NCBI GenBank assembly: GCA_024644405.1
Contig: JAHELC010000039.1
Span: forward strand, 1 to 64,000
DNA from: Nitrospinaceae bacterium
GTDB taxonomy: Bacteria > Nitrospinota > Nitrospinia > Nitrospinales > Nitrospinaceae
Reading direction: 5' to 3'
DNA: 64,000 nucleotides
Under the pieces are notes generated by a model that saw nothing but the letters and a program-made list of their open reading frames with translations, was not told where the DNA came from and did not search any database. Position numbers and translations under genes: made by a program. This document shows, piece after piece, positions 1 through 64,000 of the stretch. Position 1 is the first letter of the stretch. Every line of letters begins with the position of its first letter.

Positions 1-164
1 GGGTGATCGATGAGGGCGAGACGGAATCGGATGAGGATGTGTACGCCCTGTTGGATCTGGAGGATGACGATTTCACCCAGCTGGCCGGATTGGGTAATCA
101 TGATAATAACGGCCAGAACGGCTCCAGAATCAACTGGGACAGCGAATTTAAAGGAATCAACTAA
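1..164 (+). CDS. C-terminal fragment of an acidic protein of unknown function
   Basis: An open frame enters from the left edge (first whole codon at base 3) and stops at TAA 162-164, giving the last 53 residues of a protein. The fragment is rich in Asp, Glu, Asn and Gly and has no Cys, which resembles the low-pI tails of large secreted repeat proteins, but no family can be named from so little sequence. It lies on the same strand and about 340 bases ahead of the DUF3467 gene and the export cassette, so it could be a cargo protein of that cassette; this is inference from position only. The start and all upstream domains are outside the window. Confidence 0.55.
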   Translation, partial: VIDEGETESDEDVYALLDLEDDDFTQLAGLGNHDNNGQNGSRINWDSEFKGIN

Positions 165-509
165 AACAAATAAGACGCGTGGCTTCTAACCAGGCTTTTA
201 GAGGATTTTAAATTTAAATCAAATTTCATAATTAAAAATAAATTTACTTTAACTTTACTTTTCTTTTTATAAAAAAATTAGCGCACTTCAATTTTCTTGA
301 CAATTTTGGAGAATTTGCTAATTTGTGTACCAATTCAATCCGTTATAAAGAGAAAGCTTATATTCAAGTTTAAGTTACCCCTTTTGGGGCGGAGTGTGGG
401 TTTAGGAGAGTTCCTTGTCAATTTCAACAAGGTTCACCTTTAGCCTTTTTGAATAATTGCAGTCCCCTATTATTTTTAATGTGTTATTACATTTTTTGGG
501 AGAAAACTT
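165..509. other. AT-rich intergenic region
   Basis: This 345-base stretch is strongly AT-rich and has no credible reading frame. It contains a promoter-like pair (297-324) and leads to the ribosome binding site of the DUF3467 gene. Confidence 0.6.
297..324 (+). promoter_or_regulatory. Predicted sigma-70 promoter ahead of the DUF3467 gene
   Basis: A perfect -35 box TTGACA (297-302) is followed after 16 bases by TAATTT (319-324). The -10 is preceded by TGC, giving an extended -10 element that offsets its weak match. It would give a leader of about 180 bases before the start at 510 and may drive the downstream export cassette, although a terminator lies between at 921-947. Confidence 0.42.
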
Positions 510-869
510 ATGGCAGAGCAAAAAGCTCAGGCAGTAGCCGAGCAAAAAGGAAAGAGTGAACCGGGTAAAGCAAATACCATGTCGAACGAATTCTTAAATT
601 CGCTGACACTGAAATGGGATGATTCGAAGATGCAGACCACATACGCAAACGTGGTAAACGCTTCGAGCACCCGGGAAGAGGTTTCAATTTTCTTTGGGAC
701 CAACCAGTCCTGGAATATTTCTGAAGATCGCGAATTGGCCATTCAGTTGACCGATCGCATGGTTCTCAACCCTTATGCCGCGAAACGTCTTCTGGTATTG
801 TTGTCCCGGATCATCAAGGAATATGAAAACCGTTTCGGAACTTTGAAGTTGGACGGGGACACCCAATAA
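510..869 (+). CDS. DUF3467 family protein
   Basis: This 119-residue protein has the DUF3467 pattern: a YANVV-x-A-x-STREEVSIFFG block near residues 45-63, a region with DRMVLNP, then AAKRLLVLLSRIIKEYENRFG near 90-112. The family is small, soluble and of unknown function. The first 30 residues are a low-complexity Gln/Lys/Glu-rich tail. The ATG at 510 has GGGAG seven bases upstream. The gene is followed by a strong terminator and then by the GAF-HlyD/M50/SecA cassette, and it may act with that cassette, but only proximity suggests this. Confidence 0.82.
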   Translation: MAEQKAQAVAEQKGKSEPGKANTMSNEFLNSLTLKWDDSKMQTTYANVVNASSTREEVSIFFGTNQSWNISEDRELAIQLTDRMVLNPYAAKRLLVLLSRIIKEYENRFGTLKLDGDTQ

Positions 870-920
870 ATTGAACCATCGAAACCATCTTTTTAAAAGA
901 TGGAGCATCGATTTTGTCAT

Positions 921-947
921 CCCCGCCCTTGGGCGGGGATTTTTTTT
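921..947 (+). terminator. Rho-independent terminator after the DUF3467 gene
   Basis: CCCCGCCC (921-928) pairs with GGGCGGGG (931-938), with the innermost bases forming the loop. The hairpin is followed by A and a run of eight T. It separates the DUF3467 transcript from the cassette beginning at 1078, which would then need read-through or its own promoter. Confidence 0.85.
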
Positions 948-1077
948 ATAAAGAAAATATTAAACCCGTACGGCAAGGGAGCGGACGGCTTTTTCCAGAA
1001 CTTGTTACCAGATAGTATTTTCGAACGGGATAGGGGCCAAACCTCAGGGACTTTTTGAGGATGAGAAGGTTTACGTT

Positions 1078-2958
1078 ATGAAGTCGAAATTTAAATCGGG
1101 AGACAAATCCGAAAAAAACAACGGCCTGAATGATTCCGAGTTATGGAAGAATTTTTCCTGCGCCCAAACTTCCAGCGAGTTTGCCCTTCATTGGTTGAAC
1201 CTGCAATGCCGTTACCTTCCCGGGATACAGCGCGGGGTCGTTGTGCTGGGAGATCCCAAGACCGATTCTTATGCTCCGGCCGCTTTCTGGCCCCAGGACT
1301 CCAATGGAAATATTAATTTGACCCGTGCAGCCGATTTTGCGATCGGTCAAAGAAAAGGCGTGCTGCATGAAGGGCATTCCAAAAACGGGAAAAAAGGTCG
1401 CAAAGGAGAGGAAAATTCTTTTATGGCCTATCCCTTTTTAATCGACGAGAACTTGTACGGAGTGGTTGCCGTGGAGGTCTACACCTCCAATGAGAAAGAA
1501 ACACAACAATCCATGCGTCAGCTGCAATGGGGATCTTCCTGGATGGAAGTGATGATTCGCAGGCAGTTTAACCCGGAGGCTTTACCTGACCGAAAACGCC
1601 TGAGTACAGTTCTCGAACTAATCGCCAGCGGCCTGGAAAACGAACAATTTAAAAAAGCCGCCAACGCCGTAGTTACGGATATGGCCGTGCAGCTTGATTG
1701 CGAGCGTGTCAGCCTGGGATTTATCAAAGGAAAATTTGTAAAGGTAGCCGCATTATCCCACAGCGCTAAATACAACAAAAAGTCGAACTTGATCCGGGAT
1801 ATAGGCCTTGTCATGGATGAAGCCATCGACCAAAAGTCCATGATTATCTACCCCCCCATGGATAAGCAGACCCCATTAATCCATCGGTTGCATGCCGACT
1901 TAAATCAGGAACACGGGGGCGGAGGCGTTTGCACGGTGCCGTTGAGCACAGGGGACAAGATATTCGGTGCATTGACTTTTGAAAAATCCAAAAAAAGTCA
2001 ATTCAGCGAACAGGATGTGCAGCTCTGTGAAACCGCCGCACAGATGGTCGGTCCCATATTACATATTAAGCGTAAAGAGGACCGGTGGATATTGACCAAG
2101 GTCTTACTATCCCTGAAGAATTTTTTGGGAAAACTTTTAGGGCCCCGGCATTTGGGCCGGAAAATGGTATTGATCGTTTTGGCGGCACTGGTGGCTTTCT
2201 TTTATTATGCCATGTGGGATTTTCGGATTGCGGCCGACACCAAAATTGAAGGGGCCGTCCAGCGAGTGGTTGTGGCTCCAATGGAAGGATATATCCAAAA
2301 TTCGTTTGTCAGGCCGGGGGACCTGGTGAAAAGCGGCGACTTGATTTGTCAGCTTGAAGATAAAGACCTGGTTGTCGAAGCCGTTAAATGGGAAAGCCAG
2401 ATTCATCAGTATCAGGGACAGTACCGGGATGCGTTGGCTAAATACAATCGGAGCGAAATAAAGATCTTGAAAGCTCAAATCAAGCAGGCGGAAGCCAAGC
2501 TGGAATTAATCCAGAAGCAATTGAACCGCACCCGTATTTATTCTCCCTTCGACGGGATTATCGTTTCGGGAGATTTGAGCCAATCATTGGGCGCGCCGGT
2601 AGAACGGGGCGAGGTGTTGTATCAATTGGCTCCACTGGATGAATACCGGGTGGTTCTGGAAGTGGATGAGAGGGATATTGCGGAAGTCCAAACCCAGATG
2701 AGGGGAGAACTGGTATTGACCGGGGCGGTCAAGGAGAACCTTCCCTTTATAGTGAAAAAAATTACACCCGTCTCGGAAAACCGGGAGGGAAACAACTTCT
2801 TCAGGGTGGAAGCCGAGTTGCTGGAGCATCGGGATTATCTGCGGCCAGGCATGGAGGGCGTAGGTAAAATCAATGCCGGCGAGCGCAAGTTGATCTGGAT
2901 TTTGACTCGCGAAATGATGAACTGGTTCCGATTAAAAATCTGGACCTGGTGGCCTTAA
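1078..2958 (+). CDS. GAF domain-containing HlyD-family membrane fusion protein
   Basis: This 626-residue protein is a periplasmic adaptor with a large cytoplasmic sensory-type N-terminus. Residues about 20-170 look like a degenerate GAF fold, and residues about 180-340 form a clearer GAF domain. One membrane span lies near 362-380. The periplasmic part begins with a split lipoyl/HlyD half (VVVAPMEGYIQ, then VRPGDLVKSGDLICQLED), then a short coiled-coil hairpin (about 440-485), the second lipoyl half (RIYSPFDGIIVSGDL) and a beta-barrel. The ATG at 1078 is preceded by GAGAAGG. The M50 gene starts 15 bases after its stop, so the two are probably co-transcribed. HlyD adaptors bridge an inner-membrane pump to an outer-membrane channel; a cytoplasmic GAF on such a protein is uncommon and suggests ligand-dependent control. 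Confidence 0.85.
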   Translation: MKSKFKSGDKSEKNNGLNDSELWKNFSCAQTSSEFALHWLNLQCRYLPGIQRGVVVLGDPKTDSYAPAAFWPQDSNGNINLTRAADFAIGQRKGVLHEGHSKNGKKGRKGEENSFMAYPFLIDENLYGVVAVEVYTSNEKETQQSMRQLQWGSSWMEVMIRRQFNPEALPDRKRLSTVLELIASGLENEQFKKAANAVVTDMAVQLDCERVSLGFIKGKFVKVAALSHSAKYNKKSNLIRDIGLVMDEAIDQKSMIIYPPMDKQTPLIHRLHADLNQEHGGGGVCTVPLSTGDKIFGALTFEKSKKSQFSEQDVQLCETAAQMVGPILHIKRKEDRWILTKVLLSLKNFLGKLLGPRHLGRKMVLIVLAALVAFFYYAMWDFRIAADTKIEGAVQRVVVAPMEGYIQNSFVRPGDLVKSGDLICQLEDKDLVVEAVKWESQIHQYQGQYRDALAKYNRSEIKILKAQIKQAEAKLELIQKQLNRTRIYSPFDGIIVSGDLSQSLGAPVERGEVLYQLAPLDEYRVVLEVDERDIAEVQTQMRGELVLTGAVKENLPFIVKKITPVSENREGNNFFRVEAELLEHRDYLRPGMEGVGKINAGERKLIWILTREMMNWFRLKIWTWWP

Positions 2959-2973
2959 CCGAAAGGGTGTTTC

Positions 2974-5124
2974 ATGTCTGTTGATTCGATGTTCAGCCCT
3001 TCCTGGTACCGGGTCGCTGGTCTGCAACCCCGCCTGCGCAGTCATACCCAAATTCACCGCCACTATTACCGCGGGAAAATATGGTTTGTTCTTCAGGACC
3101 ACTCGAGCGGCAGTTACCACCGGTTCAGTCCGCCCGTTTATTATATTCTCTCGCAGATGGATGGCCAACGGACGTTTCAGGAGATCTGGGACCGGGCCGT
3201 TGAGCATTTGGGCGACGACGCTCCCACCCAGGACCAGATGATACGGTTGGCCAGCCAGCTGCATTCCAACGATACCCTGTTGTGTGATGTTCCGCCGGAT
3301 ACGTTCGAATTGTTTCAGCGTCATGAGACTCACCAGAAAATGAAATGGAAGCAGTGGTTCCTGAACCCTCTCTCCTTGCGGTTCCCCTTATTCGATCCCG
3401 AACGCCTGCTGAATCGGATGCTGCCCTGGGTTCGCCCGTTGTTCGGCTGGTTCGGAATCATACTATGGGGCCTGGTCGTTGGATACGCTTTGTATCTTTC
3501 CGGATTGCACTGGGATGCATTGACGGAAAATGTCAGCGACCGGATACTGACACCGGAAAACCTGTTACTGCTCTGGCTCGTATACCCCGTGGTCAAGCTG
3601 GTGCACGAGTTCGGACACGCCTTCGCCGCTAAAAATTGGGGTGGAGAGGTTCATGAAATTGGAATCATGCTGCTCGTGTTCATTCCGGTTCCCTATGTGG
3701 AGGCGTCCAGCGCTTCCGCCTTCCGGGAAAAACACCGGCGGATGATGGTGGATGCCGCAGGGATTGTTGTGGAGTTGCTGTTGGCGGCTATCGCCTTGCT
3801 GGTTTGGGTTCATGTGGAGCACGGGATTGTTCATGCCATTGCCTACAATGTAATTTTAATTGGCAGTGTGTCTACTCTATTTTTCAACGGCAACCCTCTA
3901 TTACGGTTTGACGGTTATTATTTTCTTTCCGATGCCATTGAAGTCCCCAACCTTGGCTCCCGTTCAAACAATTATCTCGGGTACCTGATTCAACGCTACG
4001 GTTTTGGAGTGCGGAACGCGAAATCACCGGCAAACACATCCGGAGAACGTTTTTGGATGTTCACTTATGGAGTTTCCTCCTTCTTCTACAGGATGTTCAT
4101 TGTTGCGGTGATTGCCCTGGTGGTCGCTGAAAAATTCTTTATTGTCGGAGTCCTTTTAGCCACCTGGGCGTTGACCACTATGATCGGAGTACCACTTTAT
4201 AAGAGGCTTAAATTCCTGTTTGCAAGTCCTTCGATCAGCGGGCATCGATTCCGGGCAACCACACTGACCTCAATCTTTGTCGCATCGTTACTGGCTTTTA
4301 TTATTCTGACACCGGTTCCCTACACCACCCGTGCGGAAGGGGTGATTTGGCCGCCGGAAGATTCTCTGGTGCGGGCCGGAACCAATGGGTTTTGCCGGAA
4401 AATTCTTGTGCAATCCGATCAATGGGTTCGAAGAGGGGACCCCCTCATAGTCAGCGAGGATCCTTTGTTGAAATCCGAAAAACGTGTTCTGGAAGCGCGA
4501 TTGCAGGAATTGGAAGCCCGTTATCTGTCATTACGTTACACCGAGCGAGCCAAGGCGCTGATTCAAAAAGAGGAGATCGTTTCCGTTAAAAAGGAATTAA
4601 ACCGCCTTCAGGAACTGGAACAGCAATTGACTATCCGAAGCGGCACGGACGGACAACTGATTCTTATCCGGTCGGAAGACATGAAGGACCGCTTCTTCCA
4701 TAGGGGAGAACTGGTGGGTTATGTCGTAGACTTACCGCTGAACACCGTCCGGGTGGTTGTGCCTCAGGATCATATCGGATTGGTGAGGGAACAAACGGTC
4801 AAAGTTGAAATTCGCCTGGCAGAAAATATTGGAGAAATTTCGGAAGCGATGGTTTTGCGGGAGGTGCCGGCGGCTACAGAAAAATTGCCGAGTGTCGCCC
4901 TGGGTTTTGCAGGCGGCGGTGAAGTTCCGGTAGACCCCCGGGATGAGGAAGGGACGAAAGCCTTTGACTCGGTGTTTCAACTGGATCTGGTATTATCCGA
5001 TCAAGTGAATATGCAAAGGATCGGAGAGCGCGTCTTTGTGCGTTTCGATCATGGCAAGGTGCCCCTGGCGGAGCAATGGTACTATTTCTTCCGCCAACTG
5101 TTTTTAAGGAGGTTCAGCGTTTAA
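2974..5124 (+). CDS. M50-family membrane metalloprotease with PqqD-like N-terminus and HlyD-like C-terminus
   Basis: This 716-residue protein has three parts. Residues about 30-105 resemble a PqqD/RiPP-recognition winged helix (WFVLQDHSSGSYHRF, then MDGQRTFQEIWD). The central membrane region (about 140-450) carries the site-2-protease zinc motif HEFGH near residue 211 and the third-ligand motif NPLLRFDGYY near 306-316, both intact. The C-terminus (about 455-700) is an HlyD/lipoyl-type domain with a coiled coil, as in a membrane fusion protein. This layout matches the peptide zinc metalloprotease proteins found with bacteriocin and RiPP export. AAAGGG lies six bases before the ATG. The SecA-like gene starts immediately after its stop codon with no spacer. 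Confidence 0.85.
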   Translation: MSVDSMFSPSWYRVAGLQPRLRSHTQIHRHYYRGKIWFVLQDHSSGSYHRFSPPVYYILSQMDGQRTFQEIWDRAVEHLGDDAPTQDQMIRLASQLHSNDTLLCDVPPDTFELFQRHETHQKMKWKQWFLNPLSLRFPLFDPERLLNRMLPWVRPLFGWFGIILWGLVVGYALYLSGLHWDALTENVSDRILTPENLLLLWLVYPVVKLVHEFGHAFAAKNWGGEVHEIGIMLLVFIPVPYVEASSASAFREKHRRMMVDAAGIVVELLLAAIALLVWVHVEHGIVHAIAYNVILIGSVSTLFFNGNPLLRFDGYYFLSDAIEVPNLGSRSNNYLGYLIQRYGFGVRNAKSPANTSGERFWMFTYGVSSFFYRMFIVAVIALVVAEKFFIVGVLLATWALTTMIGVPLYKRLKFLFASPSISGHRFRATTLTSIFVASLLAFIILTPVPYTTRAEGVIWPPEDSLVRAGTNGFCRKILVQSDQWVRRGDPLIVSEDPLLKSEKRVLEARLQELEARYLSLRYTERAKALIQKEEIVSVKKELNRLQELEQQLTIRSGTDGQLILIRSEDMKDRFFHRGELVGYVVDLPLNTVRVVVPQDHIGLVREQTVKVEIRLAENIGEISEAMVLREVPAATEKLPSVALGFAGGGEVPVDPRDEEGTKAFDSVFQLDLVLSDQVNMQRIGERVFVRFDHGKVPLAEQWYYFFRQLFLRRFSV

Positions 5125-7104
5125 ATGTTTATTGCAGAATGGGAGCGCTCTGGAACCAACTTGGAGCTTTACCCGGAAAAACAGTGGGAAGAGCCTAATT
5201 GGCTGGAATGGCTTCTGTTAAAGGGCAGCCGGTTTTTCCGTAAGGCCCCTTCTCTCACCCAGATGTACAAATTTGCCCATAAGGTGGAGAAAGCGGAAAA
5301 CCAGTTCCGTCACTTTTCTGAAAAACAGATTTCCCTTTATACAAATAAAATACGGTCCGATCTCCATCAAAACGGATTCACGTCACAATCCGTGGTCGAA
5401 TGCTTTGCCCTGGTACGCGAAGTTTCCCGTCGTACTCTTGGAATGCAGCATTATCCGGTACAAATCATTGGCGGATGCGTCATGCTGAACGGTATGATCG
5501 CCGAAATGGAAACCGGGGAAGGAAAAACCCTCACGGCCACACTGCCTGCCTGCACTGCGGCCCTCGCCGGAATTCCCGTTCATCTGGTTACCGTCAATGA
5601 TTACCTGGTTCAGCGTGATGCGGAGTGGATGGGCCCCATTTACAAGGCTCTTGGATTAAAGGTAGGCACCATTCTGGAAGGTATGGATTTGCCCACCCGC
5701 AAGGAAAGTTATGGTGCGGACATTACATATTGCACCAACAAACAGATCGCTTTTGATTATCTGAAAGACCGTTTGGTTTTCGGCAACAAGCGCGGCCGTC
5801 TCCGGATGAATATCGACCGGTTGAATGACGGGGCTTCGCGGATGGACAAACTTCTGCTGAGAGGCCTGCATTTCGGAATTGTCGATGAAGCGGACAGCGT
5901 TTTGATTGACGAAGCTCGAACCCCTCTGATCATTTCAAAGAATACCGACAACAGTATATCCGAGCAGATTTGCCATCAGGCCCTTCAAATATCGGAAACC
6001 ATGATTTTTGGAAACGATTTTTTGATTTCAGAACGAGACCGTAAAATCGAGTTCACCGCGAGCGGAGAAAACCGCGTGCTGCAAGTGGCAAAAGGTTTTG
6101 GAGGCTTGTGGAAAGGACAGGCGCGTAGTTTGGAACTGGTGAGCCAGGCTCTCAACGCCCGCCATTTGTTTGTCAAGGACAAGCATTATCTCATCCAGGA
6201 CGAGAAGATTCTCATCATTGATGAATTTACGGGTCGGGTCATGCCAGACCGGTCATGGGAACGGGGACTGCATCAAATGATTGAGGCTAAAGAAGACGTT
6301 CCTGTTACCGGCCTGAGAGATACTCTGGCCAAAATCAGCTATCAACAGTTTTTTCGAAGATACCTGGCTTTGGCGGGCATGACCGGGACTGCCAATGAAG
6401 CCTCACGGGAGTTGGAATCGGTCTATCAACTGAAGGTAATGAAAATACCCACCAATCGCAAACCACAAAGGGTTTTTCTTTCTACGAGAACTTTTTCAAG
6501 GGCAGCAGATAAATGGGCGGCCATCGCCACTCGAGCTGAACAAATTCATGCCTTAAAACGGCCGGTTTTAATCGGAACGCGGTCCGTTGCGGACTCCGAG
6601 TTGATCAGTTCTTTATTGTCAGAAAAAAAACTTCCACATCAGACTTTGAATGCGAGACAGGATACTGACGAAGCGAAAGTCGTCGCGCAGGCCGGGCAGG
6701 GGGAGCACATCACCGTAGCCACCAATATGGCCGGACGGGGAACCGATATCAAGCTGGCCCCGGGAATCGCCCAATTGGGAGGCCTTCATGTGATCGCCAG
6801 CGAGCCCCATGAAGCCCGTAGGATTGACCGGCAGTTGTTCGGCCGGTGTGGCAGGCAGGGAGACCCGGGAAGTTATGAGTTGTTCTTTTCGTTGGAGGAT
6901 GAATTGGTGCAAAGCCATGGCCCAACGGCTTTGGTGCGCATGTTTCGTCCCTTCAGGATTAAGGAAAACTCCTGGATCGATAGAGTGATTTTATACTGGA
7001 CTCAAAAATTTGCCGAACGCCATCACGCGAAGATTCGGAAACAACTGCTGAAAGTAGATCAACAAGTCAAAAAGATGTTGGCTTTTTCAGGACAAGCGGA
7101 GTGA
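5125..7104 (+). CDS. Short SecA-like translocation ATPase
   Basis: This 659-residue protein keeps the full SecA motor: the region leading to IAEMETGEGKT (Walker A near residue 131), TVNDYL, VDEADSVLIDEARTP (Walker B near 252), AGMTGTA, GRGTDIKLAPG and IDRQLFGRCGRQGDPGSYE. Canonical SecA is about 830-900 residues. Here only about 80 residues follow the last motor motif, so most of the helical scaffold/wing region and the C-terminal zinc-binding linker (CxCxSGxxxKxCHG) are missing. It therefore cannot simply be housekeeping SecA and is best seen as a SecA paralogue for the cassette. It starts directly at the stop of the M50 gene and overlaps the next gene. Its cargo is unknown. Confidence 0.88.
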   Translation: MFIAEWERSGTNLELYPEKQWEEPNWLEWLLLKGSRFFRKAPSLTQMYKFAHKVEKAENQFRHFSEKQISLYTNKIRSDLHQNGFTSQSVVECFALVREVSRRTLGMQHYPVQIIGGCVMLNGMIAEMETGEGKTLTATLPACTAALAGIPVHLVTVNDYLVQRDAEWMGPIYKALGLKVGTILEGMDLPTRKESYGADITYCTNKQIAFDYLKDRLVFGNKRGRLRMNIDRLNDGASRMDKLLLRGLHFGIVDEADSVLIDEARTPLIISKNTDNSISEQICHQALQISETMIFGNDFLISERDRKIEFTASGENRVLQVAKGFGGLWKGQARSLELVSQALNARHLFVKDKHYLIQDEKILIIDEFTGRVMPDRSWERGLHQMIEAKEDVPVTGLRDTLAKISYQQFFRRYLALAGMTGTANEASRELESVYQLKVMKIPTNRKPQRVFLSTRTFSRAADKWAAIATRAEQIHALKRPVLIGTRSVADSELISSLLSEKKLPHQTLNARQDTDEAKVVAQAGQGEHITVATNMAGRGTDIKLAPGIAQLGGLHVIASEPHEARRIDRQLFGRCGRQGDPGSYELFFSLEDELVQSHGPTALVRMFRPFRIKENSWIDRVILYWTQKFAERHHAKIRKQLLKVDQQVKKMLAFSGQAE

Positions 7105-7109
7105 CTTCT

Positions 7110-7943
7110 ATGGTTCGAATTCTTTTCTATTCGGTGAATACTGTATTTGTTTTTTTATGTTTGAGTATTCACGCATTTGCGGCAAAAAAATCTACCGATG
7201 ATCTGGATTGCGTGATCGAGCCCTATATGACGGTGGAACTCAGCAGTCCCGTGCAGGGCGTTTTGGAAGAAGTTCTGGTCAAACGGGGGGATTCCGTTAA
7301 AAAGGGCCAGGTAGTGGCACGATTGAAATCCGGTGTCGAACAGGCGGGTGTTAATCTGGCAAAGGCGCGTGCGGAAAGTATAACGGAAATCAAGGTGAAT
7401 ACCGAAAAATACGAATTGAGCAAGCGCAGTCTCAAGCGCAGCGAAGAATTGTTTCAAAAACAGTTGATTGCCCCGAATGAACATGATGAGGCTTTAACGA
7501 CTGTCGTCGTGGGAGAGCTGGAAGTTTTGCTGGCAACGGAAAGCAATCACATTGCGCAACTGGAATTGGAACGTGCCATTGAGGTATTAAAATTGCGGAG
7601 TATTATCAGCCCTATTGACGGTATCGTGGTTGAGCGTTATAAATCGCCCGGAGAATTTATCGAGGACCAGCCATTGCTAAAACTGGCGCAGGTGGATCCT
7701 TTAAACGTTGAAGTGATTATTCCTTTATATTGGTTGGGGACTATCAAAAAAGGAATGACCGTCCAGGTGTACCCCGAAAAACCCGTGAAAGGATCTTACC
7801 AGGCCAAAGTTGTCATTGTTGATTCCGTAGTGGATTCAGCCAGCGGCACGTTCGGAGTCCGTCTTGAACTTCCGAACAACAAAAACAGGATACCTGCGGG
7901 ATTGACCTGTGATGTTAAATTTCCCGGAAAACGAAGAAAATAA
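7110..7943 (+). CDS. Exported HlyD-family periplasmic adaptor
   Basis: This 277-residue protein begins with a signal peptide (hydrophobic core VNTVFVFLCLSIHAFA) and carries both lipoyl halves (VELSSPVQGVLEEVLV with RGDSVKKGQVVARL, and IISPIDGIVVERYKSPGE), a coiled-coil hairpin between them, and a C-terminal beta-barrel. I chose ATG 7110 because GGAG at 7098-7101 lies eight bases upstream; a GTG at 7101 overlapping the SecA-like stop is the alternative. It is the second adaptor of the cassette and is shorter than typical RND adaptors. No inner-membrane ABC or RND pump and no TolC gene is next to it, so the M50 and SecA-like proteins may take the pump role, or the channel is encoded elsewhere. 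Confidence 0.85.
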   Translation: MVRILFYSVNTVFVFLCLSIHAFAAKKSTDDLDCVIEPYMTVELSSPVQGVLEEVLVKRGDSVKKGQVVARLKSGVEQAGVNLAKARAESITEIKVNTEKYELSKRSLKRSEELFQKQLIAPNEHDEALTTVVVGELEVLLATESNHIAQLELERAIEVLKLRSIISPIDGIVVERYKSPGEFIEDQPLLKLAQVDPLNVEVIIPLYWLGTIKKGMTVQVYPEKPVKGSYQAKVVIVDSVVDSASGTFGVRLELPNNKNRIPAGLTCDVKFPGKRRK

Positions 7944-8083
7944 TACTGACTACATAAGGTATAACTTATTTAAAAACAATATTTTATGAGTTTCGCGAAT
8001 GGATTTCCCAAGGCAAGGGATAAGGCTCTTTCAACCATTTTTCCCATCGCGATGACACAAAAATTAGGCGCAAGGCAGAGTCA

Positions 8084-8120
8084 AAATAAAAGGGGTGGAA
8101 GCGGACGGCTCCAACCCCTT
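8084..8120 (-). terminator. Terminator downstream of tRNA-Leu
   Basis: On the minus strand, GGGGTTGGAGC pairs with GCTTCCACCCC (one mismatch and one G-U pair) around a five-base loop. TTTTATTTT follows. It lies nine bases beyond the encoded CCA end of tRNA-Leu. Confidence 0.7.
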
Positions 8121-8128
8121 TATTTAAT

Positions 8129-8215
8129 TGGTGCGAGGGGCGGGAATCGAACCCGCACGAGGTTTCCCTCACAGGATTTTAAGTCCTGGGCGTCTACCAG
8201 TTCCGCCACCCTCGC
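8129..8215 (-). tRNA. tRNA-Leu (anticodon UAA)
   Basis: The gene reads 87 bases on the minus strand including an encoded CCA. The acceptor GCGAGGG pairs with CCCTCGC. The anticodon stem CAGGA/TCCTG encloses the loop CTTAAAA with anticodon TAA. A long variable arm (TGAGGGAAACCTCG) shows the class II type typical of Leu. The T arm reads GCGGGTTCGATTCCCGC. Confidence 0.97.
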
Positions 8216-8439
8216 ATTTAATGTCCAACGGCCCGAACCCCCCTGCCAATGAGGTGAAAGAGTTCGCATAACCCCGGAAATGTAACAGGTTTTCGATGAA
8301 AAACCAATCCCGCCTGTCGAAGGAATTGAATCCATTGCACAGCAGCCCGCATCTAAACTCGGACAGTCCCAAATCCGACCTTTCCAGTACACCCCGGAAT
8401 TGGTAAATCTATACATAATAAAGGCTTTAAAGGAAACCG

Positions 8440-9051
8440 ATGGAAGCTCAGAAACGAAAATTCATGGTTGTGGCCACGGAACCGACTCCCAATCCTGCGG
8501 CTCTCAAGTTCAACCTCAACACCAAGGCGATCGCCCACGGCTACCGTTCCTTCAACAACGAATTTGAGGCGGAAGGCGACCCGTTTGCCGAAACCATGTT
8601 CAGTTTCGGAGTAGTCTCCGCCCTACTCATCCAGGACCGGTTCGTGTCAGTCACCCTCGTCTCTGCCGAAGAATGGGAACTGTTGATCGACCCGGTTATC
8701 CAGACCATCGAGGAGTCGCTGGTTTATTACGACAATGCGGAGGAAGCCGGCGAAAAGAAAAAAACCATTCTCGACGAAATCGACCTCAAGGATTTCGATA
8801 CCTTCAGCGACCCCGTCAAGGCGGAAGTCATCGACGCCTACATGGAAGAAAATATCCGGCCCCTGCTGGCGGCGGACGGCGGCAATGTACTGGTCGAAGA
8901 CCTCGAAAACAACGTCCTGCGTATCCGCTACCAGGGCGCCTGCGGCAGCTGCTCGAAAGCCGAGTCTGGCACCCTGGCGGCCATCCAGAGTATCCTGCGC
9001 AAGAACCTTTCCCCCGATCTATCCGTTCTTATCGAACGCGGTAGTATATAA
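8440..9051 (+). CDS. Nfu-type iron-sulfur cluster scaffold protein
   Basis: This 203-residue protein has the N-terminal Nfu domain (EPTPNPAALKF near residues 14-24, extending to about 100) and a C-terminal NifU-like domain (about 125-195). The cluster-binding motif CGSC is at 168-171, followed by the family's Ser/Thr-rich stretch. Nfu proteins carry a [4Fe-4S] cluster between subunits of a dimer and hand it to apo-enzymes in the cytoplasm. The two domains are joined by an acidic linker. The ATG has only a modest upstream purine run. The next gene starts about 90 bases downstream and may be co-transcribed. Confidence 0.88.
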   Translation: MEAQKRKFMVVATEPTPNPAALKFNLNTKAIAHGYRSFNNEFEAEGDPFAETMFSFGVVSALLIQDRFVSVTLVSAEEWELLIDPVIQTIEESLVYYDNAEEAGEKKKTILDEIDLKDFDTFSDPVKAEVIDAYMEENIRPLLAADGGNVLVEDLENNVLRIRYQGACGSCSKAESGTLAAIQSILRKNLSPDLSVLIERGSI

Positions 9052-9144
9052 TCGTTCCGATCCGATCCTTTTTGGAATACAGGACTTTTCGTCTCGCCCG
9101 TAGACTGGTCCAGGGTGATACGGCGTCCCTCAACTTTCATTAGT

Positions 9145-9984
9145 ATGCGCGACCCGAAACGTATTCTTAAAAAAATATTGAGCGAAGGCACCGACCTGAC
9201 GCCGTTCGAGCAGTCGGGCGAACCACTCGACCTCCTCGTCGAAACCCTGCGCGAGGTGCACCGCATCCGCAAGGGGAGAGAGTGGCTGATTGAGCAGTCG
9301 GGGATCGATCCCGCCCTGCCGCCGGAAGCGTTTCATTCCCTGCTGGATCTGCCGGAGATCAATTACACGGAAGAGGCCGACCGCAACCTCGACGTGGTTC
9401 AGCATTCGATCAAGGACACGCGCCAGCCCGGCGACCCGGTGAGCATCGCCCACCTCAACACCTGCCTGCGCGAACTCTACAAAGACCTGTCGGGACTCAA
9501 CGAACTCAAAAAAAAGGAACACGCACACTTGCACCTGGCGCCTACCATGACCGGCGACCTGGTGGACCGCGCCACGGATCATGTCAAACAATTGCGCCTG
9601 CTCGACTGGCGGGGTGTGGGGTATCTCTTGACCGGATGGCGGGCACAGTCGATCGAAAAAGATTTCAAAGCGTTGTTTCCCACAGCGACAGGAGTTCATC
9701 CGTTACGTCAGCACCTCAACGCCGTGCAATTGGAACTGGCTTTTTATCACCGGTGCCTGGAAGTCAATATCAAGTGGGCGGTGACGGGACTCGACCTGTT
9801 CCGCGTTCTGCGAGATGACTTGCTCAGCCAGACCATCGACAACCTGTCCGAGCTGGGCAACGGATTGTGGAACCTCGTCTACAACGGCACGCAGATCACC
9901 TCCACGCTCGAACTCGCCGGCATCCATTTTAACGATATCACCACCCTGTTCGATTCCGAACAAGTGCCCCTGACTGTCGTTTGA
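9145..9984 (+). CDS. Conserved hypothetical helical protein
   Basis: I do not recognise this 279-residue protein. It is soluble, without signal peptide or membrane span, and predicted mainly helical with many charged residues; it has no Cys cluster and no nucleotide-binding motif. The ATG at 9145 is preferred; a GTG at 9115 would add ten residues that look unlike coding sequence. Neither start has a good ribosome binding site. It follows the Nfu gene and converges on the asparaginase gene. Confidence 0.65.
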   Translation: MRDPKRILKKILSEGTDLTPFEQSGEPLDLLVETLREVHRIRKGREWLIEQSGIDPALPPEAFHSLLDLPEINYTEEADRNLDVVQHSIKDTRQPGDPVSIAHLNTCLRELYKDLSGLNELKKKEHAHLHLAPTMTGDLVDRATDHVKQLRLLDWRGVGYLLTGWRAQSIEKDFKALFPTATGVHPLRQHLNAVQLELAFYHRCLEVNIKWAVTGLDLFRVLRDDLLSQTIDNLSELGNGLWNLVYNGTQITSTLELAGIHFNDITTLFDSEQVPLTVV

Positions 9985-10018
9985 ACTTAATCAATTAATA
10001 CTAAGGAGGGGAGAGTAC

Positions 10019-10801
10019 TTATTTTCCTGTAAGAGTGGACCAGGCCATGGAGCGGTTGGAGCCGCCGGCGTGGCCTTTTTTGCTCACGATCAACAGTCCG
10101 ATGTCTTGTGAATCCTCGAACCAGCCGAGCACGGATTCCAACGCTTCCTGCGGCACGATGCCGCGTCCCAGCATTTCGTAGGTTCGGTAGGCGGTGAGAT
10201 TCAGAGTAATGGACTCGCCATGACCGGTGGCGCACACTGCGCCGTGTTCTCCGGCGTACAAGCCGCAACCGATGAGAGGCACGTCCCCCACCCTGCCGGG
10301 ACGCGACCCGCCGGTACCGCCGGTACTGAGCGCGGCTGCGAAATACTCTCCATTGAATACCACAGCGCCCACGGTATCGGTTCCGGGCGCTTCGGATTCC
10401 AAGCCGGTCATATCCACTTTTTCGAAACTGAGTTCGAGGGCGTATTGATGCGCGTCTTCCCCGGTCAATACCCGGTATTCGGAGTTGGCCACAGCGCGGG
10501 CGACTTGTATCGGATTTTTGATGTGCTGAATCGCCGACACCGCCCCGAATCGCTTGCCACTGTCCATGCAGGCGGCGTCCATGCGCACCGATCCGTCGCT
10601 GCGCTTGCGCGATCCCGTCCCGGCGTTAAAGCGGGAGTCGTTCTCCAGGATACTTACCGCATAGCAAGCCGCTTCCAAAACAGGCGTTTGAGACTGCAAC
10701 AGCTCCAGGCCGATTTTGCAGGCGCGGTCGGTCCCATCCGAGTGGGCATTATTGGACCCGGCCCCACCGTGGGCCAGTATAATGAGCTGTTTTCCGGGCA
10801 T
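10019..10801 (-). CDS. Type 2 (plant-type) asparaginase / beta-aspartyl peptidase
   Basis: This 260-residue protein is an N-terminal-nucleophile hydrolase of the T2 family. It starts with LIILAHGGAG, has the RFNAGTGS substrate loop near residue 58, and contains the autocleavage site TDTVGAVV, where the Thr before VGAVV becomes the nucleophile after the precursor splits. GGTGGSRPGRVGDVPLIG is the conserved glycine-rich region after it. The ATG at 10801 is chosen because GGAAAGGAAG lies just upstream; a longer frame to 10864 would overlap the divergent zinc-ribbon gene region. It hydrolyses asparagine or isoaspartyl dipeptides. The length is slightly under the usual 300. Confidence 0.85.
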   Translation of the reverse strand: MPGKQLIILAHGGAGSNNAHSDGTDRACKIGLELLQSQTPVLEAACYAVSILENDSRFNAGTGSRKRSDGSVRMDAACMDSGKRFGAVSAIQHIKNPIQVARAVANSEYRVLTGEDAHQYALELSFEKVDMTGLESEAPGTDTVGAVVFNGEYFAAALSTGGTGGSRPGRVGDVPLIGCGLYAGEHGAVCATGHGESITLNLTAYRTYEMLGRGIVPQEALESVLGWFEDSQDIGLLIVSKKGHAGGSNRSMAWSTLTGK

Positions 10802-10881
10802 CCGCTTCCTTTCCTCTTGGGCCGGGTGACTGGATGGGGTATGATATCCGCATCCATTCATCACCAGCCGGACTCGAAATT

Positions 10882-11262
10882 ATGGTCAAATTTTGTCTGC
10901 AGTGCAAGAACGCATTCTGGGGAGGTCAGTTTTGCCCCAAATGCGAGGGCGAAGTGGAACTGCTCGACGCCGCCATGCCTGAAAACCAGAAATATTTGAG
11001 CGAGCTGAATATCGACGTCCGGCCCAAGTACTATGCCCGAAGCTCCATGCTGCTCACCTGCTTCGGGTTCATCATGGCCCTGCCGCTGGGAATGTTCATC
11101 TTTATAAGAGGGATGGGCGAAACCGGGAATGTCGGTCTGTGGGCCGGCATCGGCATCGGCACCATCGTTCTGATTTCCTGGGGTTCCTGGTTCCTCTCCG
11201 CCAAACTGTTCAACAAACAGATGGAAGTCGTCGAAGACGTCAAAGAACCGCAGTTGGACTGA
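10882..11262 (+). CDS. Small zinc-ribbon membrane protein
   Basis: This 126-residue protein starts with a CxxC-x8-CxxC zinc ribbon (FCLQCKNAF, FCPKCEG) and has two membrane spans (about 55-75 and 85-110) in the second half. ATG 10882 is preferred to ATG 10834, because the extra residues would lie in the divergent promoter region between it and the asparaginase gene. I cannot name a function; zinc-ribbon plus two-helix proteins of this type are common unassigned genes. Confidence 0.7.
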   Translation: MVKFCLQCKNAFWGGQFCPKCEGEVELLDAAMPENQKYLSELNIDVRPKYYARSSMLLTCFGFIMALPLGMFIFIRGMGETGNVGLWAGIGIGTIVLISWGSWFLSAKLFNKQMEVVEDVKEPQLD

Positions 11263-11304
11263 CTCCTACCGTACCAAAACATTGTTACACAGAACAAGTC
11301 TTGT

Positions 11305-12459
11305 TCAAGCAGTCCGCAGCCGCTTCCACAATTCCGCGGCGGCGGCGCCGAAACCTGCCGCAATTGCCAGGCTGGCGATAATCCCACCCACGAAGGGAAC
11401 GAGGGCGATCATACCCAGGACGATAGCGCCTGCGATTCCCCAACCGACTCGGCCGGCGAGCTGGATGTTAACGGGGCTACGCCGCAAACGCCTGATGAGC
11501 AGTCCAATGCAATTGCTTACTGTCACCAGACCCAGCAGCCATACGACGGCGATCACTAAAGATAAGGCAACTCCGAGAGGGATGCCGAGGATCGAAGCAA
11601 ACAGGAGGCCCGTCAGGGCGCCGGCGAGCAGGAAACCCGCGATGCCGCGCCCGAGGTTGGACCAGAGATTCGCCTGGAGTTGTCCGGCTGAAGAGGCCAT
11701 GAGACCTGGAAACGCCAGTTGGACGATGACGATGAGTATGAGCATGGCAACCGCCCAGGAAAGTGTGATGAACAGGCCGATACCGAGAATACTGAAGCCA
11801 ATCGCACTGAGATTGGACTTGTCGATCTCGATCCGGCGGATTTTTCCGCCGATCGTCGCTCCTTTGGCGATTTCGGGTTCAGCATCGCTGCGGTAAATCA
11901 GGTCGCCGGCGATAGCCGCGCCGGATGCAATGACAATCCGCTGTGCGAGCAAATCTGCCTTTCCGGAGATCTTGCCGGTGATAGTGATGCGGGCCGCGGC
12001 GGCACGCAGGTTTCCATCAATCCGCCCTTCCATGTCGATAGTTTCGGATGCAAAGCGGGCATCGCCACCGATCGTTCCTTCGGAAGAAACCCGGATCGAC
12101 CGCGCAGCAGCGACAATATCGTCTTCAATAGTGCCGGCGATTTTGATGTTGGCTGCCGCAGCGATCATATCCGCCACCTTGCCACTGCGCAACTCGACAT
12201 CATACCCGGCAACAATAGCGTTTTGGACCGTGGCAGAATCGAAGGTAACATCGCGACCCGCTGCGAAGACGTCGTCGGCGACGTTGGCGCTGATGCGTAC
12301 CGATTGTCCGGCGAGAAACTGCATGTCGGTATGGCTACCCTTGAGAGTAACGTTCTCGCGCTCAAATGTCTTCGACTCTGCTGAAGCGTAGGGCGCGAGA
12401 ATGCCGGACAGCAATATGCCAAGCCCGAGAACGCCCACCACATGTTTCACGTTACTCAT
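11305..12459 (-). CDS. Exported bactofilin-like protein with C-terminal membrane helices
   Basis: The 384-residue product has a signal peptide (LGLGILLSGILAPYASA) followed by about 170 residues of regular beta-helix type repeats with short periodic hydrophobic positions (for example GKVADMIAAAANIKIAGTIE). This is the pattern of polymer-forming bactofilin-like domains. Four to five membrane helices follow (about 230-380). ATG 12459 is chosen because GAGGGG lies six bases upstream; the ATG six bases earlier would abut that site directly. Bactofilins form cytoskeletal filaments, but a signal peptide places this domain outside the cytoplasm, so a cell-envelope scaffold is more likely. A hairpin lies in its leader (12479-12535). 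Confidence 0.72.
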   Translation of the reverse strand: MSNVKHVVGVLGLGILLSGILAPYASAESKTFERENVTLKGSHTDMQFLAGQSVRISANVADDVFAAGRDVTFDSATVQNAIVAGYDVELRSGKVADMIAAAANIKIAGTIEDDIVAAARSIRVSSEGTIGGDARFASETIDMEGRIDGNLRAAAARITITGKISGKADLLAQRIVIASGAAIAGDLIYRSDAEPEIAKGATIGGKIRRIEIDKSNLSAIGFSILGIGLFITLSWAVAMLILIVIVQLAFPGLMASSAGQLQANLWSNLGRGIAGFLLAGALTGLLFASILGIPLGVALSLVIAVVWLLGLVTVSNCIGLLIRRLRRSPVNIQLAGRVGWGIAGAIVLGMIALVPFVGGIIASLAIAAGFGAAAAELWKRLRTA

Positions 12460-12478
12460 ATCCATCCCCTCAGTGTTG

Positions 12479-12535
12479 GAGGTTTGCCCAAAAGTCCCAA
12501 TTTTAGAACCTTTAGCCCATCCAATGGCAAACCTC
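12479..12535 (-). promoter_or_regulatory. Hairpin in the leader of the bactofilin-like gene
   Basis: On the minus strand GAGGTTTGCC (12535-12526) pairs perfectly with GGCAAACCTC (12488-12479). An inner CTAAAG/CTTTTG helix can form. The structure ends eight bases before the GAGGGG ribosome binding site. Its placement suggests control of translation or mRNA stability, but it matches no riboswitch family I recognise. Confidence 0.35.
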
Positions 12536-12642
12536 TGTTTTTCTCCTTACCTATATAAGATGAAATAAATCGACAGTTTATTCCTCTTATTATTGAAACG
12601 GAAGGAATACTCGGGAAGAATGAAGGTAAGGTACGGTTGATA

Positions 12643-13335
12643 ATGGAAAAACTGACCAAGGATGGCGTCAAAACGATTCTCATGCCCTTTGGCTGGAAAG
12701 CCGTGTTTTATATTGGCTTTTTTCTGGCCGCGGGCCGGCTGGACATCCCCAGGGCATGGCTTTTTTTGGGTATCGATTATTTGGGCGTTGTGGTCGTTTC
12801 TGTGATCTTCTGGAAACTCGCGCCCGAGCTCGCCAATCAGCGGGCCACCATCAAGGAGGGAACCAAGCCCTGGGATAAAATCTTCCTGGCGGTCTATTTC
12901 ACAATCTCGCTGATTGGATTTCCGATTGTCGCCGGGCTGGACGTGGGAAGATATCATTGGTCAGAGCTTCATATCAATTACGCCATCGCCGGCGTCATTC
13001 TTTTTGCCTTGTGCGTTACCCTTGGCTGTTGGGCAATTATGGTCAACAAGCATTTTGAATTAACCGTGCGCATCCAGGAAGACCGGGGGCATAAGGTCAT
13101 TACCAGCGGTCCCTATGGTTTCGTCCGGCATCCAGGTTATCTGTCTATGATTCTCGGGGCTCTTTCCGCTTCCTTCATTATCGGTTCGCTGTACTCTCTG
13201 ATTCCTGGCGGGCTTGGCATGATCGCCCTGCTGGTCCGGACCTATCTTGAAGACCGGACTTTACAAGAGGAACTCAATGGGTATCGGGAATATACCGCGC
13301 GTGTGCGTTGGAAACTGGTACCGGGTATTTGGTGA
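12643..13335 (+). CDS. Isoprenylcysteine carboxyl methyltransferase-like membrane protein
   Basis: The 230-residue protein has about five membrane spans and the C-terminal signature of the ICMT/phospholipid methyltransferase group: GPYGFVRHPGYLSMI near 155-170 and EDRTLQEELNGYREYTARV near 205-223. These residues bind S-adenosylmethionine at the membrane surface. Bacterial members methylate unknown small or lipid substrates; isoprenylated proteins are not expected. ATG 12643 is taken over the TTG two codons upstream. It converges on purD with a five-base gap. Confidence 0.78.
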   Translation: MEKLTKDGVKTILMPFGWKAVFYIGFFLAAGRLDIPRAWLFLGIDYLGVVVVSVIFWKLAPELANQRATIKEGTKPWDKIFLAVYFTISLIGFPIVAGLDVGRYHWSELHINYAIAGVILFALCVTLGCWAIMVNKHFELTVRIQEDRGHKVITSGPYGFVRHPGYLSMILGALSASFIIGSLYSLIPGGLGMIALLVRTYLEDRTLQEELNGYREYTARVRWKLVPGIW

Positions 13336-13340
13336 TAATA

Positions 13341-14603
13341 TCAGAGAGCTTTTTGGCCGATATCTGTACGGTAGTGAGCCCCCGGCCACTGGATTTTCCC
13401 AACCGCCTGGTACGCCGTTGCAATCGCTTTTTGCACAGTGCCGCCTAATGCAGTGACGCCCAACACCCTGCCGCCGCTGGTGACAATATGTTCTCCCTGC
13501 TGTTTCGTACCGGCATGAAACACGGTGACCCCGGATAGCGCGTTGGCCTGTTCCAAGCCCTGGATCGGTCGGCCTTTTTCATAAGCTCCGGGATAACCCT
13601 CCGACGCCATCACCACGCACACCGCCGCCTCCGGTTTCCATTCCAGCGAACACGTGTCCAGCGTGCCGTCGGCACAGGCTTCCAGTATGGGTACGATGTC
13701 GCTTTGCATCCGCATCATCAGCGGCTGAGTTTCCGGATCGCCAAACCGCGCGTTGAATTCCAGAGTCATCGGCCCCTTGTCAGTGATCATCAACCCCGCA
13801 TACAAAACGCCTTGGTACGGAATACCCTCCGCCCGCATGCCGTTGACCGCCGGAACCAGGACCCGTTGGATCACCTCCTGCTTGAACTCGGGGGTAAAAA
13901 TGAGTGCAGGGGAATACGCGCCCATGCCGCCGGTGTTGGGTCCGGTGTCGCCGTCGAATGCGGGTTTGTGATCCTGCGCGGCTTCCATTGGCAGCACTGA
14001 AATACCGTCTGTAAACGCCAGCAGGGACACCTCCTGCCCTTGCAGACGTTCCTCGATGATGATGCGATTGCCTGACTCGCCGAAAATTTTATCTTTCATG
14101 ATCTGGCCGATGGCTTCAGCCGCTTCGGCTTCGTCGGCGCACACAAATACACCCTTGCCCGCCGCCAGTCCGTCGGCCTTCACCACCTGCGGACCTTTGC
14201 CTTTCAGATAAGCACGCGCTGCGTCTGCATTGTCAAAGGCAGCATATGCCGCAGTCGGGATGCCATACTTCTGCATTAAGTCTTTGGAAAACGCCTTACT
14301 GCCTTCCAGTTGCGCCGCCTTTGCGGAAGGACCGAACACTTTCAGGTCATTATCCTGAAACCAGTCGGCGAGGCCCAACACGAGGGGCTGTTCCGGGCCC
14401 ACCACCGTCAGGTCGATGGATTGCTCCAGGGCGAAAACCAGCAGCCGATCGATATCGTCTGCGGGGATATCGAGGTTGATGGCTACCTGCGCCGTGCCGG
14501 GGTTGCCCGGGGCGCAGAACAGAGCGGTCACCTTCGGGCTTTGCGCGATTTTCCAGGCCAGGGCGTGCTCGCGTCCGCCTCCGCCAATGATTAGAATTTT
14601 CAT
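13341..14603 (-). CDS. purD: Phosphoribosylamine-glycine ligase (GAR synthetase)
   Basis: This 420-residue enzyme performs the ATP-dependent joining of glycine to phosphoribosylamine in de novo purine synthesis. It shows the N-terminal signature ILIIGGGGREHALAWK, the ATP-grasp region (KADGLAAGKGVFV near 140), TGGMGAYSPA and the metal-binding FNARFGDPETQ near 285. The length is normal for the family. ATG 14603 has GGAG seven bases upstream; an upstream in-frame start would add residues unlike PurD. No other purine gene is adjacent. Confidence 0.96.
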   Translation of the reverse strand: MKILIIGGGGREHALAWKIAQSPKVTALFCAPGNPGTAQVAINLDIPADDIDRLLVFALEQSIDLTVVGPEQPLVLGLADWFQDNDLKVFGPSAKAAQLEGSKAFSKDLMQKYGIPTAAYAAFDNADAARAYLKGKGPQVVKADGLAAGKGVFVCADEAEAAEAIGQIMKDKIFGESGNRIIIEERLQGQEVSLLAFTDGISVLPMEAAQDHKPAFDGDTGPNTGGMGAYSPALIFTPEFKQEVIQRVLVPAVNGMRAEGIPYQGVLYAGLMITDKGPMTLEFNARFGDPETQPLMMRMQSDIVPILEACADGTLDTCSLEWKPEAAVCVVMASEGYPGAYEKGRPIQGLEQANALSGVTVFHAGTKQQGEHIVTSGGRVLGVTALGGTVQKAIATAYQAVGKIQWPGAHYRTDIGQKAL

Positions 14604-14785
14604 GGTATTCTCCGGGCTGAGAGTCCTATCCGTCCGGTTAAAAAAGTTGACTGTATATAAAACCGGGGCGGGAAACAAGCTTAAACCGATTGATTTCTTG
14701 CAGCCAAAGCCGAGGGAAACATCCCCGATACCGGGGACCCGGAAATTTTTCTGAAATTATTAACTCCTTGCATTACAATTAATTA

Positions 14786-14791
14786 TATAAT
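14786..14791 (+). promoter_or_regulatory. Predicted -10 box for the MlaC-like gene
   Basis: A perfect TATAAT lies in an AT-rich stretch. No good -35 is found at the right distance, so the promoter may need an activator. A transcript from here would have a leader of about 90 bases and supports the start at 14888 over an upstream TTG at 14792. Confidence 0.3.
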
Positions 14792-14887
14792 TTGTTGGAG
14801 AATCTGGGGGAATTGCTCTCATCCTCCTTCATTCAAATCGAGTTCGTCGTTATTGGATTGTCTATGTCACTCATGGAAGGATCGACC

Positions 14888-15544
14888 ATGAAAAAAATGT
14901 TTTTTCGAAATCGATGGTGGTTCATCGGTTTTTCGCTGGTGTTGATTTTGGGAGCCGGAAAAACGGTTCAGGCTTCGGGCATTACTGAAGGCCTCAAGGC
15001 CACCATCGATCAGGTGATCGGCGTGGTGACCGATCCGCAATACAAAAACGACCGGTCCACCCGCCGCGCCAAGATGAAGAACATCATCTTTCCCAAGTTC
15101 AATTTCCTGGAAATGGGCAAACGTTCTCTGGGAAAAACACGCTGGAAGGAAATTTCACCCGAAGAACGGAAAGCCTTTGTCGACGTGTTCGGCAAACTAC
15201 TGGAAAATTCATACGCCAACAAACTCGAAAGTTACTCGGACGAAAAAATCAATTATGTCGACGAGATCATCAAGGGCAGATACGCCATGGTTAAAACCGA
15301 GGTGGTGCGCAAAAACGATTTGATCAATGTCGATTACAAATTGATTGAGAACTCGAACGAATGGCTGGTGTACGATATTGTGGTTGAAGGGGTAAGTCTG
15401 ATCAAAAATTACCGATCCCAGTTCGGCAAAGTTATCCATAATGATTCCTTCAGTGTCTTGATGGATAAATTGAATGCCAAAGTAAAGAAACTGGAAGCCG
15501 GCGATGAAGACAACAAAAACGAAGACAAAAACGATAAAATCTGA
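14888..15544 (+). CDS. MlaC-like periplasmic phospholipid/toluene-tolerance protein
   Basis: The 218-residue protein has a signal peptide (WWFIGFSLVLILGAGKTVQA) and the MlaC/Ttg2D fold pattern: ATIDQVIGVVTDP, FPKFNFLEMGKRSLGKTRW, then F-x(4)-LLENSYANKLESYSDE and the closing SQFGKVI. MlaC binds phospholipid in the periplasm and shuttles it between outer and inner membrane. The ATG at 14888 has GGAAGGA upstream. The C-terminus ends in a Lys/Asp/Asn-rich tail of about 15 residues. No mlaDEF transporter genes are next to it; instead a sugar kinase gene follows by 28 bases. Confidence 0.85.
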   Translation: MKKMFFRNRWWFIGFSLVLILGAGKTVQASGITEGLKATIDQVIGVVTDPQYKNDRSTRRAKMKNIIFPKFNFLEMGKRSLGKTRWKEISPEERKAFVDVFGKLLENSYANKLESYSDEKINYVDEIIKGRYAMVKTEVVRKNDLINVDYKLIENSNEWLVYDIVVEGVSLIKNYRSQFGKVIHNDSFSVLMDKLNAKVKKLEAGDEDNKNEDKNDKI

Positions 15545-15572
15545 TCCGTTCCCACCCATCCCTTGAGTAAAC

Positions 15573-16568
15573 ATGATCCGAAGCTCGGCCCCCACTCGAA
15601 TCGATCTGGCCGGCGGCACGCTGGACCTGTGGCCGCTCCATCTTTTTTTCGATAACCCCCCGACCCTGAACGCAGCGATCGATTTATACGCTACGGTGGA
15701 GTTATCCGCCCGTCGGGATAAAACTATCGTCGTCGAATCACGCGATCTTGGACGGAAAGCCAGATTCCGCAGCCTCGCCGCCCTGCCCGAACGGCATCCC
15801 CTGGCATTACTCATCAAGCTGATCCGGTTTTACCGACCGAATACCGGTTTGCATCTGGTGACGGACTGTCAGGCCCCGGCGGGGTCCGGCATCGGCGGTT
15901 CCTCGGCGTTGATGATTGCCCTGAACGGTGCGCTCAACCGTTTCACGAACCGGCGTTACACCCGCGAACAGATGATCGAAATCTCCCGGAATATTGAAAC
16001 CCAGGTGATCGACGTGCCCGCCGGCACCCAGGATTATTATTCCGCCATGTACGGCGGGGTGCAGTCCATTCAACCGGGCATGGTGAAGACCGAACCGCAG
16101 CACCTGCCGATGGATCTTAAGGACCTCAACCGTCGGTTCGTCTTGTGTTACACCGGTCAGCCGCACCATTCCGGCATCAACAACTGGTCGGTATACAAGA
16201 AAACCATCGACGGCAACGCGAAAACGCTGAAAAGCCTGTCGCGCATCGCCGAGGTGGCACGCCGGATGGAAAAACAGTTGGCGCAAGGCCGGTTGACCCG
16301 GTTCGAGCACTGGTTCAACGAGGAATGGAAAGCCCGCAAAGCGCTGGCGCCGGGCATCAGCACCGCATCCATGGACCGCATGATTCTGGCCGCGAAAAAA
16401 AAAGGCGCCCTGGCGGCGAAAGTATGTGGAGCGGGCGGCGGTGGGTGCGTTGCCTTTTTTGTCCCACCCAACAAGCGGGAAGACATCACCCAAATTCTTC
16501 AGGATTGTGGCGGCAACGTGTTGAAATTCAGGTTTGTATCGAGAGGGTTGCGGGTCAATGGGCCTTGA
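15573..16568 (+). CDS. GHMP-family sugar kinase
   Basis: This 331-residue protein has all three GHMP motifs: RIDLAGGTLD near residues 9-18, the ATP-binding PAGSGIGGSSALMIAL near 107-122 and the C-terminal CGAGGGGCVAFF near 288-299. It most resembles D-glycero-D-manno-heptose 7-phosphate kinases (HddA type), which make activated heptose for surface polysaccharide; a galactokinase- or fucokinase-like role is also possible. It follows the MlaC-like gene closely and no other heptose gene is adjacent. The ATG lacks a strong ribosome binding site, which would fit translational coupling. Confidence 0.85.
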   Translation: MIRSSAPTRIDLAGGTLDLWPLHLFFDNPPTLNAAIDLYATVELSARRDKTIVVESRDLGRKARFRSLAALPERHPLALLIKLIRFYRPNTGLHLVTDCQAPAGSGIGGSSALMIALNGALNRFTNRRYTREQMIEISRNIETQVIDVPAGTQDYYSAMYGGVQSIQPGMVKTEPQHLPMDLKDLNRRFVLCYTGQPHHSGINNWSVYKKTIDGNAKTLKSLSRIAEVARRMEKQLAQGRLTRFEHWFNEEWKARKALAPGISTASMDRMILAAKKKGALAAKVCGAGGGGCVAFFVPPNKREDITQILQDCGGNVLKFRFVSRGLRVNGP

Positions 16569-16681
16569 ATCACCCGAAGTCCGGGCGAATAGTTGGTCCC
16601 TCCGAAGCGGGCTGGGGTATAATTGAGTTGTCATTGAGGATGCGGCGATTTTCTGTTTTTCAATCAGTCCACTCCGGCCTT

Positions 16682-17413
16682 ATGAAAAGATCCTGGAACA
16701 AGAAAAATGCCCTGCTTGCAATCGGCTTTGCGCTGTTGGTGGCCCTGCCGTTTCTGATTATCAAGGAAAAGCCGTTGTCGATGCTGACGGACAACTCCAT
16801 CAATCCTTACCCGGAACCGGAGGATATTGCGGCTTCTTATATTCAAAAAGCCTCGGAAAATTATTTCTACCGGGAGTTCCCCCAGGCAGCGGACAATTAC
16901 CATAAAGCCATTGCCATCTACGAACAGCGCAAGGATATACATCACGTCGCCACCACTTATAATGCGTTGGCCGACTTATATGTCTGGGCCCGTGAACCGG
17001 AAGAAGCGGAAAAACATTATCTGCTTGCCGCCCAGTATCATGCTCAGACTGAAAATTTACAGGGACAGGCCGATTCCATCAAGGAACTGGCCGATCTTCA
17101 TATGAAACTGGAACATTTCCAGAAAGCCGAACAAAGATATTCCCAATCCCTGGACTTGCTGAAAAGCGGCAAACCCAACCGTGTTTTGGGGAGCATTCAT
17201 GAGGGCATGGGGCACATGTACTGGAAGGCGAACCGGATTCCAAAAGCGATCGATTCCTTTACGCATGCGCGGGACACGTTCGCGGCCTTGCATTACAATC
17301 TGGGAGTGGAACATATGACGAGCGTTCTCAACCGTTTGAATAGGATACCGGACACTCAACACAAGCATGCCCTGCGCGGCTCTCCTGCTCCAAAAGACTA
17401 TGCCATTCATTAA
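16682..17413 (+). CDS. Membrane-anchored TPR protein
   Basis: The 243-residue protein has a single N-terminal membrane span (ALLAIGFALLVALPFLII) and then about four tetratricopeptide repeats of 40 residues (for example YHKAIAIYEQRKDIHHVATT, EAEKHYLLAAQYHAQTE). TPR arrays bind other proteins, here on the periplasmic face if the span is a signal anchor. ATG 16682 is chosen; an in-frame ATG at 16640 would add 14 residues and has GAGG directly against it. It overlaps the next gene by 14 bases. Confidence 0.75.
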   Translation: MKRSWNKKNALLAIGFALLVALPFLIIKEKPLSMLTDNSINPYPEPEDIAASYIQKASENYFYREFPQAADNYHKAIAIYEQRKDIHHVATTYNALADLYVWAREPEEAEKHYLLAAQYHAQTENLQGQADSIKELADLHMKLEHFQKAEQRYSQSLDLLKSGKPNRVLGSIHEGMGHMYWKANRIPKAIDSFTHARDTFAALHYNLGVEHMTSVLNRLNRIPDTQHKHALRGSPAPKDYAIH

Positions 17414-17879
17414 CACCCGGCACCCATTGATCAATACACTTGTGACTCAGCGAATCCTACTTATCCTGTTGCTTCTGGCTGGACTCCCTGTGAGCGGGAG
17501 TGCTGCCGAGGTCAATGTGCCTTCCTATACCTTGAAGCTTGTTAAAAATCTGGTGGACCCGCAAACCGCAAGCGAGTTTGATTGCCGGGAACGGGTGTAT
17601 CTGATGACCACCTGGTTCAAGGTATACGGCGAACATCGTATCACGGCGCGTTGGTTCAATCCCGAGGGAACTTTACAGGATCAGGGTCACCTGGATTTTG
17701 TAGGACAACAAAAGGAAACCGACGGATGGCTGGCTTTGGAATTTTTAAATGTGGAAACCCGGTCGGCGTCCACTCATCTCAACGCCGAGGTGGCAAAGTT
17801 TTACGGCAAGTGGAAGGTGCGGGTATTTCTGGACAACAACTTTCTGGAAGAACGGGAATTTTTTGTCCGCTGTAAATAA
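17400..17879 (+). CDS. Exported protein of unknown function
   Basis: This 159-residue product has a signal peptide (RILLILLLLAGLPVSGSAA) and a compact domain of about 120 residues that looks all-beta, with two Cys (FDCRE, FVRCK) that could form a disulfide. The pattern of an alternating beta domain ending in VRVFLDNNFLEEREFFV resembles immunoglobulin-like or DUF3859-type periplasmic domains, but I cannot assign it. The ATG lies inside the end of the TPR gene, indicating coupled translation. Confidence 0.65.
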   Translation: MPFINTRHPLINTLVTQRILLILLLLAGLPVSGSAAEVNVPSYTLKLVKNLVDPQTASEFDCRERVYLMTTWFKVYGEHRITARWFNPEGTLQDQGHLDFVGQQKETDGWLALEFLNVETRSASTHLNAEVAKFYGKWKVRVFLDNNFLEEREFFVRCK

Positions 17880-17886
17880 ACGGCGA

Positions 17887-18165
17887 TCAATCCGAATCCG
17901 GCTCGCTGAACGTATCCGAAAAACGGTCCTTCATTTTACCCAGGTCTTTTTTATTCCTTTGGACTTTTTTCAAAAGAGACCGCATCTCCTTCTCCGGAAA
18001 CAATTCGTTGAGATCGGTCCCCTCTTCCGGAAACAAATGATTCAGGTCGATCTCTTCCTCCGCTTCGGCTGAGGAGGCTGTTTCCGGGCTTTCGGGAGCA
18101 GGGGTATCCGCCTTCAGGGATTCTTCAGGTGCGGGTTGGGGTGGGGTCGGTTCCTGTTCTGTCAT
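17887..18165 (-). CDS. Small acidic, proline-rich hypothetical protein
   Basis: The 92-residue product is strongly acidic, with a Pro/Glu/Ala-rich first half likely to be disordered. Residues 37-58 hold an imperfect internal repeat (EEIDLNHLFPEE, EGTDLNELFPEK), followed by a basic helix. The DLNxLFPE units look like short linear binding motifs. It stands alone and is convergent with the exported protein gene. No family is recognised. Confidence 0.55.
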   Translation of the reverse strand: MTEQEPTPPQPAPEESLKADTPAPESPETASSAEAEEEIDLNHLFPEEGTDLNELFPEKEMRSLLKKVQRNKKDLGKMKDRFSDTFSEPDSD

Positions 18166-18331
18166 CGCTAAACTCCTGGCTTCATATCAAGGGCATACTA
18201 CTCAAAATCCAGCACCAACACAAGGCCCGCCCGCGTGACGCTGGACCCAACTTAGCCTAGGCGCTCACGGCCACCAAAGAGTAACTATCGCCACCCAAGG
18301 TTTTATATTTCCTCCGGGCGTGGCCCGGCTG

Positions 18332-18814
18332 CTAATATCGAGCGAGGTAGACGCCCATGAAAACGGCGAAAACAATGGCCGCCATGGTGAGTCCGCCCAA
18401 ATACTTCATTTTCTCCAGCGTGGGACGCACCCATTCACGGTTTTCCGGACGCAGGTCCAGGTGCGCAATTTTGGAACGCAGTCCGAAGGTCTGGTACAGG
18501 CTCAACAAAAACGCCACCACCACAAAGATCAGTTTGATGCCGAGGATATTGTAATAGCCATCTTTCAAATTGACCTGTTCGGTGTAATTTTCCATCATGT
18601 AATAGACGCCGGACCCGATCAATAACAGCAGGCAGGTAAACACTGTCGGCGCCAACAGGTCGATTACTTTATAAGGAACGGAATGCTCGTCCAGGGCTTC
18701 GTCCTTGTTCGAACTGAAGATGCGGGGCCACAACAGAATCAGGCCGAAAACACTGCTTCCCGCCGCCACCACCGCGGCCATCAGGTGGACGAACATGATG
18801 ATCGTATCGGTCAT
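18332..18814 (-). CDS. Four-helix membrane protein, CopD-like
   Basis: This 160-residue protein has four membrane spans (about 3-27, 53-73, 88-108 and 137-157). A His in the first span (FVHLMAAVVAAGSSVFGL) lies where CopD- and DUF2269-like proteins carry a metal- or heme-binding residue. The gene begins three bases after the pepA stop, so they form an operon. A role in metal or heme handling is only inference. Confidence 0.6.
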   Translation of the reverse strand: MTDTIIMFVHLMAAVVAAGSSVFGLILLWPRIFSSNKDEALDEHSVPYKVIDLLAPTVFTCLLLLIGSGVYYMMENYTEQVNLKDGYYNILGIKLIFVVVAFLLSLYQTFGLRSKIAHLDLRPENREWVRPTLEKMKYLGGLTMAAIVFAVFMGVYLARY

Positions 18815-18817
18815 GAA

Positions 18818-20341
18818 TCAAAGGTTTTTCAGGTAGTCGATGAGCAGGCGCACGCCGTAGGCGGACCCGCCCTTGGGAACGTACGGTTTTTCATTGGAGG
18901 TCCAGGCAGTCCCCGCGATATCGAGATGCACCCAGGGGAAGTCGCCGGTGAACGGTTTCAAAAACGCCGCGCCGGTAATCGTGCCTGCGCCCACATCTCT
19001 GGAAGTGATGTTTTTGAGGTCGGCAATGTCGCTCTTTGTGGCCTTTTCAAATTCCGGGTACATAGGCAATTCCCACAAACGTTCGCCGGTGGCGTCTCCG
19101 CTTGCGATCAATTTTTGAATCAGTTTCGGATCCGTGCCCACCACTGCCGCGGCCTGGTGCCCCAGCGCCATGATTACGGCACCGGTCAATGTAGCGAGAT
19201 CGATCAGCGCTTTCGGTTTGTAGCGTTGCGCGTACACCAGCGCGTCGGCCAGAATCAACCGTCCTTCCGCGTCGGTGTTCAACACTTCGATGGTCTTTCC
19301 GTTAGACGCGGTGAGAATATCTCCCGGTTTGATCGCCGAACCTCCCGGCATGTTTTCGGTCAAAGGTACGAGTCCCACAACGTTGACCTTGAGTTTCAAG
19401 CTCGCCGCCGCCTGCAGGGTACCGATGGTGACCGCACCGCCGGACATGTCGAACTTCATCTCATCCATACCGGGACCGGGTTTGAGCGAAATGCCTCCGG
19501 TATCAAATGTAACGCCTTTGCCGACAATCACCACCGGCTTGTCTTTCGCTTTACCGCCTTTGTATTCCATGACGATGAACTTGGGCGGCTCGTGACTGCC
19601 CCGGGCCACGCCCAGCAGAGACCCCATCTTCAGTTTTTCCATGTCCTTTTTATCAAGGATCTTGCAGGCGATCTTGTGCTGGCGCGCCATCGTCTGCGCC
19701 GCCTTGGCAATGAACGTTGGCGTGGCGGTGTTGCTGGGATGGTGCATGAGATCGCGTGTCGCGATGACCGCCCCACATAATTTCTCGGCCTGATCCACGC
19801 CCTTCTGGTAATCCTTCACCTTGGATTTGGAAGGGGCAAGCACCGTGAACTCCTTGATGCGGGAAGGCGGGTCATCCTTGTCGACGGATTTGTAGGGATC
19901 GAAATGATACAACCCGAGTTGTGCCCCTTCCACCAAAGCCGCGGCCACCGGGCTGCCCGAAGCGGTTTTTTTGGATTTTGCGGGCTTCCCGGCATCTTTC
20001 TCATCCAGGAAAACTGATACTTTGTTGTGGCGAGATTTTTCGGCCGCCTTGGCACCGGTGCCGGATGCCTGGCGGATTTGTTCCTCTTTCACTTCTTTCG
20101 ATTTGCCCAATCCAACAATAACAATGGAATCCGCGCCCATCAACCCGCGCACACTTTGCTGAAAAGTCTGGTTGGGTTTGCCCTCGAAGCGTTTGGACTT
20201 GAACGCAGCCGTCAGCGCGCCCTTCAGCAGACCGTCGATTTGTTTCAAAAGACCTGCTGGTTTGGTTTCCGGACTGAACAAAATCAGGCAATCAGTTTTA
20301 TGTTTGAGAACGTCGTCAGCTTTAACGGAAGTTTTGATCAT
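18818..20341 (-). CDS. pepA: Leucyl aminopeptidase (M17 family)
   Basis: This 507-residue enzyme removes N-terminal residues from peptides in the cytoplasm, using two metal ions. The signatures are present in order: VGKGVTFDTGGISLKPG (near 272-288, metal ligands Lys and Asp), MKFDMSGGAVT, NTDAEGRLILADAL (near 353-366, catalytic Arg and metal-binding Asp/Glu). The length matches the family. The N-terminal domain (1-180) is divergent, as usual, and includes a Lys-rich insertion near 120-130. It heads a two-gene operon with the four-helix membrane protein. Confidence 0.95.
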   Translation of the reverse strand: MIKTSVKADDVLKHKTDCLILFSPETKPAGLLKQIDGLLKGALTAAFKSKRFEGKPNQTFQQSVRGLMGADSIVIVGLGKSKEVKEEQIRQASGTGAKAAEKSRHNKVSVFLDEKDAGKPAKSKKTASGSPVAAALVEGAQLGLYHFDPYKSVDKDDPPSRIKEFTVLAPSKSKVKDYQKGVDQAEKLCGAVIATRDLMHHPSNTATPTFIAKAAQTMARQHKIACKILDKKDMEKLKMGSLLGVARGSHEPPKFIVMEYKGGKAKDKPVVIVGKGVTFDTGGISLKPGPGMDEMKFDMSGGAVTIGTLQAAASLKLKVNVVGLVPLTENMPGGSAIKPGDILTASNGKTIEVLNTDAEGRLILADALVYAQRYKPKALIDLATLTGAVIMALGHQAAAVVGTDPKLIQKLIASGDATGERLWELPMYPEFEKATKSDIADLKNITSRDVGAGTITGAAFLKPFTGDFPWVHLDIAGTAWTSNEKPYVPKGGSAYGVRLLIDYLKNL

Positions 20342-20469
20342 GGATGATTTCAGGGGTTAGGAGTTATCTTATGCAAAGTCCTAAAATTCTATTGGAATCC
20401 AACAGTGGACACAAGGACAAACTCATATCAATGGGAATTAAAGCCTAATTGGTGAAAAAAATCGGAGGG

Positions 20470-20787
20470 TCAAACAACCGGCGAGCCGAAGCGGGAGCGT
20501 AAGGGCGCGTTGCGGCTTGTCGAAAAATAGACATAAAGCAGGAGAGCGATGTCCCGCATCAGAAAACACATCACGGAAACAACGAATCCATAAGGATCTA
20601 AAACTTCACCACTTTCCGGACTGAATATCGCATGGGTAAAATCAGTCCCCAAGAACGAGAGGGGATCCTTTCCGTACACCCACTGTGCAATGATCAGACC
20701 GACCGCGGTGACCCAGGTCACGATCAAACCCACCAGCCAGCAAGGGACATAGAGTTCCAATAATCGTTCTGATAGAATTGATTCCAC
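20470..20787 (-). CDS. Small membrane protein of unknown function
   Basis: The 105-residue product starts at GTG 20787 and has two membrane spans (about 15-38 and 65-87). Its closing segment reads FSTSRNAPLRSRFG. There is no strong ribosome binding site. It lies divergently from the beta-propeller gene. No family is recognised; it could be a chance frame, but its hydrophobic pattern and position are typical of a real small gene. Confidence 0.5.
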   Translation of the reverse strand: MESILSERLLELYVPCWLVGLIVTWVTAVGLIIAQWVYGKDPLSFLGTDFTHAIFSPESGEVLDPYGFVVSVMCFLMRDIALLLYVYFSTSRNAPLRSRFGSPVV

Positions 20788-20836
20788 CTGGAGTCAGCCT
20801 TATTCCCTGCAAATAAAAATGGAAAAACGAACCAAA

Positions 20837-20864
20837 TTTATACCTACTTTGGGTTAGTTATAAT
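20837..20864 (+). promoter_or_regulatory. Predicted promoter of the Vgb-like gene
   Basis: TTTATA (20837-20842) is followed after 16 bases by a perfect TATAAT (20859-20864). A second TATAAT overlaps at 20864-20869. The leader before GTG 20908 would be about 35 bases. Confidence 0.45.
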
Positions 20865-20907
20865 ATAATGGAGAACACGAAATTGTTGATAACTAAAGGT
20901 TAACTCT

Positions 20908-21963
20908 GTGATAAAGCAGCGGCTCGGGAAATTGCGTTCTATTTTGTTGGTGGCTGGGTGCTACCTGTCGATATCTGCCAGCGTTTATGGGGAAGTTGTC
21001 CTGGAATACCATACTCCAACGCCAGACAGCAGCCCTGCGGATCTGGCTTTTGACGCTCAGGGTAACCTGTGGTTCACCGAATTGAATGCCAACCGGATCG
21101 GCAAGCTGGATCCGACTCAGGCAAAGTCTTTGACCACCCAAGGCATTACCGAATACGAACTGCCCCAGCCCAACAGCAAGCCTCATTTTCTCACGGTTGC
21201 TAAAAACGGCATCATCTGGTTCACGGAAGGAGCCAACCGCATTGGCAGTCTGGACCCGGAAGCAGGTACATTCAAAGAATATGAGATCCCTTCTCCCCAC
21301 AGCGAACCCCATCAAATAGTAGAGGCTCCGGACGGCTCGATCTGGTTCGTTGAATTTCAGACTAATAAAGTGGGTCGACTGGACCCCATGACCGGCAAGA
21401 TCACTGAATACCCTATAGGGCCCGGGAATCCTCATGCTTTGGTGTTTGCGAAAAACAAGCTTTGGTACACCCAGGGGGGCATGTTCTGGGTCAACACATT
21501 CTTTAATAAGTTGGGCTCGCTCGACCCGATAACCGGGGGAGTAGAAGAAATTATAATCCCTCCTGAAAAGTCCGTCCCGCATGGTATGACCGTGACCCGG
21601 GATGGAACCCTCTGGTTGACTCAGATGTTTGCCAGCAAACTGGCGAAACTGGATCTGAACCGGAAAAAACCGAAAATTGTGGAATACTTTCTAGGCAAGA
21701 GACGCAGTCCGCACGACGTCCATGTCGATGAGAAACGGGGATATGTCTGGTTCACTGCCGCCCGGCCCGATGCCATCGGCCGGCTCGATTTATCGCGGGC
21801 CAAACCGGGTACCCACAAAGGAGTGAGATACTACAAACTGCCCCATCCCGGCAGTCATCCGACGCAGATCACCCTGGACAAGGAAGGCAATATCTGGTTC
21901 ACGGAGATGGGAAAGTACTTCCAGGGCAAATACAACAACAAGATCGGATTACTCGTCCCTTGA
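20908..21963 (+). CDS. Exported Vgb/SMP-30-like beta-propeller protein
   Basis: The 351-residue protein has a signal peptide (SILLVAGCYLSISASVYG) and seven repeats of about 45 residues with the virginiamycin B lyase-type motif, such as GNLWFTELNANRIGKLDP, GIIWFTEGANRIGSLDP and GSIWFVEFQTNKVGRLDP. These form a seven-bladed propeller. True Vgb opens the streptogramin B ring, but most proteins with this repeat are periplasmic and do other, unknown jobs, so a resistance role should not be assumed. The GTG start has AAAGG seven bases before it. It is monocistronic. Confidence 0.8.
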   Translation: MIKQRLGKLRSILLVAGCYLSISASVYGEVVLEYHTPTPDSSPADLAFDAQGNLWFTELNANRIGKLDPTQAKSLTTQGITEYELPQPNSKPHFLTVAKNGIIWFTEGANRIGSLDPEAGTFKEYEIPSPHSEPHQIVEAPDGSIWFVEFQTNKVGRLDPMTGKITEYPIGPGNPHALVFAKNKLWYTQGGMFWVNTFFNKLGSLDPITGGVEEIIIPPEKSVPHGMTVTRDGTLWLTQMFASKLAKLDLNRKKPKIVEYFLGKRRSPHDVHVDEKRGYVWFTAARPDAIGRLDLSRAKPGTHKGVRYYKLPHPGSHPTQITLDKEGNIWFTEMGKYFQGKYNNKIGLLVP

Positions 21964-22413
21964 TTTAAAGAGTCTTTTCCCCGAATCTTTTTGAAAAAAC
22001 GGTCTTCAGCCGCCTTTTCTGCCATAACATGTGAAAGTCCCGGGCATTGCACAATCTGCCAGCAATTGCAGCTGGGAGAAACAGCCTCAGGCTGAGTATC
22101 TCATTATATTGCTTAAGTTTAGGGCGACCTGCTTGGGGTTAAAGAGTGGAGATTGAGGGAGTTTCAGAGCCGTATCCTTGAATTTCCCATCGAACCTTTC
22201 CTCCCGGCTTAACAGGGAGCGTATTTTCTTTCATTTCAACGATTAGGCTCTGGGACTATTCCAAACATCCTGGCCGGATTTTATGGAAATTTCTTGGAAC
22301 CTGTGAGAATTTATATTATTATTTGCATCTTCCCGTTATCCCTCCCCTGGAGGGCTGGCGGCTATTAAGAAACCTAAATTCAATGATTATATAGAGTTCA
22401 TAGGAGAAGGCCC
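21964..22413. other. Intergenic region ahead of the NuoF-like gene
   Basis: In these 450 bases I see no gene, tRNA or clear terminator. It ends with a strong AGGAGAAGG ribosome binding site for the NuoF-like gene. The long leader could hold regulatory sites, but I can point to none with confidence. Confidence 0.5.
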
Positions 22414-24237
22414 ATGGAAGCTGTGGCGGAACAAGCCAAAGCCTCGAGCACGAAAAAGGAAACGGTAAAAGTTACCGTATGCAAAAGCCTGAGTGGTATC
22501 GCAGAAGGCGCGGAAGAGGTCTACCAGGAATTCGAGAAGCAGATCGAAGAGCATAAGGCCGCCGCCGAAATCATGGAAAAAGGCGGTTGCTCCCTGGGCC
22601 AGGTCGGTTGCCGCGGTTATTGCAGTCGCGACGTTCTGGTGGACGTGTATGTTCCCGGCCAGCCGCGCGTCACCTATGAACGCGTCAAGCCCGACATGGT
22701 CGCCAAGATCATGAAGGACCACATCATCGGCGGCAAACCCGTCGCCAAGGGTGCGGCCAAACCGGATTATTACGAAAAGCTCGAGAAGCAGACGCGCGTA
22801 GCGTTGGCGCACGGCGGCAACATCGATCCCGAAAACATCGACGACTATATCCAGGTCGGTGGATACGAAGCGCTCAAGAAAGTGCTGACCACCATGAAAC
22901 CGGCGGAAGTCATCGCCGAGATCAAGAAATCCAATCTGCGCGGCAAGGGCGGCGGCGGTTTTGTCACCGGTGAAAAATGGGAAAAAGCCGCCAACCAGAA
23001 ATCGGAACGCCGTTTCATCATGGTCAACGGCGACGAAGGCAATCCCGCATCCTACATGGACCGCAGTGTGATGGAAGGCTCTCCCCATCAGGTGCTGGAA
23101 GGCTTGTTGATTGCCGCGTACGCCATCCAGGCGACTGAAGCAATCATCTATACCCGCTCTGATTACGGCATTGCGGTACGTCGTCTCAACATGGCGCTGG
23201 AGGCGGCGCGCGAACGCGGCTTCCTCGGCAACAACATCATGGGCACCGACTTCAGCATTGATTGCTATGTGCACGAAGGCATGGAAGCATTTATCGGCGG
23301 CGAGTCGACCGCGTTGATGGCTTCCGTTGAAGGCAAACGGCCGTTCCCGAAAGCCCAGCCCCCGCACTCTAGTGAAAAAGGATTGTTCGGGTACCCCACC
23401 AGTCTCAACAATGCGGAGACCTACGCGACAGTGCCCTTCATCATCAACAAAGGCGCCGACTGGTACCTCGGCATGGGTCCTGACAACGCACATGGCTGTA
23501 AAACCTGGGCGCTGGCGGGCAACATCAAGTACAGCGGCCTGATGGAATTTGACATGAACACCACCGTCCGCGAGATCATCGAAGATTACTGCGGTGGCAT
23601 TCTCAAGAAAAAGGAATTGAAGGTCGTGCATATCGGCGGCGTCACCGGCGGATTTTTGCCTCCGGATAATATCGACGTCAAAACCGATTACGAAAGCCTG
23701 ATCGAAGCCGGGTCCATCATGGGTCAGGCCAGTTTGTCCGCGTACGACAACTCGGCCTGCGTGATCGACCTCACGCGTTTTTCCATCGGCTTCAACGAAG
23801 CGGAAACCTGCGGCAAATGCACCCCCTGTCGCATCGGTCTCACCCTGATCAAAAACATGCTGGACGACATCGCCGAAGGCCGCGGTAAAATGGAGTACCT
23901 CGACAAACTGCAGGCCATGTGCGAAGAGATCAACGTGACCTCGCTATGCGGTCTGGGCGAAACTGCGGTCAAATCCGTGCTGAGCGGACTCAAGTATTTC
24001 CGCAAAGAATACGAACGGCACATTGTGGACCAGGTGTGCGACGCGGCCATGTGCACCGGCTTGTACAAATACGTGGTAAAAGAAGACGATTGTGTGGCCT
24101 GCGGTGCATGCATCAAACCGTGCCCCACCGGCGCGATTACCGGCGGCACCAAAAAGGTCGCGGCCCATATTGACATGGACCTGTGCATCAACTGCAACGC
24201 CTGCTATCAGGCCTGTAACTTCCTGGCGATTGCCTGA
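22414..24237 (+). CDS. NuoF-like NADH-binding flavoprotein with fused [2Fe-2S] and ferredoxin domains
   Basis: The 607-residue protein joins three modules. Residues about 18-95 are a thioredoxin-like [2Fe-2S] domain with four Cys (VTVCKS, GGCS, VGCRGYC). The central NuoF part carries the NADH/FMN site GKGGGGFVTGEKW (near 175), NGDEGNPASYMDR and the [4Fe-4S] motif CGKCTPC at 466-472. The C-terminus is a two-cluster ferredoxin (CVACGACIKPCP at 560-571, CINCNACYQAC near 591-601). This architecture is that of HydB-like subunits of NAD-dependent or bifurcating hydrogenases and formate dehydrogenases rather than plain complex I NuoF. The expected partners (NuoE-, NuoG- or HydA-like) are not adjacent; the gene stands alone between a long leader and a terminator. 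Confidence 0.88.
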   Translation: MEAVAEQAKASSTKKETVKVTVCKSLSGIAEGAEEVYQEFEKQIEEHKAAAEIMEKGGCSLGQVGCRGYCSRDVLVDVYVPGQPRVTYERVKPDMVAKIMKDHIIGGKPVAKGAAKPDYYEKLEKQTRVALAHGGNIDPENIDDYIQVGGYEALKKVLTTMKPAEVIAEIKKSNLRGKGGGGFVTGEKWEKAANQKSERRFIMVNGDEGNPASYMDRSVMEGSPHQVLEGLLIAAYAIQATEAIIYTRSDYGIAVRRLNMALEAARERGFLGNNIMGTDFSIDCYVHEGMEAFIGGESTALMASVEGKRPFPKAQPPHSSEKGLFGYPTSLNNAETYATVPFIINKGADWYLGMGPDNAHGCKTWALAGNIKYSGLMEFDMNTTVREIIEDYCGGILKKKELKVVHIGGVTGGFLPPDNIDVKTDYESLIEAGSIMGQASLSAYDNSACVIDLTRFSIGFNEAETCGKCTPCRIGLTLIKNMLDDIAEGRGKMEYLDKLQAMCEEINVTSLCGLGETAVKSVLSGLKYFRKEYERHIVDQVCDAAMCTGLYKYVVKEDDCVACGACIKPCPTGAITGGTKKVAAHIDMDLCINCNACYQACNFLAIA

Positions 24238-24272
24238 CTCACCGCCGTAAAATTAATTAGCCCCCGCATACA

Positions 24273-24308
24273 AGATCCCCGGAATTTTCAGGTTCCGGGG
24301 ATCTTTTT
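24273..24308 (+). terminator. Rho-independent terminator after the NuoF-like gene
   Basis: AGATCCCCGGAA (24273-24284) and TTCCGGGGATCT (24293-24304) form a perfect 12-base-pair stem with an eight-base loop, followed by a T run. Confidence 0.92.
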
Positions 24309-24382
24309 ACTTGTATTTAGCCTAGTTCCGGCGGTTCCCCGGTTTTTTACGGATTTAACATCCCATATTTATAAGACTGCGA

Positions 24383-24388
24383 TATAAT
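24383..24388 (+). promoter_or_regulatory. Predicted -10 box for the exported helical protein
   Basis: A perfect TATAAT lies 52 bases before the start codon at 24440 and directly after the previous terminator. No clear -35 box is seen. Confidence 0.3.
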
Positions 24389-24439
24389 AGAAATACACTT
24401 ACACAAGAAATTACAACGCTTTTTCGAGGATTTGTATTG

Positions 24440-25012
24440 ATGTTGAAGAAAGTCTTGCGCAATCTAGTGATCTTTACGATGGTCCTGTGGCTTCAAGCCG
24501 GCCTGGTCCTGGCAGGGGACAGTATACCCAAAACAGGGGACCCCGCTTGGGATACCTTGTCACAGGTCAAAAAGGATTGGATGCTGAAACTCTATGACAT
24601 TGTCGTGGAGGACCGGCCGGAGTTGAAACCGGTGGCTGACGACAGTCTTGCATGGCATCTGAAAGAGATGGAATACGACACGAAAAAGTTTCAATACATG
24701 TCCGACAAACACCCGGATCTGATTGTCCGGGATAAAGGGTTGCACGCTTTTGCCAATCTGGACTGGTTCCCCGAATTTTCTGAAGAACTGTCCCGCAAGG
24801 ATCCCGCATTTGCGGAGCTTGAAAAGAAAATAAAGGTGCTGAAGGAAGAGCTGTCCAAAAGAAAAAATATGAAAGCGTTGGAAGAGTTCATCAATAACTT
24901 GAGAAAAGACGAAAAGTACAAGGAAAAGGTCGAGCATTTCACTTCCGAACTGGCCAAGGTGCAAAAAATCCTGTCTTCAAATGCAGTCGAGATATCCCGC
25001 AAAAACCAGTAA
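24440..25012 (+). CDS. Exported helical protein of unknown function
   Basis: The 190-residue product has a signal peptide (LVIFTMVLWLQAGLVLAG) and a mature part that is nearly all helix, rich in Lys and Glu. Residues 125-185 probably form a coiled coil. GAGGA lies nine bases before ATG 24440. No family is recognised; coiled-coil periplasmic proteins of this size include chaperones of the Skp type, but no Skp signature is visible. Confidence 0.65.
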   Translation: MLKKVLRNLVIFTMVLWLQAGLVLAGDSIPKTGDPAWDTLSQVKKDWMLKLYDIVVEDRPELKPVADDSLAWHLKEMEYDTKKFQYMSDKHPDLIVRDKGLHAFANLDWFPEFSEELSRKDPAFAELEKKIKVLKEELSKRKNMKALEEFINNLRKDEKYKEKVEHFTSELAKVQKILSSNAVEISRKNQ

Positions 25013-25053
25013 GGCCCCGCTTTACTTCTGATCATCCAGTTTGCCTGTTTCAA

Positions 25054-26544
25054 TCAGAATCGGAATTCTTCCAATGCCTTGAACTTCGGGGAATGGGTAA
25101 AGTGCACAAAAGTGTTGACGTTGAACCGATTGTTTCTGAGGTCCAACTTTTTAAGGCTGGTTAAGTGATCCGAATCGGCCAGGGCCTGAATGCCTTTGGG
25201 GCCGATCTGGTTGTTGCAGACTTTCAACTCAATCAACCGGGTCAAATAGGGGGAACCGGCAATAGCCCGCAAACCTTCGTCGCCGATATGAGTGTTCCAC
25301 AAAAACAGGCGCTGAAGTTGAGTTAAACATTCGGAAGCGGCCAGAATGCGGGCGCCGCGATCACCGATATCGTTATGACTGATGTTCAGTTCTTCAAGAG
25401 CGGAAAGTTTTTTGGAAACCGCCAGGGCCAGTATTCCGGATGAAGTCAGTTCGGTCCGCTCCAGATTCAAACGCTGCAGTCCTTCAAACGAAGCCGACTC
25501 CACCATCCCCACCACTCCTTTATTGCCGATCGCGTTGTCCATCACATTCAGCACTTTCAGAGTTTTGAGGTGCGGGGAAGCCGCCAGAGCGATCAATCCT
25601 TGATGATCGAAATGGTTATTGCGCAGGGACAGCGTTTCCACCTTGGCAAGTTCCGGGCATCGGGCCAGAGCCTCCAGTCCGCTGTTGTTCAAACGCTTGC
25701 CGTTGATGCTGAGAGTCGTTCCTTCCAAATGCTTCCGGATCAATTGCCGGATATGCATATCGTTGAGCGCAACTTTTCCATCCTGATTGAAATCGTTGTC
25801 ATACATAAACAATTCGCGGATGTTGGGAAGGTTTTTGGATTGCGCCAGAGCGTTCGCCCCCTCAGTGTTGACGTGATTCGAATTCAATAACAGCGTTTCC
25901 AGGCGGGTGATGGTCGGGGAGTGGGCCAGCAGTTTGGCACCCGCATCGTCAATCCGGTTCCATCCCAGGTTCAAATGCGTCAACGGCGCAAAGGCTCCCG
26001 TCTGCACCCAGTCTTCCAGAGTCCCACTGTTGATTTGATTGCTCCTCAAGTTCAGCCATTTCAGAGAAGCATTGGCCGCACCATCCGGAAACCGGCTTAA
26101 GCGGCTCGACCCCACCTGGTTGAGTTCCAATTCCAGAAATTCCAGCTTCGGCATTCGTGACGATTTGATCAGGGCTAAAGCGCCTGCGTCACTCACCCGA
26201 TTGTTGGTCAGGTTGATCAACTTCACACGTCCCAGATACGCGGAATCCGCCAGCGCCTGGGCCCCGGCGTCGCCGATCCGGTTGGAGTCCACATGCAGGT
26301 GAGTCAGATGGGTCAGTGTCGGGCATGCCGCCAGAGCCTTCAATCCGGTATCCGAGATTTCGTTCCAGCTCAGGTTCAACAGCCGCACATGGGATAAGTC
26401 GCACTTCCGCGCGAGGAAAGTCACTCCCACATCTCCCAACCGGTCATAACTCAAATCCAGATTCGGCGATTGCCAGCCGAGTTTTTCCTGGATGGTTTGG
26501 AGAATGCGTTGATCGTCGTCTTGGGATTGCAGGGTATCAGTCAT
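25054..26544 (-). CDS. Leucine-rich-repeat protein with tandem modules and an EF-hand-like loop
   Basis: This 496-residue protein is built of ribonuclease-inhibitor-type leucine-rich repeats of about 24-28 residues (LNLSWNEISDTGLKALA is typical). It divides in two: residues 1-250 and 265-496 each begin with a short helix (DQRILQTIQ and IRQLIRKHL) followed by LDLS- or LSING-type caps and then repeats. At the junction, DFNQDGKVALND (about 251-262) matches the D-x-N-x-DG-x-V-x(3)-D calcium-binding loop of EF-hand and dockerin units. There is no signal peptide. The start overlaps the end of the upstream LRR gene by eight bases. Such proteins bind other proteins; the partner is unknown. Confidence 0.8.
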   Translation of the reverse strand: MTDTLQSQDDDQRILQTIQEKLGWQSPNLDLSYDRLGDVGVTFLARKCDLSHVRLLNLSWNEISDTGLKALAACPTLTHLTHLHVDSNRIGDAGAQALADSAYLGRVKLINLTNNRVSDAGALALIKSSRMPKLEFLELELNQVGSSRLSRFPDGAANASLKWLNLRSNQINSGTLEDWVQTGAFAPLTHLNLGWNRIDDAGAKLLAHSPTITRLETLLLNSNHVNTEGANALAQSKNLPNIRELFMYDNDFNQDGKVALNDMHIRQLIRKHLEGTTLSINGKRLNNSGLEALARCPELAKVETLSLRNNHFDHQGLIALAASPHLKTLKVLNVMDNAIGNKGVVGMVESASFEGLQRLNLERTELTSSGILALAVSKKLSALEELNISHNDIGDRGARILAASECLTQLQRLFLWNTHIGDEGLRAIAGSPYLTRLIELKVCNNQIGPKGIQALADSDHLTSLKKLDLRNNRFNVNTFVHFTHSPKFKALEEFRF

Positions 26545-27217
26545 CTTCTTGAGGCGCGTCCGATTTAAATATTTCCAATTGCTTGAGGCGCGAAGAGGCC
26601 GCCAGTAATTCGAGTCCGTCGGGCTCCATCCGGTTGTAGGTCAGGTTCAGGGCGGTGAGGTTGCGCAGTCCAGAACATTCGGCCAATGCCGCCATGCCGG
26701 CCGCGCCGATGCCGTTGGCATCCAGATGCAGAACCTTGAGACGGTTCAGATGTTTGGATTGGGCCAGCGCCGCCGCCCCGGCATCGCCTACTTTGTTGAA
26801 CGACAGGTCGAGCGTTTCCAGGCGGGACAGGTGCGGAGATTCCGCCAGCGCGACCGCTCCCTCAGGCCCGATCTTATTCGAATACAGGCTCAAATAACGC
26901 AGATTCTCGAACTTTTCCGATTCCGCCAAATACTGGGCGCCGTCGCTGCCGATGCTGTTCTCATACATCCAGAGCTCCTTCACGGGAGCAAACAGGTCGG
27001 ACTCGGCCAGCTCTTCCATATAGGGATCCTTCAGCCAGCAACCGTGCATGTACAGGGTCTCGATTCCCGGAACCGCCATGCCTTCAGCCACTTCAATGGC
27101 AATTTGCAGATTGAAGCGGCGGTTGGACAAATCCAGGGTCTTTTTGTCCTTGCTCAGGCCCTTTTTGACCCAACGGCGAATCCACGTCAAATCCTCAAAA
27201 TTTACTTTGGGTGCCAT
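26537..27217 (-). CDS. Leucine-rich-repeat protein, single module
   Basis: The 226-residue protein has the same plan as one half of the next gene: a short N-terminal helix (LTWIRRWVKKGL), a cap (KTLDLSNRRFNL) and about six repeats of the type LETLDLSFNKVGDAGAAALA. It is probably a sister copy from a local duplication. It has no signal peptide and no enzymatic domain. Overlap with the following gene indicates an operon of two. Confidence 0.8.
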   Translation of the reverse strand: MAPKVNFEDLTWIRRWVKKGLSKDKKTLDLSNRRFNLQIAIEVAEGMAVPGIETLYMHGCWLKDPYMEELAESDLFAPVKELWMYENSIGSDGAQYLAESEKFENLRYLSLYSNKIGPEGAVALAESPHLSRLETLDLSFNKVGDAGAAALAQSKHLNRLKVLHLDANGIGAAGMAALAECSGLRNLTALNLTYNRMEPDGLELLAASSRLKQLEIFKSDAPQEDD

Positions 27218-27337
27218 AACTGCTCGAAAATTGGGAAAGCGTTAATTCTATCGAGTCCCATGGAAAAGTAAAGCAATTAGTTCAATATCCCAAAACCCGG
27301 TTGGGGCCCGCCCAAGTCAATGATATCCTTGGGTCCG

Positions 27338-28960
27338 ATGAAGACGACACTCCATATCGGCAAACCCCTCCTCCGCCTGGGATGGGCGGTTTTGGTCCTC
27401 GCAAGCCCTTTGTGGATAGCGGGGTGTTCCGGCGAACCCCCGGCGGCAGACAAGACCCTGCGCATCGCCGTGACCACCGAACCACCCACACTCGACTGGT
27501 CCCTGGCCACCGACGGCGTTTCCTTCAACGTGCTGACCAATATCATGGAAGGGCTGACCCAGTACAACGAACGGCTGGAACCCATCCCGGCCATCGCCGA
27601 ACGTTGGGAATTTTCCGAAAACGGGAGGGTGATTACCTTTTATCTGCGTGACGATGTGAAATGGACCGACGGCCAGCCGGTGACCGCCGGGCAATTCGAA
27701 TACGCCTGGAAACGTCTGCTCAATCCGAAGACCGCCGCGCAATACGCCTACTTTTTGTTCGATGTCGAAAACGCCTACGAATACAATGCCGGCAAAATCA
27801 AAGATACCGATCGAGTGGGCGTGAAGGCCCTGTCCCCAAACGTCCTGCAAGTACGCCTCAAGCGACCGGTCATTTATTTTCCCAGCCTCACCACCTTCAT
27901 GGTCACCTTTCCGCAACGCCGGGATGTGATCGAACAACACGGCGACCGCTGGACCGACCCGCAGCATATCGTCACCAACGGTCCTTTCACCCTTGACCAG
28001 TGGCATCACGAATACAAACTGGTGCTCCAATCGAATCCGGATTATTATGACGTCCCGCCGGCGCTGAACCGGATCATCATGTACGTGGTGCGGGAACCGA
28101 CCACGGAGTTGACCCTGTACGAAACGGGTGAACTGGATATGGTGGAACTTCCGCCGGTGGCGATTCCCCATTACCAGACCCACGCCGAGTATAAAAATCT
28201 TCCGCTGTTACGCGGTTACTATTACGGCTTTAACGTCACCAAACCCCCGTTCAAGGATGCACGGATAAGACGGGCGCTTTCCCACGCCATCGACCGGTCA
28301 CAGATTCCCGTCATTCTGAAAGGCGGGCAACTGCCGACATCCTCCTGGATCCCCAGGGGCATGTTCGGGTACAACCCCAATATCGGCCCGGCATTCGATC
28401 TCGAAAAAGCCCGGGCCTTGCTTGCGGAAGCCGGGTACTCTGGCGAAAATAAATTTCCGCCGTTCAGCATCTCTTATAATACCGATCCCACTCACCGCCT
28501 CATCGCCCAGTTCGTACAGGAACAATGGAAAAAAAACCTGGGACTTGAGGTCAGCCTGGAAGACCAGGAGTGGAAGGTTTATTTGAAAAAACTCGATGTC
28601 GACCCGCCGCCGGTATTCCGGCTGGGCTGGGGTGCTGATTTTCCAGACCCCGACAATTTCATGAACCTGTTTATTTCCACCAGCGGAAACAACCGCCTCC
28701 AATGGAAAAATGATCGTTACGATCGTTTGATCGCCCGGGGAGCGGCCGAACAGGATCCTGCAACCCGGCAGGCCATTTACAATGAAGCTCAAATTTTGTT
28801 GACCGAGACAGACTCTGCTATCATTTCTCTTTTCGTCGCCGCCCAAAACGTACTGGTGAAACCTTATGTGCAGAACCTGGGACTCAACGCCATGGAATGG
28901 CTCTATTTGAAACGCGTCCGGTTCGCCGGACAAAGAACTTCTCCGATTGAAACCCTATGA
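27338..28960 (+). CDS. Oligopeptide ABC transporter substrate-binding lipoprotein (OppA family)
   Basis: The 540-residue protein has a lipoprotein signal (lipobox WIAGC near residue 29) and the family 5 solute-binding pattern: TLRIAVTTEPPTLDW, the FYLRDDVKWTDGQPVTA block near 105-122, and DARIRRALSHAIDR near 305-318. It would capture peptides in the periplasm for an Opp-type importer, yet no permease or ATPase gene is adjacent. ATG 27338 is chosen; ATG 27320 adds six residues. Its stop overlaps the start of the glycosyltransferase gene (ATGA). Confidence 0.9.
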   Translation: MKTTLHIGKPLLRLGWAVLVLASPLWIAGCSGEPPAADKTLRIAVTTEPPTLDWSLATDGVSFNVLTNIMEGLTQYNERLEPIPAIAERWEFSENGRVITFYLRDDVKWTDGQPVTAGQFEYAWKRLLNPKTAAQYAYFLFDVENAYEYNAGKIKDTDRVGVKALSPNVLQVRLKRPVIYFPSLTTFMVTFPQRRDVIEQHGDRWTDPQHIVTNGPFTLDQWHHEYKLVLQSNPDYYDVPPALNRIIMYVVREPTTELTLYETGELDMVELPPVAIPHYQTHAEYKNLPLLRGYYYGFNVTKPPFKDARIRRALSHAIDRSQIPVILKGGQLPTSSWIPRGMFGYNPNIGPAFDLEKARALLAEAGYSGENKFPPFSISYNTDPTHRLIAQFVQEQWKKNLGLEVSLEDQEWKVYLKKLDVDPPPVFRLGWGADFPDPDNFMNLFISTSGNNRLQWKNDRYDRLIARGAAEQDPATRQAIYNEAQILLTETDSAIISLFVAAQNVLVKPYVQNLGLNAMEWLYLKRVRFAGQRTSPIETL

Positions 28961-29907
28961 CCGATCTCAATCCAGCCCATTTGGAATTATCCATTATCGT
29001 GGTTACGTACAATTCGCGAAGGCACGTGCGCGACTGCCTGGAATCCCTCCAACGGACCGCCACGGGCATCCACCACGAGGTGGTCGTGGTGGACAATGCT
29101 TCGCAGGATGGCACGCAAGACATCATTCGCAACGAATTCCCAAAGGTTCGCCTGATCGCCAATGCGGAAAACCAGGGATTCGCTCGCAGCAACAACCAGG
29201 GGATCTCTCAATCACAGGGACGGTATATACTGCTGTTGAACCCGGATACGGTTGTCCTGCCGAAAGCCCTCGCCATTCTGATCAAGGAAATGAATCAGTC
29301 TCCCGAAACGGGACTGTTGGGGTGCCGGTTGTTGAATGCCGACCGCAGTCTTCAGCAGTCCTTTGGTTACAATGTGAGCTTTTGGAACGAAGCGGTCCGA
29401 AAAATTTTCTTCAACCTCTGGGAAAACCATCGCTTCCCTCCAGTCGGATGGGTGTTGCGTTCCCTGCATTCCTCCACCAGAGAGGTGGCCTGGGTGAAGG
29501 GGGCCTGCATGCTATCGCGCCGGCAGGCCCTATTGGATGCAAAGTTGATGGACGAAGCTTTTTTCCTGTATCTGGAAGATGCCGATCTGTGCCGGCGCAT
29601 CCGGCAGTTGGGCTGGCAGGTGCGTTACACCCCCAAAGCGGAGGTGATCCATTTCGGCGGCGGTAGCGTCCGGTCCAATCCGGAACGCAGTGCGCTGGAA
29701 TACCGCAGGAGCCAGCTCCATTACTTCAAGAAACATCTGGGAGAAAAAGAACTGAATATATTAAAAATTTATCTGGTTTTCAAAATGAGGAAAAATATTC
29801 TGATGGTGAACTTCAGACAGTGGGTTGGCTGGGGCGCTCCGGGCCCGCTGGCGGAACAGAAACAATTCTTCCGGGAAACTCTTTCTCTGGTACAGGGCTT
29901 CCAATAA
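28957..29907 (+). CDS. Family 2 glycosyltransferase (rhamnosyltransferase-like)
   Basis: This 316-residue enzyme has a GT-A fold: LSIIVVTYNSRRHVRDCLES at the N-terminus, the donor-binding VVVDNASQDGT, the NPDTV metal-binding region and the acceptor-site EDADLCRRIRQLGW near 208-221. It resembles WbbL-type rhamnosyltransferases that extend surface polysaccharides on the cytoplasmic face. It is translationally coupled to the upstream binding-protein gene, an odd pairing. Its last 95 bases overlap the end of the opposite-strand GT9 gene. Confidence 0.88.
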   Translation: MTDLNPAHLELSIIVVTYNSRRHVRDCLESLQRTATGIHHEVVVVDNASQDGTQDIIRNEFPKVRLIANAENQGFARSNNQGISQSQGRYILLLNPDTVVLPKALAILIKEMNQSPETGLLGCRLLNADRSLQQSFGYNVSFWNEAVRKIFFNLWENHRFPPVGWVLRSLHSSTREVAWVKGACMLSRRQALLDAKLMDEAFFLYLEDADLCRRIRQLGWQVRYTPKAEVIHFGGGSVRSNPERSALEYRRSQLHYFKKHLGEKELNILKIYLVFKMRKNILMVNFRQWVGWGAPGPLAEQKQFFRETLSLVQGFQ

Positions 29908-31000
29908 AACCAGGCTTGGGAATCTTCGGAATTAACGCGGCTTGCAGCGCATCCCAAACCTCGGCCACCGAAATGGCTTGCAGGCACCGGTTGTCGTTGC
30001 AAGGCGGAAACTCTCCATACGAGTAACAGGGAGAACATTCGATCTTCTTGAAAAATGCGGTGTGGTGCGGCACCGGGTCGCCATAGCGTTTGGGACTGGT
30101 CGGGCCCCACAGAGAATACGTCGGTATACTCATTGCCGTGGCCATATGGATGGGAGCGCTGTCGTTGCCCACCAACAGGCGACACCGCCGCAGGATCGAG
30201 GCCTTTTCACCGAAACTCAAGGTGCGCGTATCTATGCACTGCGGGTACCGATCCAATATGGGTTGAATCACCGGATCATCGTCGGGACCGGCGATCAGCA
30301 CGATGCGGTAAGGGCCCGCCTGCAGGAAATGGCCGATCAATTCCATATAACGGTCGACCGGCCAGAGACGCGTCAGCATGGTTTGTTTCAGGTTCCTGCC
30401 GCCGCCGGGGGCCAGTGCGATCAATTGGTCTTTAGCACCCAGCCGGTGTCCCTCGACAAACGTTGCCAGATAACGGTCTTCTGCTTCCGACAGGTGGTAG
30501 TGGCTTTTCTGGTAGTGGACCGAAATCCCGAAAATCCGCAATAAATTCAGATAGGCTTCCCGGTTATTTTGTTCCTGGCGAGGCCGCACCCCGTGCGTCA
30601 AAAACAGCCCTCCCCCTTTCCGTTTGAATCCCACGCGCACCGGTATACGACACAAAAACGCCAGCAAACTGAATTGCCAGGCCCAGTGCAAAACGAAAAC
30701 CATGTCGAATCGTTCCTTCCGCAACAATGAAATCAAACGAAACACTTCTCGCAACCGTATCAACCAGCCGCCTTTATAAAGCGCATTGGAATCGGCAGGA
30801 ATAAATTGATCGATATGGGGGTTTGCTTTTACCGTAGGAACCAGCTGGTCCGAAACCAGATGAGAAATGCGGGCTTGCGGGAAGTTCTGCCGTACCCCCT
30901 CAAAAAAAGAGGACGCCATAATCAGGTCGCCGACGGCCCCCACTTTGATCAGCAGGATTTTTTTAGCCGAAGGCACAGAAGATGAGAGCGCTTTATCCAT
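29813..31000 (-). CDS. Family 9 glycosyltransferase (heptosyltransferase-like)
   Basis: The 395-residue protein has the GT9 pattern: ILLIKVGAVGDLIMASSF at residues 15-32, the mid-protein glycine-rich APGGGRNLKQT, and LVGNDSAPIHMATAMSIPT with WGPTSPKRYG near 295-330. These enzymes add heptose to lipopolysaccharide inner core from ADP-heptose. About 35 C-terminal residues after IPKIPKPG are Pro-rich, unlike the family, and lie in the region overlapping the convergent GT2 gene, which suggests an extension past an older stop. Confidence 0.85.
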   Translation of the reverse strand: MDKALSSSVPSAKKILLIKVGAVGDLIMASSFFEGVRQNFPQARISHLVSDQLVPTVKANPHIDQFIPADSNALYKGGWLIRLREVFRLISLLRKERFDMVFVLHWAWQFSLLAFLCRIPVRVGFKRKGGGLFLTHGVRPRQEQNNREAYLNLLRIFGISVHYQKSHYHLSEAEDRYLATFVEGHRLGAKDQLIALAPGGGRNLKQTMLTRLWPVDRYMELIGHFLQAGPYRIVLIAGPDDDPVIQPILDRYPQCIDTRTLSFGEKASILRRCRLLVGNDSAPIHMATAMSIPTYSLWGPTSPKRYGDPVPHHTAFFKKIECSPCYSYGEFPPCNDNRCLQAISVAEVWDALQAALIPKIPKPGFIGSPVPEKEFPGRIVSVPPAGPERPSQPTV

Positions 31001-31343
31001 CGTTTTCGGATTTCCAAATACTTTAAATGATTTTATTAAGGGAATTTAGCCCCTAGACTAAGGAACTTGATGCGTATTATCAACCAAATACGGAAGAAAA
31101 AGTGCATTTCCGTGAACCGCAGATTACTTATTTTTGGGTGGAAACGGGAGAGAGAACACTTGTGGAGAGTTTATAATCAATAATTGGTCATGGATGGGAG
31201 CTCTTTAGGAACCAGGTAACTCATTGAATTTTATTGATTTTTGTCTTTGGAGTGCCCGGTCTTCCGGGCGGAAGGGCCAAAGACCAAGGCAGGCGAGGTA
31301 CCCAATATGTCTGCATCGGGATAGGCAGGGATACTTTCCGGGG
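31001..31343. other. Intergenic region with a structured element
   Basis: No gene is supported in this stretch. It contains the nested hairpin at 31243-31284; the rest shows nothing I can interpret. Confidence 0.5.
31243..31284. repeat. Nested inverted repeat, possible dispersed palindromic element
   Basis: GTCTTTGG (31243-31250) pairs with CCAAAGAC (31277-31284), and inside it GCCCGG (31254-31259) pairs with CCGGGC (31264-31269) around TCTT. The GC-rich element stands out from its AT-rich surroundings. There is no T run on the correct side for a terminator in either direction. Confidence 0.4.
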
Positions 31344-31769
31344 TTAATTGTCTCCGGGATCCTGATCGAACATTTCGTTGTAATCTTCCGACGCTTCAAT
31401 GCCCGACAAATCCGAACGACACCAGTCATCGCTGGGAGTGGTTTCGAGGTCCTCTTCGTCCAACTCAAAGGCCCCGGCTTCTTCTGCATCTTCGTAAAGC
31501 GTGGATTTGGAAATTTTTTGTATGTTGAAGCTTCCGCACCGGCAGGCGGTTTTGCCTTTTTCGAACGGGGTGTCCTTCGACAGACACATTATAAAACCGC
31601 AATCATCACACCGGTGTTCATTATGGGACTGGTCGAAATCAGGCTGTATCAACCGGGTGCGGCATTGGTTGCAAATCACCAACTGATCGGGGGAATAATC
31701 GGAAATTATATTCTCCACACCGCAATCCGCACATTCGATCAACAGATCGTGAGGATTTTCGATGGCCAT
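31344..31769 (-). CDS. Small zinc-ribbon protein with acidic tail
   Basis: The 141-residue protein has four Cys pairs: ECADC, ICNQC, RCDDC and ACRCG, enough for two zinc ribbons in residues 10-80. The last 50 residues are strongly acidic. There is no membrane span. Such proteins often bind nucleic acid or other proteins, but no family is recognised. It lies just downstream of the ferritin-like gene on the same strand, 32 bases away, so they are probably co-transcribed. Confidence 0.7.
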   Translation of the reverse strand: MAIENPHDLLIECADCGVENIISDYSPDQLVICNQCRTRLIQPDFDQSHNEHRCDDCGFIMCLSKDTPFEKGKTACRCGSFNIQKISKSTLYEDAEEAGAFELDEEDLETTPSDDWCRSDLSGIEASEDYNEMFDQDPGDN

Positions 31770-31801
31770 ACTGCATCTCTCAAAAACAAAAGGTTCTCGA
31801 T

Positions 31802-32128
31802 TCAGGATTTGAAATGTTCGTCACCAAATGTGGACTTGGACATATCAAAACCCATCTCTTTCAACTCACCCTTGGAAAAAGGGCACTTGCCCGCCGCCAG
31901 TTTCTCGCCGCCGTTTTGAGGAGTGGACTCTTCTTTCTCCAGGTCTCCGGACTCCGCCATGATCATCCAGGACAAGGTGTCGATTTTCTGCTGCTTGTCG
32001 TCGGCATAGGCGGTCAACGTTTGCTTCGTTTCCTCATGTACCGCATTGTCCATGGCAATGATATATTGATCCAGGGCCTGTTGTTCAAGCTCAACAGCCT
32101 GCTTTAATGCTTCGATGGAACTGGGCAT
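31802..32128 (-). CDS. Small rubrerythrin/ferritin-like helical protein
   Basis: The first 60 residues of this 108-residue protein form two helices like those of rubrerythrins (EALKQAVELEQQALDQYIIAM, then an AYADDKQQKIDTLSWM helix). The second helix lacks the Glu-x-x-His pair that binds iron in true rubrerythrins, so metal binding is doubtful. The tail has KCPFSKGELKEMGFD. An AGGAGG-like site (revcomp of cctcctt at 32140-32146) precedes the ATG at 32128. Confidence 0.62.
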   Translation of the reverse strand: MPSSIEALKQAVELEQQALDQYIIAMDNAVHEETKQTLTAYADDKQQKIDTLSWMIMAESGDLEKEESTPQNGGEKLAAGKCPFSKGELKEMGFDMSKSTFGDEHFKS

Positions 32129-32323
32129 AAATAATAACCTCCTTATGATGACCGGGGAATAATATAAGTAAAATATATCAAAAAGCGAGTGTCGATGACA
32201 AGAAAAACGCCACCCGACGGAAATTCAGGGATATTCCCGCTGTCTCCCGCCGGGAAAGGAGGCCCGCCCTGGCGCCCTGACAACGGTTTACTTTCCTCCA
32301 AAACCGTTCTATAAAAGGATATT

Positions 32324-33241
32324 ATGACCGACGACCCCAGATTAGCAGATATCATTCATCCCGGGCTGGAGGGGAACGTGGTCCTCCTGGGATTCCCGTG
32401 CGACGCAGGTGTGGAGATCAACGGGGGGCGGACCGGAGCCCGTCACGGACCCGAAAAATTTCGTGCCTGGATTAGGCGCTACGGCACCCCTGACAACCCG
32501 GAATTGGATATCGACCTGTCCGGCATCACCCTCGCCGATGCCGGGGACGTCCCAACCGGCCTGCCGCTGGACCCATCGCATACCGCTCTGACGAAACAAA
32601 CAACCGCCATCATCCAAAAAGGCGGTATTCCCTTCGTCGTCGGGGGCGGCAACGATCAGTCCTACCCCAACGCCTGCGCCCTGCTCGACTCGAAACCGGA
32701 CACCCCGGTCGGCGTGATCAATATCGACGCACACCTGGACGTGCGTCCCCTGAATGACGGCCAGGCCCATAGCGGGTCCCCCTTCCGCCTGCTGTTGGAA
32801 GATCCCCGCTTTTCTGGCTCGCAGTTCATTGAATTCGCCGCCCAGGGCAGCCAGGTCAGCCGCGAGCACGCACGCTTCGTAAAGGACAGGGACGGACACA
32901 TTATCTGGTATTCGGAAGTGGCCCGTGGCGACGCCGCGGCCCAAGCGTTCCGCAATGCCCTGGGCCGCCTGGCCTGGCAATGCGATTCCCTGTTTGTCAG
33001 CTTCGACCTCGATTCGATCCGCGCCTCCGATGCCCCCGGCGTGTCCTGCCCGGGCATCATGGGCCTGCGCGCCAAGGAAGCCTTCGAAATGGCCTTCGCC
33101 GCCGGAGCCCACCCCAAGGTCGACCTGTTCGACCTGTCGGAATACAATCCTCTCATCGAAGAGGAACGCACCGGACGCCTCGCGGTCGGTATCTTCTACC
33201 ATTTCTGTCTGGGGGTGGCTTCCCGCAAGGTGAAATCGTGA
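32324..33241 (+). CDS. hutG: Arginase/formiminoglutamase-family hydrolase
   Basis: The 305-residue protein belongs to the ureohydrolase family and sits directly before hutU and hutI, so its likely role is formiminoglutamate hydrolysis to glutamate and formamide, the last step of histidine degradation. The metal motifs INIDAHLDVRP (near 133-143) and SFDLDSI (near 226-232) are intact. The first motif reads GGGNDQSY (107-114), where most members have a metal-binding His at the position of Asn110 or beside it. This may be a subfamily trait or alter metal content. ATG has AAAGGA nearby. Its stop overlaps the hutU GTG. Confidence 0.78.
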   Translation: MTDDPRLADIIHPGLEGNVVLLGFPCDAGVEINGGRTGARHGPEKFRAWIRRYGTPDNPELDIDLSGITLADAGDVPTGLPLDPSHTALTKQTTAIIQKGGIPFVVGGGNDQSYPNACALLDSKPDTPVGVINIDAHLDVRPLNDGQAHSGSPFRLLLEDPRFSGSQFIEFAAQGSQVSREHARFVKDRDGHIIWYSEVARGDAAAQAFRNALGRLAWQCDSLFVSFDLDSIRASDAPGVSCPGIMGLRAKEAFEMAFAAGAHPKVDLFDLSEYNPLIEEERTGRLAVGIFYHFCLGVASRKVKS

Positions 33242-34944
33242 AAAAGCCCACGTCGACACGACCCATGGCCATGAACCGGCGTCCCAAAAAAGCGCCGCGC
33301 GCTTCCACTTCCCTGAAACGAAAGTGTTGCGACTGGGATACTGAAGCGGCCCTGCGCATGCTCCAGAACAATCTCGACGACCGCGTCGCGCTCGACTGGA
33401 AACAACTGATTGTCTATGGCGGCACCGGCCGTGCCGCCCGCAACTGGCAGGAGTACCACCGTATCGTCGCCGAACTCAAACGCCTGAAATCCGACCAGAC
33501 TCTGTGCGTGCAATCCGGCAAGCCGGTGTACATCGCGCCGACGCACCCGGACGCGCCGCGCGTCATCATTGCCAATTCCAACCTGGTGCCCAGCCACGCC
33601 ACGCAGGAACATTTCGACCACCTCGACCGGCTCGGACTCATGATGTACGGCCAGATGACGGCGGGCAGCTGGATCTACATCGGTACCCAGGGCATCCTGC
33701 AGGGCACCTACGAAACCTTCGGGGCCTGCGGGCAGATCGATTTCAAATCTCACAGCCTGGCGGGTAAATGGATTTATACCGCCGGTCTCGGCAATATGGG
33801 TAGCGCGCAACCGTTGGCAGGCACCATGAACGAGGCTTGCATTCTGGTGGCCGAGGTCAACCCGGCGCAGATCGAACGCCGACTCCGGGAAGGTTACCTC
33901 GACCGCTCGGCGGCTTCTCTACAAGAGGCACTGGACATCATTGACGAGCATTTGTCCAGCGGGCAAGCCGTCAGTGTCGGACTGCCGGCCAACGGCGCCA
34001 CCGTCGCCCGGCAACTGCTCGACCTGAAACGCATCCCCGATATCGTGACCGATCAGACGCCCGCGCACAATCTCATGGACTACGTACCGGAAGGCGAGGA
34101 CTACAAAACCCTCATGAAACTCAAGACACGCGACCCCGACGAATACCGCAAGCGGTCGCTCGCCACTACGGTCAAGCACACCCAGGCGATGATCGATCTG
34201 CAGGAAAAGGGTGCGGTGGTGTTCGATTACGGCAACAACCTGCGCGGACAGGCAGAACTCGGCGGCCTCAAAGTCCGCAAGCCGGACGGTTCGTTTATCT
34301 ATCCCGGCTTTGTTCCGGCCTATGTCCGACCGTTGTTCTGCGAAGGACAGGGCCCCTTCCGCTGGGCATTGCTCTCCGGCAGGAAAAAGGATTTGTGGAC
34401 CGTCGATCAGGCGGTGATCGACACCTTCCCGAAAAAAAAAGCGCTGCATCGCTGGATCGAAAAGGCGCAGGCGCAGGTACCGATCCTGGGACTGCCGACG
34501 CGGGTCTGCTGGCTGGGGTACGGCGAACGCGCGCAAATGGGACAGGTCATGAACGATCTCGTGAAGAAAAAGAAAGTGGCCGCGCCGATCGTGATCGGAC
34601 GCGACCACCTCGACTGCGGCAGCGTCGCTTCCCCCAACCGCGAAACCGAAGCCATGAAAGACGGCAGTGACGCCGTGGCCGACTGGCCCCTGCTCAATTT
34701 TGCGGTCAACGCCGTGTCGGGCGCCAGCTGGGTCAGCTACCACCACGGCGGCGGCGTGGGTATCGGAAACTCACTGCATGCCGGGATGGTCATCGTCGCC
34801 GACGGTACAAAGAGGAAAGCGGAGCGGCTGGAACGGGTGCTCACCAACGATCCGGGACTGGGGGTTGCCCGCCACGTCGATGCAGGGTACGATACCGCCA
34901 GATCAGTGGCGCGCAAGCGTAAGGTCCCTCTTCCCAAGCGATAA
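33238..34944 (+). CDS. hutU: Urocanate hydratase
   Basis: This 568-residue enzyme converts urocanate to imidazolonepropionate with a tightly bound NAD. It shows VYGGTGRAARNWQ, the NAD-binding TAGLGNMGSAQPLAGTMN near 180-197, the active-site LPTRVCWLGYGERA near 420-433 and the C-terminal SYHHGGGVGIGNSLHAGMV. The length fits the family. I chose GTG 33238, which overlaps the hutG stop and has AAGG eight bases upstream; an ATG at 33265 has no such site. Product passes to HutI encoded next. Confidence 0.95.
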   Translation: MKKPTSTRPMAMNRRPKKAPRASTSLKRKCCDWDTEAALRMLQNNLDDRVALDWKQLIVYGGTGRAARNWQEYHRIVAELKRLKSDQTLCVQSGKPVYIAPTHPDAPRVIIANSNLVPSHATQEHFDHLDRLGLMMYGQMTAGSWIYIGTQGILQGTYETFGACGQIDFKSHSLAGKWIYTAGLGNMGSAQPLAGTMNEACILVAEVNPAQIERRLREGYLDRSAASLQEALDIIDEHLSSGQAVSVGLPANGATVARQLLDLKRIPDIVTDQTPAHNLMDYVPEGEDYKTLMKLKTRDPDEYRKRSLATTVKHTQAMIDLQEKGAVVFDYGNNLRGQAELGGLKVRKPDGSFIYPGFVPAYVRPLFCEGQGPFRWALLSGRKKDLWTVDQAVIDTFPKKKALHRWIEKAQAQVPILGLPTRVCWLGYGERAQMGQVMNDLVKKKKVAAPIVIGRDHLDCGSVASPNRETEAMKDGSDAVADWPLLNFAVNAVSGASWVSYHHGGGVGIGNSLHAGMVIVADGTKRKAERLERVLTNDPGLGVARHVDAGYDTARSVARKRKVPLPKR

Positions 34945-34967
34945 ACGTTCATCCCAAAAGGGGCAAC

Positions 34968-36197
34968 ATGACCGACACTCTCTGTTTCCGCAACATCGGC
35001 CAACTGGTGCAGGCCGACGCCTCCACCCAGCCGGGCATCCGCCTCCGGAAACACTGCGCCCTGCTGGTCGAGGACGGGCGCGTCCACAAAATCCTGAAAG
35101 AATCTGAAATCAAATCCTCAAAAAGCTATGCCCGGGTGATCGACTGCCAGGGCCAGGCGGTGGTACCGGGTTTCGTCGACTGCCACACCCACCTCATTTA
35201 CGCCGGCGAACGCAAAGATGAAATGGTCGACCGCATGCGCGGCGTCACTTACATGGAAATCCTCGACAACGGCGGCGGCATTCTGAACACCGTAAAAGCC
35301 ACCAGCCGCGCCACGGAAAAAGATTTATTTGACGCCGCCAGGAAACGCATGAAGCGCATGATGGCGCTCGGCACCACGGCGTTCGAAATCAAGTCCGGCT
35401 ATGGGCTCAATTTGAAATCCGAGATGAAAATGCTGACGGTCGGCAAAAAACTTCGGACATCCCTCAAGGTGCCGGTCACCCTCACCTACCTCGGCGCACA
35501 CACTGTGCCGGCCGGCGAAAACCGGGAAGAATACCTGGAGGAGATCATTGAAAACCTGCCGCGTTTTCGTGATCTGGCGGATGGCGTCGACATTTTCTGC
35601 GAAAAAGATGTGTTCACCGTGGCGGACCTCAGACGCCTGTTCCTGCAGGCGAAACTGCTCGGGTTCGATTTGCGCGCGCACGTCGAGGAGTTTTCGCATC
35701 AGGGAGGATGCGCCGAAGCGGCCAAACTGGGGGCATTGTCTTGTGATCATCTCGAACACGCCACGCCGGTCGATATCCATGCCATGCGCAAGGCGAACAC
35801 CACGGCGGTGCTCATGCCGGGCGTGACGCTGTTTCTCGGCGGCGAGAAACATCCGCTGGTGCATTCGATGCTCGACGCTGGGGTGACCCTGGCACTGGCG
35901 ACCGATTGCAATCCCGGAAGCTCGCCCACCTACAATATGCAGACGGTATTGACCCTGGCGGCGTCGATGTACCGCCTCACACCCGAGCAGGCACTGGCGG
36001 CGGGAACGTATGGCGCGGCGAAAGCGTTGGGCGGGGAGAAGGATTACGGCGGCCTGCTGCCCAGGCAGCGTGCTGATTTTCTGATACTCAAGACCAATGA
36101 CTACCGGGACATGTTCTATTACTTCGGCGAGAATTTCGTCGACGCCACCTACACCGCCGGCAAAAAATTCAAAGCCCCCAAGGACCCAGCGCTCTAG
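34968..36197 (+). CDS. hutI: Imidazolonepropionase
   Basis: The 409-residue amidohydrolase opens the imidazolone ring to give formiminoglutamate. Metal-binding and catalytic motifs are in place: GFVDCHTHLIYAGERKDEM near 66-84, the central AHVEEFSHQGG near 238-248 and ALATDCNPGSSPT near 310-322. GGGGCAAC lies before the ATG. The gene order hutG-hutU-hutI forms one operon; hutH (histidine ammonia-lyase) is not in the window, so the first step must be encoded elsewhere or urocanate is taken up. Confidence 0.95.
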   Translation: MTDTLCFRNIGQLVQADASTQPGIRLRKHCALLVEDGRVHKILKESEIKSSKSYARVIDCQGQAVVPGFVDCHTHLIYAGERKDEMVDRMRGVTYMEILDNGGGILNTVKATSRATEKDLFDAARKRMKRMMALGTTAFEIKSGYGLNLKSEMKMLTVGKKLRTSLKVPVTLTYLGAHTVPAGENREEYLEEIIENLPRFRDLADGVDIFCEKDVFTVADLRRLFLQAKLLGFDLRAHVEEFSHQGGCAEAAKLGALSCDHLEHATPVDIHAMRKANTTAVLMPGVTLFLGGEKHPLVHSMLDAGVTLALATDCNPGSSPTYNMQTVLTLAASMYRLTPEQALAAGTYGAAKALGGEKDYGGLLPRQRADFLILKTNDYRDMFYYFGENFVDATYTAGKKFKAPKDPAL

Positions 36198-36353
36198 CGA
36201 GGGAAGCAACTGGCTAACGGTTAACGGCTACCGACAATCCCCGGGGCGCAATATAGAGTTTTTAGTAGACACCGAAACAGGCACCACGGCAGATGAATTG
36301 CTGTTGAAAATCAGGTATAGTTGTCTCATAATTTTTAAATGGAGGAGAGGACG

Positions 36354-37043
36354 ATGCTCAAGAAATTGTTCACAAACAACCATCTATTCATCTGGTTCGG
36401 CCTGACGGCTTTCCTGACCCTGGGGGGTTGCGCGACTATATTTTCCGACGGTCAAGACACCATCACATTCAATTCCAATGTGCCAGGCACGAAGGTTTTT
36501 CTCGATGGTATCAAACTCGGGGTGACTCCCCTGACGATTCCCATCGAGCGGAAGACGGCCAATAGAAATTTGAAATTCACCAAAACCGGTTACCAGACCC
36601 AGGAATTGCCTCTGTCGCACAAGTTCAACATGAACTTTGCCATGCTTTTAGATATCAGCGGGACCGTTACCACCCTGACTCCCGGCGCGGTGGATGCCTT
36701 AACCGGGAACCTGATCAAGTACTCGCCGACGGAATACCACATCGAAATGGAACCGGAAAGAACCGGGAATCACAAATTGTTCCGCCAGCGGGTGACCTCG
36801 ATGCGGTTTTCCGCGCTCAACTTTTCCGGCATTCAACGGGACCTGGTTACCGGAGAGGGAGAGTTTCTGGATGCCCTGAATACCAGCTTTCAAATACCCC
36901 CGGCACATAAGGAAGCTTTCGAAAAAATCCTGCAGGCGAATCTCGACGCCCTGGTCACCAGCGACAACGGCCTGGAATTCTGGAACCGCTTGAACCGGTT
37001 GGTTAAAGAACACCCCCAATTGAAAAATTACCATTTAGGTTAA
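36354..37043 (+). CDS. PEGA-domain lipoprotein
   Basis: The 229-residue protein has a lipoprotein signal (FLTLGGCATIF, lipid-bearing Cys near residue 27). Residues about 38-85 form a PEGA domain (NVPGTKVFLDGIKLGVTPL, then the KTGYQTQ strand), a fold seen in many envelope proteins. The remainder is unassigned. A GGAGGAGAGG ribosome binding site precedes ATG 36354. It converges on the RND transporter gene with a palindromic element between them. Confidence 0.78.
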   Translation: MLKKLFTNNHLFIWFGLTAFLTLGGCATIFSDGQDTITFNSNVPGTKVFLDGIKLGVTPLTIPIERKTANRNLKFTKTGYQTQELPLSHKFNMNFAMLLDISGTVTTLTPGAVDALTGNLIKYSPTEYHIEMEPERTGNHKLFRQRVTSMRFSALNFSGIQRDLVTGEGEFLDALNTSFQIPPAHKEAFEKILQANLDALVTSDNGLEFWNRLNRLVKEHPQLKNYHLG

Positions 37044-37070
37044 GCCTTGTAAGAAAAAACATGAGGAGGA

Positions 37071-37099
37071 ATCCCCCAGCCCCCTTTACAAGGGGGAGC
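37071..37099. repeat. Palindromic intergenic element
   Basis: CCCCCTT (37080-37086) pairs with AAGGGGG (37090-37096) around TAC, flanked by ATCCCCCAGC on the left. It lies between two convergent genes. The compact C-rich/G-rich palindrome resembles dispersed intergenic repeats of many genomes; it may also act as a bidirectional terminator, though the T run is poor. Confidence 0.4.
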
Positions 37100-37140
37100 A
37101 AAACATTTCTCCCTTGTTCCTTTTCTCCTTGCTCCAATGG

Positions 37141-39651
37141 TTATTTCTTGTGTTCGGGACCGAGGGGGCGGAATTGATAGATCAGGAGTGGAAGTAACAG
37201 CAGATCTCCCAGCAGGGCGAGAATCATCGCCAAACCCGTGAGCAAACCGAAATATATCGTCGGTATAAAGTTCGACAGGGTCAGGATGGAAAATCCTACG
37301 GTGATGGTAATAGACGTGTAGTAAATGGCGCGGCCGATACTGCCGTGACAGCGGATCACGCTGTTCCGGTAACTGGCGTCCTGGCTGAACTCGGTCTGGT
37401 AGCGGTGGATGTAGTGGATGGTGTCGTCGACCGCGATACCGATGGTGATGGCGGCGATGGTGATGGTCATCATGTCCAGCGGGATGTCCATCCATCCCAT
37501 AAAACCCAGTATAAAGATTGCGGAAAAAATATTGGGGATGACGGCCAGCACCGCCAGGAATATCCGCCGGAACAAAATCATAAACATGATCAAGATCGCC
37601 ACGAACACCAGCCCCAGTGTCGCAATCTGCGATGTATACAAACTCTGGAGCATGTTGTTGAACAACACCGCCATGCCCGTGATGTTGATACGTTCTTCGG
37701 CGATACCCATGTTATCGACAAGGTGTCGCTTGATTTTTTCAATCAGTTCACCGCGGTTGAGTCGTGGGTCGGTCTCCTCGATGCGGAGGACAATGCGCAC
37801 CTCGTTGGCGTCCTTCGACAGGTACGGATCGAGAAAACTTTTTCTCGCGTTTTCAGGCAGCACTTTGCGGTAAATCGCGAGGTCGTAATCCTCCGGCACC
37901 TCATCTCCATTCAGGAAACGGACAATCTTGAGCGTCGTGCCCATGGAAAGCACCTTGCCGATTTCCGGGAGGCTTTCCAGGTAATCGTGGATCTTTTCCA
38001 CTTCCAGCAGTTTGTTGGGGTGAAACCAGTAATTTTCCTCCTGCTTATCCTCGTGCGCGGTGAAAGGATCGGAGAACGGGTCGTCGTCGTCGAATTCATT
38101 TCCTTCTTTTTGCAGCATCTTCAGGTAATCGTAAAAATTCTGATCGGCGTCGATGAGAATCTCCAACGGCGTGGTGCCTCCCAGCTGGGTGTCGATGACA
38201 CTCATGCCACGGTAGATTTCTGTGGTGTCTTTGAAGTAATCGATGAAGCGGTTGTCGACACCCACCCGGGTCAATCCCACGCAGGCGAACACCGCCAGCA
38301 CGGCGAACACAGCGAGGATTTTATTTTTATGCTGAATGGCGATGAAGGCAATGCCGGTGGTCAGCCGCTTGGTGATATCGTGGGCGGAGACGGAGGGCTT
38401 CGGGGACATCATCTTCAAGAATGAGGGAAAAAATATGAAAGCGATCACAAACGCCAGGGAAATGCCGAGGGTCATGATCCACCCGAAATCGATGACCGGA
38501 CGGATATCGCTGACCACCAGCGAACAAAACGCCACAATGGTGGTGATCGTCGTGAAAAAACAGGGCTGAAACATGAGACGCACGGTATTGCGTACCAGAT
38601 CGGATTGATTGGCGTCGGGGTTCTCGGCGTACAACTCTCCGTAACGAACGGTCAAATGAATGGTCAGTGAAATAGTGATTATGATCAATATGGATACAAA
38701 GTTGGAGGAGATGACGGTCACCCGCCAGTCCAGCAAGCCGAGCGCACCGACCATCACCCACACCGCTATGGCGCAGGTGAGCATGGGGAGCAGGACCCAT
38801 CGTTTGCTCCGGAAGAACAGCCACATGACCAGGACCATCAGAGCCGTGACCGCCATGCCGAAAATCGAAAGATCGTTTTCGATGTAGTCGATCATGTCGG
38901 TGGCGATCATCGGCACCCCGCCCAGAAAGATCTCGGCGCGATCACGGTAACGGTCCAGGATATCGCGCACCTGCTGGACTTCCCGGGCCTGCCGGTCCAG
39001 CACTTCCGCCAGGTACTGTTTGAACTCGAAAGATACTTTTTTCAAAGTGACGGCTTCTTCCGGGGTTAACTTGCCGTCCCATTTTTTCTCGCGCAGGTCG
39101 TTGCGCTTTTCCAGCAGGTTGAAATATTTGTCATCCCGTTTGTACAGGGCGAGGAGGGCGGTGGTTTTGCCGTCGGGGCTGGCGAGGAGTTTGCTGTAGA
39201 TCGGGCTCTCAGTGAATTCGCGGGCGGCCAGTTTCTTGTCGAGGCCTTCGGTTTTGAGAGTGCGGACGTTGTCGCTCAATTCGGAAAGCGTGATGCGCGG
39301 ACTGTTGAACAACGGCACGTCGAGAATGCTGATCACCTTTTCGATGCGGTCCACCTTCAAAAGGTCGTCTTTCAGGCTTTGCAGTCCGGAGAGGGAAGCA
39401 TCGGACAGCAGATCCGTTTTCGGCGTCCAGGTGATGACGAGGAAATCGTCGGTGCCGTATGCCTTGTTGACCTTGCGGGAATACTTCAGGTCTGCGTCGT
39501 TTTCCAGCACGAGGGAGTCCGACGAGGCGTCAAGCTTGAAATTGGGAACGGTAAACCCGAATCCCAGCAGGGTAAGGGCGATCACTCCCAGCCAGACGCG
39601 GGGCTTTTCCAGCACCCATTGGTTGTACAGACGAATCAGAAAGGAACCCAT
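37141..39651 (-). CDS. RND-superfamily (MMPL/HAE3-type) transporter
   Basis: The 836-residue membrane protein has two halves. Each has a membrane span, a large periplasmic loop and then a block of five spans (about 10-30, 230-400, 430-450 and 640-830). The repeated second-block motifs GVPMIATDMIDYIENDLSIFG and the late IAAITIGIAVDDTIHYIHRY are typical of MMPL/HAE3 exporters, which move lipids such as hopanoids or hydrophobic compounds using the proton gradient. I chose ATG 39651; a TTG at 39663 is also in frame. No adaptor gene is adjacent, as is usual for this subfamily. Confidence 0.87.
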   Translation of the reverse strand: MGSFLIRLYNQWVLEKPRVWLGVIALTLLGFGFTVPNFKLDASSDSLVLENDADLKYSRKVNKAYGTDDFLVITWTPKTDLLSDASLSGLQSLKDDLLKVDRIEKVISILDVPLFNSPRITLSELSDNVRTLKTEGLDKKLAAREFTESPIYSKLLASPDGKTTALLALYKRDDKYFNLLEKRNDLREKKWDGKLTPEEAVTLKKVSFEFKQYLAEVLDRQAREVQQVRDILDRYRDRAEIFLGGVPMIATDMIDYIENDLSIFGMAVTALMVLVMWLFFRSKRWVLLPMLTCAIAVWVMVGALGLLDWRVTVISSNFVSILIIITISLTIHLTVRYGELYAENPDANQSDLVRNTVRLMFQPCFFTTITTIVAFCSLVVSDIRPVIDFGWIMTLGISLAFVIAFIFFPSFLKMMSPKPSVSAHDITKRLTTGIAFIAIQHKNKILAVFAVLAVFACVGLTRVGVDNRFIDYFKDTTEIYRGMSVIDTQLGGTTPLEILIDADQNFYDYLKMLQKEGNEFDDDDPFSDPFTAHEDKQEENYWFHPNKLLEVEKIHDYLESLPEIGKVLSMGTTLKIVRFLNGDEVPEDYDLAIYRKVLPENARKSFLDPYLSKDANEVRIVLRIEETDPRLNRGELIEKIKRHLVDNMGIAEERINITGMAVLFNNMLQSLYTSQIATLGLVFVAILIMFMILFRRIFLAVLAVIPNIFSAIFILGFMGWMDIPLDMMTITIAAITIGIAVDDTIHYIHRYQTEFSQDASYRNSVIRCHGSIGRAIYYTSITITVGFSILTLSNFIPTIYFGLLTGLAMILALLGDLLLLPLLIYQFRPLGPEHKK

Positions 39652-39807
39652 GCGGTTTTTCAAAAATTTAAACAGGGAACTATTATTCAGAGACTTGGAG
39701 GTTGATCAGCATACTCATCTATAATAAGCGATAAATTCCAAAAATGAAGATTTCATTACCGGTCTCTTCCGGCAGAAACCTCCGGTTTTTTTCCACAAGT
39801 TTTCCTT

Positions 39808-39813
39808 TATAAT
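39808..39813 (+). promoter_or_regulatory. Predicted -10 box of tRNA-Thr
   Basis: A perfect TATAAT lies 57 bases before the tRNA 5-prime end. The matching -35 is poor (T-rich). Confidence 0.35.
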
Positions 39814-39870
39814 GGTGATCGGTTCGCTTGAAAAAGGTCGATGGCGGGCTTCCTGCTTTTCCTCACATTC

Positions 39871-39946
39871 GCCGGCGTAGCTCAGTTGGTAGAGCAACTG
39901 ATTTGTAATCAGTGGGTCGGGGGTTCAATTCCTCTCGCCGGCTCCA
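39871..39946 (+). tRNA. tRNA-Thr (anticodon UGU)
   Basis: A 76-base cloverleaf including encoded CCA. The acceptor GCCGGCG pairs with CGCCGGC, the D arm is GCTCAGTTGGTAGAGC, the anticodon stem ACTGA/TCAGT encloses TTTGTAA with anticodon TGT, and the T arm is GGGGGTTCAATTCCTCT. Confidence 0.97.
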
Positions 39947-40085
39947 TTTTTTTCTGTAAGTCCTGATTATTCCGTTTAAACTGTATTTGATATCGGTATG
40001 GCTTAAAACCCCGGGGGTTGAAGATAGATAAACACCCTGTCAGCCGGAATTGATGCAAACTCTTTATTTTGGGAGGTATCAGCTT

Positions 40086-40361
40086 ATGGGCATCACGGAA
40101 TTTATGGCTACGAATCAATTTGCCATTCCGGCAGGACAAGTGGTTTCTTACATGTTTTTCAGTACGTTTTGTTTCTTTTTCAGAAAATACAAATTGGGAT
40201 TGATGATCAGCTTCGCTTACGTTTTCAATTGGGGGTTCCTGCACGGTACGGCAAACTTCGTCGATATGATGGGACGACCGACCATGGGATTATTTGTTTA
40301 TCTGGGGTCCGGATTAACGATGGCCGTATTGGTTGTTATTGGTTTTTTTCGCGAAGAATAA
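40086..40361 (+). CDS. Small three-helix membrane protein
   Basis: The 91-residue product has three membrane spans (about 20-35, 38-58 and 65-85) and a short charged end (GFFREE). GGGAGG at 40071-40076 selects ATG 40086 over an earlier ATG at 40053. No family is recognised. It lies about 140 bases after tRNA-Thr. Confidence 0.6.
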   Translation: MGITEFMATNQFAIPAGQVVSYMFFSTFCFFFRKYKLGLMISFAYVFNWGFLHGTANFVDMMGRPTMGLFVYLGSGLTMAVLVVIGFFREE

Positions 40362-40563
40362 CCCTTCCTCAAAAAGCGAATCCATAAGTTTTGGTTTACC
40401 CAAAATTTAATTTTTTCTCGACATGCCCCAAGCCCCAGTCCCTCTCCCGCCATGAGGCAAATAGTCTTTAAAGAATCAATGAGTTATAGAAACCAATCGG
40501 TCCCAGAGGCGGCTAAACCGCCGGAAGTCATTTAAATACCTTGGGTTTCGGATTCTGTAGCCC

Positions 40564-40591
40564 TTGACAAACCTACTAATAAATTTACACT
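40564..40591 (+). promoter_or_regulatory. Predicted sigma-70 promoter
   Basis: A perfect TTGACA (40564-40569), a 16-base spacer and TACACT (40586-40591), 34 bases before the start codon at 40625. Confidence 0.55.
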
Positions 40592-40624
40592 TAAGGTATA
40601 TCTATATTATCAGGAGAAGCAGAT

Positions 40625-41095
40625 ATGTCACATCCTCCGGCAACAGAAAAAATTTCGAATTCCGAATTTGCAGCTGAGAATAATGTGGGTTCCAGGTTTT
40701 CAGACGAAAGATCAGCCGAGTTGATTTCACGGTTTCACAACTTCCTTCGGGTCAACAAAAGTGACATTTTTCTCCTAATTATTTTAATCAGTCTGTCTAT
40801 TATCAACTTTTTCATTGAAGCCAAACTCATCTCCCTCAGTTTTTTCTACTTTGTGATTTTAGCTGCAGGCTACACAATGGGAGAAAGATTTGCTGTTCTG
40901 TCCGCCTTTCTAACCATCCTTATTGTGTGGTCATTTATTCTTGCCGACAAAAGCTCTTATTTAGTACACCACACCAACGAGGTGTTGAATTTTTATATGA
41001 CTCTTTGGGGCGGTTTTCTGATATTGTCGGGGTGGCTCGGAAGCGCTTTTGCCAAATACACTAAAGGGGACATGGGAGAACCCTCCCAAGCCTGA
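40625..41095 (+). CDS. Small membrane protein with sensor-like hydrophobic region
   Basis: The 156-residue protein has a charged cytoplasmic N-terminus of about 45 residues and then three to four spans (48-65, 70-85, 88-108, 122-142). This resembles the isolated membrane part of histidine kinases or diguanylate cyclases, without a catalytic domain. AGGAG lies eight bases before the ATG. It has its own promoter and terminator and so forms a single-gene transcript. Function is unknown. Confidence 0.65.
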   Translation: MSHPPATEKISNSEFAAENNVGSRFSDERSAELISRFHNFLRVNKSDIFLLIILISLSIINFFIEAKLISLSFFYFVILAAGYTMGERFAVLSAFLTILIVWSFILADKSSYLVHHTNEVLNFYMTLWGGFLILSGWLGSAFAKYTKGDMGEPSQA

Positions 41096-41422
41096 AAGCT
41101 TCGAGGTTGTTTATTTGCCCCAAACCTTATCCCAGGAAGTTTGTTGAAGAAACCCTGGAGAGGTAACCGAGGAAGAAACTCTCCCACGGCTCCATTTCAA
41201 TTTTCCCGAATCGCAAGACCCATTCCCGGCCAGGCCGGGAATGGGTCTTTTTTTTTGAGATCGGGCTTTGGGGAGGGCCAAAACCCTTAGAATCTCTCCT
41301 CAGGAAAGAGGCGTTTTTCGTCATAAAAAGGAAAATTTCTGTAAATGAAAATGTATTGAGTCCTCGTTCAATTTATTGTACCTTTAAAGATATATCGATT
41401 GAACCCAACGAGGAGGCTTTCC
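41096..41422. other. Intergenic region with terminator
   Basis: This stretch holds the strong terminator at 41216-41256 and an AT-rich segment upstream of the next lipoprotein gene; no gene is seen. Confidence 0.55.
41216..41256 (+). terminator. Rho-independent terminator
   Basis: AGACCCATTCCCGGC (41216-41230) pairs perfectly with GCCGGGAATGGGTCT (41234-41248) around a three-base loop, followed by a run of eight or more T. Confidence 0.93.
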
Positions 41423-41842
41423 GTGAAAATTTCCACAACCCGTTTCGGGACCGTTCTGATATTAACTCTGTTTGCCTTCATGAATATTCATTGTGGCGGC
41501 GGAAAAACCATCGATCCCAACGCACCCCGGGAGCTCATGGAGTTCTCGGCTCAGGGGGAGTCCAGCACCAAGCAGACCGAAGATGAGCCTGGCAAAATTA
41601 CCGTATCCGCCCAATGCACTGAGGACTATCCCATTCTTTTCCAATGTAAAAAGTGGTGGGCGGAAACAGGCACCGCCGGTGACGATCCCTTTAAAATGAA
41701 GGGACCGGATGGCGCCATTCAGAGCAAAACTGAAAACGCCTGCGTGTGCGAGGGTCGGCATGGCAGGAAATCCAAGGATTTTTTTGGCATCAACAACCAT
41801 TACATCAAATGCGGGGTGACCGCCGTCTGCGCCAACAAATAG
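41423..41842 (+). CDS. Small Cys-containing lipoprotein
   Basis: The 139-residue product begins at GTG 41423, which has GAGGAGG six bases upstream. The signal sequence GTVLILTLFAFMNIHCGGG ends in a plausible lipobox Cys. The mature part has six further Cys (AQCTED, FQCKKWW, ACVCEG, IKCGVTAVC) that could form disulfides. The CKKWWAETG and CEGRHGRKSKDFFG segments are not from a family I recognise. Confidence 0.68.
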   Translation: MKISTTRFGTVLILTLFAFMNIHCGGGKTIDPNAPRELMEFSAQGESSTKQTEDEPGKITVSAQCTEDYPILFQCKKWWAETGTAGDDPFKMKGPDGAIQSKTENACVCEGRHGRKSKDFFGINNHYIKCGVTAVCANK

Positions 41843-41864
41843 TTTCAGTTTCAAATTAATTTCA

Positions 41865-41910
41865 TCCCCAGCGGCCCCTCCTCTGACGAAGGGTCGGTGG
41901 GGATTTTTTC
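41865..41910 (+). terminator. Predicted terminator after the lipoprotein gene
   Basis: ATCCCC (41865-41870) pairs with GGGGAT (41900-41905), with a partial inner helix, followed by a T run. Confidence 0.5.
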
Positions 41911-42051
41911 TTCGACCCCTTTTCGTATACATCCCGGAATACCCCAATCCTCCTGTTGCGTCCTCTTTTTCCTGCCGGAAAAGCATTGCTAAAAATGGAT
42001 TTTTCCGTAAAAATAAAGTATTGGTTTCCATGTTGATCAGGGAGAGTTTTC

Positions 42052-42804
42052 TTGGGAGGAAAGCGTGCTTTGAAAGCGGTGATCGATGCGTTCGATTTTA
42101 CTACCGGACGAAAAATCGCGGGCAAATACGAGGTTCTCTCCCTGCTGGGTGCCGGCTGGGAGGGCGAAGTTTACAAGATCTGCGAAATTCGCACGGGCAT
42201 CGAGCGGGCGGCGAAACTGTTTTTCCCGCAGAGAAACATCGGCAACAAAACCGCCAAATCCTACGCCCAGAAACTGCACAAGCTCCGCCAGGTGCCGATT
42301 CTGATTCAATACCACACCGAAGAAATCCTGCTGGTCCGGAAAATCCCCATCACCGTTTTGATTTCGGAATATGTGGAGGGGGATTTGTTATCGGAATTTT
42401 TGAAGAAATTCCCGGGAGAACGGCTCCACCCCTTCCAGGCACTTCACCTGCTTTATGCGTTGACCTGCGGGATTGAGGAAATCCACCTGCTGAACGAAAT
42501 CCACGGCGATCTGCATACCGACAATATCATCGTCAACCGGTACGGGCTGGAATTCGAGGTCAAACTGCTGGACCTGTTCAACGGCCCCTTTCCGAAAAAG
42601 GAAACGCGGCAACAGGATATCTGTGAATTGATCCGGATATTTTATGACACGCTGGGGGGAGCCAAGAGGTATTCCAAAATGCCCGCCACCATCAAGGAAA
42701 TATGTTGTGGGCTGAAGCGGTCGCTGATTCTGGATCGCTTTCGAACCATTTCCCATTTGCGGGAACACCTGGAGAGCCTGGACTGGTCGTCGGATATGTA
42801 TTGA
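42052..42804 (+). CDS. Protein kinase-like phosphotransferase
   Basis: The 250-residue protein has a compact kinase fold: glycine-rich loop GAGWEGEVYK (33-42), Lys55 in AAKLFF, catalytic loop HGDLHTDN (151-158) and metal-binding Asp174 in DLF, where protein kinases have DFG. The HGDLHxDN loop is shared with ABC1, RIO and aminoglycoside phosphotransferase-type atypical kinases. It has no sensor or membrane domain. The start is uncertain: TTG 42052 has AGGGAGAG upstream, while TTG 42070 and GTG 42079 are alternatives. It stands alone ahead of the O-acetylation genes. Confidence 0.75.
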   Translation: MGGKRALKAVIDAFDFTTGRKIAGKYEVLSLLGAGWEGEVYKICEIRTGIERAAKLFFPQRNIGNKTAKSYAQKLHKLRQVPILIQYHTEEILLVRKIPITVLISEYVEGDLLSEFLKKFPGERLHPFQALHLLYALTCGIEEIHLLNEIHGDLHTDNIIVNRYGLEFEVKLLDLFNGPFPKKETRQQDICELIRIFYDTLGGAKRYSKMPATIKEICCGLKRSLILDRFRTISHLREHLESLDWSSDMY

Positions 42805-43007
42805 TGGGGATGCCTTGACGATCTGCTGTAAAATGTTTTATAAAAAGTTTTTTCCCTTTTAATTCAGACAATCATATATCACTTGTCTGGATAAGCCTTT
42901 CCTTCTACAATTGTTCCGTACGCTTTCCGGTCCGTTTCCCGGACCACGCCCTCATTTTTGATCATGACTTCCACCATGGAAAACCAACGCGCTATTGAAC
43001 ACAACTG

Positions 43008-44561
43008 ATGCTGTTTAATTCCTATCCTTTCATTATATTTTTCCTGCCCATCGCTTTGTTCGTTTTTTTCAGGATAGGCGCCTGGGGCCACCATCGCATT
43101 GCCATTTCCTGGCTGGTCGCTGCGTCCCTGTTTTTTTACGGATGGTGGAACCCGGCGTATCTGGGATTGCTGATCGGGTCGGTGCTGTTCAATTACAGCG
43201 TCGGCGTCGGCCTCGCTCTGGGGACTTCAGAATCCACCTTCGGGAAAAAGGGATTGCTGGCCGTTGGCATCGCGGGCAACCTGGCGGCCATAGGATATTT
43301 CAAGTATGCCAATTTCTTTGTGAATACCCTGAACCAGGGATTCGATACGGAATATTATCTCGCGCCCATCATCCTGCCGCTGGCGATTTCGTTTTTTACA
43401 TTCCAGCAAATCGCCTATCTGGTGGATGTTTACCGGGGAGAAACCCGCGAGCACAATTTTCTTCAATATTGCCTGTTCGTCACTTTTTTCCCCCAGCTGA
43501 TCGCGGGCCCCATCGTCCACCACAAGGAAATGCTTCACCAGTTCGCCCGGGATTCCCTTTACAAATTCAAGCATGAGAATTTTTCAATAGGCATCACTAT
43601 TTTCTGTATCGGTCTGTTCAAGAAAGTCATGATTGCCGATACCGTCGCCCAGTTTTCAACGCCGGTGTTCAACGCCGCCGCCCAGGGAGCCGCGATTACT
43701 TTTTTTGAAGGCTGGGGGGCGGCGCTGGCGTACACCTTCCAGCTGTATTTTGATTTTTCAGGTTATTCCGATATGGCTATCGGGCTGGGACGCATGTTCG
43801 GGGTGCGCCTGCCACTCAATTTCAATTCGCCGTACAAAGCCACAAACATCATTGACTTCTGGCGGCGCTGGCACATGACGCTTTCCCGGTTCATGCTGGA
43901 CTACCTGTACATCCCGCTGGGCGGCAACCAGAAAGGCCCGGCGCGCCAGTATATGAATCTGTTCATCACCATGCTGCTGGGAGGACTCTGGCACGGCGCG
44001 GGGTGGACCTTTGTGATCTGGGGAGGACTGCATGGCGCTTATCTTTTTCTCAACCATGCCTGGCGTGCCGCTCAAACTTTTCTTGGGTGGCAGTTTAAGG
44101 GAAGGGCTTATCGGTATGCGTCACGGTTGCTGACTTTTTTCGCGGTAGTCGCCGCGTGGGTGATCTTTCGCGCGGACAACCTGGACGCAGCGTCCCGGGT
44201 CTATGAAGGCATGCTGGGACAGAACGGTTTTCCCATCAACAAGGAATGGATGGCCAAAATGCACCGCCTCGGCCCCCTGCTTGCAGACTGGGGTGTGGAG
44301 ACCGGAATCCTGGTGATCCATATCAAACGCGCATTCCTGTATTGGGCTATACCCCTGTTGCTGGCCTGCTGGATTCTGCCCAACACGCAACAAATCATGC
44401 GCAGGTTCGAACCGGCTATCAATTTTATTGATGACCCCAAGGAAACTTCTTTCATTGAATGGACGCCCAACCGCCGTTGGTCGCTGGCGGTATTGATCAT
44501 GGCCATTGTGTGCCTGTTCAACATGACGGGACTCAGCGAATTTCTCTATTTTCAATTTTGA
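43008..44561 (+). CDS. MBOAT-family O-acyltransferase (AlgI-like)
   Basis: The 517-residue integral membrane enzyme has about twelve spans. The MBOAT signature includes YFDFSGYSDMAIGLGRMFG, NFNSPYKATNIIDFWRRWHMTLSRF and LLGGLWHGAGWTFVIWGGLHG, in which His328 corresponds to the catalytic His of AlgI. It passes acetyl groups across the membrane to a partner that decorates exported polysaccharide. The ATG overlaps the TGA of a ten-codon upstream frame. The SGNH partner gene starts three bases after its stop. Confidence 0.93.
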   Translation: MLFNSYPFIIFFLPIALFVFFRIGAWGHHRIAISWLVAASLFFYGWWNPAYLGLLIGSVLFNYSVGVGLALGTSESTFGKKGLLAVGIAGNLAAIGYFKYANFFVNTLNQGFDTEYYLAPIILPLAISFFTFQQIAYLVDVYRGETREHNFLQYCLFVTFFPQLIAGPIVHHKEMLHQFARDSLYKFKHENFSIGITIFCIGLFKKVMIADTVAQFSTPVFNAAAQGAAITFFEGWGAALAYTFQLYFDFSGYSDMAIGLGRMFGVRLPLNFNSPYKATNIIDFWRRWHMTLSRFMLDYLYIPLGGNQKGPARQYMNLFITMLLGGLWHGAGWTFVIWGGLHGAYLFLNHAWRAAQTFLGWQFKGRAYRYASRLLTFFAVVAAWVIFRADNLDAASRVYEGMLGQNGFPINKEWMAKMHRLGPLLADWGVETGILVIHIKRAFLYWAIPLLLACWILPNTQQIMRRFEPAINFIDDPKETSFIEWTPNRRWSLAVLIMAIVCLFNMTGLSEFLYFQF

Positions 44562-44564
44562 TCC

Positions 44565-45641
44565 ATGACTCATAAAAAATACAATTTGATTCTGTTTATT
44601 CCCCTGGGAGTCCTGTTCGCTGTTTTTATCGGCCTGGCCCTGTGGGTGGAACCTATCGAAGGCGATCTCACCCGGCTGGGCGGTTTTACGGAAAATGATT
44701 TTGGCTGGAACGAACCGCAACAACGGTTTTCTTCCATGCTCTACACTTTTGACAAAGGCCGGGATTACAAACAATATCACGACGTCGTGGTTCTGGGCGA
44801 CTCGTTCTCCATCACCTTTCCAAAAACCCAGTGGCAGAACTATTTTGTCCGCGCAACGGGACTGAGCCTGGTCACTTACAAAGTCGACGACATTGACATT
44901 GAAGCGTTTGTCACCAGCGCCGCCTACAGGGATCACCCGCCCCGGATCGTGATCTATCAAACCGTGGAGCGTTCCTTCGTTGGCCGTGGGACCAAATGGA
45001 ATAATGGCGCCTGTGAACCGGAATCCTTTACCAAGCTGCCATGGAAACCTCTACCCCTTCAACCCGGAAATCAACCCACCTCTCCCCATTCGAGAGACAA
45101 CCGGTCCGGGCCGTTTCATCCCAACCTGTCATCCGGAGCCCATTTTCTGAAGCGCACCATTAAAAAAACATTCAACAAAAAATCTCACCGGACGATTAAA
45201 TTGCCTTTGACCCGGGACGATCTTTTTTCAAACCGGCAAAGCGGTCAGCTTCTGGTGTATCGCAATGATTTTGAAAGATACCGGGTTTCACCGGAACAGT
45301 TGAAGCAGGCGATCTGCGGTTTTTCCCGCATCCAGACTGTCTTCCAAAAAAACAAGCAGACATTTTTCGTTGGAGTCGTGGCTCCCGACAAACTCACTTC
45401 GTACTTGGAATATATCCAGGACTACGATCGCGAGAAAATCCATTGGCTGGATGAAATCGCCCGGCACCCGCAACTTCACACGCCGAGGCTGGATGTGGCT
45501 TTGAGAGAAGAAATCGCCAGCGGCGTCAGAGATGTCTACCTCCCCAACGATACTCACTGGGGATCCAACGGACATCGAGCGGTCGCCAGGAATCTCCTGG
45601 AATATTTGATGGATCAGAAAATTTTGGTGCCCGGACCTTGA
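44565..45641 (+). CDS. AlgJ/AlgX-like SGNH acetyltransferase
   Basis: The 358-residue protein has an N-terminal signal anchor (LILFIPLGVLFAVFIGLALW) and a periplasmic SGNH-hydrolase domain. The nucleophile motif is GDSFS (78-82), and Asp329 and His331 in NDTHWGSNGHRAVA complete the triad. It would take acetyl from the MBOAT protein and place it on a polysaccharide. A basic, Pro/Ser-rich segment (about 165-215) is an insert. The two genes form an operon. Confidence 0.88.
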   Translation: MTHKKYNLILFIPLGVLFAVFIGLALWVEPIEGDLTRLGGFTENDFGWNEPQQRFSSMLYTFDKGRDYKQYHDVVVLGDSFSITFPKTQWQNYFVRATGLSLVTYKVDDIDIEAFVTSAAYRDHPPRIVIYQTVERSFVGRGTKWNNGACEPESFTKLPWKPLPLQPGNQPTSPHSRDNRSGPFHPNLSSGAHFLKRTIKKTFNKKSHRTIKLPLTRDDLFSNRQSGQLLVYRNDFERYRVSPEQLKQAICGFSRIQTVFQKNKQTFFVGVVAPDKLTSYLEYIQDYDREKIHWLDEIARHPQLHTPRLDVALREEIASGVRDVYLPNDTHWGSNGHRAVARNLLEYLMDQKILVPGP

Positions 45642-45701
45642 GCCATCCATGAAAACAAGTGTTGAATGGCAAAACTTAATTAGGTGTTGGATTAAAACGG
45701 G

Positions 45702-47570
45702 TTATTTCTGAACCTTGAGAGGATCTTTTTTATCGAGACAATGGCCGGCAATAAAATCAAACAAGAAGGTTTTCAACCGATCGTTATTCATATTGGGAAG
45801 GTTTTCATACAACCTTTCCATCTCTCTAGAGAAATCTTCCTGAGGCAGGTTGTTGGATTTCAAACTTTTAATTTTATTATGAACGGTGGGTAATACTTCT
45901 TCCCCTGAATCAATCAATTCTTCATAGAGTTTTTCACCGGGGCGGATACCGGTAATTTTTATTTCCATATTTTCATTGGGTGAATACCCCAAAAGCCGGA
46001 TCATCTTTTCCGCCAGATCCATCAGCCGTACCGGGCTCCCCATCTCGAGAAGAAAAATTTCTCCTCCTTCTCCCAAAGCGGCGGATTGCAAAATCAGCTG
46101 AACGGCCTCCGGGATCAACATGAAGTATCGCTCCATCTCAGGATGGGTAACGGTAACCGGCCCTCCTTTTTCAATCTGTTTTTTGAACAAAGGCACCACG
46201 CTGCCATTGCTTCCCAGTACATTTCCAAACCGAACGGTCATAAACAGGGTTTGTGAATCGCGGCTTTTATATTGAATATATTTTTCTGCGATTTTCTTGG
46301 TCATCCCCATTACGCTGGTGGGACGTACTACTTTATCCGTCGAAACCAGAATAAATTTTTCGACTTGATATTTTTCAGCAATGTCTGCGGTCACCTGTGT
46401 GCCCTTCACATTGTTGTAAATTGCTTCCTCCACATTACTTTCCATCAACGGGACATGTTTGTGAGCGGCGGCATGAAATACCAGATGAGGCCGGTGCCTG
46501 TCAAAAATTGACTCCAATTTCGAGGGATGGGTCACCGACCCAAAATAATAGTGCCTTTGGGAGCTGGAGGGCTGGCTTGACAACTCCATGTTGAGATCGT
46601 AAAGATAATTTTCTCCCCGGTCCATCAGGATGAGGGATTCCGGTTCATACTCCAGCAACTGGCGGCACAGCTCGGAGCCGATGGAACCTCCGGCTCCGGT
46701 CACCAGAACCCGCTTGCCCAGGATCAGTTTTTTGATCAGGGATAAATCCAGGCTCACCGGTTCACGCCCCAGAAGATCTGTAATCTCAATATTGCGGATT
46801 TTCGAAATATGCGGTTGCTGAGTAGAAAGGTCAAATATCGAGGACACCGTCTTGCATTTGACATTGCAGGACTGACAGGTTTCCACAATCCGGCTAAGAC
46901 CGGCCCCATCAATGCCATTGATGGCAATCAATATCTCCTGAACACCCAATTCCTTTTTGAGTTCAGGAATATCTTCCTGGCTTCCCAACACTTTAATGCC
47001 CAGGATGTGGCTATTGATTTTTTTCGGATCGTTGTCTATAAATCCCACGACCCAATAATGATTTGAAAAACTGCGCAAATGTCGGAATAAATGCATCCCG
47101 GTATATCCGGCCCCCATGATCAATACCGGAATTCGGTGATCGGCCTCGCTTTTGGGAACCCGGTATTCCCGCTCTTTAGCAAGACGCCAGATCAATCGCA
47201 CCCCGCCCAGCACCAGCATAAGGGCAAACATATCGACAAATAGCACCGATCGCGGCACCATCGCCGCCCGGTTGAACATGAACGAGGCGAACAAAATCAT
47301 CAAGGTTCCGGTAGCCACAGCTTTTACGATCTGCAGTAAATCTTCCAAGCTGGAATATTCCCAGAACCGGGCATACAAGCCAAAATAGATAAAAGCCGGA
47401 ATTCGGCACACAAACAGAAAAGGCAGGAGATTATAAAAAGTGACCAGTTGGTCCTCAGGTATGGCACCGTCAAACCGCAGAAAAAAGGCAAGGTACATCG
47501 TCAGGACGCTGATCACGAGGTCCAGAACGATCAGAATAAACCATCTCATTTTGAGCCTTAAATCGGCCAT
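45702..47570 (-). CDS. FlaA1/WbpM-type membrane NDP-sugar 4,6-dehydratase
   Basis: The 622-residue protein has four N-terminal membrane helices (about 10-120), a CoA-binding-like Rossmann domain (GAGYTGMHLF near 150) and the catalytic SDR domain with GAGGSIGSELCRQ near 290, STDKVVRPTSVMGMTKK near 410-427. The usual Tyr of the SDR triad is Met in this subfamily, as in WbpM and PglF. These enzymes make the 4-keto-6-deoxy UDP-HexNAc used for QuiNAc, bacillosamine and the legionaminic/pseudaminic precursors, which fits the nonulosonate genes downstream. It is transcribed toward the acyltransferase genes and away from the rest of the cluster. Confidence 0.92.
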   Translation of the reverse strand: MADLRLKMRWFILIVLDLVISVLTMYLAFFLRFDGAIPEDQLVTFYNLLPFLFVCRIPAFIYFGLYARFWEYSSLEDLLQIVKAVATGTLMILFASFMFNRAAMVPRSVLFVDMFALMLVLGGVRLIWRLAKEREYRVPKSEADHRIPVLIMGAGYTGMHLFRHLRSFSNHYWVVGFIDNDPKKINSHILGIKVLGSQEDIPELKKELGVQEILIAINGIDGAGLSRIVETCQSCNVKCKTVSSIFDLSTQQPHISKIRNIEITDLLGREPVSLDLSLIKKLILGKRVLVTGAGGSIGSELCRQLLEYEPESLILMDRGENYLYDLNMELSSQPSSSQRHYYFGSVTHPSKLESIFDRHRPHLVFHAAAHKHVPLMESNVEEAIYNNVKGTQVTADIAEKYQVEKFILVSTDKVVRPTSVMGMTKKIAEKYIQYKSRDSQTLFMTVRFGNVLGSNGSVVPLFKKQIEKGGPVTVTHPEMERYFMLIPEAVQLILQSAALGEGGEIFLLEMGSPVRLMDLAEKMIRLLGYSPNENMEIKITGIRPGEKLYEELIDSGEEVLPTVHNKIKSLKSNNLPQEDFSREMERLYENLPNMNNDRLKTFLFDFIAGHCLDKKDPLKVQK

Positions 47571-47833
47571 GGATGATCCCGAATATTGGATTGAGGTTGG
47601 GTTATGTCAGCTCAAGGTGAAGCAAAAACTCACGCCGCATACCGCGCACGGCTGAAGGGTTGCAAGAACCGACTTCGTGAAGAATGTTTGCAACCTTCTT
47701 TGTTAAGAATATCTCATAAGTCTTTGTTTGGCAAATGATTTAGAAATTCCCTTTGTTTTAAAGTCCTTTCCATTATGTTAAAATTTTGAGCAGATTTTTA
47801 AGCCCCATCGTCACACTTTACCTCCCGACCCTT

Positions 47834-49360
47834 ATGAGTTCCAAATCCCTATTACGCCACCTGGTGTCAGCCGGTTTGCTGGTCTCCGGCGGCATTCTGC
47901 TGGGCCGCCTCACCGGCTTTTTACGGGAAGTAGCAGTGGCTTCCAAATTCGGCGTCAGTCAGGATGCAGATATCGTATTATTTTCCCTGACTCTTCCGGA
48001 CTTTTTAATCAATCTGCTGATGGGTGGAGCATTGGCCGCCGCCCTCATCCCAGAATTCAAACGCTCCACTTCAAAAACCTCCGATCAATTATTTCTACAA
48101 TCCAGCCTGTTGGTGGGAGCAGGCTTCTGTTTGCTGGTGGCGGTACTGATTTGGAATGCCCATCATCTGGTCCACCTGTTCGCGCCAGGGTTTGATCTGG
48201 TTGCCGCCAAACATGCCGTGGATCTATTAACCCTAGTTTTATGGCTGATGCCCCTCACCGCACTGGCCGGCATCTCCATGAGCTACCTGCAGTCCAGAAA
48301 TCACTTCGGGATCCCGGCTTTAGGCACGTTTATTTTTAATACAACCTTGATCATTGCTCTGTTTTTTTTCGTAACCGATGCCGGGGATTTTCGAATACTG
48401 GGTGGAGCCGTCCTCATCGGTGGGCTTCTGAGGTGGTCCTCCCAATTGATCTGTATGGGTGCCCACGGCATGCAGTGGACCCGACCGGGGGGTTGGCTCA
48501 TTTCAAAAGATTTGTTTTGGCGCTATTTTCAAGCTCTGGCGGCTGGAAGTCTGATACTGGTTCTACCCGTTATCGCCCGGGCCTGGTCGTCTCTCGCGGG
48601 TCCGGGAGGTTTTGCTACCATGAACTACTCAATCAATCTCATGGAATTGCCCATGGGGGTTTGTCTGGGCGTATTGGCAACGGTGCTTTTTCCAAAACTC
48701 TCCGAATTTTTTGCACAGGACCGCGCCGAAGAAGGAGAGCAACTGGCGGCCGATGGGGTCCTTTGGGTCTTCATCATTGCCTATTCAGTGGTCTTGGTAT
48801 TTACCTGCTTCGGTCAGCCCCTTACCCGCCTGGCTTTTCAGTGGGGGGTCATGCCTGCAGAGGGTATTCAGGGTATTGTTCTTCTGGTCACTATCGGCAT
48901 CACCGCCTTGCCGGCACAGGGAATGCTCTTGTTGATGACGGCTCTGGCTAATGCCAAGCGAGACACCAAACTTCCATTTTATTGCAGTTTGGTTGGTGTT
49001 ATTGTATTTGTACCCTTGGCTGGGCTTTTATTCCAACGGAATGGATTGCAAGGCATTATGATGGCCTTGGTCGCTTCCTACTGGATCATTATGGCCGCGC
49101 AGATTATTTTGCTCTACCAACGCCACCAATTGGCTATCATTAAATTGCCAACACTCATCGAAATGTCGAAAGCTCTTGTCACAGGTTTTCTCCTGCTTCT
49201 GCCGTTCATGTGGATCGTTCGCACTGTCCAGTTACCGCTGTTGGGTTCGCTGGGTCTGGCGGTGGGGGCGGGGATCCTGTTGGTAGCGGGTGAGTTTCTA
49301 GTAATCAAGCGCTACCGGGATTATATTATTCACCGTTTGGGATTTCGAACCCATGCTTAA
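47834..49360 (+). CDS. murJ: MurJ/MviN-family lipid flippase
   Basis: The 508-residue membrane protein has about fourteen spans. Signatures are LLGRLTGFLREVAVASKFG near residues 25-45, the DALRxxLxxP-like DFLINLLMGGALAAALIPEF, and the ARAWSSLAGPGGFATMNYS region. MurJ flips lipid II; in a glycan cluster it may instead flip a different undecaprenyl-linked oligosaccharide. ATG 47834 is preferred over TTG 47786, since MurJ proteins start just before the first span. It overlaps the next gene by eight bases. Confidence 0.9.
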   Translation: MSSKSLLRHLVSAGLLVSGGILLGRLTGFLREVAVASKFGVSQDADIVLFSLTLPDFLINLLMGGALAAALIPEFKRSTSKTSDQLFLQSSLLVGAGFCLLVAVLIWNAHHLVHLFAPGFDLVAAKHAVDLLTLVLWLMPLTALAGISMSYLQSRNHFGIPALGTFIFNTTLIIALFFFVTDAGDFRILGGAVLIGGLLRWSSQLICMGAHGMQWTRPGGWLISKDLFWRYFQALAAGSLILVLPVIARAWSSLAGPGGFATMNYSINLMELPMGVCLGVLATVLFPKLSEFFAQDRAEEGEQLAADGVLWVFIIAYSVVLVFTCFGQPLTRLAFQWGVMPAEGIQGIVLLVTIGITALPAQGMLLLMTALANAKRDTKLPFYCSLVGVIVFVPLAGLLFQRNGLQGIMMALVASYWIIMAAQIILLYQRHQLAIIKLPTLIEMSKALVTGFLLLLPFMWIVRTVQLPLLGSLGLAVGAGILLVAGEFLVIKRYRDYIIHRLGFRTHA

Positions 49361-50174
49361 GCTCATGTTGATCACCAACCAGCCGGATCTCGCGAAATCT
49401 GCAGTGAGTGCCGGGGTGGACCGTATTTTCATAGACCTTGAGATTCTGGGCAAAAAGGAACGACAGGGTCATCTCGATACCGTCATCAGCGCCCATTCTA
49501 TAGACGACGTCCCGAAAGTACGGGCCGCTATTTCCGATTCGGAACTACTGGTGCGCCTCAACCCCCCGCACGATGCCATCGCGGAGGAAATTGAACAAGC
49601 CCTGGAATCGAAACCCGAATTTTTGATGCTCCCCATGTTCCATGAGACGGCAGAACTTGCGGAATTTTGCGAACGGGTCAAAGGACGAGCAGGAGTCATT
49701 CCTCTGGTGGAAACCCCGGAAGCAGCGAATTGTTTGGAGAAAATCGTCCAAATTAAAGGCCTGTCCGAAATTTATATCGGGCTGAACGATCTGCATCTCG
49801 GCCTCAAGCAGAATTTTATTTTTGAACCGCTGTCCAACGGCATGGTCGACCGTATGGTGAACACCATCAAACGTGCCGGGCTCCCATTCGGGTTCGGCGG
49901 TATCGCCCGCATTGGCGAGGGACAACTGCCGGGCGAGTTGGTCCTGGGGGAGCATTTGCGCCTGGGTTCGTCGTCCGTTATTCTGTCGCGTACGTTTCAC
50001 CGGGGCATGATTTCCGGGGAGTTCGCTGATTTTGGAAAATTGAATTACGAAATTGCAAAGCTGAGGGAAAGCGAGGAATACCTGCTGCAGCGTTCGCCGG
50101 AGCAAATCGAACTGGACCGAAAGAAGGTCATTCAAATTGTCAACCTGCTGGCACAAGCCAAAAGCAACCGTTAG
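49353..50174 (+). CDS. HpcH/HpaI aldolase/citrate lyase-family protein
   Basis: The 273-residue TIM-barrel protein has the family's FIDLE metal-associated motif (25-30), RLNPPHD, GVIPLVETPEA near 113-124 and EIYIGLNDLHLGL near 138-151. The family makes or splits C-C bonds with pyruvate or acyl-CoA. Here it is embedded in a glycan operon, overlapping murJ and nine bases from the sugar transferase gene, so it may make an unusual substituent, such as a pyruvate-derived acid. The true substrate is unknown. Confidence 0.82.
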   Translation: MLKLMLITNQPDLAKSAVSAGVDRIFIDLEILGKKERQGHLDTVISAHSIDDVPKVRAAISDSELLVRLNPPHDAIAEEIEQALESKPEFLMLPMFHETAELAEFCERVKGRAGVIPLVETPEAANCLEKIVQIKGLSEIYIGLNDLHLGLKQNFIFEPLSNGMVDRMVNTIKRAGLPFGFGGIARIGEGQLPGELVLGEHLRLGSSSVILSRTFHRGMISGEFADFGKLNYEIAKLRESEEYLLQRSPEQIELDRKKVIQIVNLLAQAKSNR

Positions 50175-50182
50175 GCTCAAAC

Positions 50183-50737
50183 GTGAAACGCATTTTTGAT
50201 TTCATCGTCAGCCTGGTTTTTCTGATTTTGCTTTTCCCGTTTATCATTCTGATATCTCTCGCTATAATAATAGAATCGAAAGGCGGTGTTTTCTTTATGC
50301 AGGAACGAGTCGGTCAGCTTGCAAAACCCTTTCAAATGTACAAATTTAGAAGCATGGTTGCCGGCGCCGACCAAAAAGGACCCTATTTCACCGCCCAAGG
50401 GGATTCCCGTATTACAAGGGTAGGCGCCTTTTTACGCAAAACCAGCCTGGATGAACTTCCTCAACTGTTAAATGTACTGAAGGGAGACATGAGCCTGGTA
50501 GGCCCTCGCCCGGATGTATTTGCCCAACGATCCGAATACAGCGACGAACAATGGGAAAAACGGACTCGCGTTAAACCCGGTATTACAGGTTTGGCCCAGG
50601 CCACCATCCGGAATATCGGCAGCCCGGAGCAACGCACCACTCTCGACCTGGAATACGTTGATACAGCCTCTTTCTGGCTGGACCTGAAAATTCTCTTACT
50701 CACCGTTAAGCAGGTATTTTTCAAAGGCAGTCACTGA
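50183..50737 (+). CDS. Initiating undecaprenyl-phosphate sugar phosphotransferase
   Basis: The 184-residue protein is a minimal PglC/WcaJ-type monotopic enzyme: a reentrant N-terminal helix (FIVSLVFLILLFPFIILIS), then YKFRSMVAGAD, TSLDELPQLLNVLKGDMSLVGPRP and RTRVKPGITGLAQA. It starts glycan synthesis by moving a sugar phosphate to undecaprenyl phosphate, probably from the product of the WbpM-type dehydratase route. Its stop is immediately followed by the asnB start. Confidence 0.92.
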   Translation: MKRIFDFIVSLVFLILLFPFIILISLAIIIESKGGVFFMQERVGQLAKPFQMYKFRSMVAGADQKGPYFTAQGDSRITRVGAFLRKTSLDELPQLLNVLKGDMSLVGPRPDVFAQRSEYSDEQWEKRTRVKPGITGLAQATIRNIGSPEQRTTLDLEYVDTASFWLDLKILLLTVKQVFFKGSH

Positions 50738-52582
50738 ATGTGCGGAATCTTCGGATATTTTGACCACAATAAAAACACGATGGAGGAACCCATCCTCCAA
50801 GCCATGGGGCAGGTAATTGCACACCGAGGACCGGACGATCATGGAGTTTTTCATAAGCAGGGAGTGGCCCTGGGCAATCAGCGACTTTCCATCATCGATC
50901 TCGACCAAGGGCACCAACCGTTTATCTCCGAGGATGGCCAAATCGTGGTGGTGCAAAATGGCGAAATCTATAATTATATCGAGCTGGCCGAAGAACTGGC
51001 CAAAGAAGGCCGCCTCTGCAAAACGCACTCGGATACTGAAGTAATCCTGCACCTTTATGAGCGGCACGGCATCGATTTCATCCATAAACTGAACGGCATG
51101 TTTGCCATCGCCATTTACGATGGGCGCAAGGACGAATTGTTTCTGGTGCGGGACCGCATCGGCATCAAACCCCTGTTTCTGCACGAACAGAATGGACGGA
51201 TCCTGTTTGCGTCCGAAATCAAATCCATTCTGGCGGCGGGCATCCCGCGCGAAATGGATCCGGAAGCGCTCTATCATTTTCTGACCTACAACTACGTTCC
51301 TCCTCCCTTCACGATGTTTAAAGATATCCGCCACCTGATGCCGGGAGAGGCCATGCGTATCGGAAAAGGGCAAGCAAAGACATTCAAGTGGTGGGACCTG
51401 GGACAAGTATCTACCGAAACCAAAAGCGAAACACTTTGGATCGAAGAATTCAACAGCGTTCTGGAAGACGCGGTGCGTCTGAGGCTGAGATCGGACGTTC
51501 CTTTCGGTGCCTTTCTTTCAGGCGGGGTCGATTCGAGTTCCGTGGTGGGTTACATGGCGCAAAATATGACGGAGCCGGTCAATACGTTCTGTATCGGTTT
51601 TCGTGAAAAAAAATTCGATGAATCTCCATTTGCGAAGGATGCTGCAGACCGGTTCCACACCCGCCACGTCATGGAAAAGGTGGATTCCAACATGATGGAC
51701 CTGTGGCCAAAGGCAACTTACTTCTGCGATCAGCCGCATGGAGACGTTTCGTTCCTTCCGACTTACCGGGTGGCGGAACTGGCCGTCAAACATGTCAAAG
51801 TCGTACTCACCGGCGACGGAGGCGATGAATTATTCGCTGGATACACGAAGTACCGGGATTTCTTTGAAACCCCGGGAATCGCAAAAATGAATACAGAGGA
51901 GTGGCGACGGGCCTATTACCAAAACATCACTCTATTTGGGGACGAAGCCAAGGCACGACTTCTCACTTCCGCGTTCGCCAAAAAAGTGGTAGGAACCAAT
52001 TCCTTTGGTGTGATCCAACCGTTTTACGAGCGGTCCTCGCATCAGGATCGTATCAATCAGGCACTGTTTATTGATATGATGCTGCTTTTGCCGGGCAATA
52101 ACCTGGTGAAACCGGACCGTATGGGAATGGCCGTTTCGCTGGAGGCGCGGACTCCTTTTCTCGATTACCGAATGATGGAGCTGGCCTTCCGCATGCCGGG
52201 CGATTTAAAACTGCGCAACGGGGAAACCAAATACCTCTTCAAAAAAGCGGTGGCGCCACTGATCGGCGAGTCGCTGGCGTACCGGAAAAAACAGATGTTC
52301 ACCGTACCCGTGGGGGAGTGGTTCAAAAACGAACTGGCGGATTTCTCGCGTGAACTGTTGACGTCCTCAAGATTTGTGGAACGCGGGCTGTTCAACCCGG
52401 AATACGTCTCCGGCATGCTGAACCAGCACCAAAGCGGAGAAGGCAACTTCACCCGTGAACTGAGAGCCCTGATCTCAATTGAAATGTGGCACAGGATATT
52501 TATTGACTCCGCTCATGATTGCCCACCAACCATGTCGGAATTGTTTGACGATCTAGGTTGTCTGCAAATGTTCAAATCATGA
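50738..52582 (+). CDS. asnB: Asparagine synthetase (glutamine-hydrolysing) family
   Basis: The 614-residue enzyme has the class II glutaminase with Cys2 (MCGIFGYF), AHRGPDDHG and NGEIYNY, and the ATP-dependent synthetase with the PP-loop SGGVDSSSV near 262 and TGDGGDELFAGY near 352. It could make asparagine, but within glycan clusters such proteins often amidate a sugar acid. Its start follows the previous stop with no spacer. Its end overlaps the next gene by four bases (ATGA). Confidence 0.93.
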   Translation: MCGIFGYFDHNKNTMEEPILQAMGQVIAHRGPDDHGVFHKQGVALGNQRLSIIDLDQGHQPFISEDGQIVVVQNGEIYNYIELAEELAKEGRLCKTHSDTEVILHLYERHGIDFIHKLNGMFAIAIYDGRKDELFLVRDRIGIKPLFLHEQNGRILFASEIKSILAAGIPREMDPEALYHFLTYNYVPPPFTMFKDIRHLMPGEAMRIGKGQAKTFKWWDLGQVSTETKSETLWIEEFNSVLEDAVRLRLRSDVPFGAFLSGGVDSSSVVGYMAQNMTEPVNTFCIGFREKKFDESPFAKDAADRFHTRHVMEKVDSNMMDLWPKATYFCDQPHGDVSFLPTYRVAELAVKHVKVVLTGDGGDELFAGYTKYRDFFETPGIAKMNTEEWRRAYYQNITLFGDEAKARLLTSAFAKKVVGTNSFGVIQPFYERSSHQDRINQALFIDMMLLLPGNNLVKPDRMGMAVSLEARTPFLDYRMMELAFRMPGDLKLRNGETKYLFKKAVAPLIGESLAYRKKQMFTVPVGEWFKNELADFSRELLTSSRFVERGLFNPEYVSGMLNQHQSGEGNFTRELRALISIEMWHRIFIDSAHDCPPTMSELFDDLGCLQMFKS

Positions 52583-53799
52583 AAAAAAAGGTACTGTTTA
52601 TAGCCTACGGCGGGGGACATGTAAATGCCTTAATTCCTATCATCCGAACTCTTTCCAAGGATTCTGGTTATAGTGTCGAGGTCCTTGGGCTCACTACCTC
52701 CGCGGCGACTTTGGAAAGGGAGGGGATTCCCTACTTTGGTTTTCGTCATATAATCACAGATGCGGATGAACTGGCTCATGAGTGGGGGGAAAAATTAGCC
52801 AAAGGGACTAGCCATCAGTCCGTCTCTTACGCGGAAACCGTAGCGTATCTGGGTCTTTCCTACCAGGACTTGATTGATCGGTTGGGAGAGGAAGAAGCGG
52901 CCCGCCGCTACAAAAATGAAGGCCGCCAGGCTTTTTGTCCCATAACGGTTTTGGGTCGTCTTTTAAAAAAGATAAAACCAGACTTGGTCTTCGCCACCAA
53001 TGCACCTCGCGCTGAAAAAGCTGCCATTTTATGTGCTGGCCAGATGGGGGTTCCCGCCATTTGTCTGGTCGATTTATTTGGAATGCACGAAATGGAATGG
53101 ATTGGCCAAGGGGGCTATGCCAACAAAGTTTGTGTATTATCAGATTTTGTTAAGGATTTGGTCACCCGGGGGGGGAGAGATCCGAATGATGTTGTGATTA
53201 CCGGGAATCCTGCGTTTGACCGTTTGGCTGACGATGGGCTCCAGGAAAAAGCAAATAAGTTTCGTTTGCAGAAAAACTGGGAAAACGATCGATTGATATT
53301 ATGGGCATCCCAGCCTGAATTCAAACAGCATCACTTTACGGGCGCCAAAGGGAATCCTGAATTGCCGAGACAAGTCGATCAGGTGTTGATTAAAGCTCTT
53401 AAAAATCATCCCGACTGGAGGTTGATAATCAGGCCTCATCCCAGTGAAGACCTGAAAAACCTAAAATGGCCAGAACGTGTAGAGCTGTGTGATTCGACTA
53501 CTGACTTACCGGTTCTTTTGAAAGCATCGGATGTGGTCATCACATTAACTTCTACCCTGGGATTGGAAGCCGCTCTTCTAGGAAAACCTTTGATAACAAT
53601 TGATCTGTCTATTTATACAGACGAAGTTCCTTTTACTAAAATGGGCATTTCCTTGAGCATCCGAAACTTGGATCATCTGGAAGATTCCATAGCAGAAACA
53701 TTAAAGAAAAACTGGACGATTAAAACAAAGTTTCCTAAAATCGGATCAGCGACGAGCAATGTCGTTAAAGTTATTGAAGAAGTGCTGTCACCCAATTAA
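52579..53799 (+). CDS. GT-B fold protein, UDP-GlcNAc 2-epimerase- or glycosyltransferase-like
   Basis: The 406-residue protein has two Rossmann-like halves: VLFIAYGGGHVNALIPIIRT at the start, and a nucleotide-binding C-terminal half (LIIRPHPSEDLKNLKWP, then TSTLGLEAALLGKPLITID near 345-363). This is the pattern of CDP-glycerol transferases and UDP-HexNAc 2-epimerases (NeuC/LegG-like). I cannot decide between transferase and epimerase. If an epimerase, it would fit the nonulosonate pathway. ATG 52579 overlaps the asnB stop. Confidence 0.75.
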   Translation: MKKKVLFIAYGGGHVNALIPIIRTLSKDSGYSVEVLGLTTSAATLEREGIPYFGFRHIITDADELAHEWGEKLAKGTSHQSVSYAETVAYLGLSYQDLIDRLGEEEAARRYKNEGRQAFCPITVLGRLLKKIKPDLVFATNAPRAEKAAILCAGQMGVPAICLVDLFGMHEMEWIGQGGYANKVCVLSDFVKDLVTRGGRDPNDVVITGNPAFDRLADDGLQEKANKFRLQKNWENDRLILWASQPEFKQHHFTGAKGNPELPRQVDQVLIKALKNHPDWRLIIRPHPSEDLKNLKWPERVELCDSTTDLPVLLKASDVVITLTSTLGLEAALLGKPLITIDLSIYTDEVPFTKMGISLSIRNLDHLEDSIAETLKKNWTIKTKFPKIGSATSNVVKVIEEVLSPN

Positions 53800-53822
53800 A
53801 TTTACCGTATTTGGAGCCATCA

Positions 53823-54980
53823 ATGAAGAAACCCGATATTATCAAAATGTACAATCTTCCAGAAAAAGTGGTCTTTTGCAAATCATGCACGGTATCCAAC
53901 CAGAGGCCCCGAATCACCTTTAACGAAAAGGATATTTGTAGCGCTTGCACTTTTTCGGATTTCAAAAAAGATAAGATTGATTGGGAACACAGGGAAAAAG
54001 AATTGTCGATACTGTGCGACAAGTACAGAAAGAACAATGGGGAATTCGATGTCATCGTTCCCTGCAGTGGCGGCAAAGATGGCAGCTTCGTCGCCCACCA
54101 ATTGAAGTACAAGTATGGGATGAATCCTTTGGCTGTAACCTGGGCACCTCTGCTTCCTACTCCTGTGGGCCGGAAAAATCTGGACAACTTCATCGACTCC
54201 GGTTTTGACCATATCCTGGGTACTTCTAACGGCAAAGCCGCGAGAAAGCTGGCGCGTTTGGCATTTATCTATTTGGGCGATCCTTTTCAACCTTTTATCT
54301 ATGGTCAAGCAAACTTTCCGCTGCAAATGGCGGTCAAATATAATGTTTCATTAATCATGTACGGAGAATGCGGGGAAGTGGAATATGGTGGAGATATGGA
54401 CAATGCCCTCACTCCTATCAGAAAAATCGAGAATCATGACCGGCATTATTTTTCCGGCCTTCCTCCTGAATTCTGGTTGCAGCACGGAGTGACTCAGAGC
54501 GAGATCAATCCTTTTTTAAGTCCGAAATACGAAGATATCATGAAGAATAAAACTGAGATCCATTTCCTCGGTTATTACAAATTTTGGGATCCACAGGAAA
54601 ACTATTACTATTGCAAGGAAAACACAGGGTTCACACCCAACATGGAAAGATCGGAAGGCACCTATTCCAAGTATGCCAGCCTGGATGATAGAATTGATGG
54701 CTTTCATTATTACCTGGGCTTTATTAAATTTGGAATTGGTCGAGCAACCTCCGATGCCGCCCACGAAATCCGCGACGGGAAAATCGACAGGGAGGAAGGC
54801 GTGGCCCTGGTTAAAAAGTACGATTCTGAATTCCCGAATAAATACTATAAGGACTTTTTGGATTTTGTGAGCTTGGATGAGAGCCAATTCGAAGAAATTA
54901 TTGACAACTGGCGATCCGATCATATTTGGCACAAAGAAAACAATGTTTGGAAGTTAAACCATGCCGTTTATGATGAATAG
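53823..54980 (+). CDS. N-acetyl sugar amidotransferase (WbpG/PseA family)
   Basis: The 385-residue protein has two Cys pairs at the N-terminus (CKSC 19-22, CSAC 40-43), probably a zinc site, and an ATP-pyrophosphatase PP-loop (SGGKDGS 81-87). WbpG/PseA proteins convert an acetamido to an acetamidino group on a sugar, using ammonia from a HisH-HisF-type pair. Both partner genes follow. GGAG lies seven bases before ATG 53823. A 196-base gap separates it from the HisF-like gene. Confidence 0.9.
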   Translation: MKKPDIIKMYNLPEKVVFCKSCTVSNQRPRITFNEKDICSACTFSDFKKDKIDWEHREKELSILCDKYRKNNGEFDVIVPCSGGKDGSFVAHQLKYKYGMNPLAVTWAPLLPTPVGRKNLDNFIDSGFDHILGTSNGKAARKLARLAFIYLGDPFQPFIYGQANFPLQMAVKYNVSLIMYGECGEVEYGGDMDNALTPIRKIENHDRHYFSGLPPEFWLQHGVTQSEINPFLSPKYEDIMKNKTEIHFLGYYKFWDPQENYYYCKENTGFTPNMERSEGTYSKYASLDDRIDGFHYYLGFIKFGIGRATSDAAHEIRDGKIDREEGVALVKKYDSEFPNKYYKDFLDFVSLDESQFEEIIDNWRSDHIWHKENNVWKLNHAVYDE

Positions 54981-55176
54981 AGCGGGAATATTAAACTTTC
55001 AGGTTTAGCGTGCGCTTGATTTCTCGTGCATAAATTTATATTTGTTCAATCCGAACAAAATTCCCACAACCGGAATAGAAAAAACCTTGCTATCTTCAGT
55101 ACCGATCCCTGAGGTTGTTCAACCGCTCCCTCATTATCTTATTGGTTCTTCGTAATCTGGAAAGTATTGCCCATCT

Positions 55177-55938
55177 ATGAGTAATGTTCGCTTGATACCC
55201 AGACTGGATATCAAAGGTCCCAACCTGGTTAAAGGTATTCATCTGGAAGGACTACGGGTGATGGGTGACCCAAAGGATTTCGCAGTCAAATACTACAAAG
55301 ACGGCGCAGACGAATTGATTTATATGGATATTGTTGCCAGTCTCTACGGTCGAAACAATCTGACCGATATTGTCAAACGCACTGTAGAGAATGTATTCAT
55401 ACCTCTCACGGTGGGAGGGGGCATTCGTTCGGTTGAGGACGCCAAACATATTCTACGGTCGGGAGCCGACAAGGTAGCCATCAATACCGCGGCCATCAAA
55501 CGGCCCGAATTAATTCAGGAGGTCTCTAAAATATTTGGATCCCAATGTATGATCCTATCTGTCGAAGCTCAAAACATGGGACCCGGCAAGTGGGAAGCTT
55601 TTACTGACAACGGACGGGAAAAAACCGGCAAGGACGTTCTCGAGTGGGTGCGTCAGGGAGTGGAACTGGGCGCGGGTGAAATTCTGTTGACTTCGATAGA
55701 CCGCGAAGGAACCCGACAAGGGTTTGATCTCGAATTGGTGAGAGCCGTCTCAGAGTCTGTTCCGGTTCCAGTGATCGCCAGTGGCGGAATGGGGCAGACA
55801 CAGGATATGGTGGATGTAATCCAAAAAGGGAAAGCCGATGCCGTCGCCATGGCCGACGTCCTGCACTATCGACGCATGACGATCCAGGATATCCGTCAAG
55901 CCGGCTTGGATTCCAACATTCATGTGAGAAAATTATGA
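55177..55938 (+). CDS. HisF-like cyclase subunit paralogue (glycan amidotransferase set)
   Basis: The 253-residue TIM barrel is close to HisF: LIPRLDIKGPNLVKG at the start (Asp11 kept), FIPLTVGGGIRS, GADKVAINTAA, LTSIDREGTRQGFD and PVIASGGMG. The second catalytic Asp of HisF (Asp130 in T. maritima) is replaced by Glu in LSVEAQNM, and the phosphate-loop KDGR becomes KGPN. These changes fit the WbpG-linked HisF2 branch, which channels ammonia to a sugar amidotransferase rather than making histidine. The last base overlap (ATGA) couples it to the HisH-like gene. Confidence 0.88.
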   Translation: MSNVRLIPRLDIKGPNLVKGIHLEGLRVMGDPKDFAVKYYKDGADELIYMDIVASLYGRNNLTDIVKRTVENVFIPLTVGGGIRSVEDAKHILRSGADKVAINTAAIKRPELIQEVSKIFGSQCMILSVEAQNMGPGKWEAFTDNGREKTGKDVLEWVRQGVELGAGEILLTSIDREGTRQGFDLELVRAVSESVPVPVIASGGMGQTQDMVDVIQKGKADAVAMADVLHYRRMTIQDIRQAGLDSNIHVRKL

Positions 55939-56582
55939 CACCCAAGATTACCGTCATTGATTATGGTGCCAGTAATTTACTAAACGTTGTTCGGGCGTTG
56001 GAACACTGTGGCGCTGAGGTAGTTGTTGCCGATCAACCAGAGACCGTTATCAATGCCGATCGTTTGCTTTTGCCCGGGGTTGGCGCGTTCGCAGACGGCA
56101 TGGCGGGTCTTAAAGAAAAAAAATTGATTGAACCTTTAAAAGGTTTTTGCCGAAAAGGTAATCCCTTTTTGGGGATTTGTCTTGGCATGCAGATGATGCT
56201 CGATTCCAGTGACGAATTCGGCCATCATGAAGGATTGGGATTGATCGCCGGCCAGGTGATCCAGATTCCAGCCCAGGGGACAAACGGGGAGCCGCACAAA
56301 ATCCCTCATATCGGATGGAACGAACTAAGATATCCCGAGAAAGGGGGCAACTGGGACGGCACGCTTTTTTATAAGTTGAGTCCAGGAAACTCCATGTATT
56401 TTGTTCACTCCTTCATGGCGGTCCCCAGTAACGACCGTCATCGTATGGCGAACTGTGATTATGACGGCCAATCCATTTGCGCGGCGATTCGCTCCGAAAA
56501 TATGACTGGATGCCAGTTTCACCCGGAAAAAAGCGGGGAGTTGGGCTTGACTATTATCAAGGAATTCATTCATATTCATTAG
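55935..56582 (+). CDS. HisH-like glutamine amidotransferase
   Basis: The 215-residue class I amidotransferase has the triad: Cys81 in GICLGMQ, His196 and Glu198 in QFHPEKSG. VIDYGASNLLNVVRAL and LLPGVGAFADGM are normal HisH motifs. It releases ammonia from glutamine for its HisF-like partner. As a set with WbpG it most likely serves glycan modification. The ribosome binding site lies within hisF-like coding sequence. Confidence 0.9.
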   Translation: MTPKITVIDYGASNLLNVVRALEHCGAEVVVADQPETVINADRLLLPGVGAFADGMAGLKEKKLIEPLKGFCRKGNPFLGICLGMQMMLDSSDEFGHHEGLGLIAGQVIQIPAQGTNGEPHKIPHIGWNELRYPEKGGNWDGTLFYKLSPGNSMYFVHSFMAVPSNDRHRMANCDYDGQSICAAIRSENMTGCQFHPEKSGELGLTIIKEFIHIH

Positions 56583-56627
56583 TGTGCTCGTGAACATGTA
56601 GCCCATTGACTTAAAAACGGAATCCAA

Positions 56628-57341
56628 ATGAAAATCATCGCGGTCATTCCCGCCCGTGCCGGATCTAAACGACTGCCGGGAAAAAATATCAAGAAATTAG
56701 GTCCCTGGCCCTTGCTGGCCTGGTCCATCAAAATTGCATTGGCCAGCAAAGCATTTGACCGGGTAATCGTGTCAACGGAGGATGCCTCGATCGCTGATGT
56801 GGCACGTGACCACGGAGCCGAAATACCGCGCATGCGATCTACCCATTTAGCCACAGACGAGGCGAGCGCTGAAGATGTCCTTGTGGAAGTTCTCGATTGG
56901 GTCCAACAGGATGGAGCGTCATTCCCGGATGGTGTCATGTTGCTGCAACCCACCTCCCCCTTCCGCGGTAGCGATAGCATTCTCAAATCTATCGCTTTGT
57001 TCAAGGAATACGGTGAGAGCGTGGTTTCCGTCAGCCCCACCAAAATCCATCCCTTTTGGTGCAAAACCGTTTCCCCTGATGGTGAACTCCTTCCCTTTAT
57101 CGAGGATGCTCCTCACATTCGCAGGACCCAAGACCTTCCTCCGGCATACCAGGTTAACGGGCTCATTTATTTGGTAAAACCCGAAACTCTTATCAACGGG
57201 AAAACTCTATATAGCGAACATACCCGGGCTTTGATTGTGGATAATCTTTTCGAAACCGTGGATATTGATACCCCATTAGATTGGATCATAGCCGAATCAA
57301 TTCTAAAAAATCATAAAACACACATTTCAGAAATTATATGA
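56628..57341 (+). CDS. Acylneuraminate cytidylyltransferase (NeuA/LegF/PseF type)
   Basis: The 237-residue enzyme has the signature IPARAGSKRLPGKN (7-20), a VSTEDASIADVA segment and MLLQPTSPFRG near 103-113. It activates a nonulosonic acid with CTP before transfer. Which acid (legionaminic, pseudaminic, or neuraminic) cannot be read from sequence. It is 45 bases after the HisH-like gene. Confidence 0.92.
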   Translation: MKIIAVIPARAGSKRLPGKNIKKLGPWPLLAWSIKIALASKAFDRVIVSTEDASIADVARDHGAEIPRMRSTHLATDEASAEDVLVEVLDWVQQDGASFPDGVMLLQPTSPFRGSDSILKSIALFKEYGESVVSVSPTKIHPFWCKTVSPDGELLPFIEDAPHIRRTQDLPPAYQVNGLIYLVKPETLINGKTLYSEHTRALIVDNLFETVDIDTPLDWIIAESILKNHKTHISEII

Positions 57342-57647
57342 CTTGTTTTTATTCATCAGCTTATAAATACCATAGCGGAGCTCCAAAGGTCTTCTGCTGA
57401 ACGACTAATTAAATAAATGCCTTGAAACACTTGTCATTGCTCTCCCATAAAACTTCTCATACATTGATTTCATTCGTTCCCGTCGGTCCACATTCTACTT
57501 TCAGGATTGGAAGATAATTGAATTGCTAGAGAACTGAGCTTATATTAAAATGTGTTTAAATTATACTCTTTAGTCCTAATTGTTATTTTTAATACGAGAT
57601 AAACATGGCAACCCTTAAGGACTATTAACTCTCGATGGTAAGGTAAA
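57342..57647. other. AT-rich intergenic region with promoter
   Basis: This 306-base stretch has no gene but carries the promoter at 57518-57546, so the next genes form a new transcript. Confidence 0.6.
57518..57546 (+). promoter_or_regulatory. Predicted sigma-70 promoter for the deacetylase-formyltransferase genes
   Basis: TTGAAT (57518-57523), a 17-base spacer and TATATT (57541-57546). The leader would be about 95 bases. Confidence 0.5.
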
Positions 57648-58577
57648 ATGGAGCCTCATGGAGTAATGTTTCATCACTTTCAGGATAACGACCGGCATCC
57701 AAAGGGACAAGGAGCCATTTCAGCGACAGAGTTATCCCAAATGATCGAGTTTCTAGGAAAGGACAGAATTCTTCCGGCAAAAGAATGGCTGAGGCGGGCC
57801 ATAAGGGGAAATCTTCAAAAAGATCATATTTGCCTGACTTTCGACGATGCCCTGCGATGCCAATTTGATATAGCCGTCCCTGTGCTTGAGCACTATGGTA
57901 TCACTGCTTTTTGGTTTGTTTATTCTTCAGTATTTCAAGGGGGGGTGGAACCTCTGGAGGTTTATCGTTATTTCCGAACCACTCAATTCAATGATGTGGA
58001 TGATTTTTATTCTCAATTTGAAACAGCTCTTTACGATTCGTCCTATGCTGATGAGATAAAAATCAGTCTTGAAGGTTTTGTGCCATCGCGATATTTGGCG
58101 GGATTTAAATTTTATTCGGATCGGGACCGCTGGTTTCGATATATACGTGATCGAATTCTGGGGCCGGCCCGGTATGGGAAAATTATGGATAGAATGCTTT
58201 CGGATTCGTCCATTGATGTAGGTAATTTACCTGGATTATTATGGATGAATGATCAGTGCCTCCAATACCTTAGCTCCAGGGATCATGTGGTCGGCCTTCA
58301 TTCCTATTCACACCCCACCCTGATTGAAAAGTTTTCCAGAGAAGATCAGCTCAAGGAATACACTTTAAATAAAACTCATCTGGTGGAAACCTTAAACAAG
58401 GATCCTCTCTCTATGTCTCATCCCTGCAATTCTTACAATAGAACCACACTTGAAGTGCTTCGGGAATGTGGCATCAAAATAGGGTTTAGGGCTAATATGG
58501 AGAAGAGCGGCGAGTCCAAATTTGAATATCCCCGTGAGGATCATACCAATATTCTGAAAGCCATGGAGTATCAATGA
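57648..58577 (+). CDS. Polysaccharide deacetylase-like protein (CE4 fold)
   Basis: The 309-residue protein has the NodB metal motifs LTFDDAL (63-69, TFDDA in place of TFDDG) and HSYSH (218-222), and MSHPCNSYN where the usual motif is RxPYG. It lacks a signal peptide, so it acts in the cytoplasm, possibly removing acetyl from a sugar precursor before formylation by the next gene product. The start overlaps no gene. Its end overlaps the formyltransferase by four bases. Confidence 0.82.
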   Translation: MEPHGVMFHHFQDNDRHPKGQGAISATELSQMIEFLGKDRILPAKEWLRRAIRGNLQKDHICLTFDDALRCQFDIAVPVLEHYGITAFWFVYSSVFQGGVEPLEVYRYFRTTQFNDVDDFYSQFETALYDSSYADEIKISLEGFVPSRYLAGFKFYSDRDRWFRYIRDRILGPARYGKIMDRMLSDSSIDVGNLPGLLWMNDQCLQYLSSRDHVVGLHSYSHPTLIEKFSREDQLKEYTLNKTHLVETLNKDPLSMSHPCNSYNRTTLEVLRECGIKIGFRANMEKSGESKFEYPREDHTNILKAMEYQ

Positions 58578-59368
58578 AAATTGGTGTTTTCACAAGCAAC
58601 CAGCCCCGCCATTTATCCCTGATCCGCGAGTTGGCAGGAATTGCCGATGAAGTATTCGCTATAGTGGAATGCAATACGCTTTTCCCTGGGAAAATAGAGG
58701 ATTTCTACAAGAAAACTCCGGTCATGCAGGAATATTTTTCGCATGTCATTCAGGCCGAGCAAGAGGTATTCGGGGAGACGGGATTCTTGCCAGAAAATAC
58801 CCGTCCCATGCTTCTCAAAATGGGGGATTTGAATCACCTCAAGCTTAAAGTACTTGAACCGGTATTTTCAGCAGATATTTGCGTTGTATTTGGGGCCAGC
58901 TATATTAAGGGACACCTGTGCGAGAAATTGATTGATAGAGGAGCTGTGAACATTCATATGGGAGTTTCTCCCTACTATCGAGGAAGCTCTTGTAATTTTT
59001 GGGCGCTTTATGATAAGAAGCCGGAAATGGTTGGTGCCACCATTCACTGGTTGGGTAAAGGATTGGATTCGGGGGACATGCTCTTTCATGCATTCCCCAA
59101 CCCGGCATCCGTGGATCCTTTTGTCTATGGAATGCTTTCAGTAAAAGCCGCTCATAAGGCCTTGGTAGGGAAAATAGTCAGCCGGGAAATTTTCGACATG
59201 ACCTCAATCAAACAGGATAAATCCAAAGAAATTCGTTACTCTAGATACAAGGATTTTAATGATGAGGTTGCCGCAGAATATTTGCAAAATAGGATGACAC
59301 CGGAAGAACTGCTTTCAACCTTGAAAAATCGCGACCAGAAATTATTTCTTCGGCCTGTTTTTGTTTGA
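58574..59368 (+). CDS. Formyltransferase-family protein
   Basis: The 264-residue protein has the catalytic Asn-His-Asp of formyltransferases: Asn126 in NIHMGVSPYYRG, and His and Asp in GATIHWLGKGLDSGDM near 153-168. Proteins like this add formyl from 10-formyl-tetrahydrofolate to an amino sugar. Its overlap with the deacetylase gene suggests a two-step acetyl-to-formyl exchange. Confidence 0.87.
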   Translation: MKIGVFTSNQPRHLSLIRELAGIADEVFAIVECNTLFPGKIEDFYKKTPVMQEYFSHVIQAEQEVFGETGFLPENTRPMLLKMGDLNHLKLKVLEPVFSADICVVFGASYIKGHLCEKLIDRGAVNIHMGVSPYYRGSSCNFWALYDKKPEMVGATIHWLGKGLDSGDMLFHAFPNPASVDPFVYGMLSVKAAHKALVGKIVSREIFDMTSIKQDKSKEIRYSRYKDFNDEVAAEYLQNRMTPEELLSTLKNRDQKLFLRPVFV

Positions 59369-59697
59369 ATTCAATTTTCTTTCGGGATTTTCTCATCCAA
59401 ATTCTGTATTGAATTATGCCATTGAGCGACCCCGAACGACTTTGTAATCTTGAAAAATTCAGGCTTGAAAATTAACATAACTATTTTTAAATTCATACTC
59501 AACGACCTATATGCCCTTGTGCGTTTTTGAATTCTTTTATCTATCTTACGGGCGAGCAGGAAATTGTAGTAACCATACGAACAGCGGAAGTCCGTTTAAA
59601 AAATACCAAGGATTAATAGTTTTCTATTTCAAAAAATGGGTCGCTCAATATAGACAACCTTCTATGAATTTTTTTATTCATAAGAGATATCTCGAAC
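59369..59697. other. AT-rich intergenic region
   Basis: These 329 bases hold no convincing gene; a 64-codon frame at 59511-59705 lacks coding character. A weak promoter-like pair (TTGAAA 59465-59470, TTAAAT 59487-59492) is present. Confidence 0.5.
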
Positions 59698-60603
59698 ATG
59701 GTTAAAATTATTAAATTTTTTGTTAATTTGCTGGGCATCAGGAAGCTTCTGGGCCGGCTCGGTCTTGAGATAACCATAAAACAAAATCAGGATTTTTCCG
59801 TCTACGACGATTACCCACCCGAAAGCCTGAAGAATAAGCGATTCTATAATATAGGAGCAGGATCATTTAGACACCCTTATTGGTCTAATGTGGATTTTCA
59901 GACAGACCATTACAAAAAAGTTCAGACCAACGGAATGATTGATTACAATTTGATGGAGTTGGCTCCTTTGCCTATTGAGTCTGGCTTGGCTGAAATAGTT
60001 TACTCCTCCCACACTATAGAGCATATTAGTGATGAAGCCATCCAAAATATGCTGAACGAATCCTATCGGATTTTGAAGCCTGGAGGCTGCGTTCGATTGA
60101 CAACAGATGACGCCACATTGAATTTTAAAAATTACCGAAGAGGAGATTTAAAATTTTGGTATTGGATAGATTATTACAGCCAGGCAGGTACATGGGAACA
60201 GAACTATACAATACCATTATCAAAGGCGTCGATCCATCAAGTGTTTCTCCACACCTTTGCTAGTCAGCTGTGCGAAATACAAATTAGTGAGAGCCCTACA
60301 AAAAAATATACTGATTCTGAAATTATTGAAGTATTTTCAAGTCAATCAATGGAAAAGGGTTTAGACTTTTTTACAAAGCAGTGTGTTTTTAATCCTGAAT
60401 ATCCAGGAAATCATATGAATTGGTTAACCCACGAGAAAATATTCGCCTTTTTGGAAAAAGCCGGATTTTCAGAAATGTATTCGTCAGGGTACGGTCAAAG
60501 CTTGTTTGCCCCTCTACGAAATACTAGTTTGTTTGACAATACACACCCCAAAATTTCCTTGTATGTCGAGGCAATAAAATCTTTAACAGAAGGAGTTGAA
60601 TGA
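59698..60603 (+). CDS. Class I SAM-dependent methyltransferase-like protein
   Basis: The 301-residue protein has the class I fold: FYNIGAGSFRHPYWSNVDF near 49-67 (motif I), the HTIEHISDEAIQNMLNESYR segment, then ILKPGGCVRLTTDD. The C-terminal 120 residues are divergent. The gene is notably AT-rich. It is followed by the small coupled gene at 60603. The substrate is presumably a sugar or nonulosonate. Confidence 0.8.
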   Translation: MVKIIKFFVNLLGIRKLLGRLGLEITIKQNQDFSVYDDYPPESLKNKRFYNIGAGSFRHPYWSNVDFQTDHYKKVQTNGMIDYNLMELAPLPIESGLAEIVYSSHTIEHISDEAIQNMLNESYRILKPGGCVRLTTDDATLNFKNYRRGDLKFWYWIDYYSQAGTWEQNYTIPLSKASIHQVFLHTFASQLCEIQISESPTKKYTDSEIIEVFSSQSMEKGLDFFTKQCVFNPEYPGNHMNWLTHEKIFAFLEKAGFSEMYSSGYGQSLFAPLRNTSLFDNTHPKISLYVEAIKSLTEGVE

Positions 60604-60770
60604 TGTCATCAATAATGAAGGGTAATTACGATCTAAATAAAAAAGTTGAGGGAAAAAAGGAAGAACCTGAAAAACTTGAGGATAAATTCGAGAAAGAGGC
60701 CCTGAAACATTTTGGAGGAAGCATGGCATTTGTAAAAAAGAAAAAAGTTGAATGGAACCTAAAAAAATAA
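60603..60770 (+). CDS. Small basic/acidic 55-residue protein
   Basis: This short gene has ATG 60603 overlapping the methyltransferase stop (TGATG) and AAGGAG seven bases upstream (60590-60595), the best start signal in the neighbourhood. The product is rich in Lys and Glu with a predicted helix (KLEDKFEKEALKHF), a Gly-Gly turn and a basic C-terminus ending VEWNLKK. It has no Cys and no membrane span. No family is recognised; it may help the methyltransferase or be an independent regulator. Confidence 0.62.
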   Translation: MSSIMKGNYDLNKKVEGKKEEPEKLEDKFEKEALKHFGGSMAFVKKKKVEWNLKK

Positions 60771-60889
60771 TCTGCAATTCTAATTCTTAAGGTCACTCGC
60801 AAGCATTCAACTCAAACTGATTAATCATATGACAGGATTATAAAATCCCAGAGACTTCTTTATAATTAACCTACAGACTCCACCTCATT

Positions 60890-61942
60890 ATGGATTCAAG
60901 CGAATTTTCGAAATTTCCCATTCAAGCGGGTCAAGATGCCAAAGAAATAATGTCCAACATGGACAAAATTACTTGGGATCGTATCGGGAGCTTGAGCCTT
61001 GAAAATACCCGTCGTAACCAGCAATACCTCCACCATGGAAAATCTCTGGCTAATTTACATGGTCAACCCATTGGGGAAGAAGACACTGCACTTATTGTGG
61101 CTTCAGGTCCCAGCATCAAAATACAGAATCCCGCCCCCATAATTTCATCCTTTGGCTATAAGGGAGCTATTCTCTGTACAGAAAGCGCCATTCGTTATCT
61201 CTTGATCCACGATATCATACCTGATCTCGTTGTCACTGTAGACCCTCATCCCCACCGAATTGTCCGATGGTTGGGTGATCCTTCACTTACCAAGGAAAAA
61301 CTGACTGAAGACGATTATTTTCGACGCCAGGATATGGATACCTCATTTGCTCAGGAGATAAGCACAAATACCAAGATTATTGAGCTTTTACAAGAATACG
61401 GAAAGCAAATCAAAATTGCCATGTCCACCACTTCAAGCCAAGCGGTTGTCGAAAGGGTTATTGAGATAGGAATGGAAATCTACTGGTGGAACCCAATGCT
61501 GGACGATCCAGACGACGAAAACAGTATGACTCGTGAACTTCACGATATCAACGGGCTGCCTTGCGTCAATGCCGGAGGCAACGTGGGAGCGGCAGCGTTT
61601 ATGATGGCGGATGCGGTTCTCGAAAAAAAACATGTGGGTCTACTGGGAATGGACTATTCATATTTTGATGGAACACCTTATCGCAATACCCAACATTATG
61701 AAGCTATGGTACAATTGAAGAAAGACGAGGATATGGATGCGTTTTTCTTTCGTATCCACAATCCTTATGTGAACAAATGGTTTATTGCTGATCCGGCTTA
61801 CATGTGGTACCGGGAATCGTTTATGGAAATCGCACAGGATGCAGATTGCATGATTTATAATTGCACCGAAGGTGGTATATTGTTCGAAGACCCGATCGAA
61901 TTTATTACGATCCAAAAATTTATGGAAAAGTTTTCATCCTGA
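60890..61942 (+). CDS. DUF115 / Maf-type glycosyltransferase-like protein
   Basis: The 350-residue protein matches the MptE-like DUF115 domain: TALIVASGPSIK near 66-77, LVVTVDPHPHR near 114-124 and NAGGNVGAAAFMMAD near 224-238, followed by VGLLGMDYSYF. Maf proteins of this family transfer nonulosonic acids to flagellin. Here it sits between the CMP-sugar synthetase and NeuB, so it is a good candidate for the transferase. It is shorter than most Maf proteins (600 residues). Confidence 0.85.
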   Translation: MDSSEFSKFPIQAGQDAKEIMSNMDKITWDRIGSLSLENTRRNQQYLHHGKSLANLHGQPIGEEDTALIVASGPSIKIQNPAPIISSFGYKGAILCTESAIRYLLIHDIIPDLVVTVDPHPHRIVRWLGDPSLTKEKLTEDDYFRRQDMDTSFAQEISTNTKIIELLQEYGKQIKIAMSTTSSQAVVERVIEIGMEIYWWNPMLDDPDDENSMTRELHDINGLPCVNAGGNVGAAAFMMADAVLEKKHVGLLGMDYSYFDGTPYRNTQHYEAMVQLKKDEDMDAFFFRIHNPYVNKWFIADPAYMWYRESFMEIAQDADCMIYNCTEGGILFEDPIEFITIQKFMEKFSS

Positions 61943-61948
61943 GGAGTT

Positions 61949-63532
61949 ATGGCTAAAGTTCTGATCATCAATCCCGTGGTTCGTGAAGAAGATGTTCCAC
62001 GTCATGTTCCGTACGGCCTGGCCTTGCTGGCCTCAATCGCTATCGAACGCGGCCACCAGGTCCAGGTGTACGACGAAAACGCCTGGCGTCAGGGCGAGGA
62101 AACCCTGCGCGAAGTCTTAAAGGCGGATCAATGGGACGCCCTGGCCCTCGGCGGCATCACCACCGCTTACGGCTCTATCAAAAAAATTGTGAAGCTGGCC
62201 CGCGAGGTCTGCCCGAAAACCACCATCGTGCTGGGAGGCGGGGTGCTGACCTCACTACCGCGGGAAATCATGACCTTCCTGCCACAAGTGAACGTCGGTT
62301 GCGTGGGTGAAGGATTTGACACCTTTCCGGAAATTCTGGATGCCATCGATCAGGGCAAACAAAACTGGGCCGATATTCCGGGAACCATCTCCAGAAATAA
62401 TAACGGTGAATTCGTTCTTTCACCCGAACGCGATTTGTTGATGGACCTCGATTCTCTGCCCTATCCGGCATGGGACCTGTTTCCTCTGGAAGAAGTCTAT
62501 TTCAAAAACAGCGAAGCCCTGTTCTCCGAAGAGGGCATGCTGGCCAAACGGCGACTGGACATCAATGCCAGTTACGGCTGCTCATTGATTTGCCGATACT
62601 GCTACCACTTGGGGCTCTCCGGGGACATGCGGTACAAGGATGACAGCGAAGGCAATCCCAATGTGGAGTTCGATGAACCGGGCAACTACACTCGTATCAT
62701 CCGCTATCACAGTCCTGAATACATTGTGAAGATGATCAAGCACATTTACGACAAATACCAGGTCGATTTTGTCAGCTTCCTCGATGAAAACCTGATGACC
62801 ATGAATACATCCTCTGGCGGGACCTGGATGAAGCAAATTTGCGATCTCATGAAAGAAAACGGTTTGGCTCCCGAACCACAATATGATGAGAGCGGAGAAC
62901 TTACCGGCTGGAAGGGCATTCACTGGAGCGGTACCAGTCATGCTTCCTTGTGCAATCCCGAAATACTCAAGACCATGCGCGAAGCAGGGTGCTCCCACCT
63001 GGTCTACGGTTACGAATCATTTGCTCCACATGTGATGAAAACCGTTGGCAAAGGGGCCACCGTAAAAAACAACTACCGCAGTTTTTTCTGGACGCTTGAA
63101 TCTGGCATTCGCCCCATCCCCAACATCATTATAGGGTTTCCGAACGAAGATTTTGATTCCATACGCGATAATATGCTGGCCTGGGATGAGTTGGGTATCG
63201 TAGTCAAGCCCCATTTTGCGACTCCCTATCCCGGTTCTGAATGGTTTACTGTTTATCGCAAATCCATCGAAGAACAATATGGTGGAGACTTGGAAGCGTT
63301 TATACTCGATCTCGGGGATGCCAGCCAAATTTCGGCCATCATCAGTCATAATTTTAATACCGTTGAACTGGTGGGCCTGCGCGAAATGATGCTGACCCGC
63401 AACACCCGGTTGATCGATAATTATGAAAAAATCTGGAGAAACAACCATAAGATTCCAAAAGAACAGCCCTCCACCCTATTCCTCAAACAAACTCCAACTG
63501 GAGTATTGCTCGATCAACCCGTTCAGGGTTAA
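61949..63532 (+). CDS. B12-binding radical SAM protein
   Basis: The 527-residue protein has an N-terminal cobalamin-binding domain (about 1-140, VLIINPVV, LALGGITTAYG, VLGGGVLTSLP) and a radical SAM core with Cys211, Cys215 and Cys218 (CSLICRYC) as cluster ligands. Family members methylate, rearrange or epimerise unactivated carbons. Seven bases separate it from the DUF115 gene and GAGGAG precedes the ATG. It probably modifies the sugar, but the reaction is not predictable from sequence. Confidence 0.9.
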   Translation: MAKVLIINPVVREEDVPRHVPYGLALLASIAIERGHQVQVYDENAWRQGEETLREVLKADQWDALALGGITTAYGSIKKIVKLAREVCPKTTIVLGGGVLTSLPREIMTFLPQVNVGCVGEGFDTFPEILDAIDQGKQNWADIPGTISRNNNGEFVLSPERDLLMDLDSLPYPAWDLFPLEEVYFKNSEALFSEEGMLAKRRLDINASYGCSLICRYCYHLGLSGDMRYKDDSEGNPNVEFDEPGNYTRIIRYHSPEYIVKMIKHIYDKYQVDFVSFLDENLMTMNTSSGGTWMKQICDLMKENGLAPEPQYDESGELTGWKGIHWSGTSHASLCNPEILKTMREAGCSHLVYGYESFAPHVMKTVGKGATVKNNYRSFFWTLESGIRPIPNIIIGFPNEDFDSIRDNMLAWDELGIVVKPHFATPYPGSEWFTVYRKSIEEQYGGDLEAFILDLGDASQISAIISHNFNTVELVGLREMMLTRNTRLIDNYEKIWRNNHKIPKEQPSTLFLKQTPTGVLLDQPVQG

Positions 63533-63586
63533 ACTAACTCACGGTTTTCTTACCATTTTTTTCCAACCAAACAGGAAATTCAATTA

Positions 63587-64000
63587 ATGAGTTGTTTCGT
63601 CATCGCCGAGGCGGGCGTGAATCATAACGGATCGGAAGACCTGGCACTGCAATTGATCGAGACCGCAGCCCAGGCTGGAGCGGATGCCGTCAAGTTTCAA
63701 ACCTTCCGGGCGGAATCCCTGGTCGCCCCCGGAGCTGAAAAAGCCGCATACCAGAAAACCAATACTCAGGAAGGTGATCAGTTCTCCATGATCCGAAAAC
63801 TGGAACTTTCCCGGGACCTTCACCGCACTCTTAAGAGCCGTTGCGATGAACAAGGCATCGAATTCATGTCCACTGCGTTTGACCCGGCTTCAGCGGACTT
63901 TCTGGTGGACTTGGGTATCCAGCGTATCAAAATCCCTTCCGGTGAACTGACCAACCTGCCCTTCATCGCCTACCTTGCGGAAAAGGGGCTCCCTGTTATA
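63587..64000 (+). CDS. NeuB-type nonulosonic acid synthase, N-terminal part
   Basis: The frame starts at ATG 63587 and runs off the right edge after 138 residues. VIAEAGVNHNGS (5-16), AVKFQTF, STAFDPASADFLV and RIKIPSGELTNLPF are the NeuB/LegI/PseI TIM-barrel motifs. It condenses phosphoenolpyruvate with a six-carbon amino sugar to make a sialic-acid-like nine-carbon acid. AGGAAA lies 12 bases upstream. The C-terminal antifreeze-like domain is outside. Confidence 0.93.
   Translation, partial: MSCFVIAEAGVNHNGSEDLALQLIETAAQAGADAVKFQTFRAESLVAPGAEKAAYQKTNTQEGDQFSMIRKLELSRDLHRTLKSRCDEQGIEFMSTAFDPASADFLVDLGIQRIKIPSGELTNLPFIAYLAEKGLPVI

Follow-up and report, generated by a model that had tools for sequence, protein, structure and literature searches.

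A Nitrospinaceae gene cassette with an RRE-like domain fused to an M50 protease: a probable type I-like exporter of giant LEPR-led proteins

The DNA analysed here (the window) comprises the first 64,000 nucleotides of contig JAHELC010000039.1, part of a 2.98 Mb, 40-contig genome of a Nitrospinaceae bacterium (GCA_024644405.1). A run of plus-strand genes lies at the contig start, where it opens with a truncated gene (1..164, frame 3–164) encoding the C-terminal 53 aa of a protein (VIDEGETESDEDVYALLDLEDDDFTQLAGLGNHDNNGQNGSRINWDSEFKGIN) in the position held by a giant cargo gene in relatives. It is followed by a gene for a 119-aa DUF3467 protein (510..869; Pfam PF11950, E = 1.7e-19), a small protein often encoded between the cargo gene and those of the exporter, and found at the corresponding place in several plasmid relatives. 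The interval 5' of this gene (165–509) is a long AT-rich leader, well conserved in comparison with a congener, with a candidate promoter element (TTGACA) at approximately 298 and no match in Rfam. An intrinsic terminator (919..940, plus strand), which is base-for-base identical in the nearest relative, marks the boundary between DUF3467 and the exporter operon.

The exporter operon, also on the plus strand, encodes a 626-aa GAF and HlyD/RND-type membrane fusion protein (1078..2958; Pfam GAF_2, HlyD_3 and HlyD_D23), a 716-aa fusion of a PqqD-like/RRE domain, an M50 protease and an HlyD-like part (2974..5124, open reading frame with ATG start; Pfam, NCBIfam and predicted fold), a 659-aa secondary SecA_DEAD ATPase with GEGKT and VDEAD motifs (5125..7104; Pfam), and a second HlyD/RND-type adaptor of 280 aa with an N-terminal hydrophobic segment (7101..7943; TIGR01730, 124.5 bits, above the cut-off). 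According to Pfam, the ATPase retains the DEAD, preprotein cross-linking and P-loop domains and lacks the SecA_SW scaffold/wing; the canonical SecA is encoded separately in the same genome, by an 858-aa frame on another contig (C30). No ABC transporter was detected among the cassette genes with Pfam or NCBIfam, and no TolC gene is present in the window cassette. A tRNA-Leu(taa) gene is located on the minus strand at 8129–8215, 186 bp beyond the cassette end, and the G+C content of the cassette (41–53%) is mostly below that of the genes after it (50–58%); together, the tRNA and this shift mark a possible island boundary. The tRNA was the only feature above threshold in an Rfam scan of the window, and matches to anti-hemB and NsiR1 were discarded as sub-threshold.

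The same four genes make up the type I-related locus described by Kamneva, Poudel and Ward in 2015, i.e., GAF-HlyD, Peptidase_M50-HlyD, SecA_DEAD without SecA_SW, and HlyD (PMC4452313). As in their description, the SecA_SW-less SecA_DEAD protein of the window genome occurs beside a canonical SecA. The secondary SecA_DEAD locus was reported to have spread horizontally, Nitrospirae included, and its wider biological role was called ‘completely unknown’ (PMC4452313). In line with horizontal arrival, the cassette was rare in its own phylum, being present in 2 of 77 genomes, the window genome and one congener, both from one genus. The main text of the 2015 paper names no cargo, PqqD/RRE domain, DUF3467 or LEPR element (PMC4452313).

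The initial annotation had described the 2974–5124 gene as a fusion of a PqqD-like domain, an M50 protease and an HlyD tail, and this architecture was borne out among its 14 homologues from Alphaproteobacteria and Myxococcota, where Pfam PqqD and M50 were each matched in 14/14 and HlyD_3 in 13/14. For the N-terminal domain, the PqqD match of the window protein was below the curated cut-off (E = 0.022 for the whole protein, residues 39–99; E = 0.0014 for the isolated 119-aa domain); the best match among the homologues was at 1e-7. A whole-protein sequence search of the PDB returned no match. When a 14-sequence profile of the domain was compared with the PDB, PqqD 3g2b ranked first (E = 3.2e-4), followed by TfuB1 6jx3 (0.057) and PqqD 5sxy (0.31), the latter two being weak on their own.

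An AlphaFold2 model of residues 1–115, built from an alignment of 3 sequences only, was of moderate confidence (pLDDT 65, pTM 0.60) and predicted a βββ-ααα winged helix (β24–32, β35–42, β47–51, α53–61, α68–82, α86–97), the fold on which the initial reading of this region depended. A full-length model, also from 3 sequences, was unusable beyond secondary structure (pLDDT 39.5), and two scans of viral contigs yielded no further homologues. In structural comparisons with Foldseek and VIA, the top matches of the predicted domain were leader-bound RREs (5v1u, Z 6.7; 6jx3, Z 6.6; 5v1v, Z 6.5), followed by parts of the sactipeptide enzyme 5wgg/5why and of the heterocyclase 4v1u/4v1v. Z values below 8 may reflect common arrangements; nevertheless, nearly all top matches belonged to one functional family, in agreement with the sequence result. 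Judged by profile and predicted fold, the N-terminus is thus an RRE-like fold, as the initial annotation had stated, with its limits shifted from residues 30–105 to approximately 18–101 (3025..3276, plus strand). This fold is common to PqqD and to the lasso-peptide RREs TbiB1 and TfuB1 (Z 6.5–6.7; E = 3e-4 for PqqD). Unlike those proteins, the window RRE is fused to a protease-adaptor and has no modifying enzyme, and the leader motif proposed for it is LEPR-x-LLSAD. Within the domain, R50 on β3 was invariant, and Q86, L96 and H97 on α3 were near-invariant. We take β3 and α3 to form the groove in which RREs hold their leaders, as in RRE–leader structures.

With regard to the M50 part, the Pfam match in the window protein was slightly below the cut-off (E = 9e-6). 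The HEFGH zinc/catalytic motif (residues 211–215; 3604..3618, plus strand) and the third ligand, D313 (3910–3912, plus strand) within NPLLRFDGY (FDG, residues 312–314), were intact: H211, E212, G214 and H215, together with F312-D313 of NPLLxFDGY, were invariant in 14/14 homologues across phyla. Since H211, E212, H215 and D313 are all retained, this part is, on sequence grounds, probably an active protease. Kamneva et al. suggested instead that the M50 protein is a membrane pore that replaces the ABC transporter (PMC4452313), and both the lack of an ABC transporter at the locus and the several TM helices of the protein agree with that proposal (PMC4452313). A bare pore would, however, have no need of the catalytic-motif residues that are invariant across phyla, and we therefore consider it unlikely that the protein serves as a pore rather than as a protease acting on the cargo; a pore that also crops leaders would combine the two roles, which are compatible and not exclusive. 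The C-terminal part (residues ~447–716; 4312..5121, plus strand) is an HlyD-like periplasmic adaptor, supported by TIGR01843 (E = 6e-6 at residues 429–549) and by HlyD_3 in the homologues.

RREs are typical of RiPP pathways, and the initial annotation had linked the protein to the export of a modified peptide. In such a pathway, a small modified peptide would have its leader read by the RRE and cleaved by the M50 part, and the HlyD parts would export the product. The best NCBIfam match of the 716-aa protein, the daptide intramembrane metalloprotease NF041824 (E = 9e-44, residues 19–408), points in this direction, and the PqqD-like plus M50 order is shared with the daptide protease among the M50 RiPP proteases of the daptide and YydH-LiaK types (NF041824, NF058609). 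The score was nevertheless 150.1 bits against a curated cut-off of 300 bits, i.e., half of it, and the window protein differs from these proteases in its HlyD tail and in a cargo that, going by relatives, is giant rather than a peptide. Further, no RiPP tailoring enzyme was found in the cassette with Pfam or NCBIfam, and a comparison of both flanks with the nearest relative (the upstream flank ending at the contig start) revealed no conserved small precursor ORF, so that the search for small leader-like ORFs proposed in the initial annotation came out negative. Taken together with the giant cargos in relatives, these results largely refute RiPP export, which we now regard as very improbable.

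The neighbour of the cassette in relatives was a giant gene encoding 4,000–13,000 aa. On plasmids, giants annotated as LEPR-XLL were located directly upstream of the cassette in Pseudosulfitobacter (38.8 kb), Pontibrevibacter (31.8 kb) and Thalassospira (12.1 kb), and giants under other names in Mesorhizobium (31.6 kb), Methylosinus (26.5 kb) and Alisedimentitalea (24.4 kb); in Rhizobium beringeri, the giant frame was in two pieces. When the open frames were read directly, EPR-x-LL-[SNA]-AD was present in 11/11 readable plasmid cargo starts, annotated or not, mostly 24–65 residues from the start. In contrast to a signal peptide, the stretch ahead of the motif was in no case strongly hydrophobic, and it was usually basic. 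In the Alisedimentitalea giant, a calcium-binding gene, the annotated start lies 3' of the LEPR element and an in-frame start further upstream restores the motif; the element is probably under-annotated. LEPR-XLL proteins are catalogued as NCBIfam NF012209 (LEPR-8K), a family defined by a 24-position motif which, in the relatives, is the N-terminal element of the giants beside the cassette, and to which none of the literature searched assigns an exporter. The initial annotation had expected a cargo with a leader peptide: a leader-like N-terminus, LEPR-x-LLSAD, was indeed found in the cargos of relatives, although on giant proteins rather than a small one.

Cassette and LEPR element also co-occurred beyond the plasmids. 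In a sample of 379 genomes from the phylum to which the Myxococcota relative belongs, 14 genomes had a LEPR-8K match and 21 encoded the full PqqD-M50-HlyD protein, the latter including 13 of the 14 LEPR-8K genomes (Fisher p = 6e-18, a value that overstates independence, as the genomes are related). An M50 gene was on the same contig within ~26 kb, and often divergent, for 11/18 LEPR matches. LEPR-8K was not matched in 8 of the 21 cassette genomes; one of these carries a divergent giant gene with the variant start VEELDARILMSADL, which indicates that the LEPR motif can vary. Conversely, a 27-aa leader query matched 10 of 72,556 plasmids, eight of which carry the cassette; in the ninth, from Terrarubrum, a giant gene of 16.4 kb stands next to an HlyD gene, and the tenth match had E = 9.

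The truncated gene of the window (1–164) matches in position the giant located upstream of DUF3467 on the Methylosinus, Thalassospira, Pontibrevibacter and Mesorhizobium plasmids, and, going by this position only, we infer that it is the window's own LEPR cargo, with 53 C-terminal residues assembled. This tail had no significant similarity to other cargos. The end of another contig of the same genome (C16) carries a tail that is 98% identical over 120 bp; two genes therefore share the same tail, which is probably why the assembly breaks there. A LEPR start was not found in the window genome by family, pattern or contig ends (four contig stretches consist of N) or in one cassette-bearing congener, and LEPR-8K was matched in 0 of 77 genomes of the phylum, a result that does not show absence.

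All members of the cassette travel together, and co-occurrence is blind to which of them reads the leader; the leader of a genuine LEPR exporter could in principle be read by the SecA-like ATPase or by GAF-HlyD, the RRE being structural or vestigial. A distant sister system in Kosakonia and Niveispirillum bears on this point, since it comprises TolC, two HlyD proteins and M50-HlyD and has no SecA gene, and its large DUF4347/Ig cargos nonetheless start with LEPRMLFDGA or LEPRMMFDAA. Pfam did not call PqqD in the sister M50 protein; an hhalign comparison nevertheless aligned its N-terminus collinearly with the RRE of the window across 101 columns (79%). Likewise, the cassette of the Thalassospira plasmid includes TolC and a LEPR cargo, but its run of genes contains none for a SecA-like protein. 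It is thus the RRE-M50 protein, and neither SecA nor GAF, that the LEPR element accompanies. Mainly for this reason, and also considering that the conserved residues of the domain fall on β3 and α3, the RRE groove, recognition of the leader by another component seems to us doubtful, and we assign this role, from sequence comparison, to the RRE.

Our preferred interpretation, which we hold to be probable, is that the cassette is a type I-like exporter of giant LEPR-led proteins that are read by the RRE, cropped by the M50 protease and driven by the SecA-like ATPase. It starts from the domain content, the intact active-site motifs, and the observation that cassette and LEPR giants are physically linked and co-occur in relatives; binding of the leader by the RRE, its cleavage and the energetics are steps that we infer. 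The cargo would be made with an N-terminal leader, mostly basic and non-hydrophobic, containing LEPR-x-LLSAD, which the cytoplasmic N-terminal RRE of the M50-HlyD fusion may bind and so deliver the cargo to the complex in the membrane. Cropping of the leader would fall to the M50 intramembrane protease, and the SecA-like ATPase, devoid of the wing/scaffold that canonical SecA uses with SecYEG, would push the chain into a conduit putatively formed by a TolC-type channel together with M50-HlyD, GAF-HlyD and the small HlyD proteins. This scheme has HlyD-family adaptors and large cargos in common with classical type I secretion (HlyB/HlyD/TolC); in contrast to the classical system, the cassette has a SecA-like ATPase and no ABC transporter, and the proposed targeting element is N-terminal rather than C-terminal.

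A wider reading, to which we give about even chances, is that RRE-guided protein secretion constitutes a distinct two-membrane export route present in several phyla, with an N-terminal LEPR leader, a SecA-like branch and a SecA-less sister branch. The export locus (described in 2015 without a cargo) and the start tag of giant proteins (NCBIfam LEPR-8K, without an exporter) had been known apart, and no literature link of LEPR-XLL, PqqD or giant proteins to the secondary SecA locus was found in a search outside which lay most subscription papers and all preprints. The RRE domain is offered as the link between them, which makes the recognition step testable. If correct, this would explain how bacteria export some of their largest proteins, a SecA paralogue found in Gram-negative bacteria would gain a function, and the leaders recognised by RREs would include those of giant proteins as well as those of peptides, so that these domains would serve general protein export and not peptide natural products alone.

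Several further observations were made on the cargos. Towards the C-terminus, LEPR cargos share a motif of the approximate form hx[FYW]D[DE]xxGx[FW] (e.g., LVYDDETGNF, WVFDEATGTF and LYFDDSEADF), which was matched in 9 of 14 cargo tails vs. 8 times in 87,593 body residues, the pattern having been derived from the same tails; the 53-aa tail of the window did not match it. This motif could represent a second, C-terminal signal. The C16 gene, which has the same 43-residue tail, has no exporter cassette downstream and neighbours a DsbA-like thioredoxin gene; it is possibly an orphan second cargo. Finally, the Pseudosulfitobacter plasmid carries two large genes of LEPR type and has M50 at two places, which suggests paired cassettes.
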